Positions 1 through 47,368 of a DNA stretch of 47,368 nt are shown piece by piece. The position numbers and the translations under genes are program-made. The notes under the pieces are model-generated. The model had not been told where the DNA came from and ran no database searches. It saw only the letters and a list, made by a program, of their open reading frames with translations. This DNA is from an uncultured Saprospiraceae bacterium (GTDB taxonomy: Bacteria > Bacteroidota > Bacteroidia > Chitinophagales > Saprospiraceae). How positions within the stretch are numbered: position 1 is the first letter of the stretch; each line of letters opens with the position of its first letter. Location: NCBI GenBank assembly GCA_937921555.1, contig CAKZUV010000080.1:1-47368 (forward strand), given 5' to 3'.

Positions 1-132
1 TTGTTTAAAATTTATTTTAGAATGATAATCAATGATATGTGGTTCTGAGGAACTAAAAAATAATGAGTTCTTTTTTAGGAAGTCAGGTTCACAAAGCGTT
101 GGTTATCAGGCAATAGAAATTTAAACATGCTC
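1..132. mobile_element. MITE-like repeat, GAGC-end family, copy 1 (left end cut by window)
   Basis: The first 132 bases match 17016-17165 almost base for base. The differences are a handful of substitutions and the absence of an 18-base internal palindrome. The right end TTTAAACATGCTC is the same terminal inverted repeat as in copy 2. It is followed by TTA at 133-135, which is also the stop codon of the leftward ompH gene. The element contains nested hairpins, for example GTTC-TGAG-GAAC. No coding capacity is seen. It is inferred to be a non-autonomous transposable element; the extreme left end is outside the window. Confidence 0.8.
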
Positions 133-651
133 TTACATACCTAATTGAGCCTTAACCGCCGCGGTAGCATCCTGTGCGTCGTCTGCGTATAGCAAAATAC
201 CGGCGCCTGGACTTCCGTTGAATAACATCGTGTAGCTTTGTGCTTTGGCAACCGCCGTGATGGCATCGTTGATTTTCACCAGGATGGGTTCCAGCAATTC
301 ATTACGCTTAGCGAGTAACTGCTGCTGCATCGTTTGCTCAAATTCTACAATTTTACTTTGCTTTTCCTGCAGTTCTTTCTGCTTTGTTTCCTGCTGAACC
401 GGGCTTAATTCCCCTTTTTGCATTTTAGCTTCAGCGGCCTGCACTTCCCGCTGTAAATCTTCTACCATTTTCTGTCCTTTCTTCTGCAATACTTTCTGCA
501 AAGATTCGAGCTGCGGTTCCATTTGTTTGAATTCCGGAATTTCTGATAAAATCAAATCGGAATTAACGTATCCGTATTTCTGTGCGCTGGCATTTAAACT
601 CAATGCAAAAAAAGCGAGAAACAGGAAACTGATTTTCATAAGTTGTTTCAT
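133..651 (-). CDS. OmpH/Skp-family periplasmic chaperone, paralogue 1
   Basis: A 172-residue protein of the OmpH/Skp family, which holds unfolded outer-membrane proteins in the periplasm on their way to the BAM complex. It has a signal peptide of about 23 residues (Lys-rich start, Leu/Phe core, cleavage after ASA). A long Gln/Lys/Glu-rich coiled coil covers roughly residues 40-110, forming the Skp tentacles. The C-terminal part (ILVKINDAITAVAKAQSY) is typical of the Bacteroidota family. It follows a second OmpH gene in the same direction with a 133-bp gap, so the two are tandem paralogues. A TAnnTTTG-type element lies upstream on its strand (713-720), suggesting a promoter of its own. Its TAA stop is the TTA that flanks the MITE-like repeat at 1-132. 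In many Bacteroidota such pairs follow bamA; what lies downstream is outside the window. Confidence 0.9.
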   Translation of the reverse strand: MKQLMKISFLFLAFFALSLNASAQKYGYVNSDLILSEIPEFKQMEPQLESLQKVLQKKGQKMVEDLQREVQAAEAKMQKGELSPVQQETKQKELQEKQSKIVEFEQTMQQQLLAKRNELLEPILVKINDAITAVAKAQSYTMLFNGSPGAGILLYADDAQDATAAVKAQLGM

Positions 652-712
652 GATCTTATTAATTTTTTAATTTGTGTAATTTTTCAGGCCACAATAAAAA
701 TAATTGCGGCGA

Positions 713-720
713 CAAAGATA
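713..720 (-). promoter_or_regulatory. Putative -7 element of ompH paralogue 1
   Basis: On the minus strand this reads TATCTTTG, a full match to the Bacteroidota -7 consensus TAnnTTTG, 62 bases upstream of the start codon. No clear -33 TTTG is seen at the right distance, so the call rests on the -7 element alone. Confidence 0.4.
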
Positions 721-784
721 ATACTTTTATTTGGCTCTGAAATAGCCATTTCGTTACATATATTTTATACCCTGAATAGGGGAG

Positions 785-1309
785 TTATTTGAGCGCCTCG
801 ATAATTTCCACGGTTTTATCGTATCGCTCGTTGGCGAATATCAATCCGGCCGTACTACTCTTATCCAGGATAAAGTCGTATCCTTTATCATTCGCAAAAT
901 CTTCGATAACCCCGTAAACCCGATCCTGAATAGGTTGAACCAAATCTCTTCTTTTCTGAAAAAGTGCTCCTTCTGGACCAAATTTATCTTTTTGCATTTC
1001 GCGCACTTCTTTTTCACGGGCCATGATTTCTTCTTCTTTTTGACCACGCATTTCTTCACTCATCAGCACTTGTTCTGCCTGGTATTTGTTGTAAAGGCCT
1101 TTTATTTTGTCATACTTTTCAGAAATCTGACGGCGCCATTGTGCGGATACCTCATCCAGTTCTGTCTGAGCTGCTTTGTAATCAGACAAACTTTCCAGTA
1201 CCTCGGTAACGTCTACCGTTGCAATACGCTGCGCAATTGACTGGCTGGAAATAAATAACAATAAGGCACCGGCCAGTAAAATTCTTTTAAGGGTTTTCAT
1301 AAAAATCAT
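785..1309 (-). CDS. OmpH/Skp-family periplasmic chaperone, paralogue 2
   Basis: A 174-residue OmpH/Skp-family protein with a signal peptide (MKTLKRILLAGALLLF core, cleavage near SIAQ). A charged helical region follows, rich in Lys, Glu and Gln, and then the family's C-terminal segment (QDRVYGVIEDFANDKGYDFI). The upstream ATG is at 1309. A second ATG at 1300 (residue 4) gives a more ordinary signal peptide and may be the real start. It lies directly upstream of, and is transcribed towards, the other OmpH gene. The expected role is periplasmic chaperoning of outer-membrane proteins. A possible -7 element is at 1374-1381. Confidence 0.9.
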   Translation of the reverse strand: MIFMKTLKRILLAGALLLFISSQSIAQRIATVDVTEVLESLSDYKAAQTELDEVSAQWRRQISEKYDKIKGLYNKYQAEQVLMSEEMRGQKEEEIMAREKEVREMQKDKFGPEGALFQKRRDLVQPIQDRVYGVIEDFANDKGYDFILDKSSTAGLIFANERYDKTVEIIEALK

Positions 1310-1373
1310 AATGTTTATTTTTAATATTATTTGAAGTTAGGAACTTAATATTAGCTGTCTTAAAATAAAAGCG

Positions 1374-1381
1374 CAAAATTA
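1374..1381 (-). promoter_or_regulatory. Possible -7 element of ompH paralogue 2
   Basis: The minus strand reads TAATTTTG, matching TAnnTTTG, 64 bases upstream of the ATG at 1309. No convincing -33 TTTG is visible. Confidence 0.3.
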
Positions 1382-1485
1382 CGATTTTATTGTGAAGCTC
1401 CATATACTATTAACTTAGACCGTAAGTTCCTGGATTAGTTGCATATCAAAGATGTTGAATATGGGCCTCTTTGCTTTACAACTTA

Positions 1486-1515
1486 CTGTTTTTCACGCAA
1501 TTATGCGTAAAACAG
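1486..1515. repeat. Hairpin in the divergent ompH / ammonia-lyase spacer
   Basis: The 375-bp spacer between the two divergent genes holds an inverted repeat: CTGTTTT plus ACGCA on the left, TGCGT plus AAAACAG on the right, with a two-base bulge and a short AT loop. There is no strong T-run, so it may be an operator or cruciform rather than a terminator. Apart from the weak promoter element at 1374, I see nothing else in this spacer. Confidence 0.4.
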
Positions 1516-1684
1516 CTACTATTTTACCAACTGCTTTAACGATAGTTTAACGGAGATAAATAGCATTTAACTTTTTCTTAATTTTACCGCTGCCTTTTAA
1601 GGGATGTTATTAAAACAGATTTAGAATTATACTTTATCTTTTATAGCTGTCCAGTAGCTATCCCTAATTTAATTAAACCAACTT

Positions 1685-3175
1685 ATGCCAAAAGAATTAA
1701 TTATTTCTACCCAGCCACTGACTACCGGTGATATTCGCTCTTTCTTAGAAAATTCTCCTCCGGTGCGCTTAAACCAGAAAGTGAAAACGGCTGTCAACAA
1801 ATGTCATAAATATCTTTCAGACAAACTGGCTGACTCAGATCAGCTTTTCTATGGTATAAATACCGGGTTCGGCTCCCTTTGTAATATACAGATCAGCAAA
1901 AAGGAAACAACCGAATTACAATCTAACCTTATCAAGTCCCACGCCTGTGGTACGGGTGATGAAGTCCCGGAAGCCGTCGTTCGGCTGATTTTATTATTAA
2001 AAATAAAAAATTTATCTCTGGGCTATTCCGGAGTCCGGCTGGCACTGGTAGAAAGACTCGTTGATTTTTACAACGCGGGGGTTCTACCACAAATATTTCA
2101 ATTGGGATCACTGGGAGCTTCCGGCGATCTGGCACCCCTCGCTCACCTCGCCTTACCACTCATCGGGGAAGGCAAAGTCAGAATCAATGGAAAATTATAC
2201 GCCGCCAAAGTGCTGGAAAAAAAGTTTGGCTGGAAACCCCTCAGCCTTCAGGCCAAAGAGGGACTGGCGATGCTCAATGGTACCCAGTTTTCTACCGCCT
2301 ACGGATTGTGGGCCTGTCTCCGTTTTCAAAAATTAATGTGGCAGGCCAATATGATTGCCGCTCTTTCGATTGATGTTTTCAATTGTCAGACGACCCCTTT
2401 CGATCAACAACTCCACGTCATCCGTCCGCATCCCGGACAACGCTCGACGGCCCAGGCGATCAGAAAATGGCGGAAAGGAAGTCCCTTGTCAAAGCAGAAA
2501 AAAAAGAGTGTACAGGATCCATATTCTTTCCGGTGCGTTCCACAAGTACACGGCGCCAGCACGGATGCCCTGACACACGTAGAAAATGTCATTTCCATTG
2601 AAATGAACTCAGTGACGGACAATCCGACAATTTTTCCGGATAGCGATAACATTCTCTCTGGTGGTAATTTTCACGCTCAGCCAGTCGCACTTTCACTGGA
2701 TTATTTAGCGACGGCCTGTGCGGAAATTGGCAGCATTTCGGAGCGGAGAACTTATCAACTCATCAGTGGCCAACGGGGCTTACCGCCTTTTTTAATTGAA
2801 AAACCCGGTTTGCATTCCGGATTGATGATTCCACAATACACGGCAGCAGCCATCGTTAGTCAAAATAAACAACTGGCTTCACCCGCCTCTATTGATTCTA
2901 TCGTATCTTGTAATGGTCAGGAAGATCACGTGAGTATGGCCGCCAACGGAGCCACTCGTCTGTACCGGATGATTGATAACCTGGAACGTATTTTAGCCAT
3001 TGAATGGATGTCCGCCGTGCAGGCACTTTATATTCGGCGCCCGCTCAAAACCAGTAGTTCGCTGGAAAAAATAGTCGCAGCATACCGGAAAAAAGTAGCG
3101 CCGCTGACCGAAGACAGAATTTTGTCGGAAGACATGGAAGCAACCATCCAATTTTTAAAAAACCAGAAAATTTAA
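1685..3175 (+). CDS. hutH: Aromatic amino acid ammonia-lyase, histidine ammonia-lyase type
   Basis: A 496-residue member of the MIO-dependent lyase family. The Ala-Ser-Gly triad that cyclises into the MIO cofactor is at residues 145-147, in the context GSLGASGDLAPLAH. The catalytic Tyr lies in FYGINTGFG (Tyr56). SHACGTGDE carries a His (His86) at the position typical of histidine lyases, and NGQEDHVSMAANGA carries the Glu that histidine lyases use. The predicted reaction is L-histidine to urocanate plus ammonia; tyrosine or phenylalanine lyase activity is less likely. No hutU, hutI or hutG lies nearby, so it is an orphan here. The next gene starts 11 bases downstream in the same direction. 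Confidence 0.85.
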   Translation: MPKELIISTQPLTTGDIRSFLENSPPVRLNQKVKTAVNKCHKYLSDKLADSDQLFYGINTGFGSLCNIQISKKETTELQSNLIKSHACGTGDEVPEAVVRLILLLKIKNLSLGYSGVRLALVERLVDFYNAGVLPQIFQLGSLGASGDLAPLAHLALPLIGEGKVRINGKLYAAKVLEKKFGWKPLSLQAKEGLAMLNGTQFSTAYGLWACLRFQKLMWQANMIAALSIDVFNCQTTPFDQQLHVIRPHPGQRSTAQAIRKWRKGSPLSKQKKKSVQDPYSFRCVPQVHGASTDALTHVENVISIEMNSVTDNPTIFPDSDNILSGGNFHAQPVALSLDYLATACAEIGSISERRTYQLISGQRGLPPFLIEKPGLHSGLMIPQYTAAAIVSQNKQLASPASIDSIVSCNGQEDHVSMAANGATRLYRMIDNLERILAIEWMSAVQALYIRRPLKTSSSLEKIVAAYRKKVAPLTEDRILSEDMEATIQFLKNQKI

Positions 3176-3186
3176 ATCAAAAAAAT

Positions 3187-4305
3187 ATGCATCTCCGGGC
3201 GTTGGTTCTTTCTTTGTTAATGTTGATTCCTACACTGAATTTTGCTCAATGGGGAAAGGGAATCTCCGTTGAACCAACTTTACACGTAGGAAAAATTTTC
3301 AAACACACACCAAAGTTACTTTTCCCGGTAGAGAATATTAGTACCGGAGTAGAACTTAATTTTACTAATAAAAAATATGGAAAAAAAAGCTGGCACCAAC
3401 AATTAAATTATCCGAAAGGAGGAGTCGCTTTATTTTATTATCACCTGGGCGATAATGATCTTTTTGGACAAGCAATCGGAGTGGCTCCTAATATTATTTT
3501 TCCAATTTTCAGCAAAAAAAGAATAAGCAGTACTTTCCAGCTGGGCTGGGGAATCGCCTACGTCAGCAAAAGATTTGATCCCATTGACAATCCCCAAAAC
3601 AACGCACTTGGATCAAACATAAACAGTCTTAATACTTTTAAATGGCAGTTGGATTATCAGATCAATCAGAAGTGGAAAATCAATCTGGGTGCCAGTTTTA
3701 CCCATTTTTCAAATGGTGCTTCGCAATTACCAAATTTTGGGATTAACATCCCCGCGCTTACCATCGGAACGGTTTATACGCCCAATCCAATTAAGGCGGA
3801 AGATATTATCAGTCACAAAATTGAGCCACTAAAAAAACGCTGGGGTTTATCGATGCATCTGGATCTGGCGTACAAGGAATTAAGTCCCTCCGGAGGACCA
3901 CGTTATCCATTTTACGTAGCTTCCCTGGCTGGGGTGTACCGGCTATCTGCGGTGCAGGAATTGTCAGCAGGAATAGATTACGAATATAACCAGGCGGTTT
4001 ATACCTTTGGGTTGCACACAGCGGGCTTTGATTCGGAAGCAGCGGCCCGCCGGGCTGCTACGAGATTAGGTATATTTGTGGCGGATGAATTTCTTTTCGG
4101 AAATGTCGGTCTGTACGGACAGATCGGCACCTACCTTCCGGGGTATGATTTCAGTACCGGCTGGTTTCTTTACACTAAACTGGCCATGCGTTATTATCTC
4201 CCGGAAATTGGAAAACCGGCCACCCGGTTTTACCTTGGACTGTATTTGAAGTCTCATAGAGTAGTAGCCGAATACCTCGCCGTGGGTATTGGGGCAAGAT
4301 TATAA
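3187..4305 (+). CDS. PagL-like acyloxyacyl hydrolase (lipid A 3-O-deacylase family)
   Basis: A 372-residue protein with a signal peptide (cleavage near NFAQW) and repeated short amphipathic strands, as in an outer-membrane barrel. The segment THFSNGASQLPNFGIN (about residues 172-187) carries His173 and Ser175. It matches the His-x-Ser active-site region of PagL-type lipid A deacylases, which remove an acyl chain from lipid A at the outer membrane. The protein is about twice the length of classical PagL, which is common for Bacteroidota members. It starts 11 bases after the ammonia-lyase gene, so cotranscription is likely although no functional link is obvious. Substrate assignment is by family only. 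Confidence 0.75.
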   Translation: MHLRALVLSLLMLIPTLNFAQWGKGISVEPTLHVGKIFKHTPKLLFPVENISTGVELNFTNKKYGKKSWHQQLNYPKGGVALFYYHLGDNDLFGQAIGVAPNIIFPIFSKKRISSTFQLGWGIAYVSKRFDPIDNPQNNALGSNINSLNTFKWQLDYQINQKWKINLGASFTHFSNGASQLPNFGINIPALTIGTVYTPNPIKAEDIISHKIEPLKKRWGLSMHLDLAYKELSPSGGPRYPFYVASLAGVYRLSAVQELSAGIDYEYNQAVYTFGLHTAGFDSEAAARRAATRLGIFVADEFLFGNVGLYGQIGTYLPGYDFSTGWFLYTKLAMRYYLPEIGKPATRFYLGLYLKSHRVVAEYLAVGIGARL

Positions 4306-4329
4306 AACAAATTCACAAAAACACATATC

Positions 4330-5121
4330 ATGAATACTAAAAAATTTTCTTTCCTCCTTCTTCTGATTGCAGCCCTCACATCGTGGCATTGTAAAACATT
4401 AAAAAAGATCAATCTTTTTTCCATTGAAGATGATAAAAAACTCGGTTTACAAGTAAGCAATCAAATTCAATCTGCTTCCAGCGAATATCCGTTATTACCC
4501 GAGCGGGGCAACGAGGAAGTGTACCGGTACATTCGAAATATTACCAACAATATTCTCAATAGCGGGAATGTTAAACACAAAGATGATTTCGTCTGGCAGG
4601 TGAAGATAATTGACGATCCGGAAACGCTGAATGCTTTTGCGACGCCGGGTGGCTATATTTATGTTTATACCGGACTGATCAAATTTTTAGATACTGAAGA
4701 TCAATTGGCTGGAGTGATGGGCCACGAGATTGCCCACGCAGATTTACGGCATTCTACCCGTCAAATGACCAGCTCTTACGGTGTTTCTACCCTGCTCGCT
4801 GTCGCTACCGGAAGTGCTGAATCGGGCGCAGTACAACAGGTTCTGTCGGGATTGACGAGCCTAAAGTTCAGTAGAAATCACGAAACGGAAGCAGATACGT
4901 ATTCGGTTAATTATCTTTGTAATACAAAATATGATTCAGCCGGGGCAGCCGGATTTTTCAAAAAAATTGAAGGGAGCAGTTCTACGCCACAGTTTTTAAG
5001 TACGCACCCTAACCCGTCAAACCGGGTAGAGAATATCGAAAAACAAGCTGCGGCTAAAACCTGCCGACCTTCTACGACGAGCGTTTCCGAACACAATCGA
5101 ATCAAGGCGCTGATCAGATAA
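4330..5121 (+). CDS. M48-family metalloprotease, probable lipoprotein
   Basis: A 263-residue zinc metallopeptidase. HEIAH at residues 132-136 supplies two zinc ligands and the catalytic Glu. The ETEAD segment (Glu185, Asp189) supplies the third ligand and the conserved Asp of family M48. The N-terminus is a hydrophobic segment ending at Cys21, suggesting a lipoprotein, although the lipobox (SWHC) is not canonical. There are no other membrane helices. It resembles the periplasmic BepA/LoiP type, involved in outer-membrane protein quality control, rather than HtpX. It starts 24 bases after the PagL-like gene in the same direction. Confidence 0.88.
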   Translation: MNTKKFSFLLLLIAALTSWHCKTLKKINLFSIEDDKKLGLQVSNQIQSASSEYPLLPERGNEEVYRYIRNITNNILNSGNVKHKDDFVWQVKIIDDPETLNAFATPGGYIYVYTGLIKFLDTEDQLAGVMGHEIAHADLRHSTRQMTSSYGVSTLLAVATGSAESGAVQQVLSGLTSLKFSRNHETEADTYSVNYLCNTKYDSAGAAGFFKKIEGSSSTPQFLSTHPNPSNRVENIEKQAAAKTCRPSTTSVSEHNRIKALIR

Positions 5122-5194
5122 GGGAGCCACGAAACTTGGAAATGAAGTTCTCCGGACAAGCGGTAGACACGAAGTTTCTATATGATTATAATTA

Positions 5195-5241
5195 CCACGA
5201 AGTCACGAAGAACACGAAGTTTTTTCTTCGTGACTTCGTGG
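5195..5241. repeat. Perfect 16-bp inverted repeat, CCACGAAG family
   Basis: CCACGAAGTCACGAAG at 5195-5210 is exactly complementary to CTTCGTGACTTCGTGG at 5226-5241, with a 15-base loop that itself contains CACGAAG and a T-run. It lies between the M48 gene and ade and could work as a transcription terminator in either direction. The same CACGAAG-type wording recurs just upstream (5126-5173) and at 11676-11733, so it looks like a dispersed repeat. Confidence 0.8.
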
Positions 5242-5349
5242 CAAAACAAAATACTCAGGGCAGGCAGCGAGGAATTATTTAGATTAAAATAACAATCAAA
5301 TAATAACTTCCACATCTGTGGCTAAAAGAATTTACAAACATTTTTTACT

Positions 5350-6972
5350 ATGACCATCACCGGTAACATCATTGATATTCAAAACAAGACCATCTTTCAC
5401 GGAGCTATTTCTATCGCCGACGGAATTATTCAATCGGTGGTGCCCATTCCCGGAGAGAGTTATCAATACTTTTTGCCAGGTTTTGTAGATGCGCATATAC
5501 ACATAGAAAGTTCCATGCTCGTGCCTTCAGAATTTGCGAAAATGGCCGTGGTGCACGGAACCGTAGCTACTGTTTCTGATCCGCACGAAATTGCAAATGT
5601 GATGGGTATGGAAGGTGTAGAATATATGATCGAAAATGGAAAAACGGTGCCACTGAAATTTAATTTTGGTGCACCTTCCTGTGTTCCGGCCACTACCTTT
5701 GAAACGGCCGGAGCGACACTGGATGTAGATGATATTGAAACACTCATGAAAAATCCGGAAGTGCGCTATCTGGCCGAAATGATGAATTATCCGGGAGTCT
5801 TATTTGAGGATAAAATGGTCATGGAAAAAATTGCTACCGCTCATCGCTACGGTAAACCCGTGGATGGTCACGCACCCGGATTACGCGGAGCAGACGCTAA
5901 AAAATACATCGCTGCGGGTATTTCCACCGACCATGAATGTTTCACTAAAGAGGAAGCGCTGGACAAACTGCACCATGGCATGAAAATTCTGATTCGGGAA
6001 GGTAGTGCTGCCAAAAACTTTGACGCGTTGGCAGAATTGATTCCCGAACACGCGGACCAGATGATGTTCTGCTCGGACGATAAGCATCCGGATGACTTAT
6101 TGGAAGGGCACATTAATCAACTGGTCAGCAGAGCAATTGCCGGAGGATATGATTTTTTTGACGTACTGAAAGTAGCATGTATCAATCCGGTAAACCATTA
6201 TGGATTATCCGTAGGATTGTTGAAAGCGGGCGATCCGGCAGATTTTATTGTTGTCGAAGATTTAAAAACCTTTGAGGTAAAACAAACATATATCAACGGG
6301 AATCTGGTTGCTGAAAATGGAAAATGTAAATTTACCACTGAAAAAGCAGCGATCATTAATAATTTTAATACTTCAAAAAAATCTGTCGCTGACTTTCAGA
6401 TCACCACGGATAAATCCGAAATGCAGGTCATCAAGGCAATTAACGGCGAGATTGTCACCGAAACTTTTTGGGCACCCGTTAAGCAGGAGAATGGCTTTGT
6501 TGTTTCCGATACGGACCAGGATATTCTGAAAATGACGGTTGTCAATCGCTACGAGGAACAGGCCCCCGCCATCGCATTCATTCATAATTTCAATCTCAAA
6601 CAGGGAGCAATTGCCTCCTGCGTGGGCCACGATTCTCACAACATCATCGCAGTAGGCGCAGACGACGAGTCAATTGCCAGAGCTGTAAATCTGATCATCA
6701 AAAATAAAGGAGGAATTTCAGCCGTCGGTAACGGGACAGAACAGGTCCTGGCATTACCCGTAGCCGGCATCATGACCAATGCTGACGGCCCCACCGTAGC
6801 GGCACAATATTTGGAAATAGATAATATGGTGAAACAACAGCTCGGAACCCAATTGACCGCTCCGTTTATGACTTTATCCTTTATGGCATTATTGGTGATT
6901 CCACAACTAAAGTTAAGTAATCTGGGGTTATTCGATGGAAACAGCTTTGAATTTACGCCATTGTTTCGTTAA
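5350..6972 (+). CDS. ade: Adenine deaminase
   Basis: A 540-residue amidohydrolase that converts adenine to hypoxanthine and ammonia in purine salvage. The metal-binding segment [14 protein letters not shown] near residue 45 is the adenine deaminase signature. Further family blocks are [25 protein letters not shown] and [14 protein letters not shown]. The C-terminal family domain is present, with [16 protein letters not shown] and GGISAV. Length is close to the usual 550-590. It stands alone, with a 228-bp upstream spacer that holds the long inverted repeat at 5195-5241 and no recognised riboswitch. Confidence 0.93.
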
Positions 6973-7015
6973 AATTTCAGGTAGAACTATAATATTTGTT
7001 AAAATTATATTTTTA

Positions 7016-7047
7016 TTTGCTTTATGCTGAAAAGGAAATTAGCTTTG
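7016..7047 (+). promoter_or_regulatory. Bacteroidota-type promoter for the first PD40-OmpA gene
   Basis: TTTG at 7016-7019, a 20-base spacer, then TAGCTTTG at 7040-7047, matching the -33 TTTG / -7 TAnnTTTG arrangement of the Bacteroidota primary sigma factor. Transcription would begin near 7054 and leave a leader of about 200 bases before the ATG at 7255. No structured RNA element was recognised in that leader. Confidence 0.55.
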
Positions 7048-7254
7048 TCCCAAACCTATATTGAATGGAAATAAAAATTCCACACTTAAACCACACCTAA
7101 CCGGTACACAACTTTTTCTCTCTTTTAAAAAATACCGGACAATACATTAAAAACATAACCTCTTTTACACTAAAAAACTGTCTAAAGATAGCTTTTAAGT
7201 CTACCTTTCGTGGCTTACGCTGATATTCGCTTTTTAAATAAAACATACAAAATT

Positions 7255-8937
7255 ATGAGTTACTTCATGAAGGGATGGGGTTTGCTTTTTCTATTGATTG
7301 TCTTTGGGACAGATTTGTCCGCGCAACCAAAAGAAGTGGAACAGTTAAATCTGAATATTAACACAAAATTTTACGACGAAATTGCACCGATTGTCTCCCG
7401 TGATGAACAAACTATGTTCTTCACACGACAGGGCTATCCTATTTATAATAAAACACTGATTGAGGAAGGAGCTGATTTGTCAGCAACCCTTAGTCCAGGT
7501 CTTTACAGTAAAAAACTTTCCGAAATTTTCAGTTCCATTTCCGGCAGAAATATTACCGATGCGGCGGCCAGTTCCTATAATCAGGATATCTGGATGGCTA
7601 AGACAAAAAATAATTTGCTGGATCAGGTCAGTCATCCCGGCGCTCCCTTAAACAATGCTTTTCCAAATAGTATTTGCGCATTATTTAATAACGAACAATC
7701 AGCCGTAGTTATTAATCAATTTCCCGACGAGGGAGGCATTCAGCCTGGTTTTTCAATTTCCCACAAGGACAAGGCGGGTAACTGGTCAAATCCACAACCG
7801 ATTACGATTGCCGGAATAGACAATAATATTGCTCCGGAGGTAAGTCTGGCCGTAGCCGAGGAAGGCGAAGCTGTTATTTTATCACTTGACCATCGGGGTG
7901 CTTATGGAGGCAATGATTTGTTTGTAGCCTTCCGGACGGGAGAAAATTCTTTTGGCAAACCTATTCACCTGGGACCTGCGGTCAATTCACAATCGCACGA
8001 AAAAGCACCATTTTTATCGAGCGATGGAAAAACCTTGTTTTTTTCGTCCAATCGTCAAAATGTTTTAGGTGGTTACGATTTATTTATGGTTTTCCGGTTG
8101 GATGACAGCTGGACCAACTGGACGGCACCCAAGCGATTTTTGTCTCCCATCAACAGTTCGGCCAACGAGGGATTTCCTTGTTTTAACCGAACTTCCGGAT
8201 ATCTTTATTTTTCTTCCGATCGTAACGGATCCAGCGATATTTTTCGGGTAAGTATTGCACCACCTATCTCGGAAGAAGTAAGGGTTGTAGGCAATATTTT
8301 AGAAAACTCCAGAAGAAAAGCGAAGGATGCGACGGTCTTACTCCGCTCCCGAGAAAGCGGTATTTATCAGAGTACTTTTGTGAGTACCAACGGGTATTAT
8401 GAAATTGATGTTCCGATGGGAAAAACATTTCAGATTCTGGCTCAAAAGCCGGGTTATCAAAGTGATCGAAAAACCCTTAATTTCAAAAAAAGTGATATCT
8501 ACTTTAAAGAATTTCATATCAATCTGGCACTAAAGCCACTCGAAGAGGGAACTACCATTGACCTGAATACGCTTTATTTTAAAAAGAGTACTGCCATTAT
8601 TTTACCCGAATCGTTCGAAGAACTTGACTATTTAGGAGAGATTTTAACTCAAAACGAATCACTGGTAATCTCCATCGAAGGCCATACCGATAATCAGGGC
8701 AGCAAAAGCTCTTTAAAACAATTATCTCTGGCAAGAGCTGATGTAATCAAAAAACATTTAATCAAAAAAGGTGGAATTACAAGAAACCGTATAATTACCG
8801 AGGGCTTTGGTGACAACCAGCCACTGAATGATAATTCCTCAGAAAAACTACGCCAACAGAATCGCCGGGTGGAAATAAAAGTGGTCAGAATTGAGGCAGA
8901 CACCAAAACGGAAGCTACAACCGTATTAAAGAACTAA
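7255..8937 (+). CDS. PD40 beta-propeller / OmpA-family outer-membrane-associated protein, paralogue 1
   Basis: I place the start at the ATG at 7255. An in-frame GTG at 7210 would put 15 extra residues before the signal peptide. Order of parts: signal peptide ending near LSAQ; a propeller-like region of PD40 repeats (for example LFFSSNRQNVLGGYDLFMV and LYFSSDRNGSSDIFRV); a carboxypeptidase-regulatory-like beta sandwich (GNILENSRRKAKDATVLLRS); then a C-terminal OmpA domain (ISIEGHTDNQG to NRRVEIKV) that binds peptidoglycan. Similar architectures occur in type IX secretion proteins such as PorE, but the TPR region of PorE is missing. The role is probably structural, at the outer membrane-peptidoglycan interface. 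A close paralogue follows after a 253-bp gap. Confidence 0.85.
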   Translation: MSYFMKGWGLLFLLIVFGTDLSAQPKEVEQLNLNINTKFYDEIAPIVSRDEQTMFFTRQGYPIYNKTLIEEGADLSATLSPGLYSKKLSEIFSSISGRNITDAAASSYNQDIWMAKTKNNLLDQVSHPGAPLNNAFPNSICALFNNEQSAVVINQFPDEGGIQPGFSISHKDKAGNWSNPQPITIAGIDNNIAPEVSLAVAEEGEAVILSLDHRGAYGGNDLFVAFRTGENSFGKPIHLGPAVNSQSHEKAPFLSSDGKTLFFSSNRQNVLGGYDLFMVFRLDDSWTNWTAPKRFLSPINSSANEGFPCFNRTSGYLYFSSDRNGSSDIFRVSIAPPISEEVRVVGNILENSRRKAKDATVLLRSRESGIYQSTFVSTNGYYEIDVPMGKTFQILAQKPGYQSDRKTLNFKKSDIYFKEFHINLALKPLEEGTTIDLNTLYFKKSTAIILPESFEELDYLGEILTQNESLVISIEGHTDNQGSKSSLKQLSLARADVIKKHLIKKGGITRNRIITEGFGDNQPLNDNSSEKLRQQNRRVEIKVVRIEADTKTEATTVLKN

Positions 8938-8974
8938 TGATTTATTCCTGATTTTAACAGGCAAATCTTACTTA

Positions 8975-9050
8975 GGAATGGCAAATAAATAAGTGCAGAG
9001 TGAGGCAAAAAGAGGAAGTATAGAATCGTATTTTATTTATTTAACATTCC
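8975..9050. mobile_element. MITE-like element, GGAATG-end family, 76 bp, TTA target duplication
   Basis: The left end is GGAATGGCAAATAAATAAG and the right end is TTATTTATTTAACATTCC, an imperfect terminal inverted repeat. TTA directly flanks it on both sides (8972-8974 and 9051-9053). The internal right part, from about 8994, is nearly identical to the reverse complement of 47232-47288, the end of a larger element at the right window edge, including its TGA stop codon. It therefore looks like an internal-deletion derivative of that insertion sequence. It lies between the two PD40-OmpA paralogues. Confidence 0.8.
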
Positions 9051-9061
9051 TTATTCCGGCC

Positions 9062-9106
9062 AAAGCCATTATTTCCCGTATAACGGAAATAATGGCTTTT
9101 GTTTTT
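9062..9106 (+). terminator. Rho-independent terminator after PD40-OmpA paralogue 1
   Basis: A perfect 15-bp stem, AAAGCCATTATTTCC at 9062-9076 with GGAAATAATGGCTTT at 9085-9099, has an 8-base loop and is followed by TGTTTTT. It separates the two PD40-OmpA genes into different transcription units. Confidence 0.8.
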
Positions 9107-9190
9107 ATTAAACAACTTCGTTAACTTTATACCTAATCTACCTTTCACCGACTTTATTTAATCGCATTACCAAACACTAGTCCTCCCATT

Positions 9191-10879
9191 ATGAAGCATA
9201 CCTTCGGTTTATTGCTGATCGCCCTTTGGTGTTTATTTCCATTAATAACCACGGCACAAAAAGAGTATGAAGTTGAAAAACTAAACTCCGGCATCAATTC
9301 CAATGTATACGATGAGATTACCCCCGTCGTAAGTCTGGACGGTAATACGCTGTACTTTACCAGGGTTGGATATCCTGATTTCGTCAAATCTCTGGTGGAA
9401 GACGGCGTGGAAATGTCCGTAAAACTGGGCGCAGGAGAATTCAATACCTATCTCTCAAATATTTATACCCGGATGGGACAACGCAGAGTTAACGATCCTT
9501 CCCGCTCCGAATTTAATCAGGATATCTGGATTGCCCAATCACTCAGTGGCACCTTCGATCAGATTACGCATCCCGGTCCGCCACTCAATAATGCGATGCC
9601 CAACAGTGTTAGTTCGGTGACGCCTTCCAGCAACGAGCTGGTCGTGATCAATAAATTTGAAGAAAGCGGAGGAATGAAAAAAGGATTTTCAATTGTCCGG
9701 GATTTAGGCAACGGCGACTGGTCTTTTCCCGAACCCATTGGTATCGAAAATTATTATAATACCGGATCAGATGTAAACATGACCATGAGCAGCGACGGAA
9801 GAACCATGATTTTGTCTTTGGAAAATCACGATTCGCGGGGAAAAAACGATCTCTATATTAGTTTTAAAAAAGGAGAAAGCAACTGGAGTCAACCCAAAAA
9901 TATGGGCAGTGTCATTAATTCTGCGGCGCGTGAAACCACGCCGTATTTATCGGAAGATAATAAAACGCTTTTCTTTTCTTCCAGCCGGCGTAGTTCTGCC
10001 ACGGGTAATGATATTTTTATGTGCCGGCGGGACGGAGAAGGCTGGGACAAATGGACTCAGCCCCAGCGACTCATCGAACCCATTAATTCGGATCAGGATG
10101 ATAGTCAGCCATTTTTTAATTCGGCTACCGGTTACCTCTACTTTGCCAGCCGGCGGGACGGAAGTAGTGATATTTTTCGAGTAAAAATTGCACCTGCTGT
10201 TCCGCGCTTTGTGACCGTCAAGGGCCGAATTGTAGATCCAAAAACAAATAAAAAGGTGGACGCACGAATTCTTTCCGGCGCCAAGAATGATAAATCTTAC
10301 CGCAATGTTTACGTAGCTGATGATGGAACTTTCAGACTCTCTGTTCCAAAGGGAGTGGACTTTTCGATCATGGCCGAAAAGCCAGGATATATCGGAAAAG
10401 AGGAGGTTTTAAATTACCGCAAGGATTATGTTTACTTTAAAGAAAAAATAATTAATCTGGAATTGGTAAAAATTGAGGAAGGTAAGAAACTGGATTTACC
10501 GCCGGTTTATTTTGAGCAGTCCACCGCCAAGGTTAAGTCTAATTCTTTTTTGGTACTCGATGAGTTGGCTGATTTTATGCGACAACATTATAATGTCAAA
10601 ATCCATATTGAAGGCCACACCGATAATCAGGGCGATCCGGACGCGCTGTTGAGATTGTCTGAAGACCGGGCCAAGGCCATCAAAAATTATCTGGTGGGTA
10701 CCAAACGAATTAGTCCACTGCGAATTGCGACCACAGGATTTGGTGCTTCCAGGCCATTTAATGAAAATAATACGGAAGCAGACCGCGCCAAAAACCGCCG
10801 GGTGGAAGTGATTATTTCACACGTGCACGAGATTGAGCCGGATTTGCATTCTGATAAAGAAACGACTGAAAAGCAATAG
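9191..10879 (+). CDS. PD40 beta-propeller / OmpA-family outer-membrane-associated protein, paralogue 2
   Basis: A 562-residue protein with the same layout as the preceding paralogue. The parts are a signal peptide (MKHTFGLLLIALWCLF, cleavage near TTAQ), PD40 propeller repeats (LFFSSSRRSSATGNDIFMC, LYFASRRDGSSDIFRV), a small beta-sandwich segment (VKGRIVDPKTNKKVDARI) and a C-terminal OmpA domain (VKIHIEGHTDNQGDPDA to NRRVEVII). The two copies are similar along their whole length, so this is a tandem duplication. No lipobox Cys is seen; anchoring is presumably non-covalent through the OmpA domain. Function is inferred from architecture only. Confidence 0.85.
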   Translation: MKHTFGLLLIALWCLFPLITTAQKEYEVEKLNSGINSNVYDEITPVVSLDGNTLYFTRVGYPDFVKSLVEDGVEMSVKLGAGEFNTYLSNIYTRMGQRRVNDPSRSEFNQDIWIAQSLSGTFDQITHPGPPLNNAMPNSVSSVTPSSNELVVINKFEESGGMKKGFSIVRDLGNGDWSFPEPIGIENYYNTGSDVNMTMSSDGRTMILSLENHDSRGKNDLYISFKKGESNWSQPKNMGSVINSAARETTPYLSEDNKTLFFSSSRRSSATGNDIFMCRRDGEGWDKWTQPQRLIEPINSDQDDSQPFFNSATGYLYFASRRDGSSDIFRVKIAPAVPRFVTVKGRIVDPKTNKKVDARILSGAKNDKSYRNVYVADDGTFRLSVPKGVDFSIMAEKPGYIGKEEVLNYRKDYVYFKEKIINLELVKIEEGKKLDLPPVYFEQSTAKVKSNSFLVLDELADFMRQHYNVKIHIEGHTDNQGDPDALLRLSEDRAKAIKNYLVGTKRISPLRIATTGFGASRPFNENNTEADRAKNRRVEVIISHVHEIEPDLHSDKETTEKQ

Positions 10880-10900
10880 TTTTTTGCGCATCTTTGCACT

Positions 10901-10922
10901 CCAGATAGAATCCACTATCTGG
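10901..10922 (+). repeat. Short hairpin between PD40-OmpA paralogue 2 and the PAP2-like gene
   Basis: CCAGATAG and CTATCTGG form an 8-bp stem with a 6-base loop, followed by only three Ts. It is a weak terminator at best. It sits 17 bases upstream of the next start codon and could equally affect translation. Confidence 0.4.
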
Positions 10923-10938
10923 TTTAGGTTAATTTGAA

Positions 10939-11592
10939 ATGATTCTAAAAACTTTTGCGCAATTTATCTCCATTGTTTTTCATCCACTCCTGGTGCTGAC
11001 CTACATGATGGGATTATTGCTGATCGTCAATCCATATCTGCCCGGACAGAATCAGGGAATTATGCTGTTGAGTATTTTTTTTACCACTTTTTTGATTCCG
11101 ATGGTGGGTATTTTGATGATGCGGGCTCTCAATCTTATCTCTTCCCTCAACATGCCCGAACGCCAGGAACGAACCATTCCGTACATTATGACCGGGCTGT
11201 TTTACATCTGGATTTGCTACAACTTATATCAGGACTCCGGAACCCCCGTGGCCATTAAAATCGGAGCACTCGGTGCGACGATCGGTTTGTTTTTATCTTT
11301 TCTTTTTAATTTATTTACAAAAATAAGTATGCACGCACTCGGGATGGGAGGCCTTCTGGGTTTTACCGTTTTGACAGTGTTGTATTTTAGCTATAATGGA
11401 TTTTATTTAAATACCGGTTTGTTTGGGGTCGTTCAGGTAAGTACCACCGCTTTGCTGATGCTGGTCCTTTTTCTGACGGGTCTGGTTTGTACCTGTCGGA
11501 TGTTGCTGGACGCACATACCTTGCAGGATCTTTACGCCGGATTTATTGTCGGATTAAGTACGCAATTTGTCGCAACGATTATTTTAATTTAA
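10939..11592 (+). CDS. PAP2-like integral membrane protein
   Basis: A 217-residue protein with about six membrane helices. The loop PERQERTIPY, the SMHALGMG segment and the C-terminal DAHTLQDLYAGFIVG stretch resemble the layout of the PAP2 phosphatase superfamily (lipid phosphatases). The canonical KxxxxxxRP, PSGH and SRxxxxxHxxxD motifs are not all intact, so catalytic activity is doubtful. It follows the second PD40-OmpA gene by 59 bases. An undecaprenyl-diphosphate or phosphatidyl-phosphate phosphatase-related role is possible but unproven. Confidence 0.6.
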   Translation: MILKTFAQFISIVFHPLLVLTYMMGLLLIVNPYLPGQNQGIMLLSIFFTTFLIPMVGILMMRALNLISSLNMPERQERTIPYIMTGLFYIWICYNLYQDSGTPVAIKIGALGATIGLFLSFLFNLFTKISMHALGMGGLLGFTVLTVLYFSYNGFYLNTGLFGVVQVSTTALLMLVLFLTGLVCTCRMLLDAHTLQDLYAGFIVGLSTQFVATIILI

Positions 11593-11613
11593 AAAATTGG
11601 CTGGTTAGCCTGT

Positions 11614-11664
11614 TAGCTAATGCCGAAGGCGCTAAATTGTTATATAATTTTTCGCGCTTTGCGC
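11614..11664. repeat. Short palindromes in the spacer before dapD
   Basis: Two small palindromes: TTAGC-TAAT-GCC-GAA-GGC-GCTAA around 11614-11635 and GCGC-TTT-GCGC at 11654-11664. The first shares the wording TGCCGAAGGC with the hairpin at 11746-11773. They look like remnants of small dispersed palindromic repeats. Confidence 0.5.
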
Positions 11665-11675
11665 AACTTTATTTT

Positions 11676-11733
11676 GCCACTAAAACACCAAAAACACAAA
11701 GCTTTTTCTTCGTGTCCTTTGTGACTTCGTGGC
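11676..11733. repeat. Degenerate inverted repeat, CCACGAAG family, copy 2
   Basis: The left arm begins GCCACTAAAACACC and the right arm ends GTGACTTCGTGGC. The 26-base arms match at 19 positions around CTTTTT. The right arm shares GTGACTTCGTGGC with the right arm of the element at 5195-5241. It is non-coding and lies between the PAP2-like gene and dapD. Confidence 0.65.
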
Positions 11734-11745
11734 CCCCGAATTACA

Positions 11746-11773
11746 TAGAAGTTTAGTGCCGAAGGCACTTCTA
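11746..11773. repeat. AGTGCC-GAA-GGCACT hairpin before dapD
   Basis: TAGAAG, a short TTT bulge, AGTGCC, a GAA loop, then GGCACT and TCTA form a compact hairpin about 50 bases upstream of the dapD start. It resembles the short 'GTGCC...GGCAC' palindromes scattered between genes in many Bacteroidota (from memory, not checked). Confidence 0.55.
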
Positions 11774-11825
11774 CACTGCAAAATAAATTCATTAACTCAA
11801 AAAAATTTAAATTTTATCTTTTTCT

Positions 11826-12644
11826 ATGAAAAAACTTCAAGCCATTATTGAAAAAGCCTGGGACGATCGTTCCTTGCTGAAAGATGCCAAAACAAAAACG
11901 GCCATTCGGAAAATCATTAAACTGCTCGATGCCGGAGAAATTCGCGTCGCAGAACCGGACAAAGAAGGAAACTGGATAGTCAACCAATGGATCAAAAAAG
12001 CAGTAGTTCTTTATTTTCCTATTCAGCAAATGAAGACCATCGAAGTGGGCGCTTTTGAATTTCACGATAAAATTCCACTCAAGAAAAATTATAAAAAACT
12101 CGGTGTTCGGGTGGTCCCGCATGCGATTGCGCGACACGGTGCGTTTCTCGCGCCCGGTGTGATCATGATGCCCAGTTACGTCAACCTCGGTGCCTACGTA
12201 GATAGCGGAACAATGGTCGATACCTGGGCGACAGTTGGTAGTTGTGCGCAGATCGGAAAGCATGTTCACCTGAGTGGCGGTGTCGGAATCGGTGGAGTAC
12301 TCGAACCACTACAAGCGACTCCCACAATTATTGAAGACAATTGTTTTATTGGTTCCCGCTGTATTGTAGTGGAAGGAGTGAAAGTAGGAAGGGAAGCGGT
12401 ACTTGGTGCCAACGTGGTGCTGACGCAATCTACACATATCATTGATGTGACGGGTAAAAAACCAAAGACTTTTAAAGGAGAGGTGCCACCACGTTCGGTG
12501 GTTATTCCGGGGACGTATACCAAAAAATTTCCAGCGGGTAGCTATCAGGTGGCCTGCGCGTTGATTATTGGTAAACGAAAAGAGAGTACGGATAAAAAGG
12601 TATCGCTGAACGATGCACTGCGGGAGTATGACATGGCGGTTTAA
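11826..12644 (+). CDS. dapD: 2,3,4,5-tetrahydropyridine-2,6-dicarboxylate N-succinyltransferase
   Basis: A 272-residue enzyme of the succinylase branch of lysine and diaminopimelate synthesis. It transfers succinyl from succinyl-CoA to tetrahydrodipicolinate. The N-terminal helical domain (residues 1-100) is followed by a left-handed beta-helix of hexapeptide repeats (VNLGAYVDSGTMVDTWATVG, GVGIGGVLEP, VLGANVVLTQSTHIIDV), and PRSVVIPGTY is typical of DapD. Length is normal. It is the only lysine-pathway gene here and appears monocistronic, with a clear terminator after it. Confidence 0.95.
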   Translation: MKKLQAIIEKAWDDRSLLKDAKTKTAIRKIIKLLDAGEIRVAEPDKEGNWIVNQWIKKAVVLYFPIQQMKTIEVGAFEFHDKIPLKKNYKKLGVRVVPHAIARHGAFLAPGVIMMPSYVNLGAYVDSGTMVDTWATVGSCAQIGKHVHLSGGVGIGGVLEPLQATPTIIEDNCFIGSRCIVVEGVKVGREAVLGANVVLTQSTHIIDVTGKKPKTFKGEVPPRSVVIPGTYTKKFPAGSYQVACALIIGKRKESTDKKVSLNDALREYDMAV

Positions 12645-12661
12645 ACAAATATTGTTATTAT

Positions 12662-12699
12662 AAAAAAAGTCTCTGTTATAGATAGCAGGGGCTTTTTTT
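12662..12699 (+). terminator. Rho-independent terminator after dapD
   Basis: An 18-bp stem (three G-T pairs) runs from the A-tract at 12662 to the T-tract ending at 12699 with a two-base turn. It has A-runs and T-runs on opposite sides, so it can serve both dapD and the convergent methyltransferase gene. Confidence 0.8.
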
Positions 12700-12711
12700 A
12701 ATTAGAGCTAT

Positions 12712-13284
12712 TTAATGCTTAACCGTAAAATGGGTATAAAATTTACTTTTTGCAAAAGGCTGACTATCGCTTATTTTTTTGGCGCGTACTTCCAGATGCC
12801 AGGGTTCGTTTTCCAGACCCTTTCCGGTATTGGTCAAATTCTCAATCTCACCAAAGCCAAAATCAATTAGAACATCCCGTAGCAATTCAAAGTAATAACC
12901 AAACTTGTGCACATCGTACTCATCCTGCTGCCAGCCAAACAAACTGCCAAACCCCCAGTATCGCGCATTTTTTCCTGACGCTTTGTTAAAAAATGATTCG
13001 TGACTGCCTTCCAGCACTTGTTTCAAATGCCAGGTAAGATTGGGACAAATAATGTAGACCGTTCCACCGGCTTTAAGCGTTCTGTTCCATTCTTCTAAAA
13101 CTTTCAAAAATTCTTTTAGTGTAAAATGCTCTACTACGTGGCGGGAATATATTTCATCTATGGTCTTATTTTCAAAAGGAAGATTATCCGCCGTACAGAC
13201 ATAATCAACATTAGGTAATGCCCTTACATCACAAGTACGATAACCGGGACGTGGTTTCTTGCCACAACCAATTTCCAATTTCAT
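12712..13284 (-). CDS. SAM-dependent class I methyltransferase
   Basis: A 190-residue protein starting with LEIGCGKKPRPGY (residues 3-15), the SAM-binding motif I. Motif II-like CTADNLPFENKTIDEIYSRH, then VVEHF and LKAGGTVYIICPN (motif IV/post-I strands), are typical of the Methyltransf_11 superfamily. The opening suggests enzymes found in polysaccharide or glycan clusters, but no such genes are nearby and the substrate is unknown. A pentanucleotide tandem repeat lies just upstream of its start and could alter its expression. Confidence 0.8.
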   Translation of the reverse strand: MKLEIGCGKKPRPGYRTCDVRALPNVDYVCTADNLPFENKTIDEIYSRHVVEHFTLKEFLKVLEEWNRTLKAGGTVYIICPNLTWHLKQVLEGSHESFFNKASGKNARYWGFGSLFGWQQDEYDVHKFGYYFELLRDVLIDFGFGEIENLTNTGKGLENEPWHLEVRAKKISDSQPFAKSKFYTHFTVKH

Positions 13285-13303
13285 AAGACCTTATTTTATC
13301 TGC

Positions 13304-13330
13304 AAGATAAGATAAGATAAGATAAGATAA
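13304..13330. repeat. Pentanucleotide microsatellite (AAGAT)5 upstream of the methyltransferase
   Basis: AAGAT is repeated five times with two further bases. It begins 20 bases upstream of the methyltransferase start codon, within the probable leader or promoter. A unit length that is not a multiple of three, in a regulatory position, fits slipped-strand phase variation of expression. Variation itself cannot be seen in a single sequence. Confidence 0.85.
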
Positions 13331-13370
13331 AGGGATAATTAGAAAATAACTATTGAAATACATTAATTGT

Positions 13371-13988
13371 CTAATACTTTACATTTGTCAGCTTCGTCCC
13401 CGGAAACCGCGCATTCGGCAACCGCGCCCCCCGAAAATCAGCTCCGCGCAAATCACAATTCTCAAAATCAACCCCGGCACAATCTGCGTTTCGAAAATTA
13501 GCTTCCCGTAAATCGGCCCGTGAAAAATCAGCATTGCACAAACGCGCACTAGAAAAATTGACGCCAACCAAAGAAGCATCCGTCAACAAAGAATGACTCA
13601 ACTCAATACCAGCTGCATTTAATTGATCGGCAAAAGCGCCGCACCAATTGGAAAAGGGGAGTGCCAGATCATTGAAAAAACAATCAGACAAAATATGAGC
13701 ATGCTCAAAATTGGCTTGCTTTCCTTTGCTGCCTTCTCCTCCGTCGTAAATTCCAAAAACCAATCCTTTCAGTAAAATCGTTTTCCATTTTCCACCTGCT
13801 CCGCCACTCGCCAGAAATTTGTAGTGCCCGGAAATAATATTCGCCAGTTTATCCGCCGTAAGTGGTTGTTTCTTTTTTGCAAATTGACGGGTCAACGTCA
13901 GATTAACCGCGCTGCGATCAGTACCATTTTGATCTGACAAAGGAAAATGATCCCCGGTATTATGGTGCAAAGTATTATTATTGGTCAT
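13371..13988 (-). CDS. Pentapeptide-repeat protein
   Basis: A 205-residue protein. The first ~110 residues are not recognised; they include a Gly-rich stretch and LKGLVFGIYDGGEG. From about residue 125 there are A(D/N)(L/F)xx pentapeptides: SLVGVNFSSARLCNADF, ADLREANFRNADCAGVDF and CDLRGADFRGARLPNARF. Such repeats fold as a right-handed four-sided beta-helix. No signal peptide is seen, so it is probably cytoplasmic. Its function is unknown. Confidence 0.8.
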   Translation of the reverse strand: MTNNNTLHHNTGDHFPLSDQNGTDRSAVNLTLTRQFAKKKQPLTADKLANIISGHYKFLASGGAGGKWKTILLKGLVFGIYDGGEGSKGKQANFEHAHILSDCFFNDLALPFSNWCGAFADQLNAAGIELSHSLLTDASLVGVNFSSARLCNADFSRADLREANFRNADCAGVDFENCDLRGADFRGARLPNARFPGTKLTNVKY

Positions 13989-14134
13989 AGTATCTGAAAT
14001 TATTTAATTTAAAAATACCTTAGAACAAGTGAAATGCGTATTCAAATATAACTAAATAAATTACACAATACAAATTTATCACCATTTAATTAACTTAAAC
14101 CTTTAAAAATAAGCCATACTTGTACACTTTCTAA

Positions 14135-14164
14135 TTGAAAATATTTTAAATAGGACTATTTTTG
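14135..14164 (+). promoter_or_regulatory. Bacteroidota-type promoter of the M1 aminopeptidase gene
   Basis: TTG at 14135-14137, a 19-base spacer and TATTTTTG at 14157-14164 fit the -33/-7 consensus. The ATG at 14188 is 24 bases after the -7 element. Confidence 0.65.
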
Positions 14165-14187
14165 CAGCTTAATCAAACCTGACTAAG

Positions 14188-16788
14188 ATGATTCGCCTTG
14201 TATCTTTTATTGCTGCTATCCTTTTGTTAGCTGGTTGTAAAACCCAAAAAATTGCCACCGAAGAAACGATCTTTGACGGCGGTACCATTGAAATTGAAGA
14301 GAGAGACCTCGACACGTTGGTCATTTCCGCTGAAAAGCCGAATAATCTAAAAACTCCCGAAGAGTATAAATTGCCCGTTTACCGCGGCAGCTATAAACTT
14401 GAAAATGATATTATCCATACCGCACTCGATCTCAAATTTGACTGGGAAAAAGAGCACGTGCTCGGTAAAGCGACTCTGACGATCAAACCCTGGTTTTATG
14501 CGGTAGATAAAATTACTCTGGACGCCAAGGACTTTGATATTCATAAAATCAATTACGCCGGTCAGTCCGCTCCGCTGAAGTACGAATATGACAACGAGCG
14601 TCTCACCGTCTTACTCGGCAAAACCATCAAAAGAGGGGAGGAATACAAACTCGAAATTGATTATACCGCCAAGCCAGCCGAACAAGGTGGACAGGGTGGA
14701 AGCTCCGCCATCACTTCCGATCAGGGATTATTCTTCATCAATCCCCGCAACGAAGACCCGGAAAAACCACAACAAATCTGGACCCAGGGAGAAACCGAAT
14801 GGAATTCCCGCTGGTTTCCGACCACGGACAAACCCAACGAACGTTGTACGCAGGAAATGTACCTCACCGTAGAGGATAAATACCTGACTTTATCTAATGG
14901 TCTTCTGATGTCTTCCAAAAAGAATGCGGACGGTACCCGTACCGACTACTGGAAAATGGATTTACCACACGCTCCTTATCTCTTCATGATTGCAGTGGGA
15001 GAATTTGCGGTGGTAAAAGAAACCTGGGAAAATATACCGCTCGAATATTACGTAGAACCGGCTTACAAGACCGACGCTAAAAAAATCTTCAATCATACGC
15101 CGGAGATGCTTTCTTTCTTTTCTAAAATTACCGGCGTAAAATATCCCTGGCAAAAATACAGTCAGGTAATTGTTCGTGATTATGTTTCTGGTGCTATGGA
15201 GAATACAACCGGTGTAATCTTCGGTGATTTTGTTCAAAAGACAGAACGTGAATTAATTGACAATCACAATGACGGAATTGTAGCACACGAATTATTTCAT
15301 CACTGGTTTGGTGACTACGTTACCTGCGAAAGCTGGGCGAATCTGACCATGAACGAAGGTTTCGCTAACTACAGTGAATACCTTTGGTTTGAACACAAAT
15401 ATGGACGCGACGAAGCGGATCGCCACCGTCGTAATGAAATGAACGGGTATCTTGGCAGCGTCGGACAGGGTGGTGCTCATCCTTTAATCCACTGGGGTTA
15501 TGACGATAAAGAAGATATGTTTGATGCACACAGTTACAACAAAGGAGGACTTGTGTTACACATGCTACGTAATCTGGTAGGGGACGAAGCCTTCTTTGCC
15601 GGACTGGAAAAATATCTTAAAGATAATGCTTTTACCGCCGTAGAGGCGCACGACTTAAGACTGGCATTTGAAGAAATTACGGGACAGGACTTAAAATGGT
15701 TTTTTGATCAATGGTTCTTTGCTTCCGGTCATCCGCAACTGAAAGTATCCTATGACGTTCAACCCAACGAAGTTGCTGTGACGGTAGAACAAATGCAAAA
15801 CGCGGACGAATTTCCGGCGATCTTTATTTTACCTTTTGCAATTGATGTTTATACCGCCGACGGTAAGTCTACCCGTCACGAGGTGGTACTGGATAGCAGA
15901 AAACAGACCTTTACTTTGCCAACTTCCGGGCAGCCATCACTCGTTAATTTTGATGCAGACCGGATGTTGCTGGCAGAAATTGAAGAAGCTCAGTCTACCG
16001 AAGATTATATTTTTCAATATGACCACGCGCCACTTTACGCGGACAAGTACGAAGCGCTCAGCAATCTGGCGGAAGCCGAAAATCCAGCCAGCAAAACTGT
16101 TTTTGCCAAAGCATTAAAAGACTCCTTTTGGGAAATACGAGGATTGGCTATCCAATCTGCCGATAAATCTGATCCGGCTATTTTAAGCCAACTCAAGAAG
16201 ATGGCCCAATCTGATGCAAACTCAAAGGTCCGGGCCGCTGCACTGAGTACACTCGCCAGCACAGGTATGAAAGAGTATCAATCTTTATTGGAAACATCCG
16301 CCAAAACCGAGCAGGCGTATCCGGCCATCGCAGCGGCTTTGGGTGGACTGGCCGAAATCGACGAAACGGCAGCGCTGAAGATGGCCATACCACTGGAAAA
16401 AGAAACCAACGCTGAAATTCTCAACGCACTGGGTGAGGTTTACAGCAAAGCGGGCGCGGTAGATAAATTGTCATTTTTTGAAGATCACTGGAATGATCTG
16501 GATGTTTACGCTACGTTTGCTTTGTTTGAAAATTATTATAGTCTTCTGAAGCAAGCAGACGATGAGACCATTGCTACTTCCGCCGGTAAACTAAATGAAT
16601 ATGCTACCAATTTTGATAATTCTCCCTGGAAAAGATTTGGTGCCATCAAAGCATTGCACGATCTGAGATCCAATTACATGGATCAGGGGCTGAAAGCACA
16701 AGCTGAGCCAATTACTATTATGCTTAACCGGATCAAAGAAAGAGAATCCAACGAGCAACTGAAAGCGATTATCATTTCCCGTTTCTAA
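14188..16788 (+). CDS. M1-family aminopeptidase, lipoprotein
   Basis: An 866-residue zinc aminopeptidase. The signal peptide ends in a clean lipobox, LLLAGC (Cys17), so the enzyme is probably anchored to a membrane and faces the periplasm or cell surface. GAMEN (residues 335-339) binds the substrate N-terminus. HELFHHW (His367, His371 as zinc ligands, Glu368 catalytic) and Glu390 in NLTMNEGF complete the zinc site. The C-terminal third contains HEAT-like helical repeats (PAILSQLKKMAQSDANSKVR). The expected role is release of N-terminal amino acids from peptides outside the cytoplasm. Confidence 0.93.
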   Translation: MIRLVSFIAAILLLAGCKTQKIATEETIFDGGTIEIEERDLDTLVISAEKPNNLKTPEEYKLPVYRGSYKLENDIIHTALDLKFDWEKEHVLGKATLTIKPWFYAVDKITLDAKDFDIHKINYAGQSAPLKYEYDNERLTVLLGKTIKRGEEYKLEIDYTAKPAEQGGQGGSSAITSDQGLFFINPRNEDPEKPQQIWTQGETEWNSRWFPTTDKPNERCTQEMYLTVEDKYLTLSNGLLMSSKKNADGTRTDYWKMDLPHAPYLFMIAVGEFAVVKETWENIPLEYYVEPAYKTDAKKIFNHTPEMLSFFSKITGVKYPWQKYSQVIVRDYVSGAMENTTGVIFGDFVQKTERELIDNHNDGIVAHELFHHWFGDYVTCESWANLTMNEGFANYSEYLWFEHKYGRDEADRHRRNEMNGYLGSVGQGGAHPLIHWGYDDKEDMFDAHSYNKGGLVLHMLRNLVGDEAFFAGLEKYLKDNAFTAVEAHDLRLAFEEITGQDLKWFFDQWFFASGHPQLKVSYDVQPNEVAVTVEQMQNADEFPAIFILPFAIDVYTADGKSTRHEVVLDSRKQTFTLPTSGQPSLVNFDADRMLLAEIEEAQSTEDYIFQYDHAPLYADKYEALSNLAEAENPASKTVFAKALKDSFWEIRGLAIQSADKSDPAILSQLKKMAQSDANSKVRAAALSTLASTGMKEYQSLLETSAKTEQAYPAIAAALGGLAEIDETAALKMAIPLEKETNAEILNALGEVYSKAGAVDKLSFFEDHWNDLDVYATFALFENYYSLLKQADDETIATSAGKLNEYATNFDNSPWKRFGAIKALHDLRSNYMDQGLKAQAEPITIMLNRIKERESNEQLKAIIISRF

Positions 16789-16806
16789 GATTTTTTTCTG
16801 TTCTTC

Positions 16807-16852
16807 GAGTTGTTGAAGTGCTGATCTCTAAAACGCAGCACTTCGACAACTC
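16807..16852 (+). terminator. Long hairpin after the aminopeptidase gene
   Basis: GAGTTGTTGAAGTGCT and AGCACTTCGACAACTC form a 16-bp stem with one G-T pair and a 14-base loop, 19 bases after the stop codon. A T-run precedes it rather than follows it, so it may stabilise the 3' end or act from the opposite strand. The rest of this 491-base gap (16853-17279) holds the GAGC-end MITE copy 2 and no visible gene. Confidence 0.6.
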
Positions 16853-17011
16853 AACATCTCCGAAAAATCCATCCGCAAATCAATCTTCGCATCTAGCAGA
16901 CATCTTTCCTAAGGGCCACTGTCCGTTTCTTGCCTTTTTTTTCTTTTATGAGTAATTTACCGGGGGATTTTACGGTTAAATAGTATGTAAACTAATCTGT
17001 TCGGCTATTTA

Positions 17012-17165
17012 GAGCATGTTTAAAATTTATTTTAGAATGATCATCAATGATTTGTGGTTCTGAGGAACTAAAAAATAATGAATTTAGCGAGCTAAATGAA
17101 TTCTTTTTTAGGAAGTCAGGTTCACAAAGCGTTGATGATCAGGTAATAGAAATTTAAACATGCTC
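17012..17165. mobile_element. MITE-like repeat, GAGC-end family, copy 2 (complete, 154 bp)
   Basis: GAGCATGTTTAAA at 17012-17024 is exactly complementary to TTTAAACATGCTC at 17153-17165. TTA flanks both ends (17009-17011 and 17166-17168), as a 3-bp target duplication. The interior is nearly identical to 1-132 but carries an extra palindromic AATTTAGC-GA-GCTAAAT core. There is no ORF. The GAG-starting ends and 3-bp TNA duplication recall the IS1031 subgroup of IS5 elements (from memory), so such an insertion sequence elsewhere in the genome would be the mobiliser. Confidence 0.85.
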
Positions 17166-17279
17166 TTAGTCAAATCCTGAAATGTCCCGAAACAAGACGA
17201 CCAACCAACCGTTTAAACCTTTTTATTGTTTATACATAAACTGAAAAGGTATATTTCTGGTTTTTAATCACAACGAATT

Positions 17280-20200
17280 ATGGCACAAGTGAAAGATAAT
17301 TATCAGCTTTTAATTGATAACTTGGATCGGTTTACCCGTAAATATTACGTAAACCAACTGATCCGGGGAGCACTTTACACCGTAGCGCTGGTGGTATTGC
17401 TTTTCATTGTAATGAATGTGCTGGAATATTTTTATTACTTCAGTAAAACCGGAAGAAAAACGTTATTCTACTCTTTTCTCGCGACCAGCGCCATCGCGAC
17501 CACCGCCTGGATTCTGATTCCTTTATTTAAATATTTCCGTCTGGGAAAAGTCATTTCTCACGATCAGGCCGCCAATATTATTGGGGAACACTTTACGGGC
17601 GTAAAAGACAAACTCTTAAACGTTTTACAATTAAAAAGACAATCTACCGGACACGAAAATGCCGCATTGATTAATGCCAGTATCAATCAAAAAACCGAAG
17701 ATATCAAATTGGTTCCTTTTAAGTCAGCGATCAATTTGTCACAGAATAAAAAATATTTACGCTACGCATTACCGCCTTTACTTTTATTATTTGTTTTACT
17801 TTTTGCCGCTCCGAGTATCATTCGCGACAGTACCAATCGTCTGATTAATAATAACAAAGAATTTGTCCGGGCAGCTCCATTTTCTTTTTTGGTAGATGAA
17901 AAAGATCTGACTGTTGTTCAGTTTGACGATTACACCCTGGAAGTAAAAGTAGAAGGAGCAGCGCTGCCCAACGAAGTATTCATCGACATTGATGGTTATA
18001 AATATCGTTTGAAAAAGGAAGATAATGCGACTTTTTCTTACCAGTTTAGCAACGTCCAGAAAGAAACCGATTTTAAACTTTTTTCTACCGGCGTTAATTC
18101 TGAAGATTATAAACTGGATGTTTTGAAAAAACCCAATATCGCGGGCTTTGATATCAAACTGGATTATCCGGCTTATACGCAACGTAAAGATGAAAGCCTC
18201 GCCAATATCGGTGATCTGGTAGTACCCATCGGAACCAATATCAATTGGGTATTCAATGCACAGCATACCGAGGAAATTGCCCTGAAATTTTCCGACACCA
18301 AAGATTTTCTTTCGGCGGAACGCTTCGCTGACGATTTATTTTCTTATAAAAAAAGAGCCTTACGCGACCAACGTTACCAATTGTATATTTCCAATCAGGA
18401 TCTGCCAAACGCAGATTCCGTTGCTTATGCTATTAGTGTTATTCCGGATTTACATCCTACTATCAAGGTAGAACAATTCGCCGACAGTACGGATAGTAAA
18501 TTACTGTTCTTCGTGGGAGATGCTTCCGATGATTATGGCATTCGCACGCTTACTTTCAATTATTCCATCAGCAATGGCGGATCGGCCAAAGGTGCTTTAA
18601 ATAGTGTTCCGGTTGATCGTTCCGAAGGAAAACAAACACAATATGATTACACGTGGGACCTGGCAGAAATGACGCTGGAACCAGGTGACGAACTCACTTA
18701 CTATTTTGAAGTCACAGATAACGACGCGATCAATGGTAGTAAATCTGCCAAAACGAAGTTGATGAATTACAAGAAACCGAGTGTGGAAGAATTCAAAGAC
18801 ATGGCCGAAGAAAATAGTGATGAAATTAAAAAAGAACTCAAAGAAGCCATCAAGGAAAATAAGGCCATCAAAGAGGATATGAAAAAACTGCGCGAAAAAA
18901 TGTTGCAGAAAAAAGAGATGGACTGGCAGACAAAAAAGGAACTGGAAAAACTACTGGAAAGAAAAGAGGAACTGGATCAGAAACTGGAAAAAGCCCAGGA
19001 AATGATGGAGGAGAATATGAAAAACCAGGAAGAATTTACCAAGCCCGACGAAGAACTGCTGGAGAAACAGGAAAAAATTCAGGAGATGTTTGAGGAATTG
19101 ATGAGCCCGGAAATGAAGGAACTCATGGAAAAAATTCAGGCACTGATGGAAGAACTTGAAAAAGAGGAAGCCCTGGATATGATGGAAGAAATGGAAATGG
19201 ACGACGAGGAAATGGAAAAAGAAATGGACCGGGCACTCGAAATGTTTAAGCAGCTGGAAGTAGAACTGGAAATGGAGCAAGCCATGGAAAAGCTGGAAGA
19301 ACTCGCCAAGGAACAGGAAGAACTTGCCGAAGAAACGGAAAAAAATACAGACGAAAATAAACAGGAAGAATTAGAGAAAAAGCAAGAGGAGCTAAATGAA
19401 AAGTTTGAAGAACTAAAAGAAGACGTTGCCAAAACGGAAGAGAAAAACGAAGAACTGGAAAATCCCCAGGATCTCGGGGAACCACAGGAAGAGATGGAAG
19501 ATATCATGCAAGACATGAAGGAAAGCTCGGATGACATGAAAGAGATGCAGAACAAGAAAGCTTCCGAAAAACAGAAGAAGGCAGCTCAGAAAATGAAAGA
19601 TATGGCGGAGTCGATGCAGATGCAGATGGATAGCGGTCAGATGGAACAGATGGAAGAAGATATGGAGGCTTTGCGTCAGTTGCTCGAAAATCTGATTGGT
19701 ATTTCTTTCGAACAGGAAGATTTAATCGCAACTATTGGAAATACCAGCATCAATACACCTCGTTACGTAGAGTTGGTACAGGATCAGTATAAGATCAAAG
19801 ACGATTTTAAACTGGTTGAAGATTCTCTGCAGGCACTCAGCAAGCGGGTACATCAGATCGAATCCTACGTTACTGAAAAAGTAACGGATATTAAATCCAA
19901 TATGAAAACGTCGCTCGAAGATCTGGAAGAGAGAAAGAAAACCGAAGCCAGCGAACACCAGCAGCGAACCATGAAAAATGTCAACGATCTCGCCTTGATG
20001 CTCAGTGAAGTGATGAACCAGATGCAACAGCAAATGGCCAGTATGATGGCAGGTGATCAGATGTGTAACAATCCTGGTGGGAAAGGAAAAGGCAAGCAGG
20101 GTAAAGGGAAAAAAGGGGGAGAACCAAAAGATAAAATGTCCGAAGGCCAGAAAGGTATCGGAGATCAACTCAAGCATATGAAGGATGCCATGGAGCGCGG

Positions 20201-20636
20201 AAAGGGTGGCAGCAGCAAGGAATTTGCTCAGATGGCTAAAAAACAAAAGGCACTGCGTAAGGCTTTGCAGGAAAAGCAACGTGCCATGCAGGAAAAGGGT
20301 CAGGGTGATAAGCAAATGCAGGAGATCGTGGATCAGATGAATAAAACGGAGACCGATCTGGTCAATAAGCGTTTGACCAACGAAATGCTGGAGAGACAAG
20401 AGGAAATTATGACCCGGCTGCTGGAAGCAGAAAAAGCGGAAAGAGAAAGAGAGTACGATAATAAGCGTAAAGCAGAAAGAACTGCCGAAAAAGAAAGAAA
20501 AATGCCTCCTTCCCTGGAAGAATACATCAAAAAACGCGAAGCGGAAATCGATGCTTACAAGGCAGTTTCACCGGAATTGAAGCCATATTATAAATTTTTA
20601 GTAGAAGAATACTTCAAATCCTTGAAAAATCAATAA
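17280..20636 (+). CDS. DUF4175-like membrane protein with very long charged coiled coil
   Basis: An 1118-residue protein. Three hydrophobic helices are visible: about residues 31-52, 62-83 and 163-180. A beta-rich region follows (about 190-500), with LDYPAYTQRKDESLANIGDL resembling the extracytoplasmic part of DUF4175 proteins. From about residue 505 to 840 it is an extremely Glu/Lys/Met-rich coiled coil. A Gly/Lys-rich linker (NNPGGKGKGKQGKGKKGGEP) leads to a second charged helical region up to the C-terminus. Family function is unknown; it is conserved in Bacteroidota and probably scaffolds something in the cell envelope. The next gene, an RsbW-like ATPase, starts 73 bases downstream in the same direction. 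Confidence 0.75.
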   Translation: MAQVKDNYQLLIDNLDRFTRKYYVNQLIRGALYTVALVVLLFIVMNVLEYFYYFSKTGRKTLFYSFLATSAIATTAWILIPLFKYFRLGKVISHDQAANIIGEHFTGVKDKLLNVLQLKRQSTGHENAALINASINQKTEDIKLVPFKSAINLSQNKKYLRYALPPLLLLFVLLFAAPSIIRDSTNRLINNNKEFVRAAPFSFLVDEKDLTVVQFDDYTLEVKVEGAALPNEVFIDIDGYKYRLKKEDNATFSYQFSNVQKETDFKLFSTGVNSEDYKLDVLKKPNIAGFDIKLDYPAYTQRKDESLANIGDLVVPIGTNINWVFNAQHTEEIALKFSDTKDFLSAERFADDLFSYKKRALRDQRYQLYISNQDLPNADSVAYAISVIPDLHPTIKVEQFADSTDSKLLFFVGDASDDYGIRTLTFNYSISNGGSAKGALNSVPVDRSEGKQTQYDYTWDLAEMTLEPGDELTYYFEVTDNDAINGSKSAKTKLMNYKKPSVEEFKDMAEENSDEIKKELKEAIKENKAIKEDMKKLREKMLQKKEMDWQTKKELEKLLERKEELDQKLEKAQEMMEENMKNQEEFTKPDEELLEKQEKIQEMFEELMSPEMKELMEKIQALMEELEKEEALDMMEEMEMDDEEMEKEMDRALEMFKQLEVELEMEQAMEKLEELAKEQEELAEETEKNTDENKQEELEKKQEELNEKFEELKEDVAKTEEKNEELENPQDLGEPQEEMEDIMQDMKESSDDMKEMQNKKASEKQKKAAQKMKDMAESMQMQMDSGQMEQMEEDMEALRQLLENLIGISFEQEDLIATIGNTSINTPRYVELVQDQYKIKDDFKLVEDSLQALSKRVHQIESYVTEKVTDIKSNMKTSLEDLEERKKTEASEHQQRTMKNVNDLALMLSEVMNQMQQQMASMMAGDQMCNNPGGKGKGKQGKGKKGGEPKDKMSEGQKGIGDQLKHMKDAMERGKGGSSKEFAQMAKKQKALRKALQEKQRAMQEKGQGDKQMQEIVDQMNKTETDLVNKRLTNEMLERQEEIMTRLLEAEKAEREREYDNKRKAERTAEKERKMPPSLEEYIKKREAEIDAYKAVSPELKPYYKFLVEEYFKSLKNQ

Positions 20637-20684
20637 AATAGTAGGAATTTAGCATAACAAACCGGCTGAATCTACCGTAAAATC

Positions 20685-20703
20685 AAGGGTAACCATTACC
20701 CTT
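20685..20703. promoter_or_regulatory. Palindrome just upstream of the RsbW-like gene
   Basis: AAGGGTAA-CCA-TTACCCTT, an 8-bp inverted repeat with a 3-base centre, ends 6 bases before the ATG at 20710. It could be an operator, or a hairpin that covers the ribosome-binding region. Confidence 0.4.
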
Positions 20704-20709
20704 AGTTTT

Positions 20710-21135
20710 ATGAAAGTCTATTTCCTGGAACAGAGAAAAACCATCAATGTGCTAACCCTGCTTTCTCATCCGAAAAATATTGCTCGCGTAGAACCATACG
20801 TGGAAACGATCTTTCGCCAGTACCAACTGAGTGCAGACATGTACGGCAATATTCTGATCAGCCTGACAGAAGCAGTAACCAACGCTATCTTGCACGGTAA
20901 CGGGGAAGATGAATCAAAAAAAGTATCCGTTTCTATCAAAAAATATAAAAATAAACTGGGCTTTATCATTTCTGACGAAGGAACCGGATTTAATTTTGGT
21001 CAGCTTCCTGATCCTACGACCCCGGAAAATATCTGTCAAATTGGTGGCCGGGGTGTATTTTTAATGAAACAGTTATCCGATCAGGTTTTATATCACAACA
21101 ATGGCAGCACGGTAGAAATCCAGTTTAATATATGA
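20710..21135 (+). CDS. RsbW-like anti-sigma / serine-kinase type ATP-binding protein
   Basis: A 141-residue GHKL ATPase of the HATPase_c_2 type. The N box is in ISLTEAVTNAILHGN, the G1-like box is DEGTGFNFGQLPDP and the G2-like glycine segment is IGGRGVFLMKQLSDQV. In Firmicutes such proteins bind sigma factors and phosphorylate an antagonist (partner switching). No sigma factor or STAS antagonist is next to it here. A SpoIIE-type phosphatase, which could be the opposing partner, lies about 14 kb away (35267-36517). It overlaps ybeY by four bases, so the two are translationally coupled. Confidence 0.85.
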   Translation: MKVYFLEQRKTINVLTLLSHPKNIARVEPYVETIFRQYQLSADMYGNILISLTEAVTNAILHGNGEDESKKVSVSIKKYKNKLGFIISDEGTGFNFGQLPDPTTPENICQIGGRGVFLMKQLSDQVLYHNNGSTVEIQFNI

Positions 21136-21566
21136 GTGACGAAGGCATCCATTATTACAACGAGGATTCAACCTTTGAACTGGAACATCCCCAGCTTATC
21201 AACCACTGGATCAAATCCGTTTTTTCCGAAGAAAATACTACATTTGTTACCCTCAATTTTATTTTTTGCAGCGATACTTATCTGCACGAATTAAATATGA
21301 AATATCTCCAGCATAATACACTCACCGATGTAATTACTTTTGGCTACAGCAAAACACCCGTCGAGGGAGATGTCTTTATCAGTATTGACAGGATTACGGA
21401 AAATGCCAAAAAATACGAGGTAGATACCCTTACCGAACTCTACCGGGTGATGGTGCACGGTGTTCTTCATCTCATTGGTTACAATGATAAAACCAGAGAA
21501 GAGCAAGAACTTATGCGAAATATGGAAAATAAATACCTGCTTTTGTTAAATTTGGCCCCTAATTAG
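21132..21566 (+). CDS. ybeY: Endoribonuclease YbeY
   Basis: A 144-residue metal-dependent RNase for 16S rRNA 3'-end maturation and ribosome quality control. The signature HGVLHLIGYNDK carries His109 and His113 as metal ligands. At the position of the third His of E. coli YbeY there is Asp119, which I recall being usual for Bacteroidota YbeY. The downstream EEQELM segment fits. The start codon overlaps the stop of the RsbW-like gene (ATGA). A coupled ATPase-YbeY pair is frequent in this phylum. Confidence 0.92.
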   Translation: MSDEGIHYYNEDSTFELEHPQLINHWIKSVFSEENTTFVTLNFIFCSDTYLHELNMKYLQHNTLTDVITFGYSKTPVEGDVFISIDRITENAKKYEVDTLTELYRVMVHGVLHLIGYNDKTREEQELMRNMENKYLLLLNLAPN

Positions 21567-21665
21567 ACTTCTAACCATTCATTCTACCAATTTAATCCAT
21601 TATTGGCAAACTTTTAACGCCAGATCATTCAAGTTGTATTTACCTTCTTGACCTAAATTTTTATT

Positions 21666-24122
21666 ATGAAAATCCTTAAATTCGGTGGTTCTTCCGTGGC
21701 AAAACCGGAAAGAATAAAAAATGTTATTAACATTCTTAAAACCTACGACGCCCAGAACGAACGGTTCGCAGTCGTCTTTTCAGCGTTTGGTGGAGTTACC
21801 GATCAGTTGATTGAAATGAGCCGGCGGGCAGAAGAGGGCGATCATTCTTACGAAGATATTTTTAACGAATTTTCAGACCGGCACCGCGAAGCCGTTAAAG
21901 TACTCCTGGAAGGACCACTTCAGGAGGAAATTTTAAAAGAGCTGGAAGAAAACCACGCAGTTCTGAAAAATCTGCTCTACGGAATTCTGCTGGTTCGCGA
22001 AGCCTCTACCCGGACCATGGATTATGTCCTGAGCTTTGGCGAAAGAAATTCGTGCTTCATTATCAGTCATGCTTTAAAACAGGCAGGAATGGACGCACAT
22101 TATCTGGATGCCCGCAAAATTATTAAAACGGACAAAAGTTTTGGCACGGCCAAGGTAGCGTTATCCACTACTTATCAACAAATTGAAGATTATTTTGCCG
22201 AACATCCTGGTATTCATATCACCACCGGATTTATCAGTGCTGCCAAAGGTGGTCTGACGACAACGCTTGGCCGTGGTGGTTCGGATTATACCGCTGCCTT
22301 GCTCGCCGCCGGACTCAACGCCAGTTTGATTGAAATCTGGACCGACGTAGATGGGGTACTTACCGCCGATCCCCGAAAGGTTAAATCCGCCTTTACCATT
22401 CCGGAAATGACTTACGCCGAGGCCATGGAAATGTCTCACTTTGGTGCAAAAGTAATTTATCCGCCTACCCTTCAGCCGGCTTTATCCAAAAATATTCCGC
22501 TGACCATCCGTAATACTTTTAATCCCGAATTTCCGGGCACCCTGATTTCGGATCATTCTTCTAAAAACGGACATCCCGTCCGGGGAATTTCTTCGACCAG
22601 CAATATTGCGCTGCTTACTTTACAGGGCGGCGGTTTATTCGGCGTCCCCGGAATTGCAGCTCGTCTGTTCAGTGCCCTGGCGCAGGCGGGCATCAACATT
22701 ATTCTGATCACCCAAGGATCTTCCGAGCACTCTATCAGTTTTGCCGTGCAGCCACAATTTGCCAGAAAAGCGAAAAAGCGGGTTGAATCGGCTTTCGAAT
22801 ATGAAATTAAAAGCAAACTCGTCGATCCGGTCAAAGTAGAAGAAGATTTATCGGTCGTTGCGATTATTGGCGAAAATATGCGCTACCAACCGGGAATTTC
22901 AGGCCGTTTGTTTCAGGCATTGGGCAAAAACGGAATTAACTGTATTGCAATTGCTCAGGGATCTTCCGAGTTGAATATCTCCGTGGTTATCCCGCGTAGC
23001 GACGAAGGAAAAGCACTCAACTCCCTCCACGAATCTTTTTTCCTTTCCGATACCCGGGAGTTACACGTGTTTATGGTCGGGGTGGGGTTGATTGGTTCCA
23101 CATTACTTGAGCAAATTAAAAAGCAAACCACTTTTCTCAAAGAAAAAAGACATCTGACCATTAAGATCGTTGGTTTAACCAATAGCAGAAAAATGCTTTT
23201 TTCTACCGATGGCATTGACCTTGAAAACTGGAAAGAACAACTGGACAATAGCTCTGAAAAAATGGTATTAGGTGATTTTGTTAAAAAAATGAAAAACCTT
23301 AACCTTTCAAATACAATATTTGTAGATAATACTGCCGATGAAACCATTGCCCAGAAATACCATGAAATTCTCGATGCCAGTATTTCCATTTCGACTCCTA
23401 ACAAGATTGCTACCTCCTCTACTTATTTACAGTATCAGCAATTAAAATCGCTGGCCGAAAAGAGAGGTGTTCAGTTTTTATATGAAACCAACGTTGGCGC
23501 CGGTCTTCCGGTTATTTCCACCCTGAGAGATTTGATTGATAGTGGAGATGAGATTTTAAAAATAGAAGGTGTCTTATCGGGATCACTTTCCTTTATTTTT
23601 AATTCTTTCGGTCCGGGTATGAATTTTAGCGAAATCGTCAACAAAGCAGCCGAGCTTGGTTACACAGAACCCGATCCAAGAATTGACCTCAAGGGAATTG
23701 ATGTTCGAAGAAAATTAATTATCCTGGCCCGGGAAACCGGATTACCACTCGAAGCGAAGGACGTTGAGATTGAATCCATTCTTCCCGAAGCTTGTATTGC
23801 CGCCGAGAGCGTGGCTGACTTCTTTGCAGAAGTAAAAAAAGCGGATGACTTTTTTGAAAAACGTCGTGACGCTGCCGCCGCAGAAAATAAAGTTCTAAGA
23901 ATGGTCGCTACTTTGGAAAATAATCACGCCAGAATAAAATTAGAATCCGTAGCGCCGGATCATCCTTTTTATTCCCTCAGTGGCAGTGACAATATGATTG
24001 TTTTTACTACCCAGAGATACAAAGATCGTCCCCTGGTCATTCGTGGTCCGGGTGCCGGAGCAGAAGTAACCGCAGCCGGAGTTTTTGCCGAAATAATTTC
24101 AATTGGCAACTCATTACATTGA
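21666..24122 (+). CDS. thrA: Bifunctional aspartate kinase / homoserine dehydrogenase
   Basis: An 818-residue fusion enzyme catalysing the first and third steps from aspartate to threonine and methionine. The N-terminal aspartokinase opens with KFGGSSVAKPERI, followed by FGERNSCFIISHAL and GRGGSDYTAALLAAGL. Two ACT-type regulatory domains occupy about residues 300-460 (GVPGIAARLFSALAQAGINI and QPGISGRLFQALGKNGINC). The homoserine dehydrogenase part starts near residue 466 with FMVGVGLIGSTLLEQI (NAD(P) binding) and contains GVLSGSLSFIFNSF. It is the first gene of a complete thrABC operon; feedback inhibition by threonine through the ACT domains is expected. No leader peptide rich in Thr/Ile codons was seen upstream. 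Confidence 0.95.
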   Translation: MKILKFGGSSVAKPERIKNVINILKTYDAQNERFAVVFSAFGGVTDQLIEMSRRAEEGDHSYEDIFNEFSDRHREAVKVLLEGPLQEEILKELEENHAVLKNLLYGILLVREASTRTMDYVLSFGERNSCFIISHALKQAGMDAHYLDARKIIKTDKSFGTAKVALSTTYQQIEDYFAEHPGIHITTGFISAAKGGLTTTLGRGGSDYTAALLAAGLNASLIEIWTDVDGVLTADPRKVKSAFTIPEMTYAEAMEMSHFGAKVIYPPTLQPALSKNIPLTIRNTFNPEFPGTLISDHSSKNGHPVRGISSTSNIALLTLQGGGLFGVPGIAARLFSALAQAGINIILITQGSSEHSISFAVQPQFARKAKKRVESAFEYEIKSKLVDPVKVEEDLSVVAIIGENMRYQPGISGRLFQALGKNGINCIAIAQGSSELNISVVIPRSDEGKALNSLHESFFLSDTRELHVFMVGVGLIGSTLLEQIKKQTTFLKEKRHLTIKIVGLTNSRKMLFSTDGIDLENWKEQLDNSSEKMVLGDFVKKMKNLNLSNTIFVDNTADETIAQKYHEILDASISISTPNKIATSSTYLQYQQLKSLAEKRGVQFLYETNVGAGLPVISTLRDLIDSGDEILKIEGVLSGSLSFIFNSFGPGMNFSEIVNKAAELGYTEPDPRIDLKGIDVRRKLIILARETGLPLEAKDVEIESILPEACIAAESVADFFAEVKKADDFFEKRRDAAAAENKVLRMVATLENNHARIKLESVAPDHPFYSLSGSDNMIVFTTQRYKDRPLVIRGPGAGAEVTAAGVFAEIISIGNSLH

Positions 24123-24154
24123 TAATCAATAAATTATAAAATTTAATTTTAATA

Positions 24155-25090
24155 ATGAAAAGTGGAATAAAAGTTTTTGCTCCGGCTACCGTTGCCAATG
24201 TTGCCTGCGGATTTGATATTTTGGGTTTTGCGCTGGACAAGCCTGGTGACGAAATTATCGTTCGCTTTTCGGATACACCCAATTTGCGCATTACCAAAAT
24301 AACCGGCTTAAAAGGATTAAAACTTCCTTACGAAGTGGAAAAGAATACCGCCGGATTTGCCGCACAACGTTTGCTGGATCATCTGGGAGAATCGAACCGT
24401 GGCATTGAGATGGAGATTCATAAAAAAATGCCCTTCGGCAGTGGCCTGGGATCAAGTGCAGCCAGTGCTGTTGCCGGCGTAATGGCCGTCAATGAATTAT
24501 TGCGTCGTCCGCTCACCAAGAGAGAGTTACTTCCTTTTGCCGTTCTCGGAGAACAAATCGCAGACAATGCCTATCATGCGGATAATGTGGCTCCTTCCCT
24601 GCTGGGAGGAATGATTTTTATCCGGGATAATCCCACACTGGATGTCCATAGAATTCCCGTACCGAATGGATTATATGCTGCCGTCGTTTATCCCCACATT
24701 AAGATACTGACCAAAGATGCCCGTTCTGTCCTCAGCGATCAGGTAACGCTCAAACAGTCTATTACTCAAAACGGAAACCTGGGCGGCTTAATCATCGGAC
24801 TTTCTACTGGAAATCTGGATTTAATCGGTCGTTCTCTTCAGGACGTAATTATTGAACCACAGCGCGCTCAGCTAATTCATGGTTTTTACGAGGTAAAGAA
24901 AGCAGCGCTCAAGGCCGGAGCTATGGGTTGCAGTATCTCTGGTGCCGGTCCTTCTATCTTTACGCTTTGTGCGAATAGTTTAATTGCCGAAAATGCAGGC
25001 AAAGCGATGCAGGCGGTTTTCAACGAAAAGAAAATTCATAGTCAGTTATTTATTTCTCCCATTAATCAGGAAGGAGCAATACTATGCTAG
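24155..25090 (+). CDS. thrB: Homoserine kinase
   Basis: A 311-residue GHMP-family kinase that phosphorylates homoserine with ATP. The ATP-binding motif PFGSGLGSSAASA is at about residues 93-105. The N-terminal APATVANVACGFDILGFAL and the C-terminal GAMGCSISGAGPSIFTL (motif 3) are characteristic of ThrB. It lies 32 bases after thrA and 70 bases before thrC, as the middle gene of the thr operon. Confidence 0.95.
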   Translation: MKSGIKVFAPATVANVACGFDILGFALDKPGDEIIVRFSDTPNLRITKITGLKGLKLPYEVEKNTAGFAAQRLLDHLGESNRGIEMEIHKKMPFGSGLGSSAASAVAGVMAVNELLRRPLTKRELLPFAVLGEQIADNAYHADNVAPSLLGGMIFIRDNPTLDVHRIPVPNGLYAAVVYPHIKILTKDARSVLSDQVTLKQSITQNGNLGGLIIGLSTGNLDLIGRSLQDVIIEPQRAQLIHGFYEVKKAALKAGAMGCSISGAGPSIFTLCANSLIAENAGKAMQAVFNEKKIHSQLFISPINQEGAILC

Positions 25091-25160
25091 TTTTCCACCG
25101 ATGTTAATAATTACCAACAATCATTTACTACTTTAAGTACCATCCCATAAATATCACATT

Positions 25161-26483
25161 ATGCAGCTTTACAGTACCAAGAATAAAAAAAATCTGGTGA
25201 CCCTGAAAGAAGCGGTCATGAAAGGCCTTCCGGATGATAACGGTCTTTTTATGCCCGAAAATATTAGTCCACTCCCAGAACGTTTTTTCAAAGAACTTCC
25301 CGGAATGAGCTTCGCCGAAACCGCTCAGGCAGTCGTAACTCATTTAATTGGAAATGATATTCCCCAGGAAGCGCTGAATCCGCTGGTAGCGGAAGCTTTT
25401 AATTTTCCGGTGCCATTGGTCCAATTAGACGATAAAACCACTGTACTGGAGCTTTTTCACGGTCCTTCGCTGGCTTTTAAAGACTTTGGTGCTCGTTTTA
25501 TGGCCCGACTGATGGGATACTTTAACCAATCGGAAAAAGAACGTTTGGTAATACTGGTCGCAACTTCCGGCGATACTGGTGGCGCGGTAGCTTCCGGGTT
25601 TTACAAAACTCCGGGTATTGAAGTAGTTATTTTATATCCAAGTGGAAAAGTCAGTCCGCTGCAGGAAAAACAACTAACGACGCTGGGACACAATATTACC
25701 GCACTGGAAATAGATGGAACCTTTGATGATTGCCAGGCGATTGTAAAAAAAGCATTTCTGGATAAATCACTCAATCAGCAATTGCGCCTGAGCTCCGCTA
25801 ACAGCATTAATATCGCCCGCCTTATTCCACAGTCACTTTATTATTTTGAAGCGTACAAGCAGCTTCAAATCGCGGGTAATACCCTGCCGGTTTCTTTTTC
25901 TGTTCCTTCCGGAAACTTTGGAAATCTAACTGCGGGTATTCTCGCAAAACGTATGGGATTGCCAATTAAGCACATGATTGCCGCTACAAATCTTAATGAT
26001 ATTGTCCCCAGCTATCTTAAAAAGGGCAAATACGAGCCTAAACCAAGCGTAAGAACTATTTCAAATGCCATGGATGTAGGAAATCCCAGTAATTTCGCCA
26101 GACTGGAAGATATGTACAAAAAAGAGCAGTGTCACACGTGTGACATGATGGGTATGGATATAAAGGGCTATGCTTTCGATGATGAAAAAACTAAAGAGAC
26201 GGTCAAATATATCTTTGATAACTTTGAGTATGTGATGGATCCACACGGTGCGGTTGGATACTTAGCTTTAAAAGAATATCAGCAAATGTATCCCGAGACA
26301 ACTGGTGTAATACTCGAAACGGCACATCCAGCAAAATTTATAGAAGAGGTAGAAGATATTTTGAATACTAAGATTTCAATACCAGAGCGGCTGGCAAAAC
26401 TGACTAACGAGCCCAAGACTTCGATTCGAATGTCTACAGAATATCAGGATTTTAAAGAATGGATCAGCAATCACGAATTTTAA
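25161..26483 (+). CDS. thrC: Threonine synthase, with an in-frame palindrome insertion
   Basis: A 440-residue PLP enzyme converting O-phosphohomoserine to threonine. The PLP lysine is Lys107 in LAFKDFGARFMARLM. VATSGDTGGAVASGF and PSGNFGNLTAGILAKRMG are cofactor-binding blocks, and NAMDVGNPSNFARL is family-typical. Residues 324-328 (Cys-His-Thr-Cys-Asp) are encoded by the palindrome TGTCACACGTGTGACA at 26130-26145. The same word forms the apex of the terminator that follows this gene. It falls in a region between conserved blocks that I recall as variable in length, so it probably adds a few residues to a surface loop without killing the enzyme. Confidence 0.95.
   Translation: MQLYSTKNKKNLVTLKEAVMKGLPDDNGLFMPENISPLPERFFKELPGMSFAETAQAVVTHLIGNDIPQEALNPLVAEAFNFPVPLVQLDDKTTVLELFHGPSLAFKDFGARFMARLMGYFNQSEKERLVILVATSGDTGGAVASGFYKTPGIEVVILYPSGKVSPLQEKQLTTLGHNITALEIDGTFDDCQAIVKKAFLDKSLNQQLRLSSANSINIARLIPQSLYYFEAYKQLQIAGNTLPVSFSVPSGNFGNLTAGILAKRMGLPIKHMIAATNLNDIVPSYLKKGKYEPKPSVRTISNAMDVGNPSNFARLEDMYKKEQCHTCDMMGMDIKGYAFDDEKTKETVKYIFDNFEYVMDPHGAVGYLALKEYQQMYPETTGVILETAHPAKFIEEVEDILNTKISIPERLAKLTNEPKTSIRMSTEYQDFKEWISNHEF
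26130..26145. repeat. 16-bp palindrome TGTCACACGTGTGACA inside thrC
   Basis: A perfect 16-bp palindrome starting exactly at codon 324 of thrC and read as Cys-His-Thr-Cys-Asp. The same 16 bases occur at 26514-26529 and 26687-26702. No other copy was seen in the window. Confidence 0.9.
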
Positions 26484-26501
26484 TCTTTACTTTACTATTT
26501 G

Positions 26502-26541
26502 AAAGAAAGCCTGTGTCACACGTGTGACACAGGCTTTCTTT
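26502..26541. terminator. 40-bp perfect palindrome, terminator of the thr operon
   Basis: All 20 bases on each side of the centre pair. The lower stem is AAAGAAAGCCTG with CAGGCTTTCTTT; the apex is the 16-bp word TGTCACACGTGTGACA. A run of T and C follows on the plus strand, with A and G opposite. It begins 18 bases after the thrC stop and can terminate transcription from either side. Confidence 0.9.
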
Positions 26542-26675
26542 TGAAGTAACATCCAGCGTTCGTGTGGAATATCGAGTGGATAGAAAGAATGAGATAATCT
26601 GCCACCAAAGTTATTTAAAAGTATAAGAGACCGTTCATAGATATTTTTATTAGAAAATAATCACCTCAAAAAAAC

Positions 26676-26713
26676 TTAAAAGCCCATGTCACACGTGTGA
26701 CATGGGCTTTTAA
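26676..26713. terminator. 38-bp perfect palindrome, terminator of the convergent hydrolase gene
   Basis: All 19 bases on each side pair. The lower stem is TTAAAAGCCCA with TGGGCTTTTAA; the apex is again TGTCACACGTGTGACA. It lies 29 bases downstream of the leftward hydrolase gene. The lower stem differs from that of the thrC terminator while the apex is identical. The 134 bases between the two palindromes hold nothing I recognise. Confidence 0.9.
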
Positions 26714-26742
26714 TATAGACCGTTCTTTGGAAGTACCTAGAA

Positions 26743-27519
26743 TTAAGCTACTTTATGATGTGCGAGTTCATTTAAAAATATAGCCAGAATTTTATTGAAA
26801 TCATCAGGCTTTTCCATCATCGGTGCATGGCCACAATTTTTCACAAAAAACAATTGTGAATTCTCAATGTGTTCATGAAATTTTTCTGCCACAAAAGGAG
26901 GTGTTACCGTATCTTCACTTCCCCAAACCAAAAGCGTTGGAGCAGAAATTAAATGCAGCTTATCGCTCAAATTATGACGAACGGCAGATTTTGCAGTCGC
27001 AATCACCCGGATCGCTTTGTTCCGGTCATTGACAATATCATAAACTTCATCTACCAGTTCTTTGCTGGCAATCTCAGGATCGTAAAATATGTCCCGCGTT
27101 TTGTTTTTGATAAATTCGTAGTCTCCCCTCTTAGGGAAAGTTGATCCCAATGAATTTTCGAACAATCCGGAACTCCCGGTCAGAATAATAGAATTTATTT
27201 TTTCGGGTTTCGCAATGCTGTATAATAAAGCGATGTGCCCTCCGAGGGAATTGCCCAGAATATTGACCCGGTCCATTTTTTTATATTCTACAAAATCGGA
27301 GACATGATCCACCAGAACAGAGACGGAAACTTTATGAATCGGAGAATCAAGAATAGGAAGTATTGGAACGACCACATTAAATGATTTTGAGAAATGGTCG
27401 ACGATAGAAGAGAAATTGCTCAGCGCTCCAAATAATCCGTGAAGGAGCAATAAAACTTCTCCGCCGGGATTTGATTCAAGGTACCTGAATTCACCTTCTT
27501 CTTTAATTGTTAAATCCAT
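26743..27519 (-). CDS. Alpha/beta-hydrolase
   Basis: A 258-residue alpha/beta-hydrolase fold protein. The oxyanion segment is LLLLHGLFGALSNF. The nucleophile is Ser91 in LGNSLGGHIALLY. The acid is probably Asp203 in LVWGSEDTVTPP, and the base is His231 in KNCGHAPMMEKP. No signal peptide is present, so it is cytoplasmic. The fold resembles meta-cleavage-product hydrolases and other small esterases, but the substrate is not deducible. It is convergent with thrC, and upstream lies the candidate replication origin. Confidence 0.85.
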   Translation of the reverse strand: MDLTIKEEGEFRYLESNPGGEVLLLLHGLFGALSNFSSIVDHFSKSFNVVVPILPILDSPIHKVSVSVLVDHVSDFVEYKKMDRVNILGNSLGGHIALLYSIAKPEKINSIILTGSSGLFENSLGSTFPKRGDYEFIKNKTRDIFYDPEIASKELVDEVYDIVNDRNKAIRVIATAKSAVRHNLSDKLHLISAPTLLVWGSEDTVTPPFVAEKFHEHIENSQLFFVKNCGHAPMMEKPDDFNKILAIFLNELAHHKVA

Positions 27520-27599
27520 TGAATTTGATAGATGTTTGATCTGACAATAAATATAGAATATTTATCTCAGTAGGATACGACTATTTAAATATTATGTTA

Positions 27600-27962
27600 T
27601 AAAATTTCTGATTTTACTAACTTTTCCACGACTTATAAACATTTGTTAATTCAGAGGCTGTATTCTTGAAAAAGGGGAAATATTTTGGATAAAAAATCAG
27701 AGATTTCAACAAATAGCATGAGTTTATCCACATTATGTGCTTAAAGTAGCTAAAAAGAACAAAATTTAATCATTTTTTCACCTTTTCCACAAAGTTATCC
27801 ACAGTTTATTAAAAAAGAGGATAATTTTTCATTGAAAAGCTAAATATAAGCTAAACTATTGATAATCAAACACTTACAAATAAAAACATATATGTAAATA
27901 GCATAAAAACAACGCTTTAAAAGATTATTTTTAGTTATTCACAACTTATCAACATTATTTTG
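27600..27962. other. Candidate chromosomal replication origin (oriC)
   Basis: Part of a 443-base gene-free, very AT-rich gap with a cluster of DnaA-box-like 9-mers, all on the plus strand. There are two perfect TTATCCACA (27724-27732 and 27795-27803), TTTTCCACA at 27783-27791, TTATTCACA at 27935-27943, TTATCAACA at 27946-27954 and TTTTCCACG at 27622-27630. Long A/T stretches between them could serve as the unwinding element. Flanking genes are not dnaA or dnaN, but Bacteroidota origins are often away from dnaA. Against it: gene direction does not clearly switch here. Confidence 0.65.
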
Positions 27963-29069
27963 TTAAACTTGTCTCATTCGGAACTGATAACAGATATAAA
28001 GCATATTTATCATTAGTAATAAGGCGACAACCTGATGCAGAGAGGCGTAAACAACGGGTACTTTTCCAAAGCAGTTAACGAGCGTCAGAATACCCAGAGA
28101 AACCTGAGTTATCAACAGGGTTATTAACAATTTGGTAGCTGTACTTATATTTTTAAAATCAGGTAGATTTCTTTTCAGTCTAAACACCAGTAAAATTATC
28201 AATCCAGTCAACAAATACGCAGTACTCCGGTGAAAAACCTGTACCCAGGCTTTGGGAGCCACTGCCTGCTCGTAATTGATCAAATTATCCATCCCAACCC
28301 CACTACTCGTCAATGCTCCTAAAAACCGTTCTCCTTCCACAAAAAAGGGAAAATAAGGATGAATCAGTCCCGCTCGCATACCTGCCATCAATCCCCCCAG
28401 CAAAATCTGAATGACCAGCACTCCGGTCGTCATCCATGCGAATCGTTTCAATCCCGCCCGGTCAGCTGCAAAACCATCCGTCTGATGAGTCCGCAGCCAG
28501 GTCCAGAACAAATATCCGAATAATACCGTTGCAATTCCTAAATGGGTCATCAATTTATAGGCACTTACCCAAGTCCGGTTATCTTCGTTCAGTCCACTGG
28601 CCACCATGATCCATCCGAACGTCGCAGCAGCGGACGCCAGCAGAATCACCACACCAAGCCGTTTCAGCAACCAACCGGGTATCCATTTTTTATACAAAAA
28701 ATAAAAAAACGGAATAATAAAAACAAATCCCATCAGACGCGCCCAGAGCCGGTGAAAATATTCCCAGAAGAAAATAACTTTAAATTCAGACATCGTCATA
28801 TCTCCATGCAACGACTCGTATTGGCGACGGGCACTGATTTTATATTTTTCAAAAGCGACATCCCACTCCCCCGGATTCATTGGAGGCAGCGTTCCCTGGA
28901 TGACCGCCCATTCTGTGATCGACAATCCCGAATCAGTCAGCCGTGTGACACCTCCGATAAAAACCTGAAAGAAAACCATCACCAGTCCAATCACCAGCCA
29001 CCAACGTACCAGCCGGTGAACTTGTCTGGTAGCTCTTCGTTCTGAAATCAGCACATCTTCCATATTCAA
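27963..29069 (-). CDS. ctaA: Heme A synthase (COX15/CtaA family)
   Basis: A 368-residue membrane enzyme with about eight transmembrane helices that oxidises heme O to heme A for cytochrome oxidase. GGVTRLTDSGLSITEW (residues 39-54) is the family signature. Heme-ligand histidines appear in EYFHRLWARLMGF (His106), QVFHRSTAYLL and SLHQVVALLLM. The layout matches the COX15-type subgroup common in alphaproteobacteria, mitochondria and Bacteroidota. There is a second ATG at residue 3. No other cytochrome-oxidase assembly genes lie nearby. The gene ends at the edge of the candidate oriC. Confidence 0.93.
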   Translation of the reverse strand: MNMEDVLISERRATRQVHRLVRWWLVIGLVMVFFQVFIGGVTRLTDSGLSITEWAVIQGTLPPMNPGEWDVAFEKYKISARRQYESLHGDMTMSEFKVIFFWEYFHRLWARLMGFVFIIPFFYFLYKKWIPGWLLKRLGVVILLASAAATFGWIMVASGLNEDNRTWVSAYKLMTHLGIATVLFGYLFWTWLRTHQTDGFAADRAGLKRFAWMTTGVLVIQILLGGLMAGMRAGLIHPYFPFFVEGERFLGALTSSGVGMDNLINYEQAVAPKAWVQVFHRSTAYLLTGLIILLVFRLKRNLPDFKNISTATKLLITLLITQVSLGILTLVNCFGKVPVVYASLHQVVALLLMINMLYICYQFRMRQV

Positions 29070-29169
29070 TAATTTTTTGATTTCTAATTTTTTGCAAAAA
29101 TAATCCGAAATTCAGTTCCTAAGATTTTTCTTTCCCTGATTGTTGTTAATTATAATTATTATAAATTTT

Positions 29170-29427
29170 TTAAAAAATGCCCTCATCATCAGGGGTGTTA
29201 ACTTGTAGAGAAAAAAACATTATTTTTCTTTGATACTGAGTTATTAAAATTTCAGGTCGCCTTACTAACATTTGATAAACATCATAGTTGGCTTTAAACC
29301 AGTTATTTACAATTTTATGAACATCCTGTGGATACTTTTTAAACAGAATAAGTTTTTTATGCACCCGACCGGACAACTCCCATTCTGATGTCAGTAACTG
29401 ATGTTGAATTCCACAAAATTTGTTCAC
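29170..29427 (-). CDS. Small hypothetical protein, doubtful
   Basis: An open frame of 85 codons with a basic, aromatic-rich product (for example KYPQDVHKIVNNWFKANY). I do not recognise a family. It has no signal peptide or membrane helix. It sits in an AT-rich stretch between heme A synthase and the SRAP gene that also holds DnaA-box-like 9-mers, so it may be a chance frame in a non-coding region. Its composition is not absurd for a protein, so I list it with low confidence. Confidence 0.25.
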   Translation of the reverse strand: MNKFCGIQHQLLTSEWELSGRVHKKLILFKKYPQDVHKIVNNWFKANYDVYQMLVRRPEILITQYQRKIMFFSLQVNTPDDEGIF

Positions 29428-29509
29428 TCGTTGAATAATTCATATATTTTTAAAAATTATTGTTGGCGAATGTTGATAACCTGGGTAGTTTTTAACCGAA
29501 TATTCCACA
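29328..29509. other. Second, weaker cluster of DnaA-box-like sites
   Basis: TGTGGATAC at 29328-29336 (reverse of GTATCCACA), TGTTGATAA at 29471-29479 (reverse of TTATCAACA) and TATTCCACA at 29501-29509. The surrounding sequence (29130-29170 and 29430-29460) is strongly AT-rich. Together with 27600-27962 it would bracket the heme A synthase gene, as in bipartite origins. The sites are not perfect and could be chance in AT-rich DNA. Confidence 0.3.
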
Positions 29510-29615
29510 AAGAGTGTTAACTTCGGTTTTTGTAAAGTCCTGATTTAATTGGACTTATATAATGGTTTTAATACCCTTGTTTAGAACTTTTCATCATTAA
29601 TCTAATATTTGAACT

Positions 29616-30275
29616 ATGTGTAGTCGCTTTTCCTTTGTCGCTACCCAGGAAGAAATCGAAAACAGGTTTGGCGTAACCTTACAAAATCAACTACGGACCA
29701 GTTACAATATCGGTCCGACGCAGCACGCGTACATCATTTCCAATGATCAGCAAAATAAATTACAATACCTAACCTGGGGGTTGATTCCCAGCTGGTCAGA
29801 AACAGGACGCAATACCGGACGACTCATCAACGCACGCAAGGAAAATATCGGCGGTCAGACTTCGTTTAGAATTCCTATCAGAAAAAAGCGTTGTTTGGTA
29901 CTGGCAGATTCATTTTACGAATGGCGGCAGGACGGGATAAATACAATTCCGTACCGGGTAAAATTAAAATCAGGTGAATTAATGGTCATGGCCGGAATCT
30001 GGGACGAATGGAACGGCGGGCAGTACGGCCTTAAAAGTTTTTCGATCATTACCACGGATGCTAATCAGGAGATGAAAGAAATTTCTTCCCGAATGCCCGT
30101 ACTGCTGCTGACCGGGGAGGTGCAAAAAAAATGGTTGTCAGAAATGGATATTACCCAAACGGTGGATATGCTCCAAACTCCGCCCAGTGATACCTTATAT
30201 ATGTATCGGGTTTCTAAAAAAATTAATGACCTGAATTTTAATAATGTGCTGCTGCACAAAAATCTAGTTTCGTGA
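29616..30275 (+). CDS. SRAP-family protein (YedK/HMCES), with His replaced in the active site
   Basis: A 219-residue SOS-response-associated peptidase-domain protein. These proteins cross-link through Cys2 to abasic sites in single-stranded DNA and shield them. MCSRFSF gives Cys2 after Met removal. NIGPTQ, LINARKENI and SFYEWRQDG (Glu102) are the conserved blocks. The usual His before RMP (His160 in E. coli YedK) is absent: the segment reads KEISSRMPVLL, with Ser157 in its place. It is the first gene of a three-gene operon, with a four-base overlap with dtd. Confidence 0.9.
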   Translation: MCSRFSFVATQEEIENRFGVTLQNQLRTSYNIGPTQHAYIISNDQQNKLQYLTWGLIPSWSETGRNTGRLINARKENIGGQTSFRIPIRKKRCLVLADSFYEWRQDGINTIPYRVKLKSGELMVMAGIWDEWNGGQYGLKSFSIITTDANQEMKEISSRMPVLLLTGEVQKKWLSEMDITQTVDMLQTPPSDTLYMYRVSKKINDLNFNNVLLHKNLVS

Positions 30276-30724
30276 GAGTTGTTATTCAGCGTGTCAGTGA
30301 GGCGTCCGTTACCATTGACCAAAAAATTAAATCCAGTATCGGTACGGGGTTACTCATCTTGCTGGGAGTCGAACCCGATGACCGGGAAGAGGATATTTTG
30401 TGGCTGGTAAAAAAAATAGCGAACCTGCGAATTTTTCCGGATGAAAATGAAGTTATGAACAAATCAATTGTGGATAAAGCACTTGAAATGTTAGTAATTA
30501 GTCAATTCACGCTATTTGCGAGTACCAAAAAAGGAAACCGTCCGTCGTATATTCGGGCAGCCCGCCCGGAGATCGCCATTCCACTTTATGAGTCTTTTGT
30601 AAAAGAGCTACAACGGGCCAGTCAGCTGACCGTAAAAACCGGAACCTTCGGTGCGGATATGAAGGTCGCATTAATCAACGACGGACCCGTAACGATTTGT
30701 ATGGATTCTAAAAACAAAGAATAA
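30272..30724 (+). CDS. dtd: D-aminoacyl-tRNA deacylase
   Basis: A 150-residue enzyme that hydrolyses D-amino acids, and glycine from tRNA-Ala, from mischarged tRNAs. The start is GTG inside the stop of the preceding gene (GTGA), giving MRVVIQRVSEASVTID, the usual N-terminus. The catalytic blocks SQFTLFA and NDGPVTI (the Gly-Pro motif) are intact. Length is normal. It is followed with no gap by the MazG-like gene. Confidence 0.95.
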   Translation: MRVVIQRVSEASVTIDQKIKSSIGTGLLILLGVEPDDREEDILWLVKKIANLRIFPDENEVMNKSIVDKALEMLVISQFTLFASTKKGNRPSYIRAARPEIAIPLYESFVKELQRASQLTVKTGTFGADMKVALINDGPVTICMDSKNKE

Positions 30725-31072
30725 ATGAAAATTGCGGAAGCACAAAAAATAGTAGACGAATGGATAAATTCGGTGGGCATAAGATATTATAATGAACTAA
30801 CGAATACCGCTATTCTGACAGAAGAAGTTGGCGAAGTGGCACGTCTGATGGCCCGGATGTACGGAGAACAATCTTTTAAAACGAAAGAGGCCGAGGCAAC
30901 TGCTCCCCAGGATTTGGCGGATGAAATGGCCGACGTATTATTTGTACTGATTTGTCTGGCCAACCAAACGGGAATTGACCTGTCCGAAGCACTTATCAAA
31001 AATCTGGAGAAAAAAACAAAAAGAGACCGGGATCGACACGCTAATAATGAGAAGCTCCGAAACGAAGATTAG
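30725..31072 (+). CDS. MazG-like nucleotide pyrophosphohydrolase
   Basis: A 115-residue all-alpha NTP pyrophosphatase. The metal-binding pattern is EEVGEVARLMARMYG (Glu-Glu-x-x-Glu) with DLADEMADVLFVLICLAN. Such enzymes hydrolyse nucleoside triphosphates, often non-canonical or damaged ones, to monophosphates. The ATG follows the dtd stop immediately, so the two are surely cotranscribed. The context suggests damage-limiting housekeeping. Confidence 0.9.
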   Translation: MKIAEAQKIVDEWINSVGIRYYNELTNTAILTEEVGEVARLMARMYGEQSFKTKEAEATAPQDLADEMADVLFVLICLANQTGIDLSEALIKNLEKKTKRDRDRHANNEKLRNED

Positions 31073-31085
31073 AATAAGAAGCATT

Positions 31086-31892
31086 TCAACCATCGTCATC
31101 CTTTTTCATTTCCTTAATAATTTCGTCGGTGATCTCATTTGGTTCGTTGGAATCAATCACCTCCGCCTCCTCAATTTCGACCGCGGTACTGACAGTCGAT
31201 ACCTCATTAATGGACTGATCGCGAAACGGAGAATTGGCCTGATGCAGACGAACCAGCCGGATCGCAAAATACAAACTGATACACAAGGTCAACGTCGCAA
31301 AAACCATCAACCAATCGTAATATTCCTGTAAAATAAAAAAGTCATAAAGGCCGTGTACCAGGGCTGCTAATACCACACCCGTTAAAATCAACTTGATTTT
31401 ATTCGCTTTGGAAAATTTTGCCAACCCGACATAATATCCCATAAAAACGCCGAAAACCGCGTGCGCCGGTACGGCGGTAAAGGCACGAAGTACCGTCGTT
31501 TCTAAACCGAAACGATCCGCATAAATAATATTTTCCAGCGTCGCAAAACCCATCGAGATCATCACCGAATAGACAATTCCGTCGAGAGGTTCATTAAAGG
31601 CTCGCCGAGGATAAGCATACCCTATCAGCACCATAAACTTTGCGAGCTCTTCGGTCAGACCCACCACAACGAAGGAAAGTAAAATCAATTTTCCCAGGTG
31701 TCCGGGTTGATTCAATCCAAACGATTCACCAAAAGCCTCAATCTGCATCGCCGGAAAAGTAACCAGCATTCCGAGAATAAAGCAAATAATCAGTTGCCAG
31801 TGAGATTCTTTATCGTACCGGTCAATCCGATAAATAACAAAGCAAATGATTAAAGCGGGAGCTACTGCCAACGCCACTAAAAATGGATTCAT
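31086..31892 (-). CDS. PrsW-family intramembrane metalloprotease
   Basis: A 268-residue polytopic membrane protein with seven to eight helices. The PrsW signature is present: EELAKF (Glu81, Glu82), MGFATLENIIY (Glu120), PAHAVFGVFMGY (His144) and VHGLYDFFI (His180). PrsW in Bacillus performs site-1 cleavage of the anti-sigma factor RsiW. The substrate here is unknown, since no sigma/anti-sigma pair is nearby. The C-terminal ~45 residues are acidic and probably cytoplasmic. It is convergent with the MazG-like gene, 13 bases apart. Confidence 0.88.
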   Translation of the reverse strand: MNPFLVALAVAPALIICFVIYRIDRYDKESHWQLIICFILGMLVTFPAMQIEAFGESFGLNQPGHLGKLILLSFVVVGLTEELAKFMVLIGYAYPRRAFNEPLDGIVYSVMISMGFATLENIIYADRFGLETTVLRAFTAVPAHAVFGVFMGYYVGLAKFSKANKIKLILTGVVLAALVHGLYDFFILQEYYDWLMVFATLTLCISLYFAIRLVRLHQANSPFRDQSINEVSTVSTAVEIEEAEVIDSNEPNEITDEIIKEMKKDDDG

Positions 31893-31971
31893 AAGTTAAA
31901 GATAGGATACGTAAGTAAAAAGGTCAAGTTCTGAATGAATACTACCGGACAGTACTTACAGGCAGTAAAAA

Positions 31972-32775
31972 TTAATGTGCAGTATTTTCCTGACAATAGC
32001 TGATAAATTCTTGTACCATTTCAGCTGTTTTTTTGGGTTGTTCAAACATTCCCATGTGACCGGTATCCGGTAAAATATGCACCAGAGACCTGGCCGGCAA
32101 AGTTGTTTGTTCCAATGCGCGCACTTCATCCACGGTTTTATCTTTTTTACCAATAATAAAATGTACCGGACATGCTACCTCCGCCAGAACTTTGCTACGG
32201 TCCGGTCGGTCCCGCATCGCCTGCTGTGCGTAGATCAGACCTTCTATTGGAAATTTGCTGGCACGATATATAAGGTTATTGACCAAGAAATTATTAAACC
32301 GGGTAAATCCCGCGGGGAATAATTTGGGGATCAGTTGCTTGGCATAATGAGCCGCACCGTTGCGGTTTAAAAAATCAATGCTTTTATTACGGGAAGATTG
32401 CTGCAATTCAGTATCCGCGTAAGGATGGGTATGAAATAATCCCAGGCCGGTAAGCATTTCCGGATATTTTTCGGCGAAGGCCAAACTGATGTATCCTCCC
32501 ATACTATGACCGATCAGAATAATTTCCTTTACCTCAATTTTTTCTAAAACAGCCATCACTACCCCGGCCATTTCTGCTATTGAAATATCAGGAAGGACTT
32601 CCGACTCCCCGAATCCGGGCAGATCAATGGTAATATATTGGGCCGAAGACAACAAAGGAATAAAATGATCCCACATCTGCCGGTCTTCGCAGAAACCATG
32701 TAATAAGACTACCGGTTGTCCGGAACCGGAAACCTGATAGGCTATTTTTTTATTTTGATAAATGATCGAAGACAT
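31972..32775 (-). CDS. Alpha/beta-hydrolase
   Basis: A 267-residue alpha/beta-hydrolase. The oxyanion segment is VVLLHGFCEDRQMW, the nucleophile Ser91 in IGHSMGGYISLAF, the acid Asp212 in IIGKKDKTVDEV and the base His240 in LPDTGHMGMFEQP. It has no signal peptide. The sequence is of the general esterase/haloperoxidase type and the substrate cannot be named. The next gene upstream, the DUF3524 glycosyltransferase, ends 9 bases before its start, so the two are probably cotranscribed. Confidence 0.85.
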   Translation of the reverse strand: MSSIIYQNKKIAYQVSGSGQPVVLLHGFCEDRQMWDHFIPLLSSAQYITIDLPGFGESEVLPDISIAEMAGVVMAVLEKIEVKEIILIGHSMGGYISLAFAEKYPEMLTGLGLFHTHPYADTELQQSSRNKSIDFLNRNGAAHYAKQLIPKLFPAGFTRFNNFLVNNLIYRASKFPIEGLIYAQQAMRDRPDRSKVLAEVACPVHFIIGKKDKTVDEVRALEQTTLPARSLVHILPDTGHMGMFEQPKKTAEMVQEFISYCQENTAH

Positions 32776-32784
32776 ATATTGTTA

Positions 32785-33900
32785 CTAATAGCCAGACACT
32801 ATATTTGAGAAAAAATCGTCGTAAGCGGGGGCAAAGATACGCCAATCATAGTGATGAACGTAATTTTTTGTATCAAAAACAGTTGGAGCGACTTTAAAAT
32901 CAAGCAATGCGCTTTTTAGTTTAACATAAAGCTCCTGATCGGAACCATCATAAAAATGTCTCGGTTGATGTTCCGGTGGAATGTGTTCCGGGTAAGCAAG
33001 CCGGTCGGGTAAGATGGGAAAAGTGTTACAATAAATTGCTTCCACAATACTACCTCCAAAGAAATCCTGAATATTTGTCACGGGTAAAATATCGGCTTGC
33101 CAAAGCCATTTTGCGTACGCAGCAAAATCCGGCGTGTATCCAGTATGCAGAATTTCTTCTTTTAGAAAATTGCTTGCTTTCGCAAAAACCGGAGGAGACT
33201 GCTGGTATTTTTTTCCTAAAATCACCAGTTTAAAATCAACGTTTTCTCTTTTTAGTTGAAACAAAACCTCAAAAAAAGAAGTCGGATTTTTATCATATTC
33301 CCACCGGTGATTCCAGAGAATAACCGGAACCGGATTGGTGGTTTCAATCTTGTGGGCATCAAACTTTTTCAGGTCCATTCCCAGCGCTAAAACACTGGAT
33401 TTTTGCCGGATAATATCCACGGATTCCAGTTCCTGAAAATCCGGAAACTGCCGGAGAAATTCGGGTAAAGCCGCCAGAAAGTCATCGTGATGATAATTGG
33501 AGTTAAAACAAATATGGTCTGCTGCCAGCGCACTCGTATAATTCAAAAAACCAATCTGATTGTTGCGCTCCATTTTATGTTTTGCATCGGCGGGCGACCA
33601 CGGATAAGTGATCTGATTTTCATGAAAATAAATAGCCACCGGAATCCGGGCAGTTTGCTTTTTTGTGAGCGCCAGAAAAGTGGTCAAATCCAGCATATCA
33701 GTAGCCAGAATAAAATCAGGTTGAAATTTGAGTTGACCCATTTTCCGGGCCAGACTGACGGCACCTCCGTACATCCGCCACTTCCAGTGTCGGCCGGGAA
33801 GACTCAATATTTCCACCTCGTGTTGGCTGAATTGTTGATAACCCTGTGCCCAGGCAGCGTGACTTCCCACAAAAAATGGTTCAACCAATAATATTTTCAT
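32785..33900 (-). CDS. DUF3524 glycosyltransferase, tRNA-queuosine mannosyltransferase (QTMAN/GTDC1)-like
   Basis: I place the start at the ATG at 33900, giving MKILLVEPFFVGSHAAWAQG; an in-frame upstream start at 33954 would add 18 unlikely residues. The N-terminal domain with LPGRHWKWRMYGGAVSLA and FHENQITYPWSP is characteristic of the DUF3524 (GTDC1) family. The vertebrate members attach mannose to queuosine in tRNA-Asp. The C-terminal GT4-like half includes ILWNHRWEYDKNPTSFFEVL and FFGGSIVEAIYCNTFPILP (sugar-nucleotide binding). Bacterial members are usually uncharacterised, so the tRNA role is inferred from the animal enzyme. No queuosine genes are nearby. Confidence 0.8.
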   Translation of the reverse strand: MKILLVEPFFVGSHAAWAQGYQQFSQHEVEILSLPGRHWKWRMYGGAVSLARKMGQLKFQPDFILATDMLDLTTFLALTKKQTARIPVAIYFHENQITYPWSPADAKHKMERNNQIGFLNYTSALAADHICFNSNYHHDDFLAALPEFLRQFPDFQELESVDIIRQKSSVLALGMDLKKFDAHKIETTNPVPVILWNHRWEYDKNPTSFFEVLFQLKRENVDFKLVILGKKYQQSPPVFAKASNFLKEEILHTGYTPDFAAYAKWLWQADILPVTNIQDFFGGSIVEAIYCNTFPILPDRLAYPEHIPPEHQPRHFYDGSDQELYVKLKSALLDFKVAPTVFDTKNYVHHYDWRIFAPAYDDFFSNIVSGY

Positions 33901-33994
33901 GCTGTAAAAGTAAAAAAATGACCATAATTTTTTTCTACCTTTACCTGAGAACACCGTGTACTTAGAACGCGATACATCGAAGCACTACCATTTT

Positions 33995-35233
33995 ATGATT
34001 TCTTTAAAAAATAAAAATAACGCTGACGCTCCTAATCAAAAGGCGTTACGACGATTGCTCAAAAACAAAGCGGCGGTGGTAGGGTGTCTGGTGATTAGTA
34101 TAGCGATTATAGTGGCAATATTAGGATACACCATTTCGCCTGATGATAGTCCGCAGGTAAACGAGCAGATTTCGGCCATTGCACTGGCAAATCCTGGATT
34201 TACCGCTACCCTGCTGAAAATTCGCAAAAATACGGAGATAGAAAAAAGAGGATTTCTACAAAAATTAGCGTTCGGACAACCCAACCCCTACCAATTAGTC
34301 CCCATAAACCGTTACGAATTTCGGAATGATTCTATCCTGGCGGTACGCTATGCCGGAGAAAATCCCGTCACCAATAAAGCAGTGGATGGTCAGACATTGG
34401 GCGTATCGCTGGCGGAAGTGTTATATCCTTTATCTTACGATGAAAAACCATTCGTTAAAAATAATGAGGTGACCTTCACCCGATTGTCCGGTGAAAAATC
34501 AAACGTGGAGATTGCTAAATTACAGGCATTGGTTGCAGAAAAAAATATCGTAAAAAAAAGCTTTATGCTCGGAACGGATAAATACGGAAGAGATATGTTA
34601 AGTAGGCTTTTGCTGGGCGTAAGAATTTCGTTGCTGACTGGATTTATTGCAGTTCTTATTTCGCTGACCATCGGAATTTTACTGGGCGCAATTGCGGGTT
34701 ATCTGGGTGGAAAAACAGATGATGTAATTATGTTGTTGATAAATACCGTGTGGTCTATTCCGACCCTATTGCTGGTTTTTGCGATTGTGCTGGCTTTGGG
34801 CCGGGGAGTAGGAATTATTTTTTTAGCCGTAGGACTGACGATGTGGGTGGACGTGGCGAGAATAGTACGCGGACAGGTAATGGCTTATCGCAAAGTACAA
34901 TTTGTCGAAGCGGCGCAGGTAATGGGATTTTCAACAAAAAGAATTTTACTAAAACATATAATCCCAAATATCCTGGGTCCGATCATGGTGATTGCAGCGG
35001 CCAACTTTGCCACGGCGATATTAATCGAGGCGGGGCTTAGCTATCTGGGATTTGGTATCCAGCCACCGAATCCGTCGTGGGGAACGATGCTCAACGAAAA
35101 CTATGGCTTTGCTATCGGCGGAAAACCATTTCTGGCACTGGTCCCCGCACTGGCCATCATGGTCATGGTGCTGGCATTTAATCTGATTGGCAATGGACTC
35201 CGGGATGCACTGGATGTAAACCAACAAATATGA
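33995..35233 (+). CDS. ABC transporter permease, DppC/OppC type
   Basis: I start it at the ATG at 33995 (MISLKNKN); a GTG at 33956 would add 13 residues of poor quality. One membrane helix near residues 35-55 is followed by a ~130-residue non-membrane insert. The permease core then has five helices, with the EAA loop VEAAQVMGFSTKRILLKHIIPN. SYLGFGIQPPNPSWGTML is typical of oligopeptide/dipeptide permeases. The insert between the first helix and the core is longer than in E. coli DppC, as in other Bacteroidota homologues. No partner permease, ATPase or binding protein lies beside it, so the other subunits must be encoded elsewhere. Confidence 0.85.
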   Translation: MISLKNKNNADAPNQKALRRLLKNKAAVVGCLVISIAIIVAILGYTISPDDSPQVNEQISAIALANPGFTATLLKIRKNTEIEKRGFLQKLAFGQPNPYQLVPINRYEFRNDSILAVRYAGENPVTNKAVDGQTLGVSLAEVLYPLSYDEKPFVKNNEVTFTRLSGEKSNVEIAKLQALVAEKNIVKKSFMLGTDKYGRDMLSRLLLGVRISLLTGFIAVLISLTIGILLGAIAGYLGGKTDDVIMLLINTVWSIPTLLLVFAIVLALGRGVGIIFLAVGLTMWVDVARIVRGQVMAYRKVQFVEAAQVMGFSTKRILLKHIIPNILGPIMVIAAANFATAILIEAGLSYLGFGIQPPNPSWGTMLNENYGFAIGGKPFLALVPALAIMVMVLAFNLIGNGLRDALDVNQQI

Positions 35234-35266
35234 TTTTTATTCCCACAAACTGATAACTATTAACTC

Positions 35267-36517
35267 ATGGCAAAATTAACCAACCTCCGAAAGGAATTGT
35301 CGAAAATGGAATCTCTGGAAAGGGAGTTACACCTCAAGCAGTTGCAAATCAACCGGTTGCTGAATATCACACAGGCGATTAACAACAATGTTTCGGATGA
35401 GGGATTGTATGATATGTATAACTCGTTTTTGAGTTGGGAAATGGGGATTAAAAAAATGGCGCTGTATATCCAAAATGATAATGTTTGGGAGTGTATTTCC
35501 TATATCGGTATCCCGAAAAAAATGACGGAAATGGATATTTCCCAGAAACTCGCAGAATACGAGCGACTGAAAATGCTGGAAGGAAACGAAACCCACGAAT
35601 TGATCAGAGAATTTGATGTGGTCATTCCGGTGCTGCACAAAGAACACCCCATCGCTTATACTTTTATTGGTGGCTTTGAGGAGGATGAAGACATGTATAA
35701 CAAAGTGCAGTTTATCACTACAATTACCAACATTGTCGCAGTGGCGATTGAGAATAAGCGATTGTTTAAACAGCAAATTGAACAGGAACGTTACAACCGG
35801 GAAATGGAACTGGCCGGAGATATGCAGCACCTGCTGATCCCCGACTATTTACCGGATAACGAATTTTATCAACTGGACAGCATCTACAAACCCCACCAAA
35901 GCGTAGGAGGTGATTATTTTGATTACGTGGAATTTGAAGACGGTACCCTGGTATTTTGTATCGCGGATATCGCCGGAAAAGGATTGGCCGCCGCTCTGCT
36001 TATGGCGAACTTTCAGGCTAACTTCCACAGCATTCTCATGGCGAGTACCAAACTGGAAACATTCGTCAGAGAATTAAATACTTCCCTTTTCAGAATTACC
36101 AAAGGAGATAAACATCTGACGTTTTTTATTGGCGTATATAAACGGGATACCGGAAAACTAACCTACTGTAATGCGGGCCACAATCCTCCCGTATTATTTT
36201 CCAAAAATAAAATGGATACGCTGAGGGAGGGTTGTACCATTCTGGGGTCCTTTCCGGAACTACCGTTCATGGATTTGGGAGAAGTTTTGATTACCGAAGA
36301 TACCACGATCCTCTCTTACACGGACGGACTGACAGATATGCAAAACGACGCAGAAGCCTATTTTGACGAAGAAGCGCTCCTGGATTTTGTTAAAAATAAA
36401 GAAGACCTCTCCGCTAAAGTGTTCAATCAGGAACTGATGAACCGTATTGAGATTTTTAAAGGAAGACAGAATTATCCGGATGATTTTACCGTTTTGACTT
36501 GTAAAATATTTAGATAA
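35267..36517 (+). CDS. GAF-domain SpoIIE/RsbU-type serine phosphatase
   Basis: A 416-residue protein. The first ~40 residues form a short coiled coil, about residues 45-180 look like a GAF sensor domain, and the rest is a PP2C-type SpoIIE phosphatase. Metal-binding aspartates occur in GGDYFDYVEF (residues 214-223), CIADIAGKGLAAALLMA, LTYCNAGHNPPVLF and LSYTDGLTDMQN. RsbU-like enzymes dephosphorylate STAS antagonists of RsbW kinases. An RsbW-like ATPase occurs at 20710-21135, but no antagonist is visible in the window. It follows the ABC permease gene by 33 bases, possibly cotranscribed. Confidence 0.88.
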   Translation: MAKLTNLRKELSKMESLERELHLKQLQINRLLNITQAINNNVSDEGLYDMYNSFLSWEMGIKKMALYIQNDNVWECISYIGIPKKMTEMDISQKLAEYERLKMLEGNETHELIREFDVVIPVLHKEHPIAYTFIGGFEEDEDMYNKVQFITTITNIVAVAIENKRLFKQQIEQERYNREMELAGDMQHLLIPDYLPDNEFYQLDSIYKPHQSVGGDYFDYVEFEDGTLVFCIADIAGKGLAAALLMANFQANFHSILMASTKLETFVRELNTSLFRITKGDKHLTFFIGVYKRDTGKLTYCNAGHNPPVLFSKNKMDTLREGCTILGSFPELPFMDLGEVLITEDTTILSYTDGLTDMQNDAEAYFDEEALLDFVKNKEDLSAKVFNQELMNRIEIFKGRQNYPDDFTVLTCKIFR

Positions 36518-36552
36518 AAAGCAACTTCAACACGGTTCCGTTTGTTAAAGCA

Positions 36553-37359
36553 ATGATGAAAGACAAAAATATAGTCGTACTATTATCCTTTTTTCTGGGC
36601 ATGTTTGGTGCTCACCGTTTCTACCTTGGACAAACCAAGCTGGGTATATTATATTGTGTACTCTCGCTGGTTGGGATATCTTTTTTATTACAAATTATAG
36701 ATTTCTTTGTTTTCCTTTTTATGGATCAGAAAATTTTTGATTTGAAATATAATTCCAAATACGTTGAATTGCAGCGACGGGAAGAGGTAGATGAATGGAA
36801 CGAATACGATCGTAATCGTTCGGAAAACCGTCGTTTCCAGCAGCACCGGGCGAATGAATTTCGTAAAAATCCTGCATCCCAAAAACGCAGACCGGCCCCT
36901 GCTCCCCAACCGGATTACAACAAAATGAATCCTTACAAAGCCAGCGGTATTCAGCGGTACAAAGCTTACGAATACGAAGAGGCCATTGAAGATTTTCTGA
37001 AAGTACTGGAGACGGAACCCAATGATATTTCCGTTCATTTCAATCTGGCCTGTGCCAATTCTTTGCTGGAACAAAAAGAAGAAGCATACTACCATCTTAA
37101 CCGGGCCATAGAACTGGGATTCAAAGACTATCACCGGATCCGTAACCACGACGCCCTCGCTTACCTGCGCCTGCAGCCCGAGTACGAAGCGCTGGAAAGC
37201 CGGGTGATGAATCCGCGCAAAGCACCACCGAAAAAAAATGCCCCAATACCGGAAACACCCAATTTGTTAGAACAAATAAAGGAGTTAGGCGCTTTGAGAG
37301 AACGCGGGTTGCTGACCGAAGAAGAATTCGTAGCACAGAAAAAGAAATTGCTTGGATAG
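36553..37359 (+). CDS. TM2-domain / TPR / SHOCT protein, paralogue 1
   Basis: A 268-residue protein of three parts. A TM2 domain at residues 5-65 has two membrane helices and the typical FFLGMFGAHRFYLGQTKLG turn. A charged, Arg-rich linker follows. A TPR-like segment (YKAYEYEEAIEDFLKVLETE, DISVHFNLACANSLLEQKEE) leads to a C-terminal SHOCT motif (LGALRERGLLTEEEFVAQKK). The TPR-SHOCT half is clearly homologous to the next gene. Probable role: a membrane-anchored scaffold of unknown partner. Confidence 0.8.
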   Translation: MMKDKNIVVLLSFFLGMFGAHRFYLGQTKLGILYCVLSLVGISFLLQIIDFFVFLFMDQKIFDLKYNSKYVELQRREEVDEWNEYDRNRSENRRFQQHRANEFRKNPASQKRRPAPAPQPDYNKMNPYKASGIQRYKAYEYEEAIEDFLKVLETEPNDISVHFNLACANSLLEQKEEAYYHLNRAIELGFKDYHRIRNHDALAYLRLQPEYEALESRVMNPRKAPPKKNAPIPETPNLLEQIKELGALRERGLLTEEEFVAQKKKLLG

Positions 37360-37389
37360 TCGTATATTTGTCATGCTTAATTTTATGAA

Positions 37390-38103
37390 ATGAAAGACAT
37401 TAACCCAGGTACTATTTTTTTTCTATTTATCATTCTTACTGCGTTCGGGATGCCCGCACCACTGATGATTTTTGCATTTGTGGCATTTGTTATTTTCAAA
37501 TCCGCTACTAATAATCAAAATCCAAATGGTAACCGGCCCCGGAATCAGCGGGACAATCGCCGCCGCGAAAGAGACTATAATCGTCGTAACCGCCAGCCGG
37601 AATATCAGCGCCCTGCCCGCCGGGACTACGAACGGGCCGCCAGCCGGCCAACGCCAAAACCTAAAAGTAATCCATTTAAAAATAGTGGGATAGAAAAATA
37701 CAAAGACTACGATTACGAAGGAGCTATTGAAGATTTCACCAAAGCCCTGCAAATCAATCCTAAAGATATTGCCGTCCATTTCAATCTGGCTTGTGCGTAT
37801 TCACTGACCGAACAAAAAGACAAAGCTTTTGAACATCTGGATAAGGCCACCGCACTGGGATTTTCTGATTTTGGAAAAATAAAAACCCACGACGCCCTGG
37901 CTTATCTCCGGATTCAGGACGAATTTGAAGATTTTGAAAAAAACAGATACCGGCTCGGTCAAAAAAAGCCCGAAGGTAATTCCGGAAATATCTTAGAAAG
38001 TCAAAATCTCCTGGAACAACTTAAAAAATTGGCCGAATTAAGAGAACAAGGCCTCCTGACCGAAGAAGAATTCACGCTGCAAAAAAAGAGATTACTGGGC
38101 TAG
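37390..38103 (+). CDS. Membrane-anchored TPR / SHOCT protein, paralogue 2
   Basis: A 237-residue protein that shares the TPR-like segment (YKDYDYEGAIEDFTKALQIN, DIAVHFNLACAYSLTEQKDK) and SHOCT tail (LAELREQGLLTEEEFTLQKK) with the preceding gene. It has a different N-terminus: one or two hydrophobic helices (IFFLFIILTAFGMPAPLMIF) instead of a TM2 domain. An Arg/Asn-rich low-complexity linker lies between the parts. It starts 30 bases after its paralogue. The 252-base gap downstream (38104-38355) shows no gene, only AT-rich sequence. Confidence 0.75.
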   Translation: MKDINPGTIFFLFIILTAFGMPAPLMIFAFVAFVIFKSATNNQNPNGNRPRNQRDNRRRERDYNRRNRQPEYQRPARRDYERAASRPTPKPKSNPFKNSGIEKYKDYDYEGAIEDFTKALQINPKDIAVHFNLACAYSLTEQKDKAFEHLDKATALGFSDFGKIKTHDALAYLRIQDEFEDFEKNRYRLGQKKPEGNSGNILESQNLLEQLKKLAELREQGLLTEEEFTLQKKRLLG

Positions 38104-38355
38104 TATGCGAAGGACTGATTGCCGGCTATTTTGCTTTTTATAAAAAAATAACGTCAATTTCTCTTTACAATTATCAAGTTTAAGTGCACTTTTGGTATTA
38201 AAATGAAAATACTGTTCTTTGAAAGATAATCGTAACTGTCAACCACGTTACTTTTATTCTTTTAAATGTCCTATTTATTCCAACAGGCACACACTTTTCC
38301 CGTTAAATACTTGTATCTGTCAATTTATTAACAATTTAATCTAAAATTTACCAGC

Positions 38356-39015
38356 GTGATTGCCAATAATCTTTTGTCACAGACCATCGTCCCCCTTAGA
38401 ACTTCGGATACCGGGGAAGACGCACTCAGTGTGATGAGTGATTTTTACGTCAAACACCTGCCCATTGTCAATAATACCGAATTACTTGGACTCATCTCCG
38501 AGGACGATATCCTGGATCATGATGTCGAAGAAGCTGTAGGATCCTATAAATTGTCTATCAATCGACCTTATGTCAAAAGCAGTGATCATCTTTATGAGGT
38601 ACTTCGTTTGGTGAGCGATTATCAGCTAACCACTATTCCGGTTGTAAATAATGAAAAGGAATATCTGGGATTAATTTCTCAGGAAGACCTGCTGCGGTTT
38701 TTTGCCAGCATTGGTTCTTTCAAAGAATCCGGCAGTATCATCGTTTTGGAGATGAGTAAAAGAGACTATTCGCTATCGCAAATAGCCAGAATTGTAGAAG
38801 ACGAAAATTCGGTGATCCTCAGTACTTTTATCACCTCCTCCGTTGATTCCACGCTGATCGATGTCACGCTGAAAATTAACCGCCCGGAAGTTCAGCGTAT
38901 CATTGCATCTTTTGAAAGATTTGACTTACACGTCAAGGCTTCTTTCCAGGAAGCTGCCTATTTTGATAGCTTGCGGGATCGCTATGATTCTCTCATGTCT
39001 TACCTGAATGTCTGA
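38356..39015 (+). CDS. CBS-domain protein
   Basis: A 219-residue protein with a tandem CBS pair at residues 5-125 (HLPIVNNTELLGLISEDDIL and TTIPVVNNEKEYLGLISQED), expected to bind adenine nucleotides. The C-terminal ~90 residues (SGSIIVLEMSKRDYSLSQIA) look like an ACT-type regulatory domain. The start is GTG. It overlaps the following outer-membrane gene by 8 bases, and a NAD kinase gene comes next. A CBS protein beside nadK is a recurrent Bacteroidota arrangement, as I recall, so a regulatory link to NADP synthesis is possible but unproven. Confidence 0.85.
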   Translation: MIANNLLSQTIVPLRTSDTGEDALSVMSDFYVKHLPIVNNTELLGLISEDDILDHDVEEAVGSYKLSINRPYVKSSDHLYEVLRLVSDYQLTTIPVVNNEKEYLGLISQEDLLRFFASIGSFKESGSIIVLEMSKRDYSLSQIARIVEDENSVILSTFITSSVDSTLIDVTLKINRPEVQRIIASFERFDLHVKASFQEAAYFDSLRDRYDSLMSYLNV

Positions 39016-40432
39016 TCTGACTCCCTCCACCTCTTTACGTATTTTAATCTGGATTTCCCTCCTTTTTATAGTTAGTAACGTACTGGCACAACGTGATTCC
39101 ATTACCGTTTCTGAAATTCTTTTAGAAGGAAACCGCAAGACCAAACGCCAGACTATTTTGCGGGAGATGGATCTCAGAGAAGGGGATATCATCGCGGTAA
39201 ATGATCTGTCAACGGTCATTGAAACAAATCGCCTGCAATTATTAAATACCGGATTGTTTATACTGGTTAAAATAAATATCAAAGAGTGGGATGAGGATTA
39301 TCAGAAGATAAAAATAGTTATAAATTTTCAGGAAAACTGGTTCTTTTATCCCGCGCCAATTTTTGAATTAGCAGACCGGAATTTTAATATCTGGTGGGTA
39401 GAACAAAACCGTTCGCTGCGCAGAGTTAACTACGGAATGCGCTTTTATCATATCAATTTGACCGGTCGCAGAGACCGTCTGAAAACAGTAGTTCAATTCG
39501 GATTTACCCGAAAATACGAAATAAGTTATACCCTGCCCACCATCGGTAACAATCCGAATTTAGGAATTGTAGGAGAAGCTTTTTTTGCAGAAAATAAAGA
39601 TATTGGCTATAAAACAGTCGGAAATCGTTTGCTTTTCCAACGATTTGATAACAATGTTTTATTACGAAGATTTCGGATTGGTGGAGGTATTTCTTACCGG
39701 AAAGGAATCTTTCAGTATCACACGGCCAAGATTAGTTTTCATCAAAATACCATAAATGATTATGTCATTCGGGAACTCAATGATAAATATTTTTTGAACG
39801 GAGATACCCGGCAGCGGCTCTTTTATTTTTCGTATAACTATACTTTTGATAACCGGGATTTTAAACCTTATCCGAGGAAAGGTCAATTGCTGAGTGTAAG
39901 TTTTGAAAAAGAAGGATTCGGGATTTTTAAAGAAAGAAACGGGATGTATTTAACAACTCAATACGCAAAATATATTCCCATTACTAAAAAGATAAGTCTG
40001 GAAGCCATCGCCAAAACCCGTATCGCATTATTACGGGGAACACAGCCTTACAATAATTATTGGGCGATGGGATACGAAGAAGATTTTCTACGGGGATACG
40101 AATTTTACGTAATCGACGGTCTGGACTACTTTTATTTAAAATCCAGTCTGCGTTTTCAGGTTTTTAACAAAGAAATCAACTGGGGTAATCTGATGCTGAT
40201 TCCACAATTTAAAGTGATGCCCTTTCAGGTTTATTTGAGTATTAATAATGATATAGGAATTGCCAATGATACCCAATTTACAGATCTGAATTTTCTGGGA
40301 AATCGTTGGTTGTGGGGTGGAGGTCCGGCACTGGATTTTGTTTTTTATAATGACAAAATTATTCAGTTTCAGTACAGTTTCAATCAATTAGGAGAAAATG
40401 CCCTATTTTTACACTACCAATTTAATTTCTAA
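39008..40432 (+). CDS. Omp85/BamA-like outer-membrane protein with a short POTRA region
   Basis: A 474-residue protein. A signal peptide (LRILIWISLLFIVSNVLAQR) is followed by one POTRA-like unit (ITVSEILLEGNRKTKRQTIL to ETNRLQLLNTGLFILVKINI). A C-terminal beta-barrel of alternating aromatic strands ends in Phe (HYQFNF), the usual BAM recognition end. It is much shorter than BamA (about 800 residues) and is probably a TamA-like or patatin-associated-type barrel paralogue rather than the essential BamA. It overlaps the CBS gene by 8 bases and shares the last base of its stop with the nadK start. Confidence 0.82.
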   Translation: MSDLTPSTSLRILIWISLLFIVSNVLAQRDSITVSEILLEGNRKTKRQTILREMDLREGDIIAVNDLSTVIETNRLQLLNTGLFILVKINIKEWDEDYQKIKIVINFQENWFFYPAPIFELADRNFNIWWVEQNRSLRRVNYGMRFYHINLTGRRDRLKTVVQFGFTRKYEISYTLPTIGNNPNLGIVGEAFFAENKDIGYKTVGNRLLFQRFDNNVLLRRFRIGGGISYRKGIFQYHTAKISFHQNTINDYVIRELNDKYFLNGDTRQRLFYFSYNYTFDNRDFKPYPRKGQLLSVSFEKEGFGIFKERNGMYLTTQYAKYIPITKKISLEAIAKTRIALLRGTQPYNNYWAMGYEEDFLRGYEFYVIDGLDYFYLKSSLRFQVFNKEINWGNLMLIPQFKVMPFQVYLSINNDIGIANDTQFTDLNFLGNRWLWGGGPALDFVFYNDKIIQFQYSFNQLGENALFLHYQFNF

Positions 40433-41313
40433 TGCAAATAGTCGTTTTTAGTAAGCAATTAAAAGACAAGGATATCCCGGCCGTCCAGGAATTCTTTGAT
40501 ATTCTCCACGAAGAGGGGATCAATGCTTATTTGAACGAACCGTTTTTTACCAAAGCAAAAGAAAAACTAACGCTTCAGCAGGATGTCGGAAAATTTGCCG
40601 GATATATAGATTTCCGGATGCGTAAATTCGACTACGTAATTACGCTCGGTGGTGACGGAACCATTCTGAATGCTATCACAGAAATCAGAGATAGCGGGGT
40701 TCCTATTCTGGGAATCAATTTAGGCCGGTTGGGTTTCCTGGCGGATATCGAAAAAACACAGATTAAATCCGCCATCAGTTTATTACAAAAAGGGATGTAT
40801 AAGATTGACGAACGCCGGCTACTCTACCTGGAATCCAATCTGCCGCTGCATGGAGACATTCCTTTTGCGCTCAACGATTGTACCTTACTCAAGCGGGATA
40901 CCTCCTCGATGATTACCATTCATACCTACGTCAACGGTGCCTATCTCAATTCCTATTGGGCGGACGGAATTATTATTTCGACTCCAACGGGATCTACCGG
41001 TTACTCGCTGAGTTGTGGTGGTCCGATCATTTTTCCGGGGTCCGGTAATTTTATTATTACTCCCGTTGCGCCCCACAACTTAAATGTCCGGCCCATTGTG
41101 ATTCCGGATACTTCGGTCATTTCTTTTGAAGTGGAAGGCCGAACGGATAATTTCCTTTGTACGATGGACTCTCGCTTTGAGACCGTCACCTCGGATCATC
41201 AACTGGCCGTACGAAAATGTGATTTCACCATCAATCTTATACAGTTAGAAAATCAAAGCTTCCTGAAGACGATCCGTGGAAAACTTGCCTGGGGTGTGGA
41301 TAACCGGAATTGA
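40432..41313 (+). CDS. nadK: NAD kinase
   Basis: A 293-residue enzyme making NADP from NAD and ATP. GGDGTILNAI (diacylglycerol-kinase-type nucleotide loop), NLGRLGFLADIE and PTGSTGYSLSCGGPI are the family's conserved blocks. SPTGSTAYS in other bacteria corresponds to STPTGSTGYS here. Length is normal. The ATG overlaps the previous TAA by one base, indicating tight coupling with the outer-membrane gene. Confidence 0.95.
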   Translation: MQIVVFSKQLKDKDIPAVQEFFDILHEEGINAYLNEPFFTKAKEKLTLQQDVGKFAGYIDFRMRKFDYVITLGGDGTILNAITEIRDSGVPILGINLGRLGFLADIEKTQIKSAISLLQKGMYKIDERRLLYLESNLPLHGDIPFALNDCTLLKRDTSSMITIHTYVNGAYLNSYWADGIIISTPTGSTGYSLSCGGPIIFPGSGNFIITPVAPHNLNVRPIVIPDTSVISFEVEGRTDNFLCTMDSRFETVTSDHQLAVRKCDFTINLIQLENQSFLKTIRGKLAWGVDNRN

Positions 41314-41330
41314 TTTTAAACCAAAATAAT

Positions 41331-42098
41331 ATGATCATTACCCTTCACCACGAGGACCAGGCCTACGAGGCGGACCTTTCCAAACCCTATGATATTTCTA
41401 TCCCGTTCCTACCTGGCAGCCGTGGGGTAAACTGTTTTTATGCACCACCAGTAGAGATTACACCGGTTGTTGCCGGAGATTTTATTGGAGATACCAAAAA
41501 GGGAGGTCTGGTAAATTTTAAGAATGTAAAATTTAATCCGCACGGAAACGGTACCCACACGGAATGTGTCGGACATATTGCAACTAAAAAATATTCGATT
41601 AATGCATCTTTGAAGAAATTTCATTATCTTGCTAGACTAATCAGCGTATCCCCCGAAACGATAAAAAATGGAGATCAGGTAATAACCTTCCGACAGATAA
41701 AGAAGTTAAAAAAACTGATTACTACGGAGGCCCTGATCATCAGAACACTACCAAACGATACTGATAAAAAGCAGCGGAAATATTCTGGTAGCAATCCACC
41801 CTACCTGGATCACAAAGCGATTCGTTTTTTAGTGGATCAGGGGGTACAGCACTTATTAGTAGATCTTCCATCGGTGGATCGGGAAGAAGATGGCGGAAAA
41901 TTGCTGGCGCACAAAGCATTCTGGGAGTATCCGTCATTAGTTCGTAAAAATGCAACCATTACGGAGTTAATTTACGTCCCGGACAAAATCAAAGATGGTT
42001 TATTTTTGTTAACTATCGGAATAGCACCTTTTGATCTGGATGCTACTCCCTCAAAACCCCTGCTCTACAAATTGAAGGCTCTGAAAAAGTCTCAATAA
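41331..42098 (+). CDS. Cyclase-family metal hydrolase (kynurenine formamidase-like)
   Basis: I start it at the ATG at 41331; an in-frame TTG at 41310 overlaps nadK. The 255-residue product carries PHGNGTHTECVGH, the metal-binding His-Gly-x-x-Thr-His core of the cyclase/KynB family (PF04199). LLVDLPSVDREEDGG and AHKAFW are further family blocks. Members hydrolyse N-formylkynurenine, isatin or other amides. No kynurenine genes are nearby, so the substrate is open. It follows nadK by 17 bases. Confidence 0.8.
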   Translation: MIITLHHEDQAYEADLSKPYDISIPFLPGSRGVNCFYAPPVEITPVVAGDFIGDTKKGGLVNFKNVKFNPHGNGTHTECVGHIATKKYSINASLKKFHYLARLISVSPETIKNGDQVITFRQIKKLKKLITTEALIIRTLPNDTDKKQRKYSGSNPPYLDHKAIRFLVDQGVQHLLVDLPSVDREEDGGKLLAHKAFWEYPSLVRKNATITELIYVPDKIKDGLFLLTIGIAPFDLDATPSKPLLYKLKALKKSQ

Positions 42099-42137
42099 TG
42101 AAACGAAACTTTACGAATTTTTACAAATTTATCTGAA

Positions 42138-42833
42138 ATGCGACAGACAGAAGATTCATTTTATCATTCCAGAATTTACCAGGAGTTCAAAGGTATTGAA
42201 CAAAGCGAATTTCGTAATATCGTACGGTTTTTTGAATCGCGCACGGATGAAATCGTTCACCTGGAATTCAACGAATATTTTGAATTATTACTGACTTACG
42301 CCGAAGCATTATTTGAAATTGGTACCTACCATAGTTTTCTCACCGTAGCAGATCAGGCGATCGGCATCACAATAGAACAAAACATTAAGTACTACCACGG
42401 AGAAGATGTGTTTTTCAATATTTTATTTAAAAAAGCCGCTGCTCACTACAACTTAATGGAATATGATAAAGCAAAGCATATTCTGCAGGAATTGGTCAAA
42501 ATGGATAGTGGAAATGAAATGACGATTCGCTTTCTCAAAAAATGCAGCCGGCAGGAAAAACCACCTTACCTCAAATCTACCCGGGCCATCAGTGTCTTTT
42601 TGTTTTTACTCACTGCCGGAATTATTGCGCTGGAACTTTGTCTGATCCGGCCATTTTTCAGTGCGTATATTGAATTAATAGAATTGGTGAGAAATATAGC
42701 ATTTGGTACCGGATGGATTGTCCTGATTGCGGGAGATCTATTTTTCCGCTGTCGCGTCAATATTCGGGTTAATAAATTTGTTACCTCCGTAAGAAAGAAA
42801 AAGAAAGATCGCCCGGTCAAAGAAATGGTCTGA
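42138..42833 (+). CDS. TPR-like protein with C-terminal membrane helices
   Basis: A 231-residue protein not recognised as a named family. The first ~140 residues are helical and TPR-like (YFELLLTYAEALFEIGTYHS, FKKAAAHYNLMEYDKAKHIL). Two hydrophobic helices follow (AISVFLFLLTAGIIALELCL and IAFGTGWIVLIAGDLFF) and then a basic tail. It is probably an inner-membrane-anchored scaffold with a cytoplasmic TPR domain. It is the last gene of the CBS-nadK cluster; a MITE-like element starts 5 bases after its stop. Confidence 0.65.
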   Translation: MRQTEDSFYHSRIYQEFKGIEQSEFRNIVRFFESRTDEIVHLEFNEYFELLLTYAEALFEIGTYHSFLTVADQAIGITIEQNIKYYHGEDVFFNILFKKAAAHYNLMEYDKAKHILQELVKMDSGNEMTIRFLKKCSRQEKPPYLKSTRAISVFLFLLTAGIIALELCLIRPFFSAYIELIELVRNIAFGTGWIVLIAGDLFFRCRVNIRVNKFVTSVRKKKKDRPVKEMV

Positions 42834-42838
42834 AATTA

Positions 42839-42888
42839 GCGCTTGTTTAAAGTTTATTTTATCAGGCAATAGAAACTTAAATATGCGC
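42839..42888. mobile_element. MITE-like repeat, GAGC-end family, copy 3 (internally deleted, 50 bp)
   Basis: The left end GCGCTTGTTTAAAG and the right end CTTAAATATGCGC form an imperfect inverted repeat. The right part (TCAGGCAATAGAAA) matches the right part of copies 1 and 2, and the interior is missing. TTA flanks both sides (42836-42838 and 42889-42891); the right TTA is the stop codon of the leftward lipoprotein gene. Confidence 0.75.
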
Positions 42889-43632
42889 TTAATTTTTTGG
42901 GTGAAAACCCATCGTTCCGCGAAAGCGTTTTTCTAATTCGGTCATCGCGAAGGTATCCACTAGTTCGTAGCTAAGCATAAAATTATCATCTACTTTCTTT
43001 TCGTAGTAAATTAAACCCAGACCTTTCGCGTAGATTTCTTTTCCGTCGTACTGTTTTTCCCAGTGTCCGTTATTGAAATCATCCACTAGTTCCTTTAATT
43101 CAAACACCACGCAATCGTATTTTTTACCATTAAATTCATAAGTCGTTTTACCCCGGTAGCGTCTGTTTTTAATAACGGTCGTACTGATCTCGGGTGTTTC
43201 CTGAAAAGTCCATTTCAGGTGGGTAAGAAAAATACCTCCGGAATCTCTTACTTCAAAGGGAAATGCGGTGGCACTCTTGATTTCTCCCGGAATCTGCGTC
43301 TGAAAACCCAGCGAATCGACACCATATAAAAAGTAATCTTTGATAATCGAGCCATTGACAACAATTTCTTCGGTAGTAAACTGCCGGACAATAAAATTAT
43401 GATCATAATAATTAGCCGTCAGATAATCCATCGAATCTGTGTATATACTCCGGAAATACCAGTACTCCTCGGGTAAAGTATCGGTGGTCGTAGATTGGTA
43501 TTCGTAGACAACTCCCCGTTCCAAAGCGCTGAGCGGATAATAATAATTACCAATATCCTGGACTTTATTTGAACCGCAACCCCATTGAAAACCTATTATG
43601 AACAACAATATCAAAGTAAATAACAAACGCAT
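42889..43632 (-). CDS. Hypothetical lipoprotein
   Basis: A 247-residue protein whose signal peptide ends in a lipobox-like IGFQWGC (Cys19). The remainder is beta-rich with many aromatic residues (YYYPLSALERGVVYEYQSTT, RRYRGKTTYEFNGKKYDC) and no membrane helices. I do not recognise the family. It is probably an envelope lipoprotein with a beta-sandwich or beta-barrel fold. Its stop codon lies in the TTA flank of the MITE copy 3, and another MITE-like element (43667-43739) lies 34 bases upstream of its start. Confidence 0.7.
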   Translation of the reverse strand: MRLLFTLILLFIIGFQWGCGSNKVQDIGNYYYPLSALERGVVYEYQSTTTDTLPEEYWYFRSIYTDSMDYLTANYYDHNFIVRQFTTEEIVVNGSIIKDYFLYGVDSLGFQTQIPGEIKSATAFPFEVRDSGGIFLTHLKWTFQETPEISTTVIKNRRYRGKTTYEFNGKKYDCVVFELKELVDDFNNGHWEKQYDGKEIYAKGLGLIYYEKKVDDNFMLSYELVDTFAMTELEKRFRGTMGFHPKN

Positions 43633-43666
43633 GTGATTCTTTTTTTAACACTTCAATGTCAGATTA

Positions 43667-43739
43667 GAGCTTGTCCAAATTTTCATGCTTGTGCGAAATT
43701 TGCCAATTGTAGCCAATTAATGGAAGTTTAGACAAACTC
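43667..43739. mobile_element. MITE-like element with GAG ends, divergent type, 73 bp
   Basis: The left end GAGCTTGTCCAAATTT and the right end AAGTTTAGACAAACTC are inverted repeats with a few mismatches. TTA flanks both ends (43664-43666 and 43740-43742). The ends resemble the GAGC-end family but the interior differs from copies 1-3. It sits in the divergent spacer between the lipoprotein gene and secA. Confidence 0.7.
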
Positions 43740-43782
43740 TTAACTGTAATAAAATAATTCTGACAGTAGAATTAATGATAAA

Positions 43783-43797
43783 ATGCCAAAATGGCAT
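43783..43797. promoter_or_regulatory. Palindrome upstream of secA
   Basis: ATGCCA-AAA-TGGCAT, a 6-bp inverted repeat with a 3-base centre, 96 bases before the secA start and about 60 bases before its putative -7 element. It is a possible operator. Confidence 0.35.
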
Positions 43798-43857
43798 ATA
43801 AAAATAACAATTATCGTAATGGTATGAAATATGACCTATAGACGCCATACAATTGCT

Positions 43858-43865
43858 TATCTTTG
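43858..43865 (+). promoter_or_regulatory. Putative -7 element of secA
   Basis: TATCTTTG, a full match to TAnnTTTG, 27 bases before the ATG at 43893. No TTTG is visible at the -33 position. Confidence 0.5.
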
Positions 43866-43892
43866 TAACTTCACATTTTAGAAGAAAAAATT

Positions 43893-46800
43893 ATGTTTAA
43901 ATCCATCACAAAACTGGTTGGTAAAATATTCGGTACCAAATACGAGAAAGACGTGGCAAACTACACGCCTATTGTCGACGAAATCAATGAGCTGGTCAAA
44001 TCCTACCAAAATCTTAGTCACGACGAACTTCGTAACAAAACCCTGGTATTCCGGGAACGCATCGCTGAACACCTCAAGGGAATCGATGAGGATATCAACA
44101 ACGCGCAGTCGGAAGCACGCAATACGCAGGATATTCACGCAAAAGAAGAACTTTTTAAAGAAATTGATAAGTTCAAAGAAGAACGAGATAAACACCTGGA
44201 AGAAATTCTCAAAGAAATACTCCCGGAAGCTTTTGCCGTGGTAAAAGAAACCGCCCGTCGATTCAGCGAAAATGAAAATATCGTCGTATCGGTCACCGAT
44301 CACGACCGCGAAATGGCCGCTTCCCGGAATTATATCATCATTGACGGAGATAAAGCTACCTGGAAAAATCGCTGGATGGCCGCCGGTGGTGAAATTGTCT
44401 GGAACATGGTCCACTACGACGTGCAGCTCATTGGTGGAATGGTACTCCACGATGGAAAAGTGGCGGAAATGGCTACCGGGGAAGGTAAAACGTTAGTAGC
44501 CACCCTGCCAGCCTACCTGAATGGTCTGAGCGGACTGGGCGTTCACGTCATTACCGTAAACAATTATCTGGCGTTACGGGATAGCGAGTGGATCGGACCC
44601 ATCTTTGAATTTTTATACCTCACCGTGGATTGTATCGACAAGTACCGTCCGCATTCACCACAACGGGTAGCAGCTTACAAAGCCGATATTACGTACGGAA
44701 CAAATAACGAATTTGGATTTGATTACCTGAGAGATAATATGGTGCAGTCTGGTAGTGAACGGGTACAGGGCAAACACCACTTTTCGATGATCGATGAGGT
44801 GGATTCGGTTCTGATTGACGACGCACGAACACCTCTCATTATTTCCGGTCCGGTACCAAAGGGAACGGAAGAGCAGGAATACGAAGCGTTGAAACCGAGA
44901 GTGGAAAGATTGATTAACGCCCAGAAACAACTGGCTACTAAATATTTGGCGGAAGCTAAATCTTTAATCAAAGACAATATTACGGGTGTTCAGGAAGGCG
45001 AAGGAGGAATGGCTCTATTACGTGCCCATCGGGCTATGCCCAAATACCGGCCTTTGATCAAATATCTGAGTGAAGAAGGAAATAAAGTTTTATTACAGAA
45101 AACGGAAAATCACTACATGCAGGAGCAATCCAAAAACATGCACCTCGTAGACGAACCGTTGTTATATACCATCGAAGAGAAGACGAGAAGTGTGGACCTG
45201 ACAGAAAAAGGAGCCGAGGCACTCGCAAGAGGTGGAGAAGATCCTGACTTTTTCGTAATGCCTGATATGGCGACGGAACTCATGATGATTGATAGTGACG
45301 AAGAAATGAGCGATGAGGAAAAAATGGAATCCCGGACTTCGCTGATCAGTGATTATTCCGCTAAGTCAAAAAGACTGCACAGCATCAACCAGTTATTGAA
45401 AGCATATAGTTTGTTTGAAAAAGACGAAGAATACGTCGTCATGGACGGACAGGTAAAGATTGTCGATGAGCAAACGGGACGTATGATGGAAGGTCGCCGG
45501 TATTCCGATGGATTGCACCAGGCACTGGAAGCAAAAGAAAATGTTAAGATTGGAGAAATTACCCAAACTTATGCGACGGTAACCCTCCAGAATTATTTCC
45601 GGATGTATCACAAGCTCGCGGGTATGACGGGTACGGCCGAAACGGAAGCGGGCGAACTCTGGGAAATCTACAAACTGGACGTAGTAGTAATTCCAACCAA
45701 TCGTCCGATTGTCAGAGATGACCGGGAAGATCTGGTCTTTAAAACGGGCCGGGAAAAATACAATGCCGTTATTGACGAAATTGTAAACATGACCGACGCG
45801 GGACGTCCCGTTCTGGTCGGTACGACTTCCGTAGATATTTCTGAAAAGTTGAGCCGGATGCTGAAAATGCGTGGACTTGATCATAATGTACTGAACGCCA
45901 AACAACACCAACGGGAAGCAGATATTGTTGCCGAAGCGGGTAATCCGGGTAAAGTGACCATTGCAACCAACATGGCGGGTCGTGGTACGGATATCAAACT
46001 TTCGGACGAAGTAAAGAAGGCGGGAGGTCTGGCGATTATCGGTACGGAGCGGCACGATTCCCGGCGGGTAGACCGTCAGTTACGTGGACGTTCGGGACGA
46101 CAAGGAGATCCGGGTAGTTCGCAGTTTTACGTATCGCTGGAAGATAATCTGATGCGATTATTCCAGTCGGAAAAAATTGCGAAGCTGATGGACAAAATGG
46201 GACATCAGGACGGAGAAGTTATTCAGCATTCTATGGTCACCAAATCCATCGAACGGGCACAAACCAAAGTAGAGGAAAATAACTTCGGAATCCGTAAGCG
46301 ATTGCTGGAATATGATGATGTGATGAATATTCAGCGGGAAGCAATTTATACCAAAAGAAATAATGCGTTGTCCGGTGACCGTTTAGCGGTTGATATCAAC
46401 ACGATGCTGACATCTTTGACAGAAAGTCTGGTCGTATCACACCGGCAAAACGGATCTTACGAATCCTTCCGGGAAGCATCCCTGAAATATGCGGGAATCG
46501 ATCCGGCCATTACCAAAGATGAATTTGAGAATGGAAATGAAGACGATTTGATTGATCGTTTTGAAGATCAGTTCTTAAGTTTTTACGAAGAAAAAAACCG
46601 GAAAATTGCCGAGTACGTGATGCCGTTTATCAGAAATGTACACGAAAATCAGGCGAATCAATATAAGCGGGTGTCTATTCCTTACGCAACGGGACTGACC
46701 CGGGGAATGAACGTTTCAGCGGATATTGCCGATGCCATTGCTACCGATGGAAAATCCATTTCCAGAGACATCGAAAAGGCCATCGCCTTGTCGGTGATTG

Positions 46801-47231
46801 ACGAAGAATGGAAGGAACACTTACGTTCAATGGATGAATTGAAAGAGTCGGTACAAGCTGCTTCTTTTGAACAAAAAGATCCATTGGTGATTTACAAGAT
46901 GGAAGCGTTCAACTTGTTTGAGCAACTCATTCAGTCGATCAACGAGCAGGTGACCTCGGCGCTGGCGAACGGAAAAGTGATCATTGCTAACGAGCAGAAT
47001 GTCCAGGAGGCGAAAGAAAAGAAAACGGACCTGAGTAAAGTACAAACGAGCCGTCAGCAGGGAGGTGCGGGCCGGGAGCGTGGATCAGCTGCGGCTGCCA
47101 GAGCTGCGGGAGAAAGTGTAAGCAGACAAAAGCCTGAAACGTTCAAACGGACGGAGAAGAAAGTTGGTCGAAATGAGCCTTGTCCTTGTGGTAGTGGGAA
47201 AAAATACAAGCACTGTCACGGAAAAGGCTAA
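43893..47231 (+). CDS. secA: Preprotein translocase ATPase SecA
   Basis: An 1112-residue motor that drives secreted proteins through SecYEG at the inner membrane. Walker A is in [17 protein letters not shown] (Lys199, Thr200). The DEAD-type box is [20 protein letters not shown], and motif VI appears as [20 protein letters not shown]. The zinc-binding SEC-C tail [13 protein letters not shown] ends the protein and binds SecB or ribosomes. It is longer than E. coli SecA (901) because of an insertion at about residues 330-500, normal for Bacteroidota. An insertion sequence begins immediately after its TAA stop (47229-47231), which is also the TAA flanking that element. Confidence 0.97.
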
Positions 47232-47368
47232 GGAATGTTAAATAAATAAAGTACGATTCTATACTTCCTCTTTTTGCCTCACTCTGCATCAACAAAATGG
47301 TCATTATACACAGCATAACTCCCATTTTGCTTCTTTGATTGATGCAAAAATAGTTCGCCTAGAATCTG
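47232..47368 (-). mobile_element. End of an insertion sequence running off the window, abutting the secA stop
   Basis: The terminal GGAATGTTAAATAAATAAAG matches the inverted-repeat ends of the 76-bp element at 8975-9050. The first ~57 bases are nearly identical (reverse complement) to the right part of that element. Beyond 47288 the sequence differs from it and holds an open frame on the minus strand. The flanking trinucleotide is TAA, the secA stop. Read in its own direction this is the 3' end of a larger element, probably the parent of the small one. Confidence 0.7.
47279..47368 (-). CDS. C-terminal 29 codons of an unidentified ORF, probable transposase (partial)
   Basis: Reading leftward from the window edge, an uninterrupted frame ends in SYAVYNDHFVDAE and TGA at 47279-47281. 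It lies inside the putative insertion sequence, 47 bases from its end, the usual place for a transposase 3' end. The family cannot be told from 29 residues. The same final bases (GCAGAGTGA) survive in the small element at 8995-9003. Confidence 0.5.
   Translation of the reverse strand, partial: QILGELFLHQSKKQNGSYAVYNDHFVDAE

Follow-up and report, generated by a model that had tools for sequence, protein, structure and literature searches.

The thr locus and its palindromes

The window, that is, the whole stretch of 47,368 nucleotides analyzed here, contains thrA (fused aspartokinase/homoserine dehydrogenase, 21666–24122), a thrB-like GHMP kinase gene (24155–25090) and thrC (threonine synthase of 440 amino acids with the Pfam domains Thr_synth_N, PALP and THR4_C, 25161–26483), all on the plus strand. 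Convergent with thrC lies an alpha/beta hydrolase gene (26743–27519, minus strand). It is followed by a 443-bp intergenic region of 24% GC (27520–27962), which is flanked on its other side by a gene for a COX15/CtaA-type protein (27963–29069, minus strand).

Two perfect palindromes without a spacer are present between the convergent genes, one of 40 bp (26502–26541, plus strand) and one of 38 bp (26676–26713, minus strand). Both are centred on the same 16-bp word, TGTCACACGTGTGACA (26514–26529 and 26687–26702, exact in either case), whereas their lower stems differ (GCCTG/CAGGC versus GCCCA/TGGGC). The initial annotation had described this arrangement, a shared apex on differing but compensated stems, and it is confirmed. 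No other perfect spacerless palindrome in the window is longer than 16 bp. The third longest is a further exact copy of the word, located inside thrC (26130–26145), where it encodes C-H-T-C-D-M in frame. Thus, one copy in the window is inside thrC, two are between the convergent 3′ ends, and none is upstream of a gene start.

When folding was compared with that of shuffled sequences, the hairpins reached z-scores of −9.0 (thrC side, plus strand) and −8.8 (hydrolase side, minus strand), and in neither case did any of 200 shuffles give an equal value. From the position 3′ of thrC and of the hydrolase gene, respectively, and from the T-rich 3′ arms, we infer that both hairpins are intrinsic terminators. 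Elsewhere in the window, two inverted repeats (5192–5244, with 21-nt arms and 11 nt between them, and 9062–9099, with 15-nt arms and 8 nt between them) are probably ordinary terminators.

Allowing up to three mismatches, the word has four matches in the window, compared with a mean of 0.10 and a maximum of 1 in 100 shuffles. In the entire draft genome (5.44 Mb in 403 contigs), there are three exact copies, all within 573 bp, where about 0.001 would be expected from base composition. Additional copies with one or two mismatches were not found anywhere in the 5.44 Mb. With three copies confined to 573 bp, the word is not a HIP1-like repeat, and the earlier suggestion of a genome-wide iterated palindrome had to be dropped.

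The putative replication origin

The intergenic region 27520–27962 is probably oriC, as judged from its DnaA boxes. Exact boxes (TTATCCACA) are present at 27724 and 27795, and boxes with one mismatch at 27684, 27783, 27935 and 27946. Six boxes were not reached in any of 2000 random sequences matched in local composition (mean 0.16, maximum 3). Within the window, boxes are densest over 450 bp that include a seventh one (28109), already inside the next gene, while 60 randomized whole windows had at most four in such an interval; both controls apply to the window only. The DnaA-box array was also found in all five congeners whose locus reaches that far. The three copies of the word are 1.0–1.6 kb from the cluster, and hence from the predicted origin.

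In two relatives outside the genus (G022 and G024), the densest DnaA-box cluster is likewise located at or beside a COX15/CtaA homologue (three of the five boxes in G022 are inside it), 5–9 kb from canonical parS. GC skew over 340 and 380 kb of these two genomes was weak and did not place the origin at parS.

Conservation within the genus

The genus was represented by the genome of the window (G000) and six congeners (G001–G006), all uncultured Saprospiraceae. In all six congeners, the word (at most one mismatch) occurs in one or two copies at thrC and nowhere else. With the same tolerance, it is present in all seven genomes of the genus and in none of 53 other relatives. The copy in the thrC coding sequence is exact in four of the seven genomes (G000, G001, G003 and G004) and one base off, TGTAACACGTGTGACA, in the remaining ones (G002, G005 and G006). 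In G004 (L010), an extra overlapping GACACGTGTC at the coding site creates a nested second palindrome in frame, so that the encoded peptide is E-S-D-T-C-H-T-C-D-M.

The G004 contig ends before the thrC terminator, which leaves five congeners with a readable 3′ region. All five have an exact terminator copy about 30 bp past the thrC stop codon, in each case forming the tip of a perfect 32–52-bp palindrome with differing lower stems; GCCTG, GCCCA and GCCTA were found around an identical tip. The initial annotation had proposed that the apex is under selection of its own, apart from the stems, and conservation of the tip throughout the genus while stems differ bears this out. The third, hydrolase-side copy is absent from the five congeners readable there, each of which has a single non-coding copy. 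It may therefore be a local gain.

In a scan of 84,980 species, 97 stretches contained the 16-mer (80 were read for their flanks, 17 for title and positions). The six Saprospiraceae stretches among them are the six congeners. In Kiritimatiellae and Opitutae MAGs (on many contigs) and in Streptacidiphilus, the 16-mer is at the centre of longer palindromes with differing stems, mostly up to 44 bp and in one case 122 bp (L108–L187; for example, L108:3877, L126:5570 and L152:5561). It looks dispersed in these unrelated lineages and probably represents an unrelated repeat or operator there.

Canonical parS at the same places in other genera

The canonical parS core GTTNCACGTGNAAC was not found in any of the seven genomes of the genus. 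Outside the genus, the pattern TGTNNCACGTGNNACA is present in 46 of the 53 relatives, and among the matches listed, the sites are mostly canonical parS (TGTTCCACGTGGAACA, TGTTTCACGTGAAACA and mixtures of the two), with a few chance-like words. We read 19 of the 26 thrC loci from other-genus family genomes with a thrC match, and 4 of the 8 found in other families of this order, judging codon correspondence by flanking protein motifs. In 14 of the 19 family loci, GTTCCACGTGGAAC is located at the thrC codons that contain TGTMACACGTGTGACA in all seven genomes of the genus (as part of a full 16-mer in three of the 14). As a consequence, ThrC reads (C/S/G)-S-T-W-N elsewhere and C-(H/N)-T-C-D in the genus. 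GTTCCACGTGGAAC is lacking at these codons in the other five family loci (G012, G016, G020, G023 and G029) and in all four loci from other families.

A parS site was also found at most 150 bp past the thrC stop codon in 13 of the 19 family loci. Canonical parS can be at the tip of a long hairpin as well (G022, G024, G029 and G267; the G022 hairpin has two mismatches in its core). The initial annotation had also considered a mobile palindrome that lands in hairpin tips; this is at odds with the presence of canonical parS at the same places in sister genera. The distribution suggests that much of the family inherited a parS cluster in and after thrC, which the genus rewrote in place.

Three further observations concern parS-like sites outside the genus. 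G051 has three asymmetric sites (TGTTACACGTGGAACA) together with a ParB with H178 and N181, and is perhaps another lineage drifting in specificity. G102 has two parS-like words (GTTGCACGTGCAAC and GTTGCACGTGTAAC, C264:30561-30794) in which half-site position 4 is G, and canonical sites on other contigs. In G089 and G354, dispersed overlapping copies of GTGTCACGTGTCAC on several contigs are apparently a 7-bp tandem repeat.

ParA and ParB of the genus

With TIGR00180 and a congener protein as queries, ParB was detected in G004, G005 and G006, with one match per genome, and not in G000–G003. In G005, parA precedes parB in an operon, and the protein has ParB_N, HTH_ParB and ParB_C domains. A search of the window's genome did not find parA, parB or the gene upstream of them. 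The start of its contig C116 lies within the gene located after parB in G005, and the next gene along is also shared with G005, which places the parAB locus of this genome in an assembly gap. A second ParA-like ATPase of 254 residues is encoded in all seven genomes (in the window's genome at G000:C277:30777-31517), with no recognizable ParB among the open reading frames read next to it.

The closest ParB within the family has 59% identity, and the best plasmid ParB among the matches listed has 46.5%. In a tree of 49 same-order sequences made by a quick method, the three genus ParBs form one clade with a long stem (0.78), placed among sequences of the same family with weak support. Within this comparison, which covered the family for identities, the plasmid matches listed and the order for the tree, descent is favoured over import.

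ParB recognition residues

Residues were numbered as in Caulobacter ParB, using HMMER alignments with Noc and PMC7383237. In that study, Q162, G170, K171, S172, N178 and R204 are DNA contacts conserved across both ParB and Noc, while R173 and G201 are conserved contacts of ParB. Our alignment drew on 50 of 51 genomes that exceeded the cut-off (G041 was left out, and the G057 sequence is truncated) and the top 27 non-genus family matches from 358 matching genomes, three of which were already in the first set.

The genus ParBs keep R173 and G201, and have N at 170, Q at 178, I at 179, S at 181, R at 200 and I at 204. Q178 is found in all three and in none of the 71 other aligned ParBs, and the same is true for I179, R200 and I204. 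Among the 71, residue 178 is N in 67, H in 3 and G in 1, and residue 204 is R in 51, K in 18, V in 1 and M in 1; S181 occurs in three of them and N170 in one. A residue fixed in the genus and absent from 47 others was found in 8 of the 52 HTH-region columns, compared with 2 of the 84 columns of the N-terminal domain, 4 of the 33 between the two, and 0 of the 88 after the HTH region.

The number of changes at conserved HTH columns was also considered as proof of a ParB switch, and rejected. The genus changed 5 of 16 such columns and is not an outlier, as G012 changed 6, G021 5, and G020 and G035 4 each. The argument therefore rests on which residues changed. Unusual ParB residues also occur together with canonical parS, namely H178/G181 (G035), G178 (G021), V204 (G022), K200/M204 (G213), S181 (G198 and G254) and N170 (G023). 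In G109, whose ParB also has S181, a canonical parS site was not seen (for G109, G198 and G254, the sites are those in loci L324, L323 and L325, respectively).

A probable variant centromere

In ParABS systems, ParB nucleates at origin-proximal parS sites, spreads from there, and works together with ParA and SMC (PMC7333895). Several properties of the word correspond to those of a parS site. It is a 16-bp palindrome with a CACGTG core, present in few clustered copies (3 in 573 bp) near the predicted oriC, and it matches the canonical parS of relatives in position. As for parA and parB, they were seen in three of the seven genomes, and in the window's genome the locus falls in an assembly gap. 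The half-site differs, as the consensus is GTTNCAC and the word has GTCACAC. As far as Table 1 of PMC7022226 was accessible, GTT at the outer half-site (including T3) is kept in every primary-chromosome parS seen. The variant breaks this outer GTT, so that by consensus it is not a member of parS. It nevertheless appears to behave as one in where it lies, in its copy number, and in its neighbourhood and partner gene.

We conclude that the word is very probably the chromosomal centromere parS of the genus in altered form, and a predicted ParB site. The site change from GTTYCAC to GTCACAC appears to have taken place together with a change in ParB. We also consider it likely, with somewhat more reserve, that the ParB family has here, on a primary chromosome, a third natural specificity. 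Within one genus, the only ParB found would have switched jointly with all centromere sites, through N178Q and R204I (two of the contacts conserved in ParB and Noc) together with I179, S181 and R200, while the thrC frame went from S-T-W-N to H/N-T-C-D.

The proposed course of events starts from an ancestral family parS cluster in and just past thrC. In the genus, half-site position 3 would have changed from T to C and position 4 from Y to A, with the CACGTG core retained, and ParB would have acquired a new recognition helix. Today, ParB would load on the three sites beside the origin and spread, and ParA and SMC would separate the sister origins. Two of the sites would be dual, acting as parS in the form of DNA and as the tip of a terminator hairpin in the form of RNA. 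If ParB fixes the tip and pairing alone fixes the stem, stems are expected to vary and still pair, while the tip stays invariant.

In the literature searched, we found no earlier description of an altered Saprospiraceae parS, and the 16-mer itself only inside a primer table.

Alternative explanations

Another dimeric DNA-binding protein, of the CRP/FNR or TetR type for example, could use the word as its operator and happen to have three sites where the thr operon ends. Half-sites of the form TGTCACA/TGTGACA do resemble regulator operators, and the 16-mer is also found in unrelated lineages, often at the centre of longer palindromes. This explanation is nonetheless improbable, given that no copy is upstream of any gene start, and that canonical parS occupies these places in sister genera, down to corresponding codons, while the genus is without the canonical core. 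A dispersed or mobile palindrome of the HIP1, uptake-sequence or REP/RPE type could explain why the exact word recurs in hairpin tips as well as within a coding frame, and why it is dispersed in some unrelated MAGs. Three copies in 5.44 Mb, none with one or two mismatches, and one or two copies in each congener, always at thrC, leave this explanation almost no probability.

Ordinary terminators could also resemble each other due to local duplication or gene conversion, the shared tip then being without function. The confinement of all copies to 573 bp and the missing third copy in the five readable congeners fit such an origin, and the initial annotation had held that only three copies would point to it. 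This rule fails here, because one copy is coding and because both this copy and the terminator copy persist across the genus (the former exact in four of seven genomes and one base off in three, the latter identical in six genomes). Duplication alone would not preserve an identical 16-bp word next to flanks that diverge and pair again, and conservation of the tip across species was observed, which makes this a very unlikely explanation. An assembly or chimera artefact deserves mention, as the draft has 403 contigs and palindromes are hard to assemble. Seven genomes with the word at homologous positions, some of them MAGs that differ in accession prefix and isolate-name series (CAL..., JALZUU...), and one copy in an intact reading frame reduce its probability to a negligible level. 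Altogether, two elements of the initial annotation persist in the variant parS interpretation, the selection on the word itself and, among the options it had named, a protein-binding site (as predicted from sequence); the iterated or mobile palindrome does not.

Significance and comparison with known systems

Few DNA sites in bacteria are as conserved as parS. A protein that reads several sites at once should hardly change its specificity, and the genus offers an apparent natural case. Ancestor-like and derived sites are available at corresponding codons of one gene, together with ParBs for comparison, so that a change in ParB specificity becomes testable with natural ParB proteins. A terminator hairpin and a coding frame would each share sequence with a centromere site. 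The case also implies that parS searches based on the consensus can miss true centromeres. A change in ParB specificity was studied in PMC7383237 through comparison of ParB with its paralogue Noc.

Like HIP1 and the uptake-sequence pairs, the word is a fixed sequence in inverted-repeat terminators. HIP1 and DNA uptake sequences occur in hundreds of copies or more per genome; by contrast, the window's genome has three copies of the word, and a high genome-wide copy number was not found.

Noc and its sites (NBS) in Bacillota are the known precedent for a ParB relative with changed DNA specificity (PMC7383237). Noc probably arose by duplication of ParB, and its sites are spread across the chromosome, whereas in the genus the only ParB found changed, and sites are clustered. 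The copies in the window's genome are confined to 573 bp, and G004–G006 have one ParB match each, unlike the NBS system. The residues involved also differ, namely 173, 179, 184 and 201 in Noc versus 178, 179, 181, 200 and 204 in the genus, and the DNA changed at half-site positions 1 and 6 for Noc versus 3 and 4 in the genus (Noc data from PMC7383237).

The parS sites of secondary chromosomes (Vibrio chrII and Burkholderia chrII) are off-consensus chromosomal centromeres as well (PMC7022226, Table 1). In comparison with these variants, the sites of the genus appear to have taken the ancestral parS places, beside the putative oriC, on what looks like a primary chromosome.

The closest similarity is to chromosomal parS itself (TGTTNCACGTGNAACA). 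The word shares with it the 16-bp palindrome, CACGTG core and outer TGT/ACA, the few clustered copies, and the location beside a putative oriC. It is found at the places of canonical parS in sister genera, with parAB in congeners. It differs in having GTCACAC instead of GTTYCAC half-sites, in the altered recognition helix of the ParBs found in the genus, and in that two of the genus sites are hairpin tips, a location that canonical parS also has in four other genomes.
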